Assembly (NCBI GenBank): GCA_005889135.1
Contig: VBEK01000132.1
Span: 1 to 39,101 of the forward strand
Source of the DNA: Chloroflexota bacterium
GTDB lineage: Bacteria > Chloroflexota > Dormibacteria > Dormibacterales > Dormibacteraceae
Reading direction: 5' to 3'
Length of the DNA stretch: 39,101 bases
Positions 1 to 39,101 of the stretch are shown here, piece after piece. Position numbers and translations under genes: made by a program. The notes beneath the pieces are model-generated. The model ran no database searches. It was not told the origin of the DNA and was given only the letters and a program-made list of their open reading frames with translations. Every line of letters starts with the position of its first letter. The stretch's first letter is position 1.

Positions 1-374
1 CGAGCTGCATGGCGACATGCAGAGCTGGGCAGAAATGATCCGGCCTCGTGATCAGTCGGTCGCGAGTAACAAGACTGTCGGTCCCTATCCGCCGTGGGCG
101 CAGGAGACTTGAGGAGAGTTGACCCTAGTACGAGAGGACCGGGTTGAACGGCCCGCTAGTGTACCGGTTGTCACGCCAGTGGCAGCGCCGGGTAGCCATG
201 GCCGGTTTGGATAAGCGCTGAAAGCATCTAAGTGCGAAGCCAACTCCAAGATAAGGTCTCCCACCGGGTTAACCGGGTAAGGGCCCTGCTAGACCAGCAG
301 GTTGATAGGCCGGAGGTGTAAGAGGAGCAATCCTTTGAGCTGACCGGTACTAATAGCCCGAGGGCTTGTTCACC
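1..374 (+). rRNA. rrl: 23S ribosomal RNA, 3' end (partial)
   Basis: This is the 3'-terminal part (domain VI) of 23S rRNA, cut by the window edge. The universally conserved sarcin-ricin loop AGTACGAGAGGACC is at 127-140, and the conserved 3'-end block GGTACTAATA is at 346-355. The mature end is placed near 374 by comparison with the usual end of the molecule and is accurate to a few bases. No 5S rRNA follows in the next 600 bases. Confidence 0.97.
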
Positions 375-383
375 TATAACTCA

Positions 384-403
384 CTCTTCAGCTCACTGAG
401 GAG
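384..403 (+). other. hairpin just after 23S rRNA
   Basis: CTCTTCAG (384-391) pairs with CTGAGGAG (396-403) around a 4-nt loop: 8 bp with one G-U. It lies about 10 nt past the 23S end. It has no T-tract, so it is more likely an rRNA processing or protective structure than a simple terminator. The role is inferred. The whole 375-540 gap holds no gene that I can see. Confidence 0.35.
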
Positions 404-435
404 AGAGAGAAAGAAAGCCAACGAACGACAACGGA

Positions 436-458
436 TCCAGCGCACAAGGCACGCTGGA
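436..458 (+). terminator. possible rrn terminator hairpin
   Basis: TCCAGCG (436-442) and CGCTGGA (452-458) form a perfect 7-bp stem with a 9-nt loop. No T-tract follows. Its position between the rRNA and the next gene is right for an rrn operon terminator. Function is inferred from position and pairing only. Confidence 0.3.
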
Positions 459-540
459 GAATCTCATAGACCTGATTCGGTTGCTCAATAGCTGTTGCTG
501 AAGCGCGTCCCCTGGGCCGGCGACCTGCTCTAATCATCGA

Positions 541-987
541 GTGGGCGACGACAAACCCGACCTCGGAGATGGCGGCCTGCACATCGCGATCGTGGTCGCG
601 CGCGCCGCGGACGAGCACGTCGCCAGGCGCCTGGTTCGTGGCGCCGAGGACGCGCTCGGCAAGCACGGGCTGGAGGAGCCGGACCTGTACTGGGTGCCCA
701 CCCCGCTCGACCTGCCCGTGGTCGCCCTCGCCCTCGCCGAGAAAGGGGGTCCCGACGCCATCGTGGCGCTCGGCAGCGTGATCGACGACGACATCGTCGC
801 CACGCAGTCCGCGGCCGGGCTGATGCAGGTTCAGCTTGACACCGGAGTGCCGGTCACCTTCGGCGTCGTGGTCGCCGACGACGTCGACCAGGCCCTCGCC
901 CGCTCCGGGCCGAAGAACAACAAGGGCGCCGAAGCCACCGAAGCCGCCATCGAGATGGCGAACTTGCTGCGAGAGATCCAGGGCTGA
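541..987 (+). CDS. lumazine-synthase-like protein lacking the catalytic loop
   Basis: The 148-residue protein has the fold and length of 6,7-dimethyl-8-ribityllumazine synthase (RibH), the penultimate riboflavin enzyme. Family blocks are clear: the first strand near 14-18, DLP after the GAxE-like turn (~60), DAIVALG (~76-82), TGVPVTFGV (~101-109), NKG (~126) and EMANLL near the C-terminus. The active site is altered. The VIRGxTxHxDY loop, which carries the catalytic His and the phosphate-binding Arg-Gly, is replaced by VIDDDIVATQ and is about five residues shorter. The substrate-stacking aromatic after the first strand is Ala, and the RxGTKxGNKG segment is shortened to RSGPKNNKG. GTG 541 is the first start in the frame and has no SD; a TAATCA hexamer at 531-536 suggests a short leader. 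No other riboflavin gene is nearby. It is probably a non-catalytic or neofunctionalised RibH paralogue. Confidence 0.75.
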   Translation: MGDDKPDLGDGGLHIAIVVARAADEHVARRLVRGAEDALGKHGLEEPDLYWVPTPLDLPVVALALAEKGGPDAIVALGSVIDDDIVATQSAAGLMQVQLDTGVPVTFGVVVADDVDQALARSGPKNNKGAEATEAAIEMANLLREIQG

Positions 988-996
988 GCCGAGTCG

Positions 997-2391
997 TCAG
1001 CCCACGACGGACAGGGCGAGCACCTTCTTGCCCGCGGGCATGACCAGAAACCCCTCCGTCGCGGCCGGCGTGGAGTAGCGGTTCGCGCCGCCGATGCTCG
1101 TCGTGTAGAGCGTCCTTCCGCTCGACGGCTCGAACGCGTACAGCATCGCCGACGACGACTCGATCGCCCACAGCGCGCCCGCGGCGGTCATAGGCGGCGC
1201 GAGGGTCGGGTGGCCTGAGCGCCACGCGACGGACAGCGAAGACGAGCCGACGGAAACCGCGTACAGGCCGTCGATGCAAGGGATGAACACGGTCGAGCCA
1301 ATCCACGCCGTGCCGCCCCACGCTCCGCCGCATATTCGACGGCTCGCGATCTGGCCGCCGACGCCGCCCAGCCGCCCTGGCTCGAGCAGGTATCCGACGC
1401 CCTCCTTGCCGATCACGAACACCCGGTTCAGGTCGCGCAGGACCGCCGCGCCGGTGGAGCCGAGGTCGGTGTCGCCGTTGTTCAACGCCACCCAGTTCGA
1501 CGGCGCGAAGTAGGAACGGACCGTCGCCAGGTCGGGCGACAGCTGGATCACCGCGTCGCTGTAGTCGAAGCTCGAGGACGAAGAGAACGAGTTGCCGGTG
1601 ACCACGTAGACGCTCCCGTCTGGCCCGATCGTCGGTCCATGCGGCGCCCAGATGCTCGCCCCTCTCGCGGCCGGGACGCGGTAGACGTGCGCGACCCCGC
1701 CTGCGAGCGGCACCCCGACCATGTACCCGTGGTAATTACCGCAGTCGCCGAACAGCCCTCCGAACGGCACGTAGACGAATCCAGATCCGATGGCCAGCGC
1801 GCCTCGCAGCTGCTGCACGCGCGGGTCCGAACCTGCCGGGTCGATGGTCTGCTGCCACAACACCGACCCGTCGGTCAGGCTCAGCGCGTAGAGCACGTGG
1901 TGATATCCGCGCAGAAACGCCACCACGTACATCCGCCCCGATGCCGGATCCGCGGCCGGCGTGCCCGTGATCCCGGTGACTGGGCCAATGTTCCCGCACG
2001 GAAGCGTCGAGGCGACGACCGGGTCGCCGAAATGCCGCTGCCACACCGTCGAGCCCGTGAAGATGTCGAGCGAGTAGACGGTGTTGTTCTCGGTGGCGAC
2101 GATGACGTGCCCCGCGACGATGAGCGGCGACGCGTAGACGTCCCCGTCCACGTCCACGTTCCACGCCGTGCGCGGCGTGGTCAGCGCGGGCTCGGCGGGC
2201 CCCGCGCCAGAACGCCCCGAGTCGCGGTGGTACTCCGGCCACTCGAGCGAGATCGGGGCGGAGGGTGCCGGCGAGCCGCCGGACGGGCGAGGTGAAGCGA
2301 CACCGGAAGGCGGCGACAGGCTGCACGCGCCGGCAAGCACACAGCCCGCGACGACAAGGGCGACCCAACGCCCCGACCTCAGAGGCCCCAG
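997..2391 (-). CDS. PQQ-like beta-propeller lipoprotein
   Basis: The gene encodes about 464 residues: a signal peptide, a Pro/Ser-rich linker and a beta-propeller of PQQ-type blades. Blade motifs such as VYSLDIFTGSTVW, LYALSLTDGSVLW and LYAFEPSSGRTLY recur with the usual W-closing pattern. The N-terminus has Arg residues, a hydrophobic run and cysteines in VAGC and LAGAC contexts, so it is probably lipidated and extracytoplasmic. No cofactor residues are evident; related proteins are often scaffolds or sugar/quinone binders, so function is unknown. The start is unusual. No ATG/GTG/TTG lies in frame between the signal peptide and the coding region of the upstream gene. CTG at 2391 has GGAGAGGAAG 5 nt upstream; CTG at 2382 overlaps the upstream TGA (CTGA). 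The end is only 9 bp from the convergent RibH-like gene. Confidence 0.75.
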   Translation of the reverse strand: MGPLRSGRWVALVVAGCVLAGACSLSPPSGVASPRPSGGSPAPSAPISLEWPEYHRDSGRSGAGPAEPALTTPRTAWNVDVDGDVYASPLIVAGHVIVATENNTVYSLDIFTGSTVWQRHFGDPVVASTLPCGNIGPVTGITGTPAADPASGRMYVVAFLRGYHHVLYALSLTDGSVLWQQTIDPAGSDPRVQQLRGALAIGSGFVYVPFGGLFGDCGNYHGYMVGVPLAGGVAHVYRVPAARGASIWAPHGPTIGPDGSVYVVTGNSFSSSSSFDYSDAVIQLSPDLATVRSYFAPSNWVALNNGDTDLGSTGAAVLRDLNRVFVIGKEGVGYLLEPGRLGGVGGQIASRRICGGAWGGTAWIGSTVFIPCIDGLYAVSVGSSSLSVAWRSGHPTLAPPMTAAGALWAIESSSAMLYAFEPSSGRTLYTTSIGGANRYSTPAATEGFLVMPAGKKVLALSVVG

Positions 2392-2678
2392 GCGAACTTC
2401 CTCTCCGGCCTCATGCGAGCTCGCTCGGGCGCCAGCAGCTCGACGCGGCCCTGCATCGCGATACCCCGCCTCGGACCCATCGCGTCGACCACCATCGCCG
2501 CGCGCGGCTCTGCCCGCATGTTGCGCAGCTTCACGCCGTCGACGTCGAAGTCCAGCGAACCGTCGTCGTTCATCGTGTACATGACCGGCGCGACGTGGGG
2601 CCATCCCGTCGGCCCGACGGTGGCGAAGCGCGCGATGCGCTGCGAGCGCAGAAAGTCGAGCTCCGCCGCGCTGAACAC
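2379..2678 (-). CDS. pyridoxamine 5'-phosphate oxidase-like FMN-barrel protein
   Basis: This 99-residue protein matches the N-terminal half of the PNPOx-like split-barrel family. It has a helix containing FLRSQRIARFATV, then GWPHVAPVMY, the strand DGSLDFDVDG, a KLRNM helix and an AAMVVDA strand. Full-length relatives are about 130-150 residues, so it is short and may be a minimal F420/FMN/heme-binding barrel. Function is unassigned. Start GTG 2678 lies 7 nt behind a minus-strand TAGGAT hexamer without an SD, which suggests a leaderless mRNA. It is the first gene of a two-gene unit with the lipoprotein. Confidence 0.7.
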   Translation of the reverse strand: MFSAAELDFLRSQRIARFATVGPTGWPHVAPVMYTMNDDGSLDFDVDGVKLRNMRAEPRAAMVVDAMGPRRGIAMQGRVELLAPERARMRPERKFAWGL

Positions 2679-2685
2679 TCCACAA

Positions 2686-2695
2686 ATCCTAGACT
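2686..2695. promoter_or_regulatory. bidirectional -10 element
   Basis: The 28-bp gap between divergent genes contains a minus-strand hexamer TAGGAT (2691-2686) and a plus-strand hexamer TAGACT (2690-2695) that share the central TA. They lie 7 and 11 nt from the GTG at 2678 and the ATG at 2707. Overlapping -10 boxes would fire in both directions and give near-leaderless transcripts. Confidence 0.6.
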
Positions 2696-2706
2696 CAACG
2701 ATTCAC

Positions 2707-5652
2707 ATGGAAGACACAGCCGCCAGCACAGGAACCACGATCGGCGGCTACACCATCACTCGAATCGAACCGCTCGCACGCCTCGAAGGCCGCTACCTCG
2801 AGCTGGAGCACAGGGGCACAGGCGCCAGGCACATCCACATCGAGTGTCCCGACGACAACAACGCCTTCGCCGTCTTCTTCTCCACGCCGCCGGTCGACTC
2901 CACCGGCGCCGCCCACATCCTCGAGCACGTGGTGCTCGCCGGCTCGCGTAAATACCCAGTCCGCGATCCGTTTTTCAGCATGACGCGGCGCTCCCTCGCG
3001 ACCTTCATGAACGCGCTCACCGGCGCGGACTGGACGATGTACCTCTACAGCACCCGCAACGCCAAGGACTATAAGAACCTCCTCGACGTCTACCTCGACG
3101 CGACCTTCTTCCCACGCCTCGACGAGGACTCCTTCAAACAGGAGGGCATCCGGTTCGAGTTCGAAAACCCGGACGACCCGCAAAGCGGGCTTCGCTACAA
3201 AGGCGTGGTCTTCAACGAGATGAAGGGCGCGCTGGCGACTGCCTCCTCCGCCGTCGACCGCGCGATCGGCAAGACCCTCTTCCAGGGCCTGCCCTACGCC
3301 TACGTGTCCGGTGGCGACCCCGAGGACATTCCGGACCTGACCTGGGAAAGCCTCAAAGCATTCCACGCCCGCCACTACCACCCGAGCAACGCGCGGTTCT
3401 ACACGTACGGCAACCAGGCTCTGGACCGGACCCTGGAAGCGATCGAGACCAACGCGCTCGCGAAGTTCGAGCGCATCTCTGTCGCCGACGGACGGATTCA
3501 AAACGTCGCTCGCGCGACCAGGCCCATGCGCGCGGTCGAGGCCTACCCCGCTTCTGGATCCGAGGACAACACGAAGAAGGCCCAGGCGCTCACCGCCTGG
3601 GTCACGGTCCAGTCCGCCGACTCCTTTCAATCCCTGGCGATGAAGGTCCTCGCCGAGGTCCTCCTCTCCAACGCCGGCTCGCCCCTGCGCAAAGCGCTGA
3701 TCGATTCAGGTCTTGGCAGCGCGCTGGCGGACGGCAGCGGACTTCAAGACGACTACAAGGAGTCGGTCTTCGGCGCGGGCTTGAAAGGGATCGCCGCCGA
3801 GGACGCGGACAAGGTGCAGCAGGTAGTCCTCGAAACGCTCGAGCGCCTGGCTGACCAGGGCGTCGATTCAAAGCAGGTCGACGCCGCCATCCATCACCTC
3901 GAGTTCGAGAAGCGCGAGCGCTCCAACGCCGGCTTTCCGTACGCCCTTCGCCTTCTCTTTGCGACCATGCCCGCCTACCACTACGAGGGCGACCCACTCA
4001 GCGCCCTCGACTTCGACGCCGACCTCGAGAGACTCGAACGGGCCCGCGGCGAGGGGCGGTTCTTCGAGAACCTGATCCGCGCCGAGCTGCTCGACAACCC
4101 CCACCGCGCCCTGGTCACGGTCGTCCCCGACACCGAGCTCGAGGATCGGCAGCGCAAGCAGGAGCTGGACAAGCTGGCGGCAGTAGACAGAACGCTCAGC
4201 GACGAGGACAAGAGACGCATCGTTGCGGACGCACTGAGACTCAAGCAAGAGCAAGACGCAAGGCAGGACCTCTCCGTGCTCCCGACCCTCGAGCTCACGG
4301 ACATCCCGATGAAGTTCGAAGACGTGCCCAGCCGCGACGAACGCCTTCGCAGGGCCACGGTCGAGTTCTACCCTCAGCCCACCAACGGCATCACCTACCT
4401 CGACATCCGCAGCGACTTCTCGCACCTGACCTCGGAGCAGAAGGACCTGCTCCCGCTGTTGAGCCGCGCCCTTACCCAGAGCGGCGCCGCCGGCCAGGAC
4501 TACGTGGAGATCGCGGCCCGCATCGCCTCGACCACTGGCGGCGTCGGGGCCGCTGCCCAGATCCAGTCCCTCGCCAAAAGCGAGGACTATCTGCAGTCCT
4601 TCGTTCTCTCCGGTCGTGCCCTGGACCGCAACGCCCAGCCCTTCATCGAGCTGCTGACCGACATCGTCGCCCGCCTGGAGGTGCAGCCCAAGCGCCTGAA
4701 GGACGTGATCGCGGAGATCAGCACCCGCCTCGAGACCTCGCTCGCCGGCCTCGGATTCCAGTTTGCGCTTCTCCGGGCGCACTCCAAGCTCAGCTCCGAG
4801 GGCGCGATCAACGATCGCCTTCAGGGCATCGGCATGCTCCACACGATGCGCCGTCTGGCTCGGCTCGACGAGATCGAGCTGAAGGAGGTCATTCAGCAGC
4901 TCGACCAGATCCGCACCCAGCTCTTCCGCGGCGACGGCCTGCGCATCATCGTCACCTGCGAAGAGGGGATGATCGAACCGCTCGAGGAGCTGCTCACAGG
5001 CCTGGTCGCGGCTCTGCCCTCAGACGGAACGGAAGGTCAACCTGCTCCGGTCGCCCCGCTGGAGCGCGCCCCCGAGGCCCGGGTCGCACCCGTCCCGGTC
5101 GCGTTCAACGTTCGCATCTTCAAGACCGTTCGCTACACCCACCCCGACGCGGCCGCGCTGCTCGTACTGTCCAACTACATCCGCGACACGTTTCTTCACC
5201 GCGAGCTGCGCGAGAAGGGAGGCGCCTACGGCGGCTTCGCCCAGGCCGGCGTCGCGAACGGCACCTTTTACTTCGGCTCCTACCGCGACCCCAACATCGT
5301 CCGCACCTACGACGTCTTCGACCGGGCGGTGCGATGGGTGACAGAAGGAGAGATCGAAGCCGAAACGCTCATGGAGGCGATCCTCGGCGCATGCGGCGAC
5401 GTCGACCCGCTCGAGTCGCCCGACATCAAGGGTCGCCGCGAGGCGACCAACCGCGCCACGGGCTTCACGCGCGAGGCCCGCGAGCGCTTCAAGCAGCACC
5501 TGCTCCAGGTCACGGCGGACGACCTGAGGCGCGTCGCCCGGGCCTACTTCCTGGAGAAGCCGGCCGTGCAGACGACCGTCGCCGGCGGCGAGCTCATCGA
5601 CGAGGCGCGCAAGGAGCGCCCCGGCCTCTTCGAGGTGGTCGCGCCCGTTTAG
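2707..5652 (+). CDS. M16C (presequence protease/insulinase-type) metallopeptidase
   Basis: This 981-residue protein is a full-length M16C peptidase with two tandem halves, the architecture of Cym1/PreP. The inverted zinc motif HxxEH is seen as HILEH (~residues 74-78), followed by the family's VLAGSRKYPVRDPF. The third ligand is the Glu in VVFNEMKG (~174-179). The C-terminal half carries the LREKGGAYGG substrate-binding motif (~840). No signal peptide is seen, so it is probably a cytoplasmic oligopeptidase that degrades unstructured peptides. ATG 2707 was chosen over upstream in-frame starts because it sits just behind a TAGACT -10 box, and the upstream part of the frame overlaps the divergent gene. 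Confidence 0.9.
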   Translation: MEDTAASTGTTIGGYTITRIEPLARLEGRYLELEHRGTGARHIHIECPDDNNAFAVFFSTPPVDSTGAAHILEHVVLAGSRKYPVRDPFFSMTRRSLATFMNALTGADWTMYLYSTRNAKDYKNLLDVYLDATFFPRLDEDSFKQEGIRFEFENPDDPQSGLRYKGVVFNEMKGALATASSAVDRAIGKTLFQGLPYAYVSGGDPEDIPDLTWESLKAFHARHYHPSNARFYTYGNQALDRTLEAIETNALAKFERISVADGRIQNVARATRPMRAVEAYPASGSEDNTKKAQALTAWVTVQSADSFQSLAMKVLAEVLLSNAGSPLRKALIDSGLGSALADGSGLQDDYKESVFGAGLKGIAAEDADKVQQVVLETLERLADQGVDSKQVDAAIHHLEFEKRERSNAGFPYALRLLFATMPAYHYEGDPLSALDFDADLERLERARGEGRFFENLIRAELLDNPHRALVTVVPDTELEDRQRKQELDKLAAVDRTLSDEDKRRIVADALRLKQEQDARQDLSVLPTLELTDIPMKFEDVPSRDERLRRATVEFYPQPTNGITYLDIRSDFSHLTSEQKDLLPLLSRALTQSGAAGQDYVEIAARIASTTGGVGAAAQIQSLAKSEDYLQSFVLSGRALDRNAQPFIELLTDIVARLEVQPKRLKDVIAEISTRLETSLAGLGFQFALLRAHSKLSSEGAINDRLQGIGMLHTMRRLARLDEIELKEVIQQLDQIRTQLFRGDGLRIIVTCEEGMIEPLEELLTGLVAALPSDGTEGQPAPVAPLERAPEARVAPVPVAFNVRIFKTVRYTHPDAAALLVLSNYIRDTFLHRELREKGGAYGGFAQAGVANGTFYFGSYRDPNIVRTYDVFDRAVRWVTEGEIEAETLMEAILGACGDVDPLESPDIKGRREATNRATGFTREARERFKQHLLQVTADDLRRVARAYFLEKPAVQTTVAGGELIDEARKERPGLFEVVAPV

Positions 5653-5663
5653 ACCGAACGCAA

Positions 5664-5669
5664 TAGACT
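5664..5669 (+). promoter_or_regulatory. -10 element TAGACT
   Basis: TAGACT, identical to the -10 boxes at 2690 and 33153, lies 8 nt before GTG 5678 and 18 nt before TTG 5688. It probably starts the transcript of the three-gene membrane module. No convincing -35 box is visible. Confidence 0.45.
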
Positions 5670-5687
5670 GGCGCCGGTGAAACAGCC

Positions 5688-5861
5688 TTGAAGCAGTACT
5701 GGCGGAACGAATATTTCTGGCCGGGCGTGCTGATCCTGGTGGGACTCTACTTCCTGCTGCGCAACGTCGGTCTTCTCGACTGGCTGCGCTCGGACATCTT
5801 CTGGCCTATCGTCCTGATCGGACTCGGCGTCTGGCTCATCGTGCGCCGCAGCTGGCGCTGA
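5688..5861 (+). CDS. small two-helix membrane protein (DUF5668/LiaI-LiaF-like)
   Basis: A 57-residue ORF encodes two hydrophobic helices joined by a short loop. Both carry the pattern FWP-x-(I/L)-L-I-x-x-G, ending in a basic RRSWR tail. The same pattern forms the N-terminus of the next two proteins, so this is a free-standing copy of that module. TTG 5688 is preceded 7 nt upstream by GGTGA (5676-5680). That GGTGA also contains a GTG opening a four-codon ORF (MKQP) whose TGA overlaps the TTG. The gene is 5 bp upstream of the next one and surely co-transcribed. It may be an accessory envelope-stress protein, but the function is unknown. Confidence 0.7.
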   Translation: MKQYWRNEYFWPGVLILVGLYFLLRNVGLLDWLRSDIFWPIVLIGLGVWLIVRRSWR

Positions 5862-5866
5862 CGAAC

Positions 5867-6670
5867 ATGTGGTGGGGCCGCAATCCGGGCGTCTGGTGGG
5901 GAGGCGTGCTGGTGATCATCGGCGCGCTCTTCCTGCTCGCCAACCTCGGCGTGCTCAACAACCTCGACTGGAACGTCATCTGGCCGCTGGTGCTGATCGC
6001 GGTCGGCGTATGGCTGCTCCTCGCCCGCATCGGCCCCGGCAGCGGCTATGCGGACGTCGACAGCGCGGAGGCTCGCGAAGGCCTGGCGAAGGCGAAGCTC
6101 GAGCTCGCCGTGGGCTCGGCGCAGGTCGACGTCCGGGCGTCGAGCCTCGAGGGCGACCAGCTGTACAAGGTGCATATCGAGCACGGCGGGACATCGCCCA
6201 GGGTCGAGCTCGACCGGGCGACAGGTACGGTGCGGATCAGCCAGCGACCCGACTGGTTCACGGGCGCTCGCCGCCTCCACGTCGACGCCAGGATCACCGA
6301 CGCGATTCCGTGGGAGGTGAGCTGCAACACGGGGGCCATCCGTGGCGACTTCGACCTCTCCACCGCCGCCATCAGCGCCTTCGACTGCAAGACGGGCGCC
6401 AGCCGCGTCGATGTCGCCCTGGGGTCGCCCAAGGGCGCGGTGCCGATCCGGGTCCAGGGCGGCGCGCTTACCGTGAACGTCACGCGACCGCTCGGCGTCC
6501 AGGTGTCGGTCCAGGCCTCGGGCGGCGCTGTGCAGCTCCGCGCGGACGGCGCGCGCGACGACGGGATCGGATCGCGCAGCTGGAAGTCCGACGGCTTCGA
6601 CGCGGCCAAAGACCGCTACGAGATCGCGGTCTCGGGGGGCGCGCTCAGCATCGAGCTCGGCCTCCGCTAG
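5867..6670 (+). CDS. membrane protein with LiaF-like TM module and toast-rack-type beta domain
   Basis: The 267-residue protein has two N-terminal transmembrane helices (about 8-30 and 36-54, each with the W-P/G-L-I pattern). A beta-rich domain of about 200 residues follows with repeated Gly/Asn-containing strands (CNTGAIRGDFDLS, CKTGASRVDV, VQGGALTVNV, ASGGAVQLRADG, VSGGALSIELG). This is the DUF5668 plus toast-rack/DUF4097-type solenoid arrangement found near envelope-stress systems. The solenoid probably lies outside the membrane. It is a clear paralogue of the following gene, which ends in the same DRYxIxVxGGAxxxxL motif. The SD is weak. The biochemical function is unknown. Confidence 0.8.
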   Translation: MWWGRNPGVWWGGVLVIIGALFLLANLGVLNNLDWNVIWPLVLIAVGVWLLLARIGPGSGYADVDSAEAREGLAKAKLELAVGSAQVDVRASSLEGDQLYKVHIEHGGTSPRVELDRATGTVRISQRPDWFTGARRLHVDARITDAIPWEVSCNTGAIRGDFDLSTAAISAFDCKTGASRVDVALGSPKGAVPIRVQGGALTVNVTRPLGVQVSVQASGGAVQLRADGARDDGIGSRSWKSDGFDAAKDRYEIAVSGGALSIELGLR

Positions 6671-6677
6671 CGGGCCC

Positions 6678-7595
6678 ATGCGCTACACCTACCGGTACCG
6701 GAGCTTTTTCTGGCCGGCGCTGTTGATCCTGGCCGGTCTCATCGCCCTGCTCGTGAACACGGGCCAGATCCCGGCCGAACGCCTGGACCAGCTCCTGAAC
6801 CTGTGGCCCCTCGCCCTGGTCGTGATCGGCCTCGAGCTGATCATCCGGCGCAGCGTCCACGGCGTGGCCGGCGACGTCGCCGCGGCCTTGATCGTGCTCC
6901 TGGCCGTGGTCGGCGCCGCCGCCTACGTCGCGGCCACGCCATCACCGACCTCGGCCCACTCCCTCGACGCGTCCGAAGAGGTGGGCAGCATCTCAGAGGC
7001 GACGGTGGAGGTCGACGCCGGGGCGGCGACGATCTCCGTCGTGGGGAACAAGGAAGTCGGCGCCGCCCTCTTCAGGGCGCACGTCGACTACTCGGGGACG
7101 AAGCCCGATGTGCGCTTCAACCGTGACTCGGGGCGCCTCACCATCTCCCAGCGCAGCAGCTTTCCCATCTTCTCGACTCAGCGCAGGTTTGCCCTCCAGC
7201 TCGCCCTCAACCCTGCGGTCGTCTGGAAGATCGAGCTCAACACCGGCTCCGCGACCACGACGCTTGCGCTCGCCGACGTGCGCGTCGGCTCGATCTCGCT
7301 CAACACCGGTGCCAGCCGCGATGAGATCACCCTTGGCCGGCCGTCAGGCAACGTGCCGATCGAGATCAACGGCGGCGCGCTGACGGTCACGATCCACCGG
7401 GTGAAGGGGACCGACGCGTCGGTCGAGGTCTCCGGCGGGGCGGTGACGCTGAACGCCGACGGCCGCAGCCAGCACGCCGTGGGGGAGCTTCGCTTCGAGA
7501 CGAGCGGCTTCTCCGGCGCGACCGACCGCTACAAGATCAGCGTCAACGGGGGCGCCTGCACCGTGACCCTGGACTCTGCGACCGCCTCAGGCTAG
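6678..7595 (+). CDS. paralogous membrane protein with toast-rack-type beta domain
   Basis: This 305-residue protein has the same layout as the preceding one: two N-terminal helices with the FWPALLILAG and LWPLALVVIG patterns, an extra helix (~66-87), a Pro/Ser/Thr linker and the glycine-rich beta-solenoid. Shared strands include LNTGSATTTLAL, LNTGASRDEITLG, INGGALTVTI and VSGGAVTLNADG. The two are tandem duplicates that have diverged. It starts 7 bp after the previous stop with no obvious SD, which suggests coupling. Its last 9 bp overlap the convergent formimidoyltransferase gene. It is probably an envelope-stress or cell-surface module; function not established. Confidence 0.8.
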   Translation: MRYTYRYRSFFWPALLILAGLIALLVNTGQIPAERLDQLLNLWPLALVVIGLELIIRRSVHGVAGDVAAALIVLLAVVGAAAYVAATPSPTSAHSLDASEEVGSISEATVEVDAGAATISVVGNKEVGAALFRAHVDYSGTKPDVRFNRDSGRLTISQRSSFPIFSTQRRFALQLALNPAVVWKIELNTGSATTTLALADVRVGSISLNTGASRDEITLGRPSGNVPIEINGGALTVTIHRVKGTDASVEVSGGAVTLNADGRSQHAVGELRFETSGFSGATDRYKISVNGGACTVTLDSATASG

Positions 7596-8687
7596 GCGCG
7601 CGTCGAGGGCCTCGACCCGGGCCCGGTAAAGTGCGGCCGTCGCGGTGCTGATCGCCGCCCGGAACCCGCGGGCGGCGGCGTCGAGCAAAGCCTCCGCGTC
7701 GTCGTCGAGGACCCCGCCCGCGCGCAGCACCGGGATCAGGGCCGCGCTCTGCTCGGCGGCGGCGAGGAAGGCGTCCTGGCCGGCGCCGACCCGCATCAGC
7801 GCCCCGGACGTTTCCCGCAGACGCCTGGCCAGGGCGCGGTGCTCCCCGTCCGCTAGCTCCTCGGCGCGCCGCGAGGCCCGGCCCGCAGCGACCGCGGCCA
7901 GCCGCCCCTCGAGCACGCGTCCGTCGGCGGCCGCGTTCGCCGCCAGGGCGGGGCAGAGCCCCACGACCTCCTGGGCGCCAAGCGAGGCGCCGCGTCGCTC
8001 GAGCTCGGCGATCACGTCGTCAGGCTTCGTCTCGTCAAGCCGGAAGAGGTTCATCGACAGCTGCACGCGACCGCCCGTGAGCTGGAACACGAGCGCCTGC
8101 ACGCCGCGCAGCCCACCCGAAGAAGTCTCGCGGACGGTGCGGGCGAGAGCCCGCGCGGTCACGAGGTCGGTGTCGTAGAGGATGACGTTGAAGGCGACCA
8201 GCGCGGGGCGAGCGCCGACGCATGCCCCACCCGCGGTCGGGTGGAGCAAGGGACCGCCGACGTCCGGCGTCGCCCTCCCCGAGCGAATGTCGACGAGGCG
8301 CTTGCTCTCGCCGAGGCCGTAGTAGAAGACCGGGACCTTGAGCTCCTCCCAGATGCGATGAGCGACCTCGTGGGCGAGGTCGCGGCACGACTCGAGCGAC
8401 GTCCGGCCGAGCGGCACGATGGGGATCACGTCCGCCGCCCCCGTTCGTGGGTGCACGCCCCGGTGCCGGCGCATGTCGATCTTCTCCACGGCCTCGGCCA
8501 CGGCGGCAAGCAGCGCGTCCATGAGCTTGGGGCGTGGCCCGGCCAGCGTGACTACCGTGCGGTTGTGGTCCGGGTCAGCGTCCTCGTCCAGCCAGTACGC
8601 CTTCTGCGCGGCGCGCACGAGCTCGCCGCGGACGAGGATGTCGCGACCTTCGGAGAAGTTGGGCACCGACTCGTAAAGCTCGACCAC
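7587..8687 (-). CDS. ftcD: glutamate formimidoyltransferase (FTCD-type)
   Basis: This 366-residue protein transfers the formimino group between N-formimidoyl-glutamate and tetrahydrofolate (histidine catabolism). The N-terminal domain is canonical: ESVPNFSEGRD at the start, DADPDHNRTVVTLAG (~36-50), HxGVHPRTGAADVIP (~80-90, with the catalytic His region) and PVFYYGL. The second domain includes VGARPALVAFNV and GGLRGVQAL. The last ~90 residues are Ala/Arg-rich helices. They could be a remnant of the cyclodeaminase half, which is otherwise missing compared with the ~540-residue bifunctional enzyme. GTG 8687 has no SD; a TACGCT hexamer ends 8 nt upstream. No hut genes are adjacent. Confidence 0.85.
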   Translation of the reverse strand: MVELYESVPNFSEGRDILVRGELVRAAQKAYWLDEDADPDHNRTVVTLAGPRPKLMDALLAAVAEAVEKIDMRRHRGVHPRTGAADVIPIVPLGRTSLESCRDLAHEVAHRIWEELKVPVFYYGLGESKRLVDIRSGRATPDVGGPLLHPTAGGACVGARPALVAFNVILYDTDLVTARALARTVRETSSGGLRGVQALVFQLTGGRVQLSMNLFRLDETKPDDVIAELERRGASLGAQEVVGLCPALAANAAADGRVLEGRLAAVAAGRASRRAEELADGEHRALARRLRETSGALMRVGAGQDAFLAAAEQSAALIPVLRAGGVLDDDAEALLDAAARGFRAAISTATAALYRARVEALDARLA

Positions 8688-8694
8688 GACCCGC

Positions 8695-8701
8695 TAGCGT
8701 A
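8695..8701. promoter_or_regulatory. symmetric bidirectional -10 element TAGCGTA
   Basis: Plus-strand TAGCGT (8695-8700) and minus-strand TACGCT (8701-8696) overlap by five bases. Each ends exactly 8 nt before a GTG start (8709 plus, 8687 minus), in a 21-bp intergenic gap. Both transcripts would be leaderless. Confidence 0.6.
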
Positions 8702-8708
8702 ATTTCCC

Positions 8709-9815
8709 GTGTCCGGACCGGTCGCGCTCGTCTACGGCGAGGCGCTGATGAAGCACCACCTCTCCGACGAGCACCCGCTGCAGCCGATCCGGGTCAAGCT
8801 CGCCGTCGACCTCATCGAGTCCACGGGACTGATCGAGCACGCGCACCTCCTGCCGCCGCGAGCCGCCACCATCGAGGAGCTGGAGCTCGTGCACTCGCCC
8901 GACTACGTCGAGCTCGTGCGCACGCTGAGCGATCCATCACAACGTGGAAGCGTCTCCCCGCGCGCGATCGACACCGCAGGTTTCGCGTCAGCCGACAACC
9001 CCATCTCCGACGAGCTGCACGAGGGAACCTCGCTCGTCGTCGGCGCCTCGATCGTCGCCGCCGAGCAGATCCAGACGGGCGCCGCGCTCCACGCCTTCAG
9101 CCCCTCGGGCGGCCTGCACCACGCGCACCGCGACCGCGCGTCGGGATTCTGCACCTACAACGATGCCGCCGTGGCCTGCGAGTGGCTGAAGCGGCAGGGG
9201 CATCGCGTCGCCTACGTGGACGTCGACGTCCACCACGGCGATGGGGTGGAACACATCTTCGCCGCCGACCCGGACGTGCTCACGATCAGCCTGCACGAGA
9301 GCGGCCACTACCTTTTTCCGGGCACCGGGTTTCCGCAGGACGCGGGCGTCGGCGCCGGCCGAGGCTCCGCCGCCAACCTACCTTTCATGCCCTATACCTG
9401 GGACGAGCCGTGGCTGCACGCGTTCGAGAAGGTCGTGCCCACGCTCCTGCGTCGCTTCCAACCGACGGTGCTCGTGACCCAGGACGGCTGCGACTCGCAC
9501 CACCTGGACCCGCTCGCGCACATCGCCAACACCACACGCATCTGGCCGCGCGTCGGCAGCCTCTTCCACGAGCTGGCGCACGAGCTGTGCGAGGGTCGCT
9601 GGGTGGCGCTGGGGGGTGGGGGATACGCGATCTACGAGGTCGTGCCTCGCGCGTGGACGCTGCTCTTCGCCGAGATGGTCGAGCACCCGGAGCTCGCGGC
9701 GGAGCTCGACGATCCGGCGACTGTCGTGCCCAGTCCTGAGGCGCAGGAGCGCGTCTGGCGGGCTCTTCGCAACGACCTCGACCGCCTGGGCGAGGTCCAC
9801 GGGATGGACTTTTAA
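8709..9815 (+). CDS. acuC: AcuC-type histone deacetylase family protein
   Basis: This 368-residue zinc-dependent deacetylase belongs to the class I HDAC/AcuC family, which in bacteria deacetylates acetyl-CoA synthetase or small acetylated substrates. Visible motifs are GGLHHAH (catalytic His pair, ~138-144), FCTYND, VDVDVHHGDG (zinc ligands Asp and His, ~172-181), LHESGHYLFPGTG, the QDGCDSHHLDPLAH zinc Asp (~260) and GGGGY (~303). Length fits the family. GTG 8709 is placed by the adjacent -10 box. No acetoin or acs genes are visible nearby. Confidence 0.88.
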   Translation: MSGPVALVYGEALMKHHLSDEHPLQPIRVKLAVDLIESTGLIEHAHLLPPRAATIEELELVHSPDYVELVRTLSDPSQRGSVSPRAIDTAGFASADNPISDELHEGTSLVVGASIVAAEQIQTGAALHAFSPSGGLHHAHRDRASGFCTYNDAAVACEWLKRQGHRVAYVDVDVHHGDGVEHIFAADPDVLTISLHESGHYLFPGTGFPQDAGVGAGRGSAANLPFMPYTWDEPWLHAFEKVVPTLLRRFQPTVLVTQDGCDSHHLDPLAHIANTTRIWPRVGSLFHELAHELCEGRWVALGGGGYAIYEVVPRAWTLLFAEMVEHPELAAELDDPATVVPSPEAQERVWRALRNDLDRLGEVHGMDF

Positions 9816-9819
9816 GGGC

Positions 9820-10341
9820 TCAGACGAAGCGCCAGCGAGTCGCGCCATGCGGCTCCGCGGTGGCGACCCCGGTGGCGGTGTGGAACGTGAAGCGGTACAG
9901 GTACCAGGGCGGGGGCCCCGCGCTCGGGGCGCTGTACGGAGCGGTGAACGCGTCCCTCTCCACCTCGGCCGGCCACCCGCTCGCGCGATAGAGCCCCGCC
10001 ACCTTCTCCAGCGTCGGCGCGTCGACGATGCGTTCAGCCTCGCCCTCGAGGATCAGGTCGAGTCCCTCGAGCCTGGTCGAGATCGTGCATGCCGGGTTGT
10101 CCGCCAGGTTGCGGCTCTTGCGGGTGCCAGGTCCGCTGACGATGTAGATGTAGTCCTCGTGCCACAGGGCGCCGATCCCCGCAGCGTGCGGGCGGCCGTC
10201 CCGGCCGGCGGTGCCGAGAAAGAACGGGATGTCAAGCCGCGTCGGGCTGGCTGCCAGCCCATCACGGGCCCGGCTCCACTCCAGCGGCGAGTGGCCGTAG
10301 CGGTCGAGGTTGGTCGTTTCGACGGGCGCTCGCTCAGTCAT
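9820..10341 (-). CDS. pyridoxamine 5'-phosphate oxidase family protein (FMN/F420 split barrel)
   Basis: This 173-residue split-barrel protein shows the PNPOx-like pattern: FFLGTAGRDGRPHAAGIGALWHEDYIYI-type strands (~40-68), a GPGTRKSRNLADNPAC cofactor-phosphate-binding segment (~69-84) and a C-terminal PWYLYRFTF strand. Relatives use FMN or F420 to reduce small molecules; the substrate cannot be told. ATG 10341 has an upstream GAGGTG at good spacing, and a TAGACA hexamer lies about 13 nt before it. It is followed after 38 bp by the glgM-glgC unit on the same strand. Confidence 0.75.
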   Translation of the reverse strand: MTERAPVETTNLDRYGHSPLEWSRARDGLAASPTRLDIPFFLGTAGRDGRPHAAGIGALWHEDYIYIVSGPGTRKSRNLADNPACTISTRLEGLDLILEGEAERIVDAPTLEKVAGLYRASGWPAEVERDAFTAPYSAPSAGPPPWYLYRFTFHTATGVATAEPHGATRWRFV

Positions 10342-10379
10342 GTGCTCACCTCGATGTCTAGACGGCCCAGGTCCCAAAA

Positions 10380-11546
10380 CTAATCGTTCGAGGCTTGGAT
10401 CAGCGCCTGATACAGCGCCACGGTCCGCTCGGCGATGACCTTCCAGCTGAAACGGTCGAGGACGCGGCGGCGGCCGGCCCTGCCCATCCGCGCGGCCAGC
10501 TCGGGGTCGCGAAGCAGCGAGCTCACGCGCTCCGCCAGCTCCGCGGCGTCCGTTGGTCCGACCAGGAAACCCGTCTCGCCCTCGACGACGATCTCCGGGA
10601 TCCCGCCCACGTTCGTCGCGACCACGGCTGTCTCGCAGGCCATCGCCTCGAGGTTCACGATGCCGAAAGGCTCGTAGACGGAGGGGCAGATGAAGACGGC
10701 GGCGCCGGAATAGAGCTTGATCACCTCGGCGCGGGGAAGCATCTCCTCGATCCACACGAGACGGCCTCGTTCGGCCTCGACGCGCCGGCGGAGATCGTCG
10801 ACCTCGCGAGCGATCTCGGGGGTGTCCGGCGCGCCGGCGCACATCACGAGCTGGTAAGCGCGATCGATCGACGGGGCCGCGTGCAGGAGCTGGGCGACGC
10901 CCTTCTGGCGGGTGATGCGGCCGACGAACAACGCGTACGGGCGGTCAGGGTCGACGCCGTGCCGGCGGAGAAGGGCGTCGTCGCGCGCGGGTCGGTATTC
11001 GTCCGGATCGATGCCGTTGTGGATGACGTGGACGCGCTCGGCGACGACTTCTGGATAGCAGTCGAGCACGTCCTTGCGCATCTGCTCGGAGACCGCGATC
11101 ACCGCGTCGGCATCGGTGATGGCCGTCCTCTCGCACCACGAGGACAGGGCGTATCCGCCGCCGAGCTGCTCGGCCTTCCACGGCCGCAGCGGCTCAAGGC
11201 TGTGGGTGGTGACGACGTGCGGCACACCCCACATGCGCTTGGCAAGGTCGCCGCCGAGATTTGCGTACCAGGTGTGGCTGTGCACGAGCTGGCGACCTTT
11301 GGCCCCGGCGGCCATGGCGAGATCGATGGAGATCGCCTGCAGCGCGGCGGACTCTGGCTTCGGCTGGGCGAGCACGTCCCACGGCTCATGGGCGATCACC
11401 TTCGGTTCGGTGCGTGGGCTGCCCCAGCAGTGCACCTCGAGGTCGACGCTCTTGCGCAGCTCGCGGGCCAGGTACTCGACGTGCACGCCGGCGCCGCCGT
11501 AGACCTCGGGCGGATATTCGCGCGTGAAGAGGCCGACCTTGATCAA
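10380..11546 (-). CDS. glgM: GT4 glycogen synthase / maltose-1-phosphate synthase
   Basis: This 388-residue GT-B glycosyltransferase of family GT4 resembles the actinobacterial GlgA/GlgM type. The N-terminal Rossmann domain has [14 protein letters not shown] (~8-21) and HSHTWYAN. The C-terminal domain has [16 protein letters not shown] (~200-211) and the nucleotide-sugar ExxE-type motif [15 protein letters not shown] (~295-309). It would use ADP-glucose either to lengthen glucan or, as in mycobacterial GlgM, to make maltose-1-phosphate from glucose-1-phosphate. Sequence alone does not separate the two. TTG 11546 overlaps the stop of glgC (TTGA), so translation is coupled to its ADP-glucose supplier. 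Confidence 0.85.
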
Positions 11547-12790
11547 CGAGCGTCGACGACCTGACCTTTCGCGACCGCGACGACGCCCCTGGCCGAGACC
11601 GTGAAGCCGCGGCCCGCAGCGTCCTCGGCGTCCACATGCACCCCCGCGGCGACTCTCACGTTCTTGTCCAGGATCGCCTTTCGCACCACTGCTCCCGGCT
11701 CGACGACCACGGAATCCATCAGGACCGAGTCCTCGACCAGCGCCCCGTCGTGCACGAACACACCGGGCGAGAGCACCGAGCGGCGCACTGTTCCGCCCGC
11801 GATGATGACCCCGCTGCTGACCAGCGAATCCACGGCCGAGCCCCGCCGGCCGTCCTCGTCGAACACGAACTTCGCCGGGGGCAGCACGGGCATCCAGCTG
11901 TAGATGGGCCACTCGAGGTTGTACAGGTTGAAGATCGGGTCCGCCGTCACCAGGTCCATGCTCGCGTCGTAGTACGCGTCCAGGTCACCGACGTCGCGCC
12001 AGTATCCGCGGTCGCGCGTGGTGCTCCCCGGAACCTCGTTGTCGGCGAAGTCGTAGACGCATGCGCGCCCTCGCTGAACCATCAGGGGCACGATGCTGCC
12101 GCCCAGGTCGTGCTTCGAGGATTCGTCCGTTGCGTCCGTCTCGATGGCGTCCAGCAGGGCCTCGGTGCTGAAGACGTAGATGCCCATGGACGCGTAGCAG
12201 TGCTTGGGGTCGCCGGGCAGCGTGGGCGGGTCGGCCGGCTTCTCCAGGAAACCGCTCACCCTTCCGTCGGCGTCGGAGTCGATGATCCCGAACGCCGAGG
12301 CTTCTGCAACCGGAACCTTGATGCCCGCCAGCGTCAGGCCCGCTCCGGTCTGGAGGTGGAGGTCGACCATCTGCTGCGGGTCCATCCGGTAGATGTGGTC
12401 GGCGCCGAAGACGCAGATCACCTCGGGCTGCTCGTCGTTGATCAGGTTCACGTTCTGATAGATGGCGTCGGCCGACCCCGCGAACCAGCGCGGACCCCGT
12501 CGCATCTGCGCCGGCACGGTGGCGATGTAGTTGCCGAGCAGCGGGTTCAGCCGCCAGAGCTGGGCGATGTGGCGGTCGAGGCTGTGGCTTTTGTACTGGG
12601 TCAGGACCGCGATCTTGCGCACGCCGGCGTTGACCAGGTTGGAGAGACAGAAATCGATCAGCCGGTACGTCCCGCCGAACGGGACGGCCGGTTTGGCACG
12701 GTCGAGCGTCAGGGGCATCAGTCGCTTGCCCTCGCCCCCGGCGAGGACCATGCCCATCACGCGGGCTGGGTGCGTAGTCCGGATCGCCAT
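11543..12790 (-). CDS. glgC: glucose-1-phosphate adenylyltransferase
   Basis: This 415-residue ADP-glucose pyrophosphorylase makes ADP-glucose from glucose-1-phosphate and ATP, the committed step of glycogen synthesis. The N-terminal nucleotidyltransferase domain has [13 protein letters not shown] (~17-29), [24 protein letters not shown] and FLEKP. The C-terminal left-handed beta-helix has hexapeptide repeats (~310-400). Length is typical. ATG 12790 is preceded 7 nt upstream by minus-strand TACGAT and no SD, so the glgC-glgM transcript is probably leaderless. The stop overlaps the glgM start. Confidence 0.93.
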
Positions 12791-12797
12791 GCCGGGA

Positions 12798-12803
12798 ATC
12801 GTA
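12798..12803 (-). promoter_or_regulatory. -10 element of glgC-glgM
   Basis: Minus-strand TACGAT (12803-12798) ends 7 nt before the glgC ATG. It matches the TANNNT pattern seen before other leaderless starts in the window. Confidence 0.45.
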
Positions 12804-12844
12804 GGTCTGCCGGGAGCTCGAGCCGCGATCCCCCGGCCGGCGAG

Positions 12845-13024
12845 CTAGGCCGAGTACGTCCTCAGGCAGCGCGTGCAGACGCGCGCGCGGAACGTCTGGC
12901 CCTTCACCGTCACACGGCCCATCTGGAGGTTGGGCAGAAACCTCCGGTTGACCCGGTTCTTGGCGTGGCTGACGTGATGTCCGTACTGCGGCGTCTTGCC
13001 GCAGATCGCGCACTGCTTGGCCAT
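12845..13024 (-). CDS. rpmB: 50S ribosomal protein L28 (bL28, zinc-ribbon form)
   Basis: This 59-residue bL28 begins [10 protein letters not shown] and has the family core [17 protein letters not shown] (~18-34). It carries CxxC pairs at 5-8 (CAIC) and near 51-54 (CTRC), so it is the zinc-binding C+ paralogue. ATG 13024 has GGAAGG about 6 nt upstream, a normal SD. It lies opposite to asp23. In Bacillus rpmB also neighbours the asp23/fakA homologues, so the order is conserved although the orientation relative to the operon is the usual divergent one. Confidence 0.95.
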
Positions 13025-13090
13025 GGGTTACCTTCCGGCTGGAGTCAAGAAAGCACGCGCCAGCGAACAAACGCTTGCGTGCGGACCCGA

Positions 13091-13100
13091 ATTGTACCAT
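13091..13100. promoter_or_regulatory. bidirectional -10 element between rpmB and asp23
   Basis: Minus-strand TACAAT (13096-13091) faces rpmB, and plus-strand TACCAT (13095-13100) faces asp23. The two share the central TA, the same layout as at 2686-2695. The rpmB side has a ~66-nt leader with an SD. The asp23 side would be leaderless at ATG 13111. Confidence 0.5.
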
Positions 13101-13110
13101 GAGCCATCTG

Positions 13111-13488
13111 ATGGCCTCGAAGACGACCACGGCGCTCATCCAGTCCCGGCAGTGGGGCCGGATCGAGGTCTTTCCTTCGGCCGTGGCCGCCATCGCCGGC
13201 CACGCCGCCACGCGCTGCTACGGGATCAGCGGCATGGCCGCCCGGGGCCTGCGCGACGGCTTCGCCGAGCTGCTGCGGCGCGAGAACGTCGACAAGGGCG
13301 TCGACGTGGAGCAGGCCGACGAAGGGCTGATCATCGACGTCTACGTCATCGTCCAGTACGGGATCCGCATCTCCGAGGTCGCGCACAACCTCCAGGAGAC
13401 GGTGCAGTTCGAGGTCGAGCGGTCAGTGAACGTGCCCGTCGTCAAGGTCAACGTCAACGTCCAGGGCGTTCGCGAAGAGAAGAGCTGA
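13111..13488 (+). CDS. Asp23/Gls24 family protein (YloU-like)
   Basis: This 125-residue protein of the DUF322 family is related to alkaline-shock protein 23 and Bacillus YloU. It shows the family blocks RIEVFPSAVAAIAGHAATRCYGISGM near the start, GVDVEQADEGLIIDVYVIVQYG in the middle and the C-terminal NVPVVKVNVNVQGVR. These proteins associate with the membrane or envelope and are linked to fatty-acid kinase operons; the exact role is unknown. ATG 13111 is preferred because it lies 10 nt after TACCAT; ATG 13099 and GTG 13075 are in frame. It is 3 nt upstream of fakA. Confidence 0.88.
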   Translation: MASKTTTALIQSRQWGRIEVFPSAVAAIAGHAATRCYGISGMAARGLRDGFAELLRRENVDKGVDVEQADEGLIIDVYVIVQYGIRISEVAHNLQETVQFEVERSVNVPVVKVNVNVQGVREEKS

Positions 13489-13491
13489 CAC

Positions 13492-15132
13492 GTGGTCGCC
13501 ACCAAGACGCTGGGCGTCGACGGCCCGCTCTTCAAGCGGGCGCTGCTGGGCAGCCTCACCTGGCTCGGCGCCAACCATGAAGAGGTAAACCGGCTCAACG
13601 TGTTCCCGGTGCCGGACGGAGACACCGGCACGAACATGCTGCTGACCCTGCAGTCGGCGGTCGAGGATGTGAAGGAGTCGAACGCCGCCGAGGTGAGCAA
13701 GATCGCCAAGCTGGCCTCCCACGGCAGCTTGATGGGCGCGCGCGGCAACTCGGGCGTGATCCTCTCCCAGATCTTTCGCGGGTTCGCCCGCGCGGTCGAG
13801 GGCAAGAGCTCGCTCACGCCGGCCGAGCTCGCGGCCGCGTTCGAGGAAGCCGCCAACGCCGCCTACCGCGCGGTCAACAAGCCGACCGAGGGCACGATCC
13901 TGACCGTGGCGCGCGAGGCCGGGCGCGCCGCCGCGACGGCCGCAAGCACGCCCGACGCCACCGTGCCGCGCGTCATCGCCGGCGCGGCAGCGGGCGCGCG
14001 GGCGGCGGTGCAGAAGACGCCGAGCCAGCTGCAGATCCTGCGTGACGCGGGCGTGGTCGACGCCGGCGGCTTTGGCCTGCAGCTGATCCTCGAGGGGATG
14101 CTCAAGACCGTCGAGGAGTCGGACCCGGCCTTCGCGGCCCTCGCCGAGAGCAAAAAGCCCGTGATCCCGGCGGCCCAGGTCGCGCTCGACCTGCCGGAGG
14201 GCGGTTGGGGCTACTGCACCGAGTTCCTCATCGAGGGCGCAAACCTCGACACGGAGCTGATCCGCGGCCAGATCGAGGCCCTCGGCAACTCGGTCCTCGT
14301 CGTCGGCGAGCCCGAGCTGGTGAAGGTCCACGTCCACACCGACGACCCGACCCGCGTCATCAACCTCGCGGGCGGGTACGGCAAGCTCTTGAAGCTGAAC
14401 GTCGGCGACATGTCGACGCAGCACCGCCGCATCCTCGAGACGGAGGGTGGGGGACAGGGGGCCGCGCCCCGCCCGAACGGCATCGGCATCGCGGCCGTGG
14501 TCGCGGGCCGCGGCCTCGTCGACATCTTCCGCGGCCTTGGCGTCGACGCCATCATCGAGGGCGGCCAGACGATGAACCCGAGCACGCAGGACATGCTCAC
14601 CGCCATCGAGTCCGTGCCCTACGACGAGGTCATCCTGCTGCCCAACAACGGCAACGTCATCGCCGCGGCCAAGCAGGTGGTCGGGCTGACCAAGAAGAAG
14701 GTCCACCTTGTCGAGACGCACAGCGTCCCTCAAGGCGTGTCCGCAGTCGTCGCCTTTCGACCCGAGCGTCCTGCGGCCGAGAACCTGCGCGCCATCAGGG
14801 CGGAGGCCGAGCGGGTGCAGACGATCGAGGTCACGCACGCCGTCCGCGACACGCGCTCCAACGGAGTCAAGGTCAGGAAGGGCGACGTGATCGGCCTGAT
14901 CAACGCCAAGCTCGAGTTCGCGGGGGACGACTACGCCGAGGTCGTCAAGCAGGCGCTCGGCAAGCTCGGGCCCGACTCCTACGAGCTGGTGACCGTGTAC
15001 CGCGGCGAGCAGGCGACCGACGCCGAGATGTCGAAGCTCGAGTCCGAGATCCGCTCCCACTACCCGGGCCTCGAGGTCGAGGTGCAGCAGGGCGGCCAGC
15101 AGCACTACCCGTTCATCCTCTCCGTCGAATAA
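13492..15132 (+). CDS. fakA: fatty acid kinase catalytic subunit (DAK/YloV family)
   Basis: This 546-residue protein phosphorylates fatty acids held by DegV/FakB partners, feeding exogenous fatty acids into phospholipid synthesis. The N-terminal DhaL-like kinase domain has NRLNVFPVPDGDTGTNML (~34-51, Mg-ATP Asp ligands) and GARGNSGVILSQIFRGF (~82-98). The central domain contains WGYCTEFLIEG. The C-terminal domain resembles DegV. GTG 13492 follows the asp23 stop by 3 nt. The next gene is a DegV protein, an expected partner. Confidence 0.93.
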   Translation: MVATKTLGVDGPLFKRALLGSLTWLGANHEEVNRLNVFPVPDGDTGTNMLLTLQSAVEDVKESNAAEVSKIAKLASHGSLMGARGNSGVILSQIFRGFARAVEGKSSLTPAELAAAFEEAANAAYRAVNKPTEGTILTVAREAGRAAATAASTPDATVPRVIAGAAAGARAAVQKTPSQLQILRDAGVVDAGGFGLQLILEGMLKTVEESDPAFAALAESKKPVIPAAQVALDLPEGGWGYCTEFLIEGANLDTELIRGQIEALGNSVLVVGEPELVKVHVHTDDPTRVINLAGGYGKLLKLNVGDMSTQHRRILETEGGGQGAAPRPNGIGIAAVVAGRGLVDIFRGLGVDAIIEGGQTMNPSTQDMLTAIESVPYDEVILLPNNGNVIAAAKQVVGLTKKKVHLVETHSVPQGVSAVVAFRPERPAAENLRAIRAEAERVQTIEVTHAVRDTRSNGVKVRKGDVIGLINAKLEFAGDDYAEVVKQALGKLGPDSYELVTVYRGEQATDAEMSKLESEIRSHYPGLEVEVQQGGQQHYPFILSVE

Positions 15133-15142
15133 AGTTCGGCCT

Positions 15143-15970
15143 TTGAAGCGCAGCTTCGCGGTCGTCACCGACTCGACCGCCGACCTGCCCCGCGAGTGGC
15201 GTGAGCGTTACGGCATCGAGGTCGTGCCCCTCAAGGTCCTCTTCGGCAAGGAGACGTTCCGCGACGGCGTGGACATGAACAACGAGGAGTTCTTCCGCCG
15301 GCTGGCGGCCTCGACAACGCTCCCCACCACGTCGGCGCCTTCGCCGGGGGAGTTCGCGGACGTCTACCGGCGCCTGGCGCGGGACCACGACGGCTGCATC
15401 TCGATCCACATCGGCGCCCAGCTCTCGGCGACCGCGGAGGCGGCGCGCGTCGGAGCCTCGTCGGTCGACGGGTTCAAGGTCGAGGTCGTCGACAGCCAGA
15501 CGGTGTCCATGCCGGTCGCATTTCTCTGTCGCGTCGCCGCCGAGTACGAGACCCTGGAGGCTGCGACCGCGGCCGTGCGGCCGCGCGTCCCCAAGACGCG
15601 CGTGCTGGCGCTCCTCGACACGCTGCGTTACCTGGAGATGGGTGGGCGGTTGAGCCGCGCCCAGGCGATGATCGGCACCATGCTCGACCTCAAGCCGCTG
15701 CTCCTGGTGGCGAACGCGGAGATCAAGCCGGTCGACCGCGTGCGCACACGCTCGCGCGCGATCTCGCGCATGGTCGACTACTTCAAGGGCGACCTGCCCG
15801 TCGAGCACATGGCGGTCATGCACGCGCAGGCGGCAGACGAGGCGGAGCAGATCGCGGACGCGCTGCGCAGGGACCTGCCGGGGCGGGAGGTGACCGTCGG
15901 TCAGATCGGCTGCGTGCTCGGCACGCACACCGGCCCCAAGGCTCTCGGTCTGGTCTACCTCAAGAGCTGA
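15143..15970 (+). CDS. DegV family fatty-acid-binding protein (FakB-like)
   Basis: The 275-residue DegV protein binds a fatty acid and presents it to FakA. It has VVTDSTADLP (~7-16), VVPLKVLFG, the TTSAPSPGEF binding motif (~63-72), the GCISIHIGAQLSATAEAAR strand-helix (~86-104) and VVDSQTVSMPVAF. The C-terminal domain has LRYLEMGGRLSRAQA and ends GPKALGLVYL. TTG 15143 lies 10 nt after the fakA stop. A TAAAGT hexamer overlapping that stop (15130-15135) could also give an internal leaderless transcript. It overlaps the convergent MpaB gene by 11 bp. Confidence 0.92.
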   Translation: MKRSFAVVTDSTADLPREWRERYGIEVVPLKVLFGKETFRDGVDMNNEEFFRRLAASTTLPTTSAPSPGEFADVYRRLARDHDGCISIHIGAQLSATAEAARVGASSVDGFKVEVVDSQTVSMPVAFLCRVAAEYETLEAATAAVRPRVPKTRVLALLDTLRYLEMGGRLSRAQAMIGTMLDLKPLLLVANAEIKPVDRVRTRSRAISRMVDYFKGDLPVEHMAVMHAQAADEAEQIADALRRDLPGREVTVGQIGCVLGTHTGPKALGLVYLKS

Positions 15971-16763
15971 GGGTCAGGCTGGGCGCCAGGCTCACGTTCC
16001 GGCCGGGCAGCGGCCAGACCCGGAGCACAGGCGGCGTGACGGCGACCAGGCGGGGCACGGCTATCACCATCAACCGATAGAGCCGCCGCTGGGGCTCGCC
16101 CCACGCCAGCCGGTACTGCTGTCTGAGCTCAGGCGGGAGCAAGCCTGCGGTCACGGTCTCGAAAGGCATCATCACCGGCCCCGGGAGCAGACGGAGCCGT
16201 GGCCTGAGGACCAGCCGTCCAAGCTCCCGCGCCTGCCGTCCCACCGCCACGTCGCCGCGCGCGACCATCGCCGTCATGTAGGCATTGAAATCGCGGTGAC
16301 TGTCAGGAAAAGTCTCCTGCGGGATGCCCAGCAGGCCGCCGAGCAACTTCGACTCCTGGTAGAAGTCCTCGCGCTCCCGCTCTGCCAGCGGTTTGACGAA
16401 CGTCTCGTAGGTGACCAGCGCCGAGTCGACGAGCGTCGCGTGCACCCACAGCAGGAGGTCGGGGTCGAGCGCTCGGTAGCCCTCTCCCCGCACGCGGCCG
16501 TGAGTCTGGTTGACGGCTCGCGCGGCCGCCAGCGCGGTCTCGCGGTCGCCGAAGACTATGGCCATGGTCATGCGGATCGTGCGGCGCAGGCGCCGCACCG
16601 GGTGCTGCCTGAAGTCAGAGTGCTCGTCGACGCCCGCCGCTACCTTCGGATGGGCGAGCTGCATGAGCAGCGCCCGCCCGCCGCCAAGGAGAAGCACGTT
16701 CTCGCGGTTGACCCGGCGCGTGATCGAGCCCTCGGAGTAGAGCCCTTCCCGCATCGAGTTCAT
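15960..16763 (-). CDS. oxygenase MpaB family protein (DUF2236)
   Basis: This ~267-residue protein matches the DUF2236/MpaB-rubber oxygenase catalytic domain, a heme-binding helical fold. Conserved stretches are LLLGGGRALLMQLAHPKVAAGV (~25-45, proximal His), FRQHPVRRLRRT, NQTHGRVRG (~88-96) and LLWVHATLVDSAL (~107-119). Family members include latex-clearing oxygenases and fungal MpaB, but the substrate here is unknown. The start ATG 16763 has GGGAG about 6 nt upstream and lies 15 bp from the divergent transporter gene. Longer upstream starts in the frame overlap that gene and are not used. Confidence 0.82.
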   Translation of the reverse strand: MNSMREGLYSEGSITRRVNRENVLLLGGGRALLMQLAHPKVAAGVDEHSDFRQHPVRRLRRTIRMTMAIVFGDRETALAAARAVNQTHGRVRGEGYRALDPDLLLWVHATLVDSALVTYETFVKPLAEREREDFYQESKLLGGLLGIPQETFPDSHRDFNAYMTAMVARGDVAVGRQARELGRLVLRPRLRLLPGPVMMPFETVTAGLLPPELRQQYRLAWGEPQRRLYRLMVIAVPRLVAVTPPVLRVWPLPGRNVSLAPSLTLSS

Positions 16764-16778
16764 TATTTCTCCCGGACC

Positions 16779-17501
16779 GTGGGCCAGCAGCTCTTTATCT
16801 TCGGCGCGGCGTTTCTCGGCTCGGCCGTGGAGGCCACCGAAGCCCTGACGATCGTCCTGGCCGTGGGCCTCACGCGCGGATGGCGCGCGCCCCTGTTCGG
16901 CACCGCGGCCGCGGTGCTCGCCCTCGGCACGCTCGTGCTCGCGTTCGGCCAGCTCATCGTCACCACGGTTCCCGAGTCCGCGCTCAAGCTCGTCGTCGGC
17001 ACCCTGCTTCTGCTGTTCGGCCTGCGCTGGCTGCACAAGGCGGTGCTCCGGTCGGCGGGCGTGGTCGCCATGCACGACGAGGAGCACGCATATCGCCAGG
17101 CGGTGTCGCAGCTCGGCGGCGCGGCCACCGGCCGCGATTGGGTCGGCTTCGTGCTCGCGCTCAAGGGCGTCTTCCTCGAGGGCCTCGAGGTCGTGTTCAT
17201 CGTCATCGCGGTGGGCGGGACAGGCAACGGGTTTCCGGCCGCCATCGCCGGCGGAGTCGTCGCCGCGGCGGTCGTCGCCGGCGCCGGCGTGATCGTGCGC
17301 AAGCCACTGGCGCGGGTGCCCGAGAACACACTCAAGTACGGCGTGGGGGTGATCCTGACGAGCCTGGGCACCTTCTGGGCGGCGGAGGGTATGGGCGCGC
17401 ACTGGCCGCTCGATTTCGTCTCCATCCTCGGTCTGGTCGCGATCTACTTCGGTGCCTCGGTGCTGGCCATCGCGCTCATCAGGCGGCCGGCGCCGGCGTG
17501 A
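16779..17501 (+). CDS. multi-pass membrane protein, COG4280/FTR1-like
   Basis: This 240-residue protein has about seven predicted transmembrane helices arranged as two repeats. Each repeat begins with an E-x-x-E helix: VEATEALTIVLAVG (~18-31) and LEGLEVVFIVIAVG (~132-145). This matches the REGxE helices of the FTR1/ILT iron-lead transporter superfamily, except that the Arg is replaced by Val or Leu. A cytosolic loop with HDEEHAYR lies between the halves. It is probably a metal or cation transporter. GTG 16779 is the first start behind the divergent gene; the upstream part of the frame is antisense to the MpaB gene. It overlaps the next small gene by 4 bp (GTGA). Confidence 0.72.
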   Translation: MGQQLFIFGAAFLGSAVEATEALTIVLAVGLTRGWRAPLFGTAAAVLALGTLVLAFGQLIVTTVPESALKLVVGTLLLLFGLRWLHKAVLRSAGVVAMHDEEHAYRQAVSQLGGAATGRDWVGFVLALKGVFLEGLEVVFIVIAVGGTGNGFPAAIAGGVVAAAVVAGAGVIVRKPLARVPENTLKYGVGVILTSLGTFWAAEGMGAHWPLDFVSILGLVAIYFGASVLAIALIRRPAPA

Positions 17502-17716
17502 ACTTCCTCCGCGCGGCGGCCGCTCGCGTCTTCGGCCTCTTCGTCGGCGACTGGCTGCAGAGCGCGGTCGTCCTCGTGATCATCGCCGCGGGCTGGTTCA
17601 CCGTCTCGCGGTTCGGTCCTGCCGCGCTGGTGGTCCTGGTGGCCCTCCTGGCCGGCCAGCTGGTCTGGTTCGCGCGAGCGGAGGCCCGCCGGACCGCTAG
17701 CCCGTCGCCGCGCTGA
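17498..17716 (+). CDS. small two-helix membrane protein
   Basis: The 72-residue protein has an amphipathic start, two hydrophobic helices (about 22-36 and 42-60) and a basic C-terminal tail. GTG 17498 overlaps the transporter stop (GTGA), so it is translationally coupled and probably an accessory subunit. Its 3' end overlaps the convergent gene by 20 bp. No family is recognised. Confidence 0.6.
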   Translation: MNFLRAAAARVFGLFVGDWLQSAVVLVIIAAGWFTVSRFGPAALVVLVALLAGQLVWFARAEARRTASPSPR

Positions 17717-18536
17717 GCTCTGCGTTGTAGCGGTCGATCATCGGCTTGTAGAAGGCATCGATCTCGCCCCCGATCTTGTCGATGTCGTAGGTCGCGATCT
17801 TGCTCGCGTCGCTCTCGACCACAGCCTCCGCGTCGAGGGCGGCCTCGTAATCGTTTGCCGCCATGGCCTCGAGCTTCTTGCCGAAGTCGGCGGCGAACTT
17901 CTGCAGGTCGGCCATCAGGGCGCGCATCTCGGAGGGGAGACCTGGCGCGCTCGCAAGGCCGGTCGCGCTGTCGATCTCGCCCTTCATCTTCGCCAGCGTC
18001 ACGCGAGCGCCGGCGATGTCTCCCGCCGACGCCTGGGTGCTGAGGGTCGTGAAGTCGGCGAGCCCCGCGTAAAGGGCGCGCCAGAACTGTCCGTCGAGCA
18101 GCTCGTACGCGGCGACGGTGCGGGCGATCGCGAGCGCGCTGCGGGCGTAGCCGATCTTGCTCGCCGCGCGCTCCACGCCATCGCGCGAGGTCAGCGACAG
18201 CCACAGCATCGCGCGTAGGTTGTCCTGCTCCCGGCGCAGCGACGCGTCGTCTTTGTCGATGCTCTGGACCGCGGCGCGCGAGCCGGCGATCGACCTGTCG
18301 ACAAGCGTCAGCGCCTGCTCGGAGTCGAACGCGGCGCTGCCGTTGAGCGCGCTCACCTGTGAGTCGATCTCAGCGAACGTGACGTTGAGGTTGTTTTGAT
18401 GGGAGACGACCGCCACGACGGTGCGCTCGGCGGCGTTCACTCGAAAAGCTGTGTAAAGAACGCTGACTCCCGCATAGCCGATGATTCCAATGATCAACAC
18501 GCAGATGACCACGATCGTGATTCGCTTGCGCCCCAC
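17697..18536 (-). CDS. membrane-anchored helical protein of unknown function
   Basis: The 279-residue protein has one N-terminal transmembrane helix (~6-26, ITIVVICVLIIGIIGYAG). An extracytoplasmic, almost all-helical domain follows, low in Cys and rich in Ala, Asp and Ser. It resembles the helical bundles of sensor or chaperone-like lipoprotein domains, but I recognise no family. GTG 18536 is chosen because GAAGGGG (18550-18544) is 7 nt upstream; ATG 18557 is an in-frame alternative. It is divergent from recG, and the gap carries a TACCGTA element that is -10-like on both strands. Confidence 0.65.
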   Translation of the reverse strand: MGRKRITIVVICVLIIGIIGYAGVSVLYTAFRVNAAERTVVAVVSHQNNLNVTFAEIDSQVSALNGSAAFDSEQALTLVDRSIAGSRAAVQSIDKDDASLRREQDNLRAMLWLSLTSRDGVERAASKIGYARSALAIARTVAAYELLDGQFWRALYAGLADFTTLSTQASAGDIAGARVTLAKMKGEIDSATGLASAPGLPSEMRALMADLQKFAADFGKKLEAMAANDYEAALDAEAVVESDASKIATYDIDKIGGEIDAFYKPMIDRYNAELSAATG

Positions 18537-18556
18537 AGCAGTACCCCTTCGGAACA

Positions 18557-18563
18557 TACCGTA
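18557..18563. promoter_or_regulatory. symmetric -10-like element TACCGTA
   Basis: The element reads TACCGT on the plus strand and TACGGT on the minus strand, the same TANNNTA geometry as at 8695. It fits the minus-strand gene (20 nt to GTG 18536). On the plus side it is only 2 nt from the recG ATG at 18565, so a plus-strand transcript would start inside the annotated recG. Confidence 0.35.
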
Positions 18564-18564
18564 G

Positions 18565-20646
18565 ATGCCGGTCCTCGCTCTCCCGCGATCGCTCGAGGCC
18601 CCGGTCACCGTGCTGCCCAGGCTCTACGCCGCCGAGGCCAAGCGCCTGGCGCGCCTCGGCATCGAGACCGTGCGGGACCTCCTGCTCACGCTGCCCTACG
18701 ACTGGGAGACATACGGCGCGCCGGCGCAGGTCGCGGGCCTCGACGACGGCAAGCAGGCGACCGTGGTCGGCACGGTAACGTCGATCAGCGCCAAGCAGTC
18801 GCTCCGCCGCCGCATCAAGCTCACCGAGGCGACGATCCGCGACGACGAAGGCGCCCCGCTGCGCCTGGTCTGGTTCAACCAACCCTACATCGCCAAGAAC
18901 CTGCACAAGGGCGACCGGATCGCGGTCGCGGGCACGGTGAAGTCGGCGCGCTACGGCGGCGCGCTGCAGATGCAGAACCCGCACTACGAGCGGCTCGAGG
19001 ACCGCGAGGACGTCAAGCCTGTGCGGGTCGGCGGCCTCATGCCCAAGTACCACCTGGTCGAGGGCCTGAGCTCGCGCAAGATCGCGCGCTGGGTCGAGAC
19101 CGCGCTGCCGCTCGCCGACCGGATCGAGGACGTGATCCCCGCCCAGGTGCGGGAGCGAAATCACCTCATCGAAGTCGCCGAGGCGATCCGCCGCGGGCAC
19201 AAGCCGGAGGCCGACCAGGACTTCGCCGACGCCCGCCGGCGCATGGCCTTTGCCGAGCTCTTCGAGCTCCAGGCGGCCTTTGCCCTCATGCGAGCGAGCA
19301 TCGCCGCCGAGCCGGCGACTCCGATCCCCTACCGGCAGGAGGTGATCGACGCCTTCAAGGCCGGCCTCGCGTTCGAGCTGACCACCGCCCAGCGCAGGGC
19401 GACGTGGGAGGTGTTCAAGGACATGGCCCAGACCGTGCCCATGAACCGCCTGCTGAACGGCGACGTCGGCTCGGGCAAGACCGCCGTCGCCGCGGCCGCA
19501 GCGGCCATGGCCCACGCGTCGGGCATGCAGTCGGTGGTGATGGCGCCGACCGAGATCCTGGCCCGCCAGCACCTTCACCGCTTCCGCGCCTACCTGGAGG
19601 CCAGCTTCCCAGGCCTCACGGTGGAGCTCCTGGTCAGCGGCCAGCCCGCGCCCGAGCGCCGGCGTGTACGCGCGGCCGCGGCGTCCGGCCACTGCGCCCT
19701 CGTCGTGGGCACGCACGCGCTGATCGAGGAGGACGTCGAGCTCGCCAACCTCGGCCTCGCCATCGTCGACGAGCAGCATCGGTTCGGCACACGCCAGCGC
19801 GAGCTGCTCCGCGCCAAAGGTCGGGGGCGTCCGCACTTCCTGGCGATGACCGCGACCCCGATCCCGCGCACCCTCGCGCTCGCGCTGTACGGCGAGATGT
19901 CGGTGTCCGTCCTCGACGAGATGCCCCCCGGCCGGACGCCGGTGACGACCGAGGTGGTCGACCCCGACCAGAGGTCGCGCGCCTACGAGATAGTTCGTCG
20001 CGAGGTCGCCGCGGGACGGCAGGCGTTCGTCATCTGCCCGCTCATCGAGGAGTCGGAGACCCTTGCCGCGCGCTCGGCCACCGCCGAGGCGGAGCGGTTG
20101 CGGAAAGAGGTGTTCCCCGAGTTCAGGCTCGACCTGGTCCATGGTCGGCTCAAAGAGAAGGACGACGTGATGCGGCGCTTCGTTGCCGGCGAGATCCAGG
20201 TCCTGGTCGCCACGGCCGTCGTCGAGGTCGGTGTCGACGTGCCGAACGCGACGGTGATGATGATCGAGGGGGCCGATCGCTTCGGCCTGGCCCAGCTGCA
20301 CCAGTTCCGCGGCCGCGTCGGACGCGGTTCCGCGCAGAGCTACTGCCTGCTCCTGGCGGAGGATCCGTCGGATGCCGCGCTGGAGCGCCTCGAGCTCGTG
20401 GCCAGGATCCACGACGGCTTCCGGCTGGCGCGCGAGGACATGGAGAGGCGTGGCATCGGCGAGCTCATGGGCCCGCGCCAGCACGGCCTGACCGACGCCG
20501 CCATGGAGTCTCTGCGCACCCCGGCGCTGCTCGACGAGGCGAGGGCCGAGGTGCAGCGCCTCGTGGCCGACGATCCGACCCTCGACGGCTTCCCGGCGCT
20601 GAAGGCCGCCGCGGCACGGCGCCTGGAGCAGACATCGCTGAGCTAA
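18565..20646 (+). CDS. recG: ATP-dependent DNA helicase RecG
   Basis: This 693-residue superfamily 2 helicase remodels stalled replication forks and branched DNA. The N-terminal wedge/OB region includes LLLTLPYDWETYG (~36) and GTVTSI. Helicase motifs follow: Q region FELTTAQRRATWEV, Walker A GDVGSGKTAVA (~299), motif II DEQHRFG (~400), TATPIPRTLALALYGEMSVS (~430), VATAVVEVGVDVPNA (~550) and FRGRVGRG (~582). Length is typical. ATG 18565 has no SD; GTG 18610 is an alternative that keeps the conserved core. The 110 nt downstream carry the 42-bp repeats. Confidence 0.95.
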   Translation: MPVLALPRSLEAPVTVLPRLYAAEAKRLARLGIETVRDLLLTLPYDWETYGAPAQVAGLDDGKQATVVGTVTSISAKQSLRRRIKLTEATIRDDEGAPLRLVWFNQPYIAKNLHKGDRIAVAGTVKSARYGGALQMQNPHYERLEDREDVKPVRVGGLMPKYHLVEGLSSRKIARWVETALPLADRIEDVIPAQVRERNHLIEVAEAIRRGHKPEADQDFADARRRMAFAELFELQAAFALMRASIAAEPATPIPYRQEVIDAFKAGLAFELTTAQRRATWEVFKDMAQTVPMNRLLNGDVGSGKTAVAAAAAAMAHASGMQSVVMAPTEILARQHLHRFRAYLEASFPGLTVELLVSGQPAPERRRVRAAAASGHCALVVGTHALIEEDVELANLGLAIVDEQHRFGTRQRELLRAKGRGRPHFLAMTATPIPRTLALALYGEMSVSVLDEMPPGRTPVTTEVVDPDQRSRAYEIVRREVAAGRQAFVICPLIEESETLAARSATAEAERLRKEVFPEFRLDLVHGRLKEKDDVMRRFVAGEIQVLVATAVVEVGVDVPNATVMMIEGADRFGLAQLHQFRGRVGRGSAQSYCLLLAEDPSDAALERLELVARIHDGFRLAREDMERRGIGELMGPRQHGLTDAAMESLRTPALLDEARAEVQRLVADDPTLDGFPALKAAAARRLEQTSLS

Positions 20647-20660
20647 ACGCCCGACCTGGC

Positions 20661-20768
20661 GGATAGTCGCGACTAACGAGGGTTCTGGAGCTGCGAGGGC
20701 ATGGATACTCGCGACTAGCGGGGGTTCTGGAGCTGCGAAGGCGCGGATAGTCGCGACTATCCGGGGGA
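20661..20768. repeat. tandem 42-bp repeat with TCGCGA palindromic core
   Basis: Units start at 20661, 20703 and 20745, exactly 42 bp apart. The first two differ at about six positions. The third is truncated after ~24 bp and runs into the end of the dioxygenase gene. Each unit opens with a palindrome centred on TCGCGA; the rest of the unit has GGTTCTGGAGCTGCGA. The array fills the gap between the convergent genes recG and the dioxygenase. There are no spacers, so it is not CRISPR. Confidence 0.85.
20744..20763. repeat. 20-bp perfect palindrome CGGATAGTCGCGACTATCCG
   Basis: The third repeat unit contains a perfect 20-bp palindrome. It includes the TAG stop codon (20759-20757) and last codons of the minus-strand dioxygenase gene, so the repeat contributes the C-terminal coding bases. 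It could act as a bidirectional terminator hairpin or a protein-binding site. The first unit keeps a 12-bp palindrome (20664-20675); the second is imperfect. Confidence 0.8.
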
Positions 20769-21578
20769 ATAAGCCGCGGTCAGCATCCCGAAGTAGGTCG
20801 GGGCTTCATAAGAGATCAGCTCCCCGCGCCATCCGCGCGTGGCCCCGTGCAGCATCAGCATCTGCCACCAGCTGTCCGCTTTGGCCTTGTCGACGAGCTC
20901 CCGTGGGATCCCGACCAGCCGTTCGAGCGCTCCCGTGCGCACGATCTCCTCGACGAGAGCGTCGTACTGCGCCGCCGCGGGGTGGTAGCCGTACGGACCG
21001 GACTCCTGGTGGGCGTGCCCATGGTCGGCGCTCGCGATGAACGCGACTCGACGACCGGACGCGGCCGCCGCCGCGGCGATCGCCGCGCCCGCGGTGACGT
21101 GGTCAGAGGCGGAAAGATCCCTCGCGGGCGTGACCACGACCACCGCCACGGGCGGGTCACTCCGGCCGCCCATGAACCAGAGGGGGATCAGCACGCCCCA
21201 GTCCATCGGCGCGACCGCCGTTTCCGGGTCGTTGGAGCCGAAGCTGACTCCCGCGACGGCCAGGCCCGCCGACCCGATGGCCTCGAGCACGCGCCCGGCG
21301 AGCCGCGTGTCCGAGGGCACGTCGAGCTCGATCAGCGGCGTGACGCCGTTCAGCCTGCCCTTCACGCGGGCGGCAACGACCACGCCCAGGGCGTGGGAGA
21401 TGTGCACGTTGTGCGGCGTGGCGACGATGGCGACCTCGGGCCTGGCCGCCTCGAAACGGCGACCGAGCTGTTCCATCCCCGCCCGCGTCGTGAGCGCGAG
21501 GTCGCGCTCGTCGGGCGAGCAGGCCTCGGCGATGGCGATGCCGCCGTGGGGGGCGATCGCGGCGAACACCAGGGGCAC
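20757..21578 (-). CDS. class III extradiol ring-cleavage dioxygenase (LigB/MEMO-like)
   Basis: This 273-residue protein has the LigB fold shared by extradiol dioxygenases and MEMO. Metal-ligand motifs are visible: APHGG near the N-terminus (~9-13), ATPHN(V)H (~53-58), a middle SADHGHAH (~183-190) and the C-terminal YEAPTYFGM. It probably opens a catechol-like ring using Fe(II), but no aromatic pathway genes surround it, so the substrate is unknown. GTG 21578 is preceded 6 nt upstream by TAGTAT on the minus strand. Its stop codon lies in the third palindromic repeat. Confidence 0.8.
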   Translation of the reverse strand: MPLVFAAIAPHGGIAIAEACSPDERDLALTTRAGMEQLGRRFEAARPEVAIVATPHNVHISHALGVVVAARVKGRLNGVTPLIELDVPSDTRLAGRVLEAIGSAGLAVAGVSFGSNDPETAVAPMDWGVLIPLWFMGGRSDPPVAVVVVTPARDLSASDHVTAGAAIAAAAAASGRRVAFIASADHGHAHQESGPYGYHPAAAQYDALVEEIVRTGALERLVGIPRELVDKAKADSWWQMLMLHGATRGWRGELISYEAPTYFGMLTAAYSPG

Positions 21579-21583
21579 CCGCC

Positions 21584-21590
21584 GATACTA
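21584..21590. promoter_or_regulatory. bidirectional -10 element between dioxygenase and selD
   Basis: Minus-strand TAGTAT (21590-21585) ends 6 nt before GTG 21578. Plus-strand GATACT (21584-21589) ends 9 nt before ATG 21599. Both lie in a 20-bp gap, so the two mRNAs would be leaderless. Confidence 0.5.
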
Positions 21591-21598
21591 ATTCCCAC

Positions 21599-22603
21599 AT
21601 GACGGACGTTTCGCCGCTGCGGTTGACGGAGTACAGCCACGGGGCCGGTTGAGCCTGCAAGCTCAGCCCGGTGGAGCTAGGGCAGGTACTCGGGGCTCTG
21701 CCCCCGATCGTCGACCCCAACGTGCTGAACAGCGCGGCCGCGCGCGACGACGCCGCGGTCTATCGCCTCGCGCCCGACCGCGCCCTGGTCGCGACCGTCG
21801 ACTTCTTCACACCCATCGTCGACGACCCCTCTGCGTACGGGGCGATCGCAGCGGCCAACGCCGTGAGCGACGTCTACGCGGTCGGGGCGCGACCGCTGTT
21901 TGCGCTCGGGATCACCGCCTTTCCGCGCGCCAGGCTCCACACCGGGCTCCTGGAGAAGATCGTCGCCGGCGGCGCGGCCAAGCTCGCCGAGGCCGAGGTC
22001 ACCGTCGTCGGGGGCCACTCGGTCGATGACGCCGAGCCGAAGTTCGGCTACGCGGTGATCGGCGAGGTGCATCCCGACCGCATGGTCGGCCACGATGGCG
22101 CGGCCGGCGGCGACGTGCTGTTCCTGACCAAACCGCTTGGCAGTGGCCTGGCGGCCACGGCCATCAAGCGCGGACTCTGCCCGCCAGCGCTAGAGGCGGC
22201 GGCGATCGCGGTCATGACGATGCTCAACCGCGATGCTTCAGAGGCGATGCTCGAGGCGGGTGCAACCGCGGCCACCGACGTCACCGGCTACGGCCTGATC
22301 GGCCACCTCGCCAACCTCCGCGGAGGCGCCGACATCGACTTTGCCAGCGTCCCGTTCCTCCAGGGCGTCAGCGGCCTTGCCGAGCGCGACCTGTTTCCGG
22401 ACGGCAGCCGTCGCAACCATTCCGCCTACCGCGACCGCGTCCAGTGGGGCGGGCTGGGCGAGACCGAGCAGCTGATGCTGTGCGACGCGCAGACAAGCGG
22501 CGGTCTCCTGGTCGCGATCCCGCAGGAGCGCGCAAAGAGCTTCCGCCAGGGGGAGAGAATCGGCGTCATGCGCGAAGACGGCGTGATCCGCATCCGAAGA
22601 TGA
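21599..22603 (+). CDS. selD: selenide, water dikinase SelD (selenoprotein, UGA-Sec at codon 18)
   Basis: SelD makes selenophosphate from selenide and ATP, the selenium donor for selenocysteine. The start ATG 21599 gives MTDVSPLRLTEYSHGAG, then an in-frame TGA (21650-21652), then ACKLSP. This is exactly the family's active-site motif YSHGAG(C/U)xCK, with selenocysteine as the catalytic residue and the essential Lys three residues on. Reading through the TGA gives 334 residues, the normal length. Downstream motifs are intact: RDDAAVY (~44), VATVDFFTPIVDDP (~63-76), IAAANAVSDVYAVGARP, GGHSVDDAEPKFGYAVIG and the ATDVTGYGLIGHL segment. A hairpin directly after the TGA fits a bacterial SECIS. Ordinary gene callers would truncate it to start at GTG 21671. 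The stop overlaps rsmD (ATGA). Confidence 0.92.
21650..21685 (+). promoter_or_regulatory. bacterial SECIS-like hairpin after UGA-Sec
   Basis: Following the TGA, CTGC (21655-21658) pairs with GCAG (21682-21685), and AGCTC (21660-21664) pairs with GAGCT (21674-21678), with a small internal loop. The 9-nt apical loop AGCCCGGTG has a G in its second position and a GGT (21670-21672), features expected of SelB-recognised bSECIS elements. The apical loop begins 13 nt after the UGA. Confidence 0.6.
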
Positions 22604-23139
22604 GCAGGCTGCGCGTCGCGGGAGGCGAGGCCCGCGGAAGGCGCCTGAAAGCCCCGAAGAACATCCGGCCGACTCAAGGAGTCGTCAAGCAAGCGATCTT
22701 CAACATGGTCGCGGCACGAATCGAGGGCGCGACGGTGCTCGACCTCTTCGCTGGCTCGGGAGCGCTCGGCATCGAGGCGCTTTCGCGCGGCGCGGCGAGT
22801 GTGACGTTCGTGGATCAGCAGCCTCGCGGTCTTGCTATCCTGCGCCAGAACTTGGACGCCCTCGGCTTCAGCGAGCGCGCGCGCGTCGTCCGCGGTGACG
22901 TGGTGCGGTGGCTCGAGGCGTCGCCCGACGTGGTCGGGTCCGCCGACCTCATCTTTCTCGACCCGCCCTATGAGGACATCGTGCTCGACCGTGCGCTGCG
23001 CGTCCTCGACCGAGAGGTCAGGTCGGCGACCGTGCTCGCCGAGCATTCCCGACGCCAGATGCTGCCCCAGCTCGAGCGCCTGCGCGTCGACCGTGAGCGC
23101 CGCCACGGCGACACCATCGTCACGGTGCTCGCGGTTTGA
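22600..23139 (+). CDS. rsmD: 16S rRNA (guanine-966 N2)-methyltransferase RsmD
   Basis: This 179-residue Rossmann methyltransferase modifies G966 of 16S rRNA. It opens with RVAGGEARGRRLKAP and RPTQGVVKQAIFNM (~30-43). The SAM motif I is VLDLFAGSGALGIEALSRGA (~50), and the catalytic motif IV is FLDPPYED (~121). Length fits. ATG 22600 overlaps the selD stop (ATGA). It is followed by coaD, the common bacterial rsmD-coaD pair. Confidence 0.94.
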   Translation: MSRLRVAGGEARGRRLKAPKNIRPTQGVVKQAIFNMVAARIEGATVLDLFAGSGALGIEALSRGAASVTFVDQQPRGLAILRQNLDALGFSERARVVRGDVVRWLEASPDVVGSADLIFLDPPYEDIVLDRALRVLDREVRSATVLAEHSRRQMLPQLERLRVDRERRHGDTIVTVLAV

Positions 23140-23648
23140 CGGCCCGCAACGCCCACCCGGTGCCGAACTCCAAGATCGCCGTGTATCCCGGCAGCTTCGA
23201 TCCGTTCACGAACGGCCACCTCGACGTGGTCAACCGCGCGCTCGGGATCTTCGACAGGCTCATCGTCGCCGTCGCCGCCAACCCCGATAAGCGGCAGCCG
23301 CTGTTCACGGTCGAGGAGCGCCTCCAGCTCATCCGCGCCTCGCTCGGCGACCAGGATCGGGTCGAGGTGGCGAGCTTCACCGGTCTGACCGTCGAGTTCG
23401 CACGCGCCCGCGGCGCGAGCACGCTGGTCAAGGGGCTGCGCGCCTACTCGGACTTCGATGCCGAGCTGCAGCAGGCGCTGATGAACCGCAAGCTCGCGCC
23501 GGACATCCACACCGTGTTCCTGATGTCGGGCTTTGCGCACATCTTCGTCTCGTCAAGTATCTTGAAGGACATCGCCAGCTACGGCGGCAAGGTCTCGGAC
23601 CTCGTGCCGCCCCCGGTCGCGAGAGCGTTGAAGGAGAAGTTCCGATAA
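23136..23648 (+). CDS. coaD: phosphopantetheine adenylyltransferase
   Basis: This 170-residue enzyme makes dephospho-CoA from 4'-phosphopantetheine and ATP. It has VYPGSFDPFTNGHLDVV with the (T/H)xGH nucleotidyltransferase motif (~17-33), LVKGLRAYSDFDAELQQALMNRKL (~98-121) and the C-terminal FVSSSILKDIASYGG (~141-155, ISSS-type). TTG 23136 overlaps the rsmD stop (TTGA). GTG 23160 is an alternative that leaves a more typical short N-terminus. Confidence 0.95.
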   Translation: MTARNAHPVPNSKIAVYPGSFDPFTNGHLDVVNRALGIFDRLIVAVAANPDKRQPLFTVEERLQLIRASLGDQDRVEVASFTGLTVEFARARGASTLVKGLRAYSDFDAELQQALMNRKLAPDIHTVFLMSGFAHIFVSSSILKDIASYGGKVSDLVPPPVARALKEKFR

Positions 23649-24139
23649 AAGTCGACGAGCTGCTGGACCGGATGGAGTACCTGATCCAGAACGCGCGTCA
23701 CGTCCCGCTGTCGACGCAGGTGATGGTCAACGAGGACGAGATGATGGAGCTCATCGACCAGATCCGCTTCAACCTGCCTGACGAGATCAAGCAGGCGAAC
23801 TGGACGGTCTCGGAGCAGCAGCGGATCATGAGCGAGGCGCACGCCGAGGCCGCGCGCACCATGTCGCGCGCCAACGAACGCGCGGAGCAGAGCGCTTCCG
23901 AGCACGAGGTGCTGCGCCGCGCCGAACGCCACGCAGCTCAGGTCGTGAAGGACGCGCAGGCGAAGTCGGACCAGATGATCCGCGAGGCCGAGCGCTACGC
24001 CCTGGAGCAGCTGCGGCAGCTCGAGGCGCACCTCTCCCGCACGCTGGGCACCGTGCGCAGGGGAGCCGAGGCTCTGCAAGCCAACCAGCCGGCGGAGCAG
24101 TCGGAGCCCGAGCCCGCGGACCAGACGGCCGGGCACTAG
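23645..24139 (+). CDS. SepIVA/DivIVA-like coiled-coil protein with apparent ATA start
   Basis: This ~164-residue, mostly helical protein has heptad-like Ala/Glu/Arg repeats from ~60 to 140. Its N-terminal block (VDELLDRMEYL, then ARHVPLST, then MMELIDQIRFNLPDEIKQA) aligns by eye with mycobacterial SepIVA, a septation factor found in the same coaD-rpmF neighbourhood. That block begins upstream of the first ATG (23672), so the gene must start earlier. The only well-placed candidate is ATA 23645. It overlaps the coaD stop (ATAA) and has a strong AAGGAG at 23631-23636 with an 8-nt spacer. AUA starts are rare and weak, so ATG 23672 remains a fallback. Likely role: cell division or septum placement at the membrane, by homology. 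Confidence 0.75.
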   Translation: MKVDELLDRMEYLIQNARHVPLSTQVMVNEDEMMELIDQIRFNLPDEIKQANWTVSEQQRIMSEAHAEAARTMSRANERAEQSASEHEVLRRAERHAAQVVKDAQAKSDQMIREAERYALEQLRQLEAHLSRTLGTVRRGAEALQANQPAEQSEPEPADQTAGH

Positions 24140-24146
24140 GTTCACG

Positions 24147-24152
24147 TAGAAT
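24147..24152 (+). promoter_or_regulatory. -10 element of rpmF-fabD
   Basis: TAGAAT (24147-24152) lies 10 nt before the rpmF ATG, giving an mRNA leader of only a few bases. No clear -35 box is seen. Confidence 0.5.
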
Positions 24153-24162
24153 CCCCGGAGCC

Positions 24163-24342
24163 ATGGCTCTCCCGAAGGTCAAGCTGTCCAAGTCGAAGAA
24201 GGGTCGGCGGCGCTCGCACCTCGCGCTCGCGCTCGTCCAGATCCAGCCTTGCCCGAACTGCAAGCATCCTCGCCGGCCGCACGCAGTCTGCCCGAACTGC
24301 GGGCAGTACGCCGGCCGCGAAGTCCTGAAGGCGAAGGAATAG
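24163..24342 (+). CDS. rpmF: 50S ribosomal protein L32 (bL32)
   Basis: The 59-residue protein begins MALPKVKLSKSKKGRRRSH, the conserved basic bL32 N-terminus. It has two CxxC knuckles (CPNC ~30-33 and CPNC ~43-46) that bind zinc. Length is right for the family. It follows the SepIVA-like gene and precedes fabD, the usual rpmF-fab linkage. The DUF177 gene that often sits before rpmF is absent. Confidence 0.95.
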   Translation: MALPKVKLSKSKKGRRRSHLALALVQIQPCPNCKHPRRPHAVCPNCGQYAGREVLKAKE

Positions 24343-24355
24343 CCCGGCGGCGAAC

Positions 24356-25264
24356 GTAGCGTTTCTGTTTCCCGGCCAGGGCTCGCAGCAGCCCGGCATG
24401 GGGACCGAGCTCCTCGAAGACCAGGAGATCTCCGCGCTCTGCGACCGGTGCGCGACCGCGACCGCGGTCGACCTGCGCCGGCTCCTCACGACGGCCGGCG
24501 ATGACGAGCTGCGCCTCACCCAGAACGCCCAACCCGCGCTGTGCTTCGTGGGCATCGCCCTCACGGTCCTGCTCCGCCGCCGGGGCATCGAGCCCGTCGC
24601 CGCCGCCGGACACTCGGTGGGGGAGTACGCCGCGCTGGCGGCGGCTGGATCCGTTGACGCGCCGCATGTCATCCAGGCAGTCGTCGAACGGGGCAGGGCG
24701 ATGGCCGAGGCCGCGCCCGCCGGCACAGGCTCGATGGCCGCCGTCCTTGGCCTCGAGGCGGAGAAGATCGAAGCGGCGATGGCCGGGATAGATGGCGCGT
24801 GGCCGGCGAACTACAACACTCCGTCGCAGACCGTGGTCGCCGGCACGACGGCAGGACTCGAGGCGGCGACGAGGAGGCTCCAGGAGGCCGGGGCCAGGCG
24901 CGTCATCCCCCTCAACGTCAGCGCCGCCTTCCACACGCCGCTGATGGCGCCGGCCGCCGAGCGCCTGCGCGCCGCCCTCGACCGCATCGAGTGGCGCGCC
25001 CCTCGCCTCCCGGTCATGGCCAACCTCACCGGGCGGGCGCATCAGGGCGGCGATCGCATTCCGCACGTGCGGCAGATGCAGCTGCGTTCGCCCGTGCGTT
25101 GGGCGGCTTGTGTCGCGGCGCTTGTCGAGGCGGGCTGCGACACGTTCATCGAGGTCGGCCCGAATCGCGCCCTCACCGGGATGATGCGAGAGCTCGCGCC
25201 GGGCCGCATGGCGGTCGCGGCCGGCACGCCGAAGTCCGTCGCGGAGATCGCCGTTCCGGCGTAG
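24356..25264 (+). CDS. fabD: malonyl-CoA:ACP transacylase (start codon unresolved)
   Basis: The ~302-residue FabD loads malonyl groups onto ACP for fatty-acid synthesis. It has FLFPGQGSQ at the N-terminus (oxyanion Gln), TxNAQPAL (~57), the nucleophile motif GHSVGEYAAL (~85-94), the Arg in ERGRAMAEA and the catalytic His in SAAFHTPLM (~193-201). The first ATG (24398) would delete the essential GQGSQ motif. No ATG, GTG or TTG exists upstream in the frame before the stop at 24326-24328. I therefore place the start near GTA 24356, where the N-terminus becomes xAFLFPGQGSQ; CTG 24365 is another option. Expression may be coupled to rpmF, whose stop is 13 bp upstream. Confidence 0.88.
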   Translation, partial: VAFLFPGQGSQQPGMGTELLEDQEISALCDRCATATAVDLRRLLTTAGDDELRLTQNAQPALCFVGIALTVLLRRRGIEPVAAAGHSVGEYAALAAAGSVDAPHVIQAVVERGRAMAEAAPAGTGSMAAVLGLEAEKIEAAMAGIDGAWPANYNTPSQTVVAGTTAGLEAATRRLQEAGARRVIPLNVSAAFHTPLMAPAAERLRAALDRIEWRAPRLPVMANLTGRAHQGGDRIPHVRQMQLRSPVRWAACVAALVEAGCDTFIEVGPNRALTGMMRELAPGRMAVAAGTPKSVAEIAVPA

Positions 25265-25290
25265 GCGACGGATCGTAGCCTGGCGGCAGT

Positions 25291-25323
25291 CTGCGCCTTG
25301 ACGCAGCGCGCAAGGCGGGGCAG
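25291..25323 (+). terminator. hairpin after fabD
   Basis: CGCCTTG (25294-25300) pairs perfectly with CAAGGCG (25311-25317), extended by CTG/CAG with a 3-nt bulge. No T-tract follows. It lies in the 143-bp gap between fabD and the next gene and may attenuate read-through. The rest of that gap holds nothing that I recognise apart from an SD at 25397. Confidence 0.35.
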
Positions 25324-25407
25324 AGAATCGGATCGTGGTCAGGGGTCCACCGCGATCACTTGGCGCTCCAAACCGCCTCAGGTTCGTGGTTCTCACGGAG
25401 GTCAGAC

Positions 25408-26151
25408 ATGCACACAGGCGTGGTCAAGTCCACGTACAAGAAGGCCGACCTGGACAAAGCCATCAAGGAGTACAGGGAGCTGGCTTTGCCGAGCATCTCC
25501 ACACACGAGGGCGGACGCTCGGCGATGCTCCTGGTCAATCGCGAGACGGGCGATGTCCTCTCGATCGGCTTCTACGAAAGCGCGGAAGCGGCGAAGGCAT
25601 TCGGCCCGAAGGCGGAGAAGTTGATCGCGTCCTTCGAGAAGTACAAGGCGAGTGGCGCGAAGCCGGCTCGCGAGCTGTACGAGATCGCGGTCTCGACCCA
25701 GCAGGAGGCCAGGTCGGTGGTGGAGGCGGTCGTCAAGGGATTCAACGCGCACGACGCGGAGTCCGGAGCACGATCGTCTGCGCCGGACGCCGTGCTGACG
25801 GCGCCTGGAGACATGACGCTCAAGGGGCCGCAAGCCATCAAAGAGTTCAACCAGAACTGGTTCACCGCGTTCCCGGACGCGAAGATCGACATCAAGAACA
25901 TCTTCGCCCAGGGCAATCAGGTCGCGCTGGAGGCCACCTTCACCGGCACGCACAACGGCACGCTGAAGACGGCCATGGGTGATGTGCCGGCGACCGGCCG
26001 CAAGGTGAACGGCGAGTACATCCAGACCTTCGAGGTCGACCGCGGCCTGGTCAAGAAGGCGCACCTGATGTTTGACCAGGTGCAGCTCATGACCCAGCTC
26101 GGCATGGCGCCGACGCCCGCCCAGGCGCAGGCGGTGAAGACGAATCGATAG
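25408..26151 (+). CDS. two-domain protein: ABM-like N-terminus and SnoaL-like ester cyclase domain
   Basis: The 247-residue protein has an N-terminal dimeric alpha-beta barrel-like half (about 1-90: VKSTYKKADLDKAIKEY, then SAMLLVNRETGDVLSIGFYES). The C-terminal half is SnoaL/polyketide-cyclase-like (about 100-235: VVKGFNAHDAE, MTLKGPQAIKEFNQNWFTAFPDAKIDI, VALEATFTGTHNG, ATGRKVNGEYIQTFEVDRGLV). Family members are small-molecule isomerases or cyclases; the substrate is unknown. ATG 25408 has GGAGGT 5 nt upstream, one of the strongest SDs here and unlike its neighbours. It sits between fabD and acpP where fab genes normally lie and is flanked by hairpins, so it looks like an independent insertion. 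Confidence 0.75.
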   Translation: MHTGVVKSTYKKADLDKAIKEYRELALPSISTHEGGRSAMLLVNRETGDVLSIGFYESAEAAKAFGPKAEKLIASFEKYKASGAKPARELYEIAVSTQQEARSVVEAVVKGFNAHDAESGARSSAPDAVLTAPGDMTLKGPQAIKEFNQNWFTAFPDAKIDIKNIFAQGNQVALEATFTGTHNGTLKTAMGDVPATGRKVNGEYIQTFEVDRGLVKKAHLMFDQVQLMTQLGMAPTPAQAQAVKTNR

Positions 26152-26162
26152 GTGATGTGGTC

Positions 26163-26190
26163 GGGGCGGGGCCGCGCGGAGCCCCGCCCC
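26163..26190 (+). terminator. GC hairpin terminator before acpP
   Basis: GGGGCGGGGC (26163-26172) and GCCCCGCCCC (26181-26190) form a perfect 10-bp stem around an 8-nt loop. There is no T-tract, as is common in high-GC bacteria. It separates the SnoaL-domain gene from the acpP promoter. Confidence 0.6.
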
Positions 26191-26220
26191 GGGACGGGGA
26201 TTCGCCATTCCGGCCTCGTG

Positions 26221-26226
26221 TACAGT
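26221..26226 (+). promoter_or_regulatory. -10 element of acpP-rnc
   Basis: TACAGT (26221-26226) ends 9 nt before the acpP ATG. No SD precedes the ATG, which is consistent with a leaderless acpP mRNA. Confidence 0.5.
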
Positions 26227-26235
26227 AGTCCGCGT

Positions 26236-26484
26236 ATGGAAACTCAAAAGCTGAGCTTCGAAGACTTCAAGAACATCATCGTCGAGCGCCTCGGGTGCGA
26301 GCCCGAGCAGGTGACCATGGATGCATCGTTCCAGGAGGACCTGAACGCCGACTCCCTCGACCTCGTCGAGCTGATCTACGCGTTCGAAGAGAACACCGGC
26401 CTGGAGATCCCCGACGAGGACGCGGAGAAGATCACCACCGTCGGCCAGGCCTGGGAGTACATCCAGGAGAAGGCCGGCTCATAG
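26236..26484 (+). CDS. acpP: acyl carrier protein
   Basis: The 82-residue acidic ACP carries growing acyl chains in fatty-acid synthesis. The phosphopantetheine attachment Ser is in [11 protein letters not shown] (Ser ~39), followed by the [20 protein letters not shown] recognition helix and loop. Length is typical. ATG 26236 is set by the adjacent -10 box. The stop TAG overlaps an ATA that appears to start rnc. Confidence 0.96.
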
Positions 26485-27371
26485 CACAGGCTCAGACCGC
26501 TCCCCTCGCCCAGTCCCTTCAGCTTCTCCAGCAAAAGATCGGGATCTATTTCCGCGACCCAGGCCTCCTGCTCGAGGCCGTCACGCACAGCTCGTTTGCC
26601 AACGAGAACCCGTCGGTGTCGCCACGCGACAACGAGCGCCTGGAGTACCTCGGCGACGCGGTCCTGCAGCTGATCACCGCCGAGTACCTGTACAAGCACC
26701 ATCCCGGCGCCACCGAGGGTGAGCTGACACAGACGCGCTCGGCCATGGTCAACACGAACACCCTTGCCCAGCTTGCGGAAGAGCTCGACCTGGGCAGCTA
26801 CCTCTACCTGGGCAAGGGCATCGCGAAGGGCGGGGGCCGGAGCCTGAAGTCCCTCCTCGCCAACGCTTTCGAGGCCGTGTTGGGTGCGATGTTCCTGGAC
26901 GCGGGCTACGACGCCGCCTACCACTACTACCTGAACCGGTACCGCGCCCTGCCTTCGCCTGTGCGCGACGAGAACTTCAAAGGCCGGCTGCAGCAGGTCG
27001 CGCAGGAGCGGTTCGGCGAAACCCCGGTCTACGACAGCGAGGGCGCGCGCGTGGGCAACCGACGCGAGTACACGTCGGTCGTGTTCGCAGGCGCCGAGCC
27101 GCTGGGCACCGGGCACGGGGCGAGCAAGCAGGAGGCCGAGCAGGACGCTGCCCGGGCTGCGCTCGAGAGCCTTGTCGCGACGTCCCCCGCCGCGACGCTC
27201 ACGGTCGCCAAGCCGGCGAAGGCTCCGCGCGCCCGTCGCGCGCCGCGACAGAAGCGCCAGCCGAAGGCCGCTCCGATGGAGGCGCCGGAGCCCGAACCGG
27301 CCGAGGTCGTGCCGCTGCACGCGATGGCCGAGCCACCCCGGAGCCGCCAGTTCGGCGAACCCCTGGAGTAG
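26481..27371 (+). CDS. rnc: ribonuclease III with C-terminal tail and apparent ATA start
   Basis: This ~296-residue enzyme cleaves double-stranded RNA in rRNA precursors and mRNAs. The catalytic domain has THSSFANE (~34-41), the signature [14 protein letters not shown] (~51-64) and [12 protein letters not shown] (~130). The dsRBD (~155-225) includes [11 protein letters not shown] and [18 protein letters not shown]. A basic, Pro/Ala-rich tail of about 60 residues follows, longer than usual. No ATG/GTG/TTG precedes the conserved [13 protein letters not shown] block except inside acpP in another frame. ATA 26481 overlaps the acpP stop (ATAG) and has GGAGAAGG (26466-26473) 7 nt upstream, so it is the best start. 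The acpP-rnc-smc order is as in Bacillus. Confidence 0.88.
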
Positions 27372-27387
27372 CGAAGAGCCCTTCTGC

Positions 27388-27393
27388 TAACCT
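27388..27393 (+). promoter_or_regulatory. -10 element of smc
   Basis: TAACCT (27388-27393) ends 10 nt before the proposed CTG start of smc. It fits the leaderless spacing seen at other genes. Confidence 0.4.
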
Positions 27394-27403
27394 GCGCAGC
27401 ACT

Positions 27404-30400
27404 CTGTTCCTAAAGTCCCTGCAATTGCTGGGCTTCAAGACCTTTGCCCGGCAGACCGAGATCCAGTTCGACGGCGGCGTGACCGCCATCGTCGGCCCTA
27501 ACGGTTCCGGCAAGACCAACATCGTCGACTCCGTCAAGTGGGTCCTCGGCTCGGGCCAGGCCCGCGACCTCCGCGGCAAGAAGATGGAGGAGGTCATCTA
27601 CGCGGGCGGCGAGCGCCGCCCGAAAGCCTCCTTCGCCGAGGTCACCATGGTCTTCGACAACTCGGCGGGCCGCCTGCCCGTGGACTACCACGAGGTCGCG
27701 ATCAAGCGCCGCGTCGAGCGCGACGGAGAGAGCGACTACTTCCTGAACGGCACCCGGGTGAGACGGCGTGACCTGATCCACCTGCTTGCCTCGACCGGCC
27801 TGACCGTCGACTCCTACGCGATCATCGACCAGCACGACATCGAGCACATCGTCGTCTGCTCGCCGGCGGAGCGCCGCCAGCTGCTCGAGGAGGCGGCGCA
27901 GGTACGCGGCGTCAAGCAGCGGCGCCACGAGGCGGTGCAGAAGCTGCAGGAGCTGGCGGTCAACCTGCTCCGCCTCGAAGACCTGCGCGGCGAGCTGAAC
28001 CCCCGCCTCGAGGTCCTGCGCTCCCAGGCGGCGGCCGCTCGCGAGGCGGCCGAAGCGTTGACGAGGCTCGAGCTCCTGAGGGGCAGCATCGTCTGGGAGG
28101 AGTGGCGCGAGACGCGCGACGCCCACCGCAAAGCGACGTCCCAGCAGCAATCCCTCGAGCGCCGCCTGGTCGAGGCCAGGGAGCAGGCCCGGGTCGCCGA
28201 GGAGGAGTTCCAGGCCGGACGGACCGACATGCAGGCCGCCCAGGACCGGCGCCTCGCCCGGCAGCGGACACTCGGGCAGGTGCGCCTTCAGCTCTCCGAA
28301 GCGCGGCACCGGCTGCAGCTGGCGGAAGAGAGGACCGAGAACCGCCGCGCCGTGGCCGAGGCGGCGCGCCGCTCCGAGGAGGAGAGCCGCGCCCTGCTGG
28401 AAGCCGCGAAGGCGCTCGGGACCCAGCTCACCGGCGAGCTCGCCGAGGCGGCCAACGCGATCGCCGAACCCGAGGACATGCACGGGGCGCTCGAGGCTCC
28501 CGACCCGCGCCCGGCGTTGGACGCGCGGCTCGCGGCGGAGCAGGCTCGGCGAGCGCAAGCCGTGGCGGCCTCGTCGCTCGTCGCGGCGCGCACGCGGCGC
28601 GAGTTCCTGGAGCAGCAGGTGATGCAGGCCGAAAGTGCGGCCGAAGCGTCGCGACAGCTTGCCGACGCCGAGCGCGCGCTGCGCGACCTCGAGCAAGAGG
28701 TTGTGACCCTGGCCAGGCTCAACGCGGAACTGGAGGGAATCCAGGCCCTCCGCCCGGCCTCCGACGGAGGACCCCGGGTTGGCGAGGTGATCACTGCCCA
28801 CCACGGCTACGAGGCGGCGCTGGCCTCTGTCCTCGGCCCGCTTGTCGACGCGGTCGTCACGCCGGACGAGAACGCGGCGACGTCGGTCGTCACCGCCGCC
28901 GCCACGCAGTTGAGCGCGCTGTTTCCTGTCGAGTCGTCGCGAGCCGCGCACGGATCGCTTCTGAACCACGTGAACGTCCGCAGCGGTTATGAGGCGGTCG
29001 CGCTGCGGCTTCTGGGCGGCATCGTGGTCGGCCGCGACGTCACGCCCGAGGGCGTGTACCGCGAGCGCGGGCTCATCCGGGCGGGAGCCGACCCGCGCGC
29101 CGCGCTCGACGCGCGGAAGGTCGAGCTGGGCGCTGAGATCGCCCGTCTCGAGAAGGTGATAGCGGGAGCCGCTGGAGCGCGGTCGCGGGTCGCCGACCTC
29201 CGTCACAGGGCCTCGGGCGCGCCGCACCTCGAAGAGGTGAAGCGCCTGCTCGAGACGGCTCGGTCGGCGGAGACGAAAGCCGCAGAGGAGGCGAGCCTGC
29301 TCGAGCAGGGCGCGAACGCCGCTGAGGCGCACGCCGCCGAGCTCGCGCATGAGCTGGAGGCGAGGTCGCGAGAGGTCGCGGAGCGCAACGCGGTGCGCCA
29401 TCAGCGCGATCTCGACCGCCGCCGTTCGGTCGAGCGCATCGACTCTCTGCGGCGCCAGGCCTCGCTCGTCGAAGAGGACGTGGTCCGCCTGGAGGCCGGG
29501 TCGCAGGAGCGCCGCCGCCACCTCGATGAGGCTGAGCAGGCCGTCACGAAGGCGGTCGAGGGACTGCCGGAGCTCCGCACCGCGGCCGAGGCGGCTGAGA
29601 GGTCTCTCGCCGCGGCCGAGCACGACGCGCCCGACGACGAGGCCGAGCTCGCCGAGACCGCCAGGCGCGTTGTCGCCCTCGAAGAGGCTCGCATCGACGC
29701 CCGCCTGCGCACCGGCAATCTAGAGGGCAACCTCGAGCTCATCGCGCGCGAGGCTGAGCTGCTGCAAGCCCGCATGGACGAGATCCGTTCTCGCATGCCC
29801 GACGGGGTGGCCCCCGAGGAGGTGCCCGGCGGCAAAGCGCGTGAGCGCGAGATGCGCGCGCTCGAGCGCCGACTGGAGGAGATCGGGCCGACCAACGCGC
29901 TCGCTGAATCCGAGTGCCGAGAGCTCGAGGAGCGGTATGAGAACCTGGCCGCGCAGCTCGAGGACATCACCGCCGCGCGGACAGACCTCGACGACCTGAT
30001 CGCGAAGCTGCGCGAGGAGGAGGAGTCGCGCTACGAGGCCGTCTTCGGCGCCGTCGCAGCCAACTTCCACGAGTACTTCAGCCGGTTGAATCCCGGAGGG
30101 CGGGCGACCCTTCGGCACGCGGAAGGCGACGAAGGCCCGCGCACGGGAGTGGAGATCCTGGTCCAGCCCCCGCGCAAGCGCCTGCAGAACGTGACGCTCC
30201 TGTCTTCGGGCGAGCGCTCGCTCGCGGCGCTTGCGCTGGTGCTCGCCCTCGACGAGGTGAACCCAAGCCCGTTCACGATCCTGGACGAGGTCGACGCCGC
30301 GCTCGACGACGCCAACGTCGACCGCTTCGGGCAGATGGTCTCGCAGCTCGGCGAGAAGCGGCAGTTCCTCGTCATCACCCACAACCACGTGACGATGTCC

Positions 30401-30523
30401 TACGCCTCGACCCTCTACGGCATCCACCTCGACGAGAGCGGTTCGTCGCACCTCGTATCCGTGCGCCTCGATGACGTCCGCAAGCCGGCGGCGCAAGCAA
30501 CCTCTACGCTTCAGGCAGGCTGA
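27404..30523 (+). CDS. smc: chromosome segregation SMC protein (apparent CTG start)
   Basis: This 1039-residue SMC ATPase condenses and segregates chromosomes with ScpA/ScpB. It has the N-terminal Walker A GPNGSGKTNIVDSVKWVLG (~32-50) and long coiled coils. A compact hinge lies around 445-560 (GEVITAHHGYEAALASVLG). At the C-terminus are the signature LLSSGERSLAALAL (~930), Walker B FTILDEVDAALDDAN (~955-969) and an ITHNHVTM switch. It is shorter than the usual ~1150-1190 residues, and the signature reads LSSGE rather than LSGGE. The conserved SMC N-terminus (M-x-L-K-S-L-x-L-x-GFK) matches reading from CTG 27404 (FLKSLQLLGFKTF). TTG 27425 would remove the first beta-strand. Confidence 0.92.
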   Translation: MFLKSLQLLGFKTFARQTEIQFDGGVTAIVGPNGSGKTNIVDSVKWVLGSGQARDLRGKKMEEVIYAGGERRPKASFAEVTMVFDNSAGRLPVDYHEVAIKRRVERDGESDYFLNGTRVRRRDLIHLLASTGLTVDSYAIIDQHDIEHIVVCSPAERRQLLEEAAQVRGVKQRRHEAVQKLQELAVNLLRLEDLRGELNPRLEVLRSQAAAAREAAEALTRLELLRGSIVWEEWRETRDAHRKATSQQQSLERRLVEAREQARVAEEEFQAGRTDMQAAQDRRLARQRTLGQVRLQLSEARHRLQLAEERTENRRAVAEAARRSEEESRALLEAAKALGTQLTGELAEAANAIAEPEDMHGALEAPDPRPALDARLAAEQARRAQAVAASSLVAARTRREFLEQQVMQAESAAEASRQLADAERALRDLEQEVVTLARLNAELEGIQALRPASDGGPRVGEVITAHHGYEAALASVLGPLVDAVVTPDENAATSVVTAAATQLSALFPVESSRAAHGSLLNHVNVRSGYEAVALRLLGGIVVGRDVTPEGVYRERGLIRAGADPRAALDARKVELGAEIARLEKVIAGAAGARSRVADLRHRASGAPHLEEVKRLLETARSAETKAAEEASLLEQGANAAEAHAAELAHELEARSREVAERNAVRHQRDLDRRRSVERIDSLRRQASLVEEDVVRLEAGSQERRRHLDEAEQAVTKAVEGLPELRTAAEAAERSLAAAEHDAPDDEAELAETARRVVALEEARIDARLRTGNLEGNLELIAREAELLQARMDEIRSRMPDGVAPEEVPGGKAREREMRALERRLEEIGPTNALAESECRELEERYENLAAQLEDITAARTDLDDLIAKLREEEESRYEAVFGAVAANFHEYFSRLNPGGRATLRHAEGDEGPRTGVEILVQPPRKRLQNVTLLSSGERSLAALALVLALDEVNPSPFTILDEVDAALDDANVDRFGQMVSQLGEKRQFLVITHNHVTMSYASTLYGIHLDESGSSHLVSVRLDDVRKPAAQATSTLQAG

Positions 30524-31398
30524 AAGAAAGGTCCTTCTGGTCCCGCGTCGGTGAGCGCACGCGCGGCGCGCTGCGCGCGCTGAGCCCTCCGCTGGCGGAC
30601 GGCTTCTATCACGAGCTCGAAGAGGTCCTGATCGCGGCCGACCTCGGTCCTGAGATGGCGTCCCGCCTCGCCGCGGGCGTCAGGTCCAGCGAGCCCCGGA
30701 CACGGGAGGAGGCGGCGGAGGCTCTCGCCGCGGCCGCCACGTCGGTCATGTCCAGGAAGCCGCGCGAGCTCAACCTGACCGGCGATCCGGCCTGCATCCT
30801 CCTCTACGGCGTCAACGGCGCGGGCAAGACGACGACCGCGGGCAAGCTCGCGCACCGGCTCCAGAAAGAAGGGCACACCCCGCTCGTCGTGGCCGCGGAC
30901 ACCTACCGCGCCGCGGGCATCGAGCAGATGGTGGTGTGGGCAGAGCGCGCCGGTGTCGCCCACTTCGAAGGCTCCGCCGGCGCCGACCCCGCGTCGGTCG
31001 TCTTCGAAGCGGTTCAGCTCGCGCGCCGGCGCGGCCAGGACGTCGTGATCGCAGACACCGCCGGCCGGCTCCAGACTCAGCGCAACCTGCTCGAGGAGCT
31101 CGCCAAGGTCGGCCGCGTCACGGCGAAAGCGCTCGACGATGCGGCGTACGAGTCGCTGCTCGTCCTCGACGCCGTGCTCGGGCTGACCAACCTCGTCCAG
31201 GCGCGCGAGTTCAACAAGGCGATCCCCGTCACCGGCCTGGTCCTGGCCAAGCTGGACAGCAGCGCCAAGGGGGGATCGATCGTGCCCATCGAGTCGGAGC
31301 TCGACGTGCCGGCGAAGCTGGCCGGCGTGGGGGAGGGGATCGACGACCTCGCACCCTTCGACGCCCGCGCCTTCGTGCGTGCGATCTTCGAGGGGTGA
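30520..31398 (+). CDS. ftsY: signal recognition particle receptor FtsY (apparent CTG start)
   Basis: This 292-residue GTPase docks the SRP-ribosome complex at the membrane. It consists almost only of the NG domain; the acidic A domain of enterobacterial FtsY is absent. The N domain (SFWSRVGERTRGALRAL, then LEEVLIAADLGPEMA) precedes G1 GVNGAGKTTTAGKLA (~102-116), the insertion-box region with DTYRAAGIEQM, IADTAGRLQTQRNLLEEL (~181), and TKLDSSAKGG-like AKLDSSAKGGSIVPI (~242). ATG 30655 would cut off the N domain. The only start retaining it is CTG 30520, overlapping the smc TGA (CTGA). It overlaps the next gene as GTGA. Confidence 0.9.
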   Translation: MKERSFWSRVGERTRGALRALSPPLADGFYHELEEVLIAADLGPEMASRLAAGVRSSEPRTREEAAEALAAAATSVMSRKPRELNLTGDPACILLYGVNGAGKTTTAGKLAHRLQKEGHTPLVVAADTYRAAGIEQMVVWAERAGVAHFEGSAGADPASVVFEAVQLARRRGQDVVIADTAGRLQTQRNLLEELAKVGRVTAKALDDAAYESLLVLDAVLGLTNLVQAREFNKAIPVTGLVLAKLDSSAKGGSIVPIESELDVPAKLAGVGEGIDDLAPFDARAFVRAIFEG

Positions 31399-32093
31399 TC
31401 GCCGACCCCCACTGCCACACCCTGGCCTCCGACGGCATGGTCACGCCGGCGGAGCTGGTGTCCGCGGCGGTGACCGCACGCGTCAACCTCATCGCCGTCA
31501 CCGACCACGACACGATGGCCTCGGTCAGGGAGGCGCAGCAACTGGGCGAGGCGGCCGGCCTGACGGTCGTCGCCGGCCAGGAGATCACCACCGGATGGCC
31601 CGCCCAGACACACGTCGTCGGCTGGTTCCTGGACAGGCCCGTCAGGTCGGGCATGTCGGTCGAGGACACCGTGGCGGCCATCCGCGACCAGGGCGGGCTG
31701 GCGATCATTCCGCACCCGTTCATCCCGGTCTACTTCGGCTCCATCCAGCCCGCGATGCTGCGCCGCCTGCTCGACGTGACCACCGTCGACGGCATCGAGA
31801 CGATGTTCACCGCGCCTCTGGGATCGTGGCGGCGAAGGCAGCTCGACGACTTCTACGTCGCACACGAGGAGAGGCTCGGCGCGAGGATCGGAGGCAGCGA
31901 CTGCCACTTCGGAGCGCATGACCTGGGCTGTGTCGTCACGCGTTACGAGGGCGACTTCAGGGGCGCCGTCACGCGGCGGACGACCGTGCCTTTGAAGACT
32001 CGCGAGCGCAGGGTGCCTGCGGGCGTCGCCCTCCGCCAGCAGTGGCGGTCCCTCGTCGACCTACCCGTGCGGAGGCTGCGCGGCGAGCTCTAG
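31395..32093 (+). CDS. PHP-domain metal-dependent phosphoesterase
   Basis: The 232-residue PHP-domain protein has the trinuclear metal-site motifs in order: DPHCHTLASDG (~4-14), VTDHDT (~36-41), a GQEITT Glu (~61), an IPHPF His (~105-109) and GSDCH (~171-175). It is close in layout to the YciV/RNase AM-type group, which acts on short RNAs or 3',5'-nucleoside bisphosphates, but the exact activity cannot be told. GTG 31395 overlaps the ftsY stop (GTGA), so it is coupled to ftsY. Its 3' end overlaps the convergent IMPase gene by 33 bp. Confidence 0.82.
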   Translation: MIADPHCHTLASDGMVTPAELVSAAVTARVNLIAVTDHDTMASVREAQQLGEAAGLTVVAGQEITTGWPAQTHVVGWFLDRPVRSGMSVEDTVAAIRDQGGLAIIPHPFIPVYFGSIQPAMLRRLLDVTTVDGIETMFTAPLGSWRRRQLDDFYVAHEERLGARIGGSDCHFGAHDLGCVVTRYEGDFRGAVTRRTTVPLKTRERRVPAGVALRQQWRSLVDLPVRRLRGEL

Positions 32094-32843
32094 CAGGGCC
32101 TCGTGCACTGCGGGAGCGCCGGCCAGGATGTCCCCTGTCTCGAGCCAGGTGTCTCCGCCCGACCAGTCGGTGACCTTGCCACCCGCCTCGAGCACGAGGA
32201 GCGCTCCCGCCGCGACGTCCCAGGTGTTCAGGCCGAGCTCGAAGAATCCGTCAAACGAGCTCGAGGCCGTCCACGCGAGGTCGAGGGCCGCGGCGCCGGC
32301 GCGGCGCAGGTCCTCGAATCGGCCCAGGGCGCCGCTCATGACCGGCAGGTAGCGCCCGAGCAACGCCTTGTTGCGGAAGGGAAAGCCTGTGGCGACGATG
32401 GCGCTCGCGGGCTCGACGTCGCGGTCTCGCTGCAGACGCTCACCGTTCATGTTCGCGCCGCCGCCCGCGACGGCGGTGAGCTCGAGGTCCAGGAACGGAG
32501 CGATGACGACCCCGACCGCGGGCTTGCCGCCGTCGAGCAGCGCGACGGACACCGCCACCACCGGAAGACCTCGGGTGAAGTTCGTGGTCCCGTCGAGCGG
32601 GTCGACCGCCCACATCGTGGACGCACGTACGCCACCGGCCTCCTCCGCGAGGACCGCGACTCCTGGCGCCTCGCGCGCCAGGACCTCCACTATGGCGGCC
32701 TCGGAGTGGCGGTCAGCGGCCGTCACGTAGTCGCCGCGGCCCTTCAGCTCGGCGGCGCCGCCCGGTCGCGGCAGTCCGGTCTCGCGCAGCACGCTGGCGC
32801 CCGCACGCGCGGCGCGCAGCGCCACGGGGAGGAGGTCGCTCAG
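32061..32843 (-). CDS. inositol monophosphatase family protein (apparent CTG start)
   Basis: This 260-residue Mg-dependent, Li-sensitive-type phosphatase has KGRGDYVTAADRHSE (~33-47), LAEEAGG (~65, metal Glu), WAVDPLDGTTNFTRGLP (~78-94, the metal Asp signature) and the C-terminal NTWDVAAGALLVLEAGG (~204-220). The substrate may be inositol-, histidinol- or sugar-phosphate; the sequence does not decide. The amphipathic first helix typical of the family (LSDLLPVALRAARAG) begins at CTG 32843, which overlaps the upstream TGA (CTGA). GTG 32825 is the first standard start and loses six residues. It is coupled to the upstream RAM-domain gene. Confidence 0.85.
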   Translation of the reverse strand: MSDLLPVALRAARAGASVLRETGLPRPGGAAELKGRGDYVTAADRHSEAAIVEVLAREAPGVAVLAEEAGGVRASTMWAVDPLDGTTNFTRGLPVVAVSVALLDGGKPAVGVVIAPFLDLELTAVAGGGANMNGERLQRDRDVEPASAIVATGFPFRNKALLGRYLPVMSGALGRFEDLRRAGAAALDLAWTASSSFDGFFELGLNTWDVAAGALLVLEAGGKVTDWSGGDTWLETGDILAGAPAVHEALLELAAQPPHG

Positions 32844-33130
32844 CCTTTGGTGTCTTCCAGACCGAGGCCGAACATGGCTTCGAGGTCGTGGGCCGAGAAC
32901 TGCTGGAACGCGACCATCGTCTGAGTGCGCTCGATGCCGTCGAGCCGGGTGAGGTGCCGGGTCACCACATTGGCAAGGTCGTCGTGCTCACGCACTCGCA
33001 CGATGGCGACGAAGTCCCACTCGCCGGTCACGGTATAGACCTCGGCCACACCTTCGACGTCGGCGAGCTCGGGCCCAAGCCGCGTGAGCCCCTCGCGCGT
33101 CGATTTGACCAGGATGAAGGCGGTCAGCAA
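32840..33130 (-). CDS. stand-alone Lrp/AsnC ligand-binding (RAM) domain protein
   Basis: The 96-residue protein is only the RAM effector-binding domain of the Lrp/AsnC family, without a DNA-binding helix-turn-helix. It shows the opening TAFILVKS strand, GVAEVYTVTGEWDFVAIVRV (~28-47) and LTRLDGIERTQTMVAF near the end. Such SraA-like proteins bind amino acids and can associate with full-length Lrp proteins. TTG 33130 has no SD and lies 8 nt after minus-strand TAGAAT, so the mRNA is probably leaderless. Its stop overlaps the IMPase start. Confidence 0.82.
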   Translation of the reverse strand: MLTAFILVKSTREGLTRLGPELADVEGVAEVYTVTGEWDFVAIVRVREHDDLANVVTRHLTRLDGIERTQTMVAFQQFSAHDLEAMFGLGLEDTKG

Positions 33131-33138
33131 TTTCCCGG

Positions 33139-33158
33139 ATTCTATAGCCTGCTAGACT
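33139..33158. promoter_or_regulatory. divergent -10 elements of RAM gene and ylxM-ffh
   Basis: Minus-strand TAGAAT (33144-33139) ends 8 nt before TTG 33130. Plus-strand TAGACT (33153-33158) ends 8 nt before ATG 33167. The boxes do not overlap but lie 8 bp apart, so each promoter's upstream region covers the other. Confidence 0.5.
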
Positions 33159-33166
33159 GTCAAGGA

Positions 33167-33469
33167 ATGGCACTTGACAGCCTTCAGACGCGCGGGCGCA
33201 CCCTCGCGCTCTACGAGCGCTATGGCGCCCTGCTGACCGAGCACCAGCGCCAGGTCCTGGACCTCTACCTCCGGAACGATTGGTCGCTGGCCGAGATCGC
33301 TTCGCACCAGCGCACGTCACGCGCGGCCGTGCACGACCTGCTCCGCCGTTCGACGAGGTCGCTGGTGGAGTACGAGAGCAGACTGGGACTTCTGGCGGAG
33401 TCGGCGCGCCGCCGGCGGGAGATCGCGTCATTGCGGCGGAAGCTCGCCCGGCTCGAGGGGACGGTGTAG
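33167..33469 (+). CDS. ylxM: YlxM/SRP-associated helix-turn-helix protein
   Basis: The 100-residue protein has a sigma-70 region 4-like helix-turn-helix. The helix LYERYGALLTEHQRQVLDLYLRNDWSLAEIA-type region (~14-44) is followed by SRAAVHDLLRRSTRSLVEYESRLGL (~49-73) and a basic coiled tail. This is the YlxM (UPF0122) pattern, encoded just upstream of ffh in Gram-positives. YlxM binds SRP RNA and modulates SRP GTPase activity in the species studied. The ATG follows a TAGACT box by 8 nt. The stop TAG abuts the ffh ATG directly. Confidence 0.9.
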   Translation: MALDSLQTRGRTLALYERYGALLTEHQRQVLDLYLRNDWSLAEIASHQRTSRAAVHDLLRRSTRSLVEYESRLGLLAESARRRREIASLRRKLARLEGTV

Positions 33470-34795
33470 ATGTTCGAAGCCCTGGGGGAGCGACTGGCTG
33501 CCGCGCTGAAGAAGATCACCGGCAAGGGTGTGCTGCGCCCGGAGGACGTCGAGGCTGGACTGCGCGAGGTCCGGCTCGCGCTGCTCGAGGCGGACGTCAA
33601 TTTCAAGGTCGTCAAGGGGTTCGTGGAGCGCGTTCGCGCCCGCCTCGAAGGCGCCGAGATCTCGCCCGGCTTGACCGCGCCGCAGACGGTGGTCAAGGCC
33701 GTGAACGATGAGCTCGTGGAGCTGCTGGGCGGCAACGCCGAAGGCCTGCGCTATGACTCCCGGCCTCCCACCGTGCTGATGCTGGTCGGGCTTCAGGGCT
33801 CGGGCAAGACCACGACCGCGGTCAAGCTGGCGGTCCTCGCGCGGCGCGACGGGCACCGCCCGCTGGTCGCCGCGCTCGACTTCCGCCGGCCCGCGGCGGT
33901 GGAGCAGCTGAAGACGCTCGCGGACCGGGAGAGCGTGGCCTTCGCCAAGGGTGAGGGCGCCATCGACGAGGCCCAACGGCTCAACTGCGACGTGGTCGTT
34001 CTCGACACCGCCGGGCGCATGCACGTCGACGCCGAGCTGATGGAGGAGCTGAGGCAGCTGAAGTCGCGAGTCCGTGTCACCGAGACCCTCCTCGTGGCCG
34101 ACTCCATGACGGGCCAGGAGGCGGTGAAGGTGGGGGAGGCCTTCGGGCGCGACGTCGGCGTCGACGGCGTGATCCTGACCAAGCTCGACGGCGACGCCCG
34201 GGGTGGCGCGGCGCTGTCGCTGCGTCTCGCGACCGGGCAGCGCATCCGCTTCGCCGGCACCGGCGAGAAGCCGTCCGACCTCGAGGTCTTCCACGCCGAG
34301 CGCATGGCGTCGCGCATCCTTGGCATGGGCGACGTCCTGACCCTGATCGAGAAGGCCGAGCGGGCGGTGGACAGGGAGAAGGCGGCCGAGGTGGAGAAGC
34401 ACCTCCGCGCTGGCACGCTGAGCTTCGATGACTTCCTGGCTCAGATCCGGCAGTTGCGCGGCATGGGCTCGCTCGAATCGATGCTCGACATGGTCCCCGG
34501 CGGCGGGCAGCTCAAGGGTCAGCTCGCCGGCGCCGATCCGGAGAGAGAGATGAAGAGGATGGAGGCGATCATCCTGTCGATGACCCCGCGCGAGCGGGCT
34601 CACCCCGACCTAATCGACGGCGCGCGCAAGCGCCGGATCGCCCGCGGCAGCGGCGCGCAGCCCGCCGACGTCAACCGGCTGCTCAAGGCGCGTGAGGCGA
34701 TGCAGAAGCTTGCCAAACAGTTCGGAGCGCTCAACCGGAAGGGCAGGTTGGGCGCCCTACCCAGGATTCAGGGACAAGGAGGCGCAGGTTGGTAA
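33470..34795 (+). CDS. ffh: signal recognition particle protein Ffh (shortened insertion box)
   Basis: This 441-residue SRP54 GTPase recognises signal peptides and binds SRP RNA. The N domain starts [16 protein letters not shown]. The G domain has G1 [15 protein letters not shown] (~106-120), [12 protein letters not shown] (~139), DTAGRMHVD (~178) and [10 protein letters not shown] (~237-246). The M domain carries [15 protein letters not shown] (~393-407). The stretch between the EQL helix and VLDTAGR is about ten residues shorter than in E. coli Ffh and lacks the usual G-x-x-P segment of the insertion box. The M domain also keeps its Gly/Met-rich MVPGGGQ linker. It overlaps rpsP by 7 bp. Confidence 0.94.
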
Positions 34796-35061
34796 AGATC
34801 AGGCTGAGGCGGATGGGGGCGAAGAAACACCCCTTCTACCGCCTCGTGGTGGCGGACGCGCGCTCGCCGCGCGACGGACGCTTTATCGAGCACCTCGGGT
34901 ACTACGACCCGATGACCGACCCGGTGCAGGTCAAGATCGATGTGGACAAAGTGATGAAGTGGCTGCAGCAGGGCGCCCAGCCCAGCGAAGCGGCGCGCAG
35001 CCTCTTGAAGCGGGAGGGAATCCTTGAGCGACGTGCAGAGAAGCCGACCCCCACAGCGTGA
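34789..35061 (+). CDS. rpsP: 30S ribosomal protein S16 (bS16)
   Basis: The 90-residue bS16 begins [30 protein letters not shown], the conserved family start, and has [11 protein letters not shown] (~33-43) and an RAEKPTPTA tail. TTG 34789 has a perfect AAGGAGG (34776-34782) 6 nt upstream, placed inside the end of ffh. Its 3' end overlaps khpA by 38 bp. Confidence 0.96.
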
Positions 35062-35485
35062 CTTTCGGCGCGGCGGAAGCGGTGGTGGCTACAACCGAGG
35101 TGGCGGCGGAGGGTACAACCGCGGCGGCGGTGGCTTTCGGCGCGACCGGGAGCGGGGCCCAATGCCCGGCGGGCCCAGCATCGACTACCGGGCGCTCGTC
35201 GAGTTCGTGGCCAAGTCGCTGGCGGGTAAGCCGGACGAGGTCACCGTCGAGGCGTTCGAGCGAGGCGGCGCGACCGTGGCCATCAAGGTCAAGCTCGCCG
35301 ATGAGGACATCGGCCGCTTCATCGGCAAGGCCGGCCGCAACATCGAGGCCATCCGCACCCTGGTCCGCGTGGCGTCCTCGCGTGACCGCGGCAAGCGTGT
35401 CTTCGTCGATCTCGCGAACCCATCCCTCTCCTCCGGCCACTTTTCGCCCCGCGGCCCTCGATCGGGCGGCGAGGTGAGGGCATGA
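35024..35485 (+). CDS. khpA: KhpA-type KH-domain RNA-binding protein with Gly/Arg-rich N-terminal extension
   Basis: The 153-residue protein has a KH domain (~53-135) with the GxxG loop in [16 protein letters not shown] (~93-108), as in the small RNA chaperone KhpA between rpsP and rimM in Gram-positives. KhpA is normally about 75-80 residues. Here a ~48-residue low-complexity tail precedes it, rich in Gly, Arg, Asn and Tyr, with two GGYNRGGGG-like units and FRRDRER. TTG 35024 has GGAGGGA a few nt upstream, inside rpsP; ATG 35162 would give a conventional short KhpA but has a weaker site. The ATGA overlap with rimM couples them. Confidence 0.88.
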
Positions 35486-35976
35486 TCCGGGTGGGGCAGG
35501 TGATGGGGGCGTACGGGCTTGCCGGAGCTGTCAAGGTTCTACCCTTGACAGATTTCGAGGACCGGTTTGATCCCGGCGCCAGGCTCGTCCTCGACGGCTG
35601 CGCGCGCGAGGTGGAGTGGAGCCGGGAAGGCCACCCGGGTCTCGTGGTGAAGCTCCAGGGCATTGACAACCGGACCTTCGCCGAGCTCTTCCGCGGCCGG
35701 TACCTGGAGGTGCCGCAAGAAGAGATGCGAGAGCTGGAGACAGGCCGCTTCTACCACCGCCAGGTCATCGGCCTCGCCGTCGTGAACACGGCGGGTGAAT
35801 CCATCGGGGTAGTCGAAGAGGTTCTCGAGCGGCCGGCCAACGACGTGTGGGTCAGCCGCCGCGGCTCGATCGAGCATCTGATCCCGGCGACGAAGGACGC
35901 GGTCATCGAGGTCGATCTTGCCCAGGGTCGGGTCGTGGTCGCCGACTGGGTCTTCAAGTTCGAGGACGCCGGATGA
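35482..35976 (+). CDS. rimM: ribosome maturation factor RimM
   Basis: This 164-residue factor assists assembly of the 30S head and binds S19. The N-terminal RimM barrel has [26 protein letters not shown] (~4-29). The C-terminal PRC-barrel has [13 protein letters not shown] (~88-100), [10 protein letters not shown] and [23 protein letters not shown]. Length is typical. ATG 35482 overlaps the khpA stop, and the stop overlaps trmD (ATGA both times). Confidence 0.95.
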
Positions 35977-36647
35977 GATTCGACGTGGTCACCATCTTCC
36001 CGGCCATGTTCGGCCCTGTGTTCCACCAGGGCGTGGTCGGCCGCGCCATCGAGCGAGGCGTGATCGGCTTCCAGGCGCACGACCTGCGCGAGTTCACTCA
36101 CGACAGGCACCGCCAGGTCGACGACATGCCGTTCGGCGGTGGTCCGGGGATGGTCATGAAGCCGGAGCCGGTGATCGAGGCGGTGGAATCGATCCGCGCC
36201 GCCAACCCCGGGCCCGTCGTTCTCATGGAGCCGTGGGGAGAGCGTCTCGACCATCGCGTCGCGTCCGAGCTTGCGGAAGAAGCTGGACTCATCATCGTTT
36301 GCGGCCGGTACGAGGGCATCGACGACCGTGTGCGCACGGCCCTCGACGCCCGCGAGATCTCGATCGGCGACTACGTCCTGAGCGGCGGCGAGATCCCGGC
36401 CATGGTCCTGGTCGACGCGGTGGCCCGGCTCGTGCCGGGCGTCGTCGGCGATCCCGAGTCCCTGACCCAGGACAGCTTCGCGGAGGAGATGACCGGCTGG
36501 CCGCAGTTCACGCGTCCCGCCGAATACCGGGGCATGTCGGTCCCCGACGTGCTGCTCTCCGGCGACCACGCGCGCATCAAGCAGTGGCGGCGGCAGCAGG
36601 CGGCGCAGAGGCGCGTTTCACATCCCAAGGAGTTGAAGAAGACATGA
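35973..36647 (+). CDS. trmD: tRNA (guanine-37 N1)-methyltransferase
   Basis: The 224-residue SPOUT methyltransferase makes m1G37 in tRNAs with G36, preventing frameshifting. It has [11 protein letters not shown] (~3-13), [16 protein letters not shown] (~50-65), the trefoil-knot segments [13 protein letters not shown] (~109-121) and [11 protein letters not shown] (~130-140), and the C-terminal [16 protein letters not shown] (~193-208). Length fits. It overlaps both neighbours by 4 bp. Confidence 0.96.
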
Positions 36648-37078
36648 ACGTGATCGAGCAGCTCGAGAAGGAGCAGCAGAAAAAGAAGACTCCCGCGCTG
36701 CGTGCCGGCGACACCGTGCGCGTGCACGCCAAGGTCGTCGAGGGCACGCGGGAGCGCATCCAGGTGTTCGAGGGCACGGTCATCCGCGTGACCGGCGGAG
36801 GCCTGCGGCGCAACTTCACCGTGCGCCGTGTCACGCACGGCGTGGGCGTCGAGAGGACCTTCATGATCCACTCGCCGCGCATCGACAAGATCGATGTGCT
36901 GCGCCATGGCGATGTGCGCCAGGGCCGGCTCTACTACCTGCGCGGGAAGGTGGGTCGCGAGGCTCGCATCCGCGAGCGGAGGCGACTGGTGGCGGAGGGA
37001 GCGGAGGTCGAAGAGCCCGAGGAGCAGGCGGTGGAGGAGGTTGTTGAGGAGCCGGAGGCCGAGACGCAGGAGGCGTAA
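36644..37078 (+). CDS. rplS: 50S ribosomal protein L19 (bL19) with acidic tail
   Basis: The 144-residue bL19 has FPAFxxGDTVRV-type start ([15 protein letters not shown], ~20-34), [23 protein letters not shown] (~41-63), [15 protein letters not shown] and KLYYLRxxxGKxARI-like [19 protein letters not shown]. It is about 25-30 residues longer than the usual ~115, with a Glu/Val-rich acidic C-terminus. ATG 36644 overlaps trmD and has AAGGAG about 12 nt upstream. Confidence 0.95.
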
Positions 37079-37092
37079 GCCTGTAAAGGGGC

Positions 37093-37121
37093 TTGGCCGT
37101 CTCCAAGATGCCTCGTACGCT
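37093..37121 (+). promoter_or_regulatory. sigma70-type promoter of rnhB
   Basis: TTGGCC (37093-37098), a 17-bp spacer and TACGCT (37116-37121) form the best-matched two-box promoter in the window. It ends 10 nt before the rnhB ATG. There is no SD, so rnhB is probably leaderless. Confidence 0.6.
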
Positions 37122-37131
37122 GCTTCTCTAA

Positions 37132-37761
37132 ATGCGTCCGCAGCTCTGGAAGTTCGAGCGTCGGGCCCACGCCATGGGCTACGAGGTGGTTGCCGGCGTC
37201 GACGAGGTGGGCATGGGCCCGCTCGCCGGCCCCGTGGTGGCGGGAGCGGTCGTGCTCCGGCTCGGTGACCGCATACCGGGCCTGAACGACTCCAAGCTGA
37301 TGACCGCGGACGAGCGCGAGCGCGTCGACCGGATCATTCGCCGCCGTGCCGTGGCCGTGTCGCTGTGCGCGGTCGACCACACGCAGGTCAATCGGCTGGG
37401 CCTCTACAAGGCGCGAATGCTCGCGCATGCCGGTGCGGTGGCGGGCCTCAGCGTGAGGGCGGAGTACCTGCTCGTCGACGCGTTCGACGTGCCGGATGCG
37501 CCCCTGCCGCAGCTGGCGGTGGTGCGCGGCGACAAGATCTGCGCCTCGATCATGGCCGCGAGCATCGTGGCCAAGGTCGCCCGCGACAAAACGATGATCG
37601 AGTACGACCGCATCTACCCCGGCTGGGGGTTTGCCGACCACAAGGGATACGCCACTCCGTCGCATCGCGCCGCGATCCGGCGACTCGGCCCGAGCCCGAT
37701 CCACCGGACGTCTTGGGCGCCGTTCCGCGTCTCCGAGCTGCTCGAAGCCCAGCCGAGCTAG
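37132..37761 (+). CDS. rnhB: ribonuclease HII (GMG in place of GRG motif)
   Basis: This 209-residue enzyme removes ribonucleotides from DNA. It has GVDEVGMGPLAGPVVAGAV (~22-40, catalytic Asp-Glu), DSKLMTADER (~57), the LVDAFDVPD Asp (~108-116), GDKICASIMAASIVAKVARDK (~125-145) and HKGYATPSHRAAI (~167-179). The catalytic DE(D)D set is intact. However, the Gly-Arg-Gly motif that reads the RNA-DNA junction is GMG here. It starts at ATG 37132 behind a clear promoter and overlaps yraN's likely start. Confidence 0.92.
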   Translation: MRPQLWKFERRAHAMGYEVVAGVDEVGMGPLAGPVVAGAVVLRLGDRIPGLNDSKLMTADERERVDRIIRRRAVAVSLCAVDHTQVNRLGLYKARMLAHAGAVAGLSVRAEYLLVDAFDVPDAPLPQLAVVRGDKICASIMAASIVAKVARDKTMIEYDRIYPGWGFADHKGYATPSHRAAIRRLGPSPIHRTSWAPFRVSELLEAQPS

Positions 37762-38096
37762 GCCGCGCGGGCGAGCGCGCCGCCGCGAGATTCCTGCGGG
37801 CACGCGGCTACGAAGTGGTCGGCGCAGGCTTCCTCGCCCGGAGGGGCGAGCTCGACCTGGTGTGCCGGCGAGGCCTCGAGCTGGTGGTCGTCGAGGTGAA
37901 GACGCGCCGCGGCGACGCGTTCGGCACGCCCCTGGAAGGCGTCGGCCCGCGCAAGCGCAAATCGCTGCTGGCCGCCGCCGCTGAGTACCGCGCCCTCGCG
38001 GAGTGGCGCGGACCAATCCGCTACGCGGTCGTCGGCGTGACGGTGAGGCGCGACGGCGGTTTCGAAGTCGAGCTGATCGAGGACCCCTTTGACTAG
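37759..38096 (+). CDS. YraN/UPF0102 nuclease-fold protein (start unresolved)
   Basis: About 112 residues match the UPF0102 family, a restriction-endonuclease-like fold of unknown role usually encoded next to rnhB. Motifs are LGRAGERAAARFLRARGYEVV (start to ~21), RRGELDLVCRRG (~28-39, the ELD metal motif) and VVVEVKTRRGDAFG (~44-57, the VExK motif). The family's conserved LGxxGE start lies right at the rnhB stop. No ATG/GTG/TTG precedes it nearby in frame. CTA 37759, overlapping TAG as CTAG, is the only codon at the right place. GTG 37816 would delete the first helix. It ends in a GACTAGTC palindrome shared with the convergent gene. Confidence 0.8.
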
Positions 38097-39101
38097 TCGG
38101 GCCCTCGCGGCAATCCGAGGGTGTGCATCGGCGCGACGGGCAGGATGCCGTCGGCATCGCTCTTGACGATCTGCCATCCGCCTTCGTGGACCATCCAGTG
38201 ATGGCGACCGCAGAGAAGCACCATGTTCTCCAGCTCGAGGCCGCCGCCGTTGATCCAGTGCACGATGTGATGGCCGTCGCACCAGGACGCAGGGCGTTCG
38301 CATCCCGGCCACTGGCAGTGCTGGTCGCGCGCGACCAGCGCCCGGCGCTTGGGCCCTGCGATCACCCTCTGCGCCCGGCCGACATCGATCACCACCGAGT
38401 CCTGAAGCAGGACCCGCGTCAGGCTCGAGTCGCAGGCCCAGCGCTCCACGGTCTTGGACGAGACCGGAAGCGAGAACTCGGTCTCGGCGCCCGGCGCGCC
38501 CAGCAGGCCGAGCAAGGTCTCGATCGAGCTCGTGACCTGCATCTGGACTTTGACCTTGCCTCCGTGCGTGGCGAGCTCGACGATCGCGTCTCCGAGCCGC
38601 TTCTCGCGGTCGCGGTGGTCGTGCTTGCCCATGGGCTTCGCCAGGCGTTCGAGCGTGGTCCGCACGGCGGCGCCGCCCACCGGGTCGAGGACGCCGTTGA
38701 GCACCAGGCAGCCGTCCTCGGCCGTGCTCATGGAGAGGCGACGATTCTCGACCAGGTCGGCTTGCTCCTCGGCCACCTCTTGCGGCCGCAGCGAGTGCCG
38801 GTAGTGGAGGGACTCGTGGTAGAACCTGCCCGGCGAGAGCTTCTTGGCCAGGCCGAGGAGCTTGGACTCGTCGAAGCCCTCGCCGACCGCGACCGCCGTC
38901 CTCGCCATCACCGCCAGGTGCTGGATGCCGAGCTCACCGTTGTAGAGCGCGTCTTCGCTTCGCGGCATCTGGGGCAGCTTCTCGCCGATGCGCACCCGGT
39001 CGGCGGCGACGTTGTGGGTCAGCCGGCAGTTGTGGCGCAGCCAATCGATCGTGGTCTGCTCCCGCTCCTCTTCATCGGTGTCGTCGAGCGCGGCCAGGGC
39101 C
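38093..39101 (-). CDS. DUF222/HNH endonuclease (13E12-repeat type), 5' end beyond window
   Basis: At least 335 residues of a DUF222-HNH protein are present, and the N-terminus runs past the window edge. The DUF222 region includes LPQMPRSEDALYNGELG and the later VLDPVGGAAVRTTLERL. The C-terminal HNH domain has the zinc-binding/HNH pattern CQWPGCERPASWCDGHHIVHW, then LENMVLLCGRHHWMVHEGGW. These proteins are multi-copy in Actinobacteria (13E12 repeats) and some related soil lineages, and may be mobile or defence-linked. The activity is unproven. The stop overlaps yraN's stop by 4 bp. Confidence 0.88.
   Translation of the reverse strand, partial: ALAALDDTDEEEREQTTIDWLRHNCRLTHNVAADRVRIGEKLPQMPRSEDALYNGELGIQHLAVMARTAVAVGEGFDESKLLGLAKKLSPGRFYHESLHYRHSLRPQEVAEEQADLVENRRLSMSTAEDGCLVLNGVLDPVGGAAVRTTLERLAKPMGKHDHRDREKRLGDAIVELATHGGKVKVQMQVTSSIETLLGLLGAPGAETEFSLPVSSKTVERWACDSSLTRVLLQDSVVIDVGRAQRVIAGPKRRALVARDQHCQWPGCERPASWCDGHHIVHWINGGGLELENMVLLCGRHHWMVHEGGWQIVKSDADGILPVAPMHTLGLPRGPD

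Follow-up and report, generated by a model that had tools for sequence, protein, structure and literature searches.

The bSECIS element has been studied best in the formate dehydrogenase genes of E. coli. Among prokaryotic selenoprotein families SelD ranks second by how widely it occurs (PMC13188914); FdhA and SelD have been described as the most widespread selenoproteins, and changes from selenocysteine (Sec) to Cys can leave SECIS-like remnants (PMC1794560). Bacterial Sec-containing SelDs, e.g., those tabulated in the latter work, have in common (i) a Sec encoded by TGA at the catalytic Cys position of the N-terminal loop, (ii) a downstream hairpin, and (iii) SelA, SelB, and tRNA-Sec in the same genome. 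The bSECIS model quoted in PMC13188914 comprises a 4–16 bp stem and a 3–9 nt loop with G at the first two loop positions, the loop being located 16–37 nt from the TGA.

The DNA stretch analyzed here (the window, 39,101 nt) lies on contig C160 of a fragmented draft genome (2.95 Mb in 221 contigs, 94.7% complete). Its SelD shows no substantial difference from the bacterial Sec-SelDs listed above; it is 334 amino acids long and its gene is situated between a divergent LigB-domain gene and rsmD-like and coaD-like genes. The essentials are already known, and the gene adds one member and is an ordinary one, since SelD is a well-described selenoprotein and Sec-to-Cys swaps have been published. Among the papers searched, none was found that links “Dormibacter” to selenocysteine.

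The selD Gene and Its Reading Frame

The gene for selenide, water dikinase (selenophosphate synthetase), selD, was delimited at positions 21599..22603 of the forward strand using the translation with TGA read as U, the NCBIfam selD models, and the protein structure PDB 3u0o. The frame runs from the ATG at 21599 to the stop TGA at 22601–22603 and encodes 334 amino acids, of which U is residue 18. The in-frame TGA at 21650..21652 (+) lies in the motif YSHGAG-U-ACK, and its identification as a Sec codon draws on the TGA and TGC counts in the family and on the Sec machinery of the genome, both described below. The sequence-only reading had placed this TGA exactly at the catalytic position of SelD, which the alignment with 3u0o (E = 2e-69) bore out: it runs through the Sec position (YSHGAG-U-ACK vs. 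YSHGAGCGCK), with the TGA in frame and opposite the Cys of 3u0o, and the conserved Lys of the N-terminal loop follows. The 3u0o protein, a Cys form of the same family, shares the N-terminal motif as well as DDAAVY, DFF.PIVD, and TDVTG.G, and differs by having Cys for Sec. Identity to named relatives was 74–82%, these being metagenome assemblies labeled Chloroflexi or Candidatus Dormibacteraeota.

A late start at 21671 had been predicted for standard gene calling, and the mechanical ORF list indeed gives a shortened ORF at 21671..22603 (+) with a GTG start and 310 amino acids. With the NCBIfam model TIGR00476 (cut-off 125) the read-through protein scored 339.6 bits vs. 308.7 bits without the N-terminus. 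With a second selD model, NF002098 (cut-off 299), the read-through protein passed at 316.4 and the ORF starting at 21671 failed at 276.4.

The ordinary UGA stop lies approximately 950 nt downstream of the recoded UGA within the same gene and overlaps the ATG of an rsmD-like methyltransferase gene (ATGA, 22600–22603), which is followed by a coaD-like gene. Upstream, the divergent gene with a LigB domain (PF02900; 20757–21578, reverse strand) starts approximately 20 nt from the selD start, and no sigma-70-like promoter was found between the two genes. The short gap and a TACTAAT ahead of the ATG may mean that the selD mRNA is leaderless. At the beginning of the window, positions 1–373 (+) match Rfam RF02541 (280.7 bits) and form the 3′ end of a gene for bacterial 23S rRNA.

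Sec Machinery and Other Selenoprotein Genes of the Genome

The sequence-only reading had further implied a working SelA/SelB/SelC system, and all of the corresponding genes were recovered from the window's own genome. One tRNA-Sec gene (96 nt, anticodon TCA) scored above the Rfam cut-off (71.2 bits vs. 47). The selA (504.6 bits) and selB (358.3 bits) genes are adjacent on contig C100. SelA, SelB, and tRNA-Sec, expected of a genome with selenoprotein genes, are all encoded. The encoded SelB carries wing_2 and wing_3 winged-helix domains; such domains of SelB bind the SECIS hairpin. By ORF sequence, the tRNA-Sec gene lies downstream of thioredoxin-like and glycosylase-like ORFs and is distant from both selAB and selD. 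The combined absence of selB and tRNA-Sec, or a TGC or TGT in place of the TGA, had been named as grounds for abandoning the Sec reading; selB, tRNA-Sec, and the TGA are present. A match to SelU/MnmH (tRNA selenouridine) was not found in the draft genome, and selenophosphate therefore appears to serve Sec only.

Genes of the families searched were translated with stops read through, and the resulting selenoprotein count is thus a lower limit. A TGA at the expected Sec position was identified in FdhA on contig C138 (CNRT-U-HAPSV) and in an FdnG-type formate dehydrogenase on contig C189 (ARV-U-HGPTV). An AhpD-like protein on contig C183 has a CxxU motif (NKCRY-U-LSSH), and in-frame TGA codons were also found in a peroxiredoxin (Prx) on contig C93 (FTGG-U-RTEL) and in a Prx-like protein on contig C39 (GDW-U-PYC). 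The family search for a SelW-like (Rdx) protein yielded none in this genome. At least five genes besides selD, and at least six with it, accordingly carry TGA at known Sec positions among the families searched, in line with the earlier expectation of further selenoproteins.

Sec and Cys Forms of SelD in Related Genomes

For comparison 60 related genomes were used, including members of the window's own family (f1) and of another family in its class (f3). Of the 30 f1 loci read, 28 have TGA as the catalytic codon of SelD and two, in genomes G011 and G022, have TGC; all 12 f3 loci read have TGA. This recurrence of TGA at the same codon excludes chance or a sequencing error, and the two f1 genes provide homologs with Cys aligned to the in-frame TGA, a hallmark of selenoprotein genes. 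In the SelD tree the Cys forms of G011 and G022 stand apart from each other, each nested among Sec forms. This points to at least two independent changes between Sec and Cys in f1 and, because the Cys forms nest among Sec forms, favors the direction from Sec to Cys. Both genomes retain SelB, tRNA-Sec, and a Sec-containing FdhA, and the SelD swap was therefore not part of losing Sec.

Two genomes of the class, G037 (98% complete) and G047, had no match to SelD or tRNA-Sec and no SelB above the cut-off; G057 had a weak off-family SelD match only, with no tRNA-Sec and no SelB above the cut-off. In G009 (86% complete) and G028 (59%) a Sec-containing SelD was present and SelB and tRNA-Sec were not found, which we put down to missing sequence.

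The Hairpin Downstream of the TGA and Synonymous Constraint

A candidate bSECIS hairpin, GCCCGGU-GGA-GCU(A)GGGC, was located at 21666..21683 (+). It agrees with the rules of PMC13188914 in having a GGA loop that starts at +21 and a stem of 7 bp with one bulge, formed by an A at 21679 on the 3′ side. The stem pairs were kept in 27–29 of the 29 Sec sequences, the only breaks being those of pair 18–33 in two of them. Stem changes at columns 21, 23, and 27 remain paired (G-U to A-U, U-G to C-G or U-A); two-sided compensatory changes were not seen within f1. In both Cys genes (G011 and G022) the loop begins with C, not G. The minimum-energy hairpin, with a GGU loop at +18, was set aside in favor of this one; its pairs were broken at 15–31 in three, at 13–33 in two, and at 18–27 in one of the 29 Sec sequences. 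In the SelD genes of f3 a strong hairpin, UGGCUCA-GGUCU-UGAGCCA or a variant of it, has its GGU-containing loop at +33/34, and the bSECIS element is hence placed differently in the two families.

The folding energy of the 51-nt fold did not differ significantly from that of shuffled sequences (z = 0.01) or from a synonymous-codon recoding null (p = 0.3–0.4). The bSECIS-like hairpin proposed in the sequence-only reading was thus upheld by its geometry and conservation and gained nothing from folding energy: stability alone proves nothing for a bSECIS, and it is conservation that does the work.

Pairwise synonymous difference rates revealed a constrained stretch from codon -1 through codon +11 relative to the TGA (21647..21685, +). 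Among Sec genes the rate was 0.00 at codon -1, 0.10 for codons +1 to +11, and 0.43 for the rest of the gene, i.e., synonymous freedom in codons +1 to +11 is approximately four times lower than elsewhere in selD. The windows around the TGA had the lowest synonymous difference of 297 windows, and the constraint stops at codon 12, near the end of the hairpin (21683). In the constrained stretch the comparison of Cys with Sec genes gives 0.33–0.37, about twice the value among Sec genes themselves (0.18), and the synonymous sites around the codon are relaxed in both Cys versions. It is selection, not energy, that shows an RNA element after the TGA.

The Codon Preceding the TGA

In the Sec genes found in the window's genome the codon preceding the TGA ends in T in all five genes with a synonymous choice: GGT in selD (21647–21649), ACT in fdhA, GTT in the FdnG-type gene, TAT in the AhpD-like gene, and GGT in the Prx gene. 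In the sixth, the Prx-like gene, this codon encodes Trp and offers no synonymous choice. T-ending codons make up 5.2% of the 9698 codons counted in this genome, and ordinary TGA stops are preceded by T in 3 of 11 cases. Multiplying the shares of the five codons, a calculation made after the pattern had been seen, gives 1.1e-6. Codon -1 is GGT in 28/28 f1 and 12/12 f3 Sec-SelDs, and GGG and GGC in the two Cys genes. A general rule of U before every Sec UGA was rejected, as SelDs from other phyla use GGC (13), GGT (10), and GGG (6). That recoding in this lineage depends, besides the bSECIS, also on a U immediately 5′ of the UGA (UUGA) is a tentative suggestion, which these codon counts make possible and which we consider rather doubtful.

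Interpretation of the In-Frame TGA

The selD TGA almost certainly encodes the active-site selenocysteine, which would make SelD itself a selenoprotein (estimated probability approximately 0.97), and none of the analyses made yielded evidence contradicting this. Sec insertion, SelB binding, and catalysis as such we infer from established knowledge of the family. In the proposed mechanism SelB would bring Sec-tRNA(Sec) to the ribosome and bind the hairpin at 21666–21683 just past the TGA, whereupon the TGA at 21650 would be read as selenocysteine and not as a stop. Located in SelD's mobile N-terminal loop, the Sec would help to make selenophosphate from selenide and ATP, from which SelA would produce Sec-tRNA(Sec), and this would in turn supply FdhA, the second formate dehydrogenase, the peroxiredoxins, the AhpD-like protein, and SelD itself.

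If the TGA instead terminated translation, whether as a genuine stop or as the result of a nonsense mutation, a shorter SelD lacking the catalytic loop would be made from the GTG at 21671, and the ORF that standard calling yields there does still score as selD (308.7 bits). We regard this as very improbable, because the codons 5′ of the TGA specify the N-terminus conserved in SelD (YSHGAG), the TGA occupies the identical codon in 28/30 f1 SelDs, and a decayed gene would be expected to lose both its frame and the synonymous constraint. Readthrough of the TGA by another route, i.e., by a near-cognate tRNA or through reassignment of TGA in this genome, is less probable still: of 28 genes checked, 11 end in TGA as a normal stop codon, the set of selA, selB, and tRNA-Sec is complete, and the remaining TGA codons identified stand in place of a catalytic Cys at positions where Sec is known to occur, although some readthrough by another tRNA would be compatible with data of this kind. 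The genome being a draft assembly, a sequencing or assembly error for TGC or TGT has to be weighed as well. It is the least probable explanation, given that the TGA recurs in separate assemblies of 27 other f1 members and 12 f3 members and that the true Cys versions (G011 and G022) are also altered at the surrounding synonymous sites.

Implications

Automatic annotation would misplace the start of this selD gene, and the Sec reading corrects that start. Judging from the genes identified, six or more proteins of this uncultured soil-type lineage probably contain selenocysteine. Natural controls for the RNA needs around the Sec codon are provided by the two Sec-to-Cys swaps within the same lineage, in which the Sec machinery was kept.
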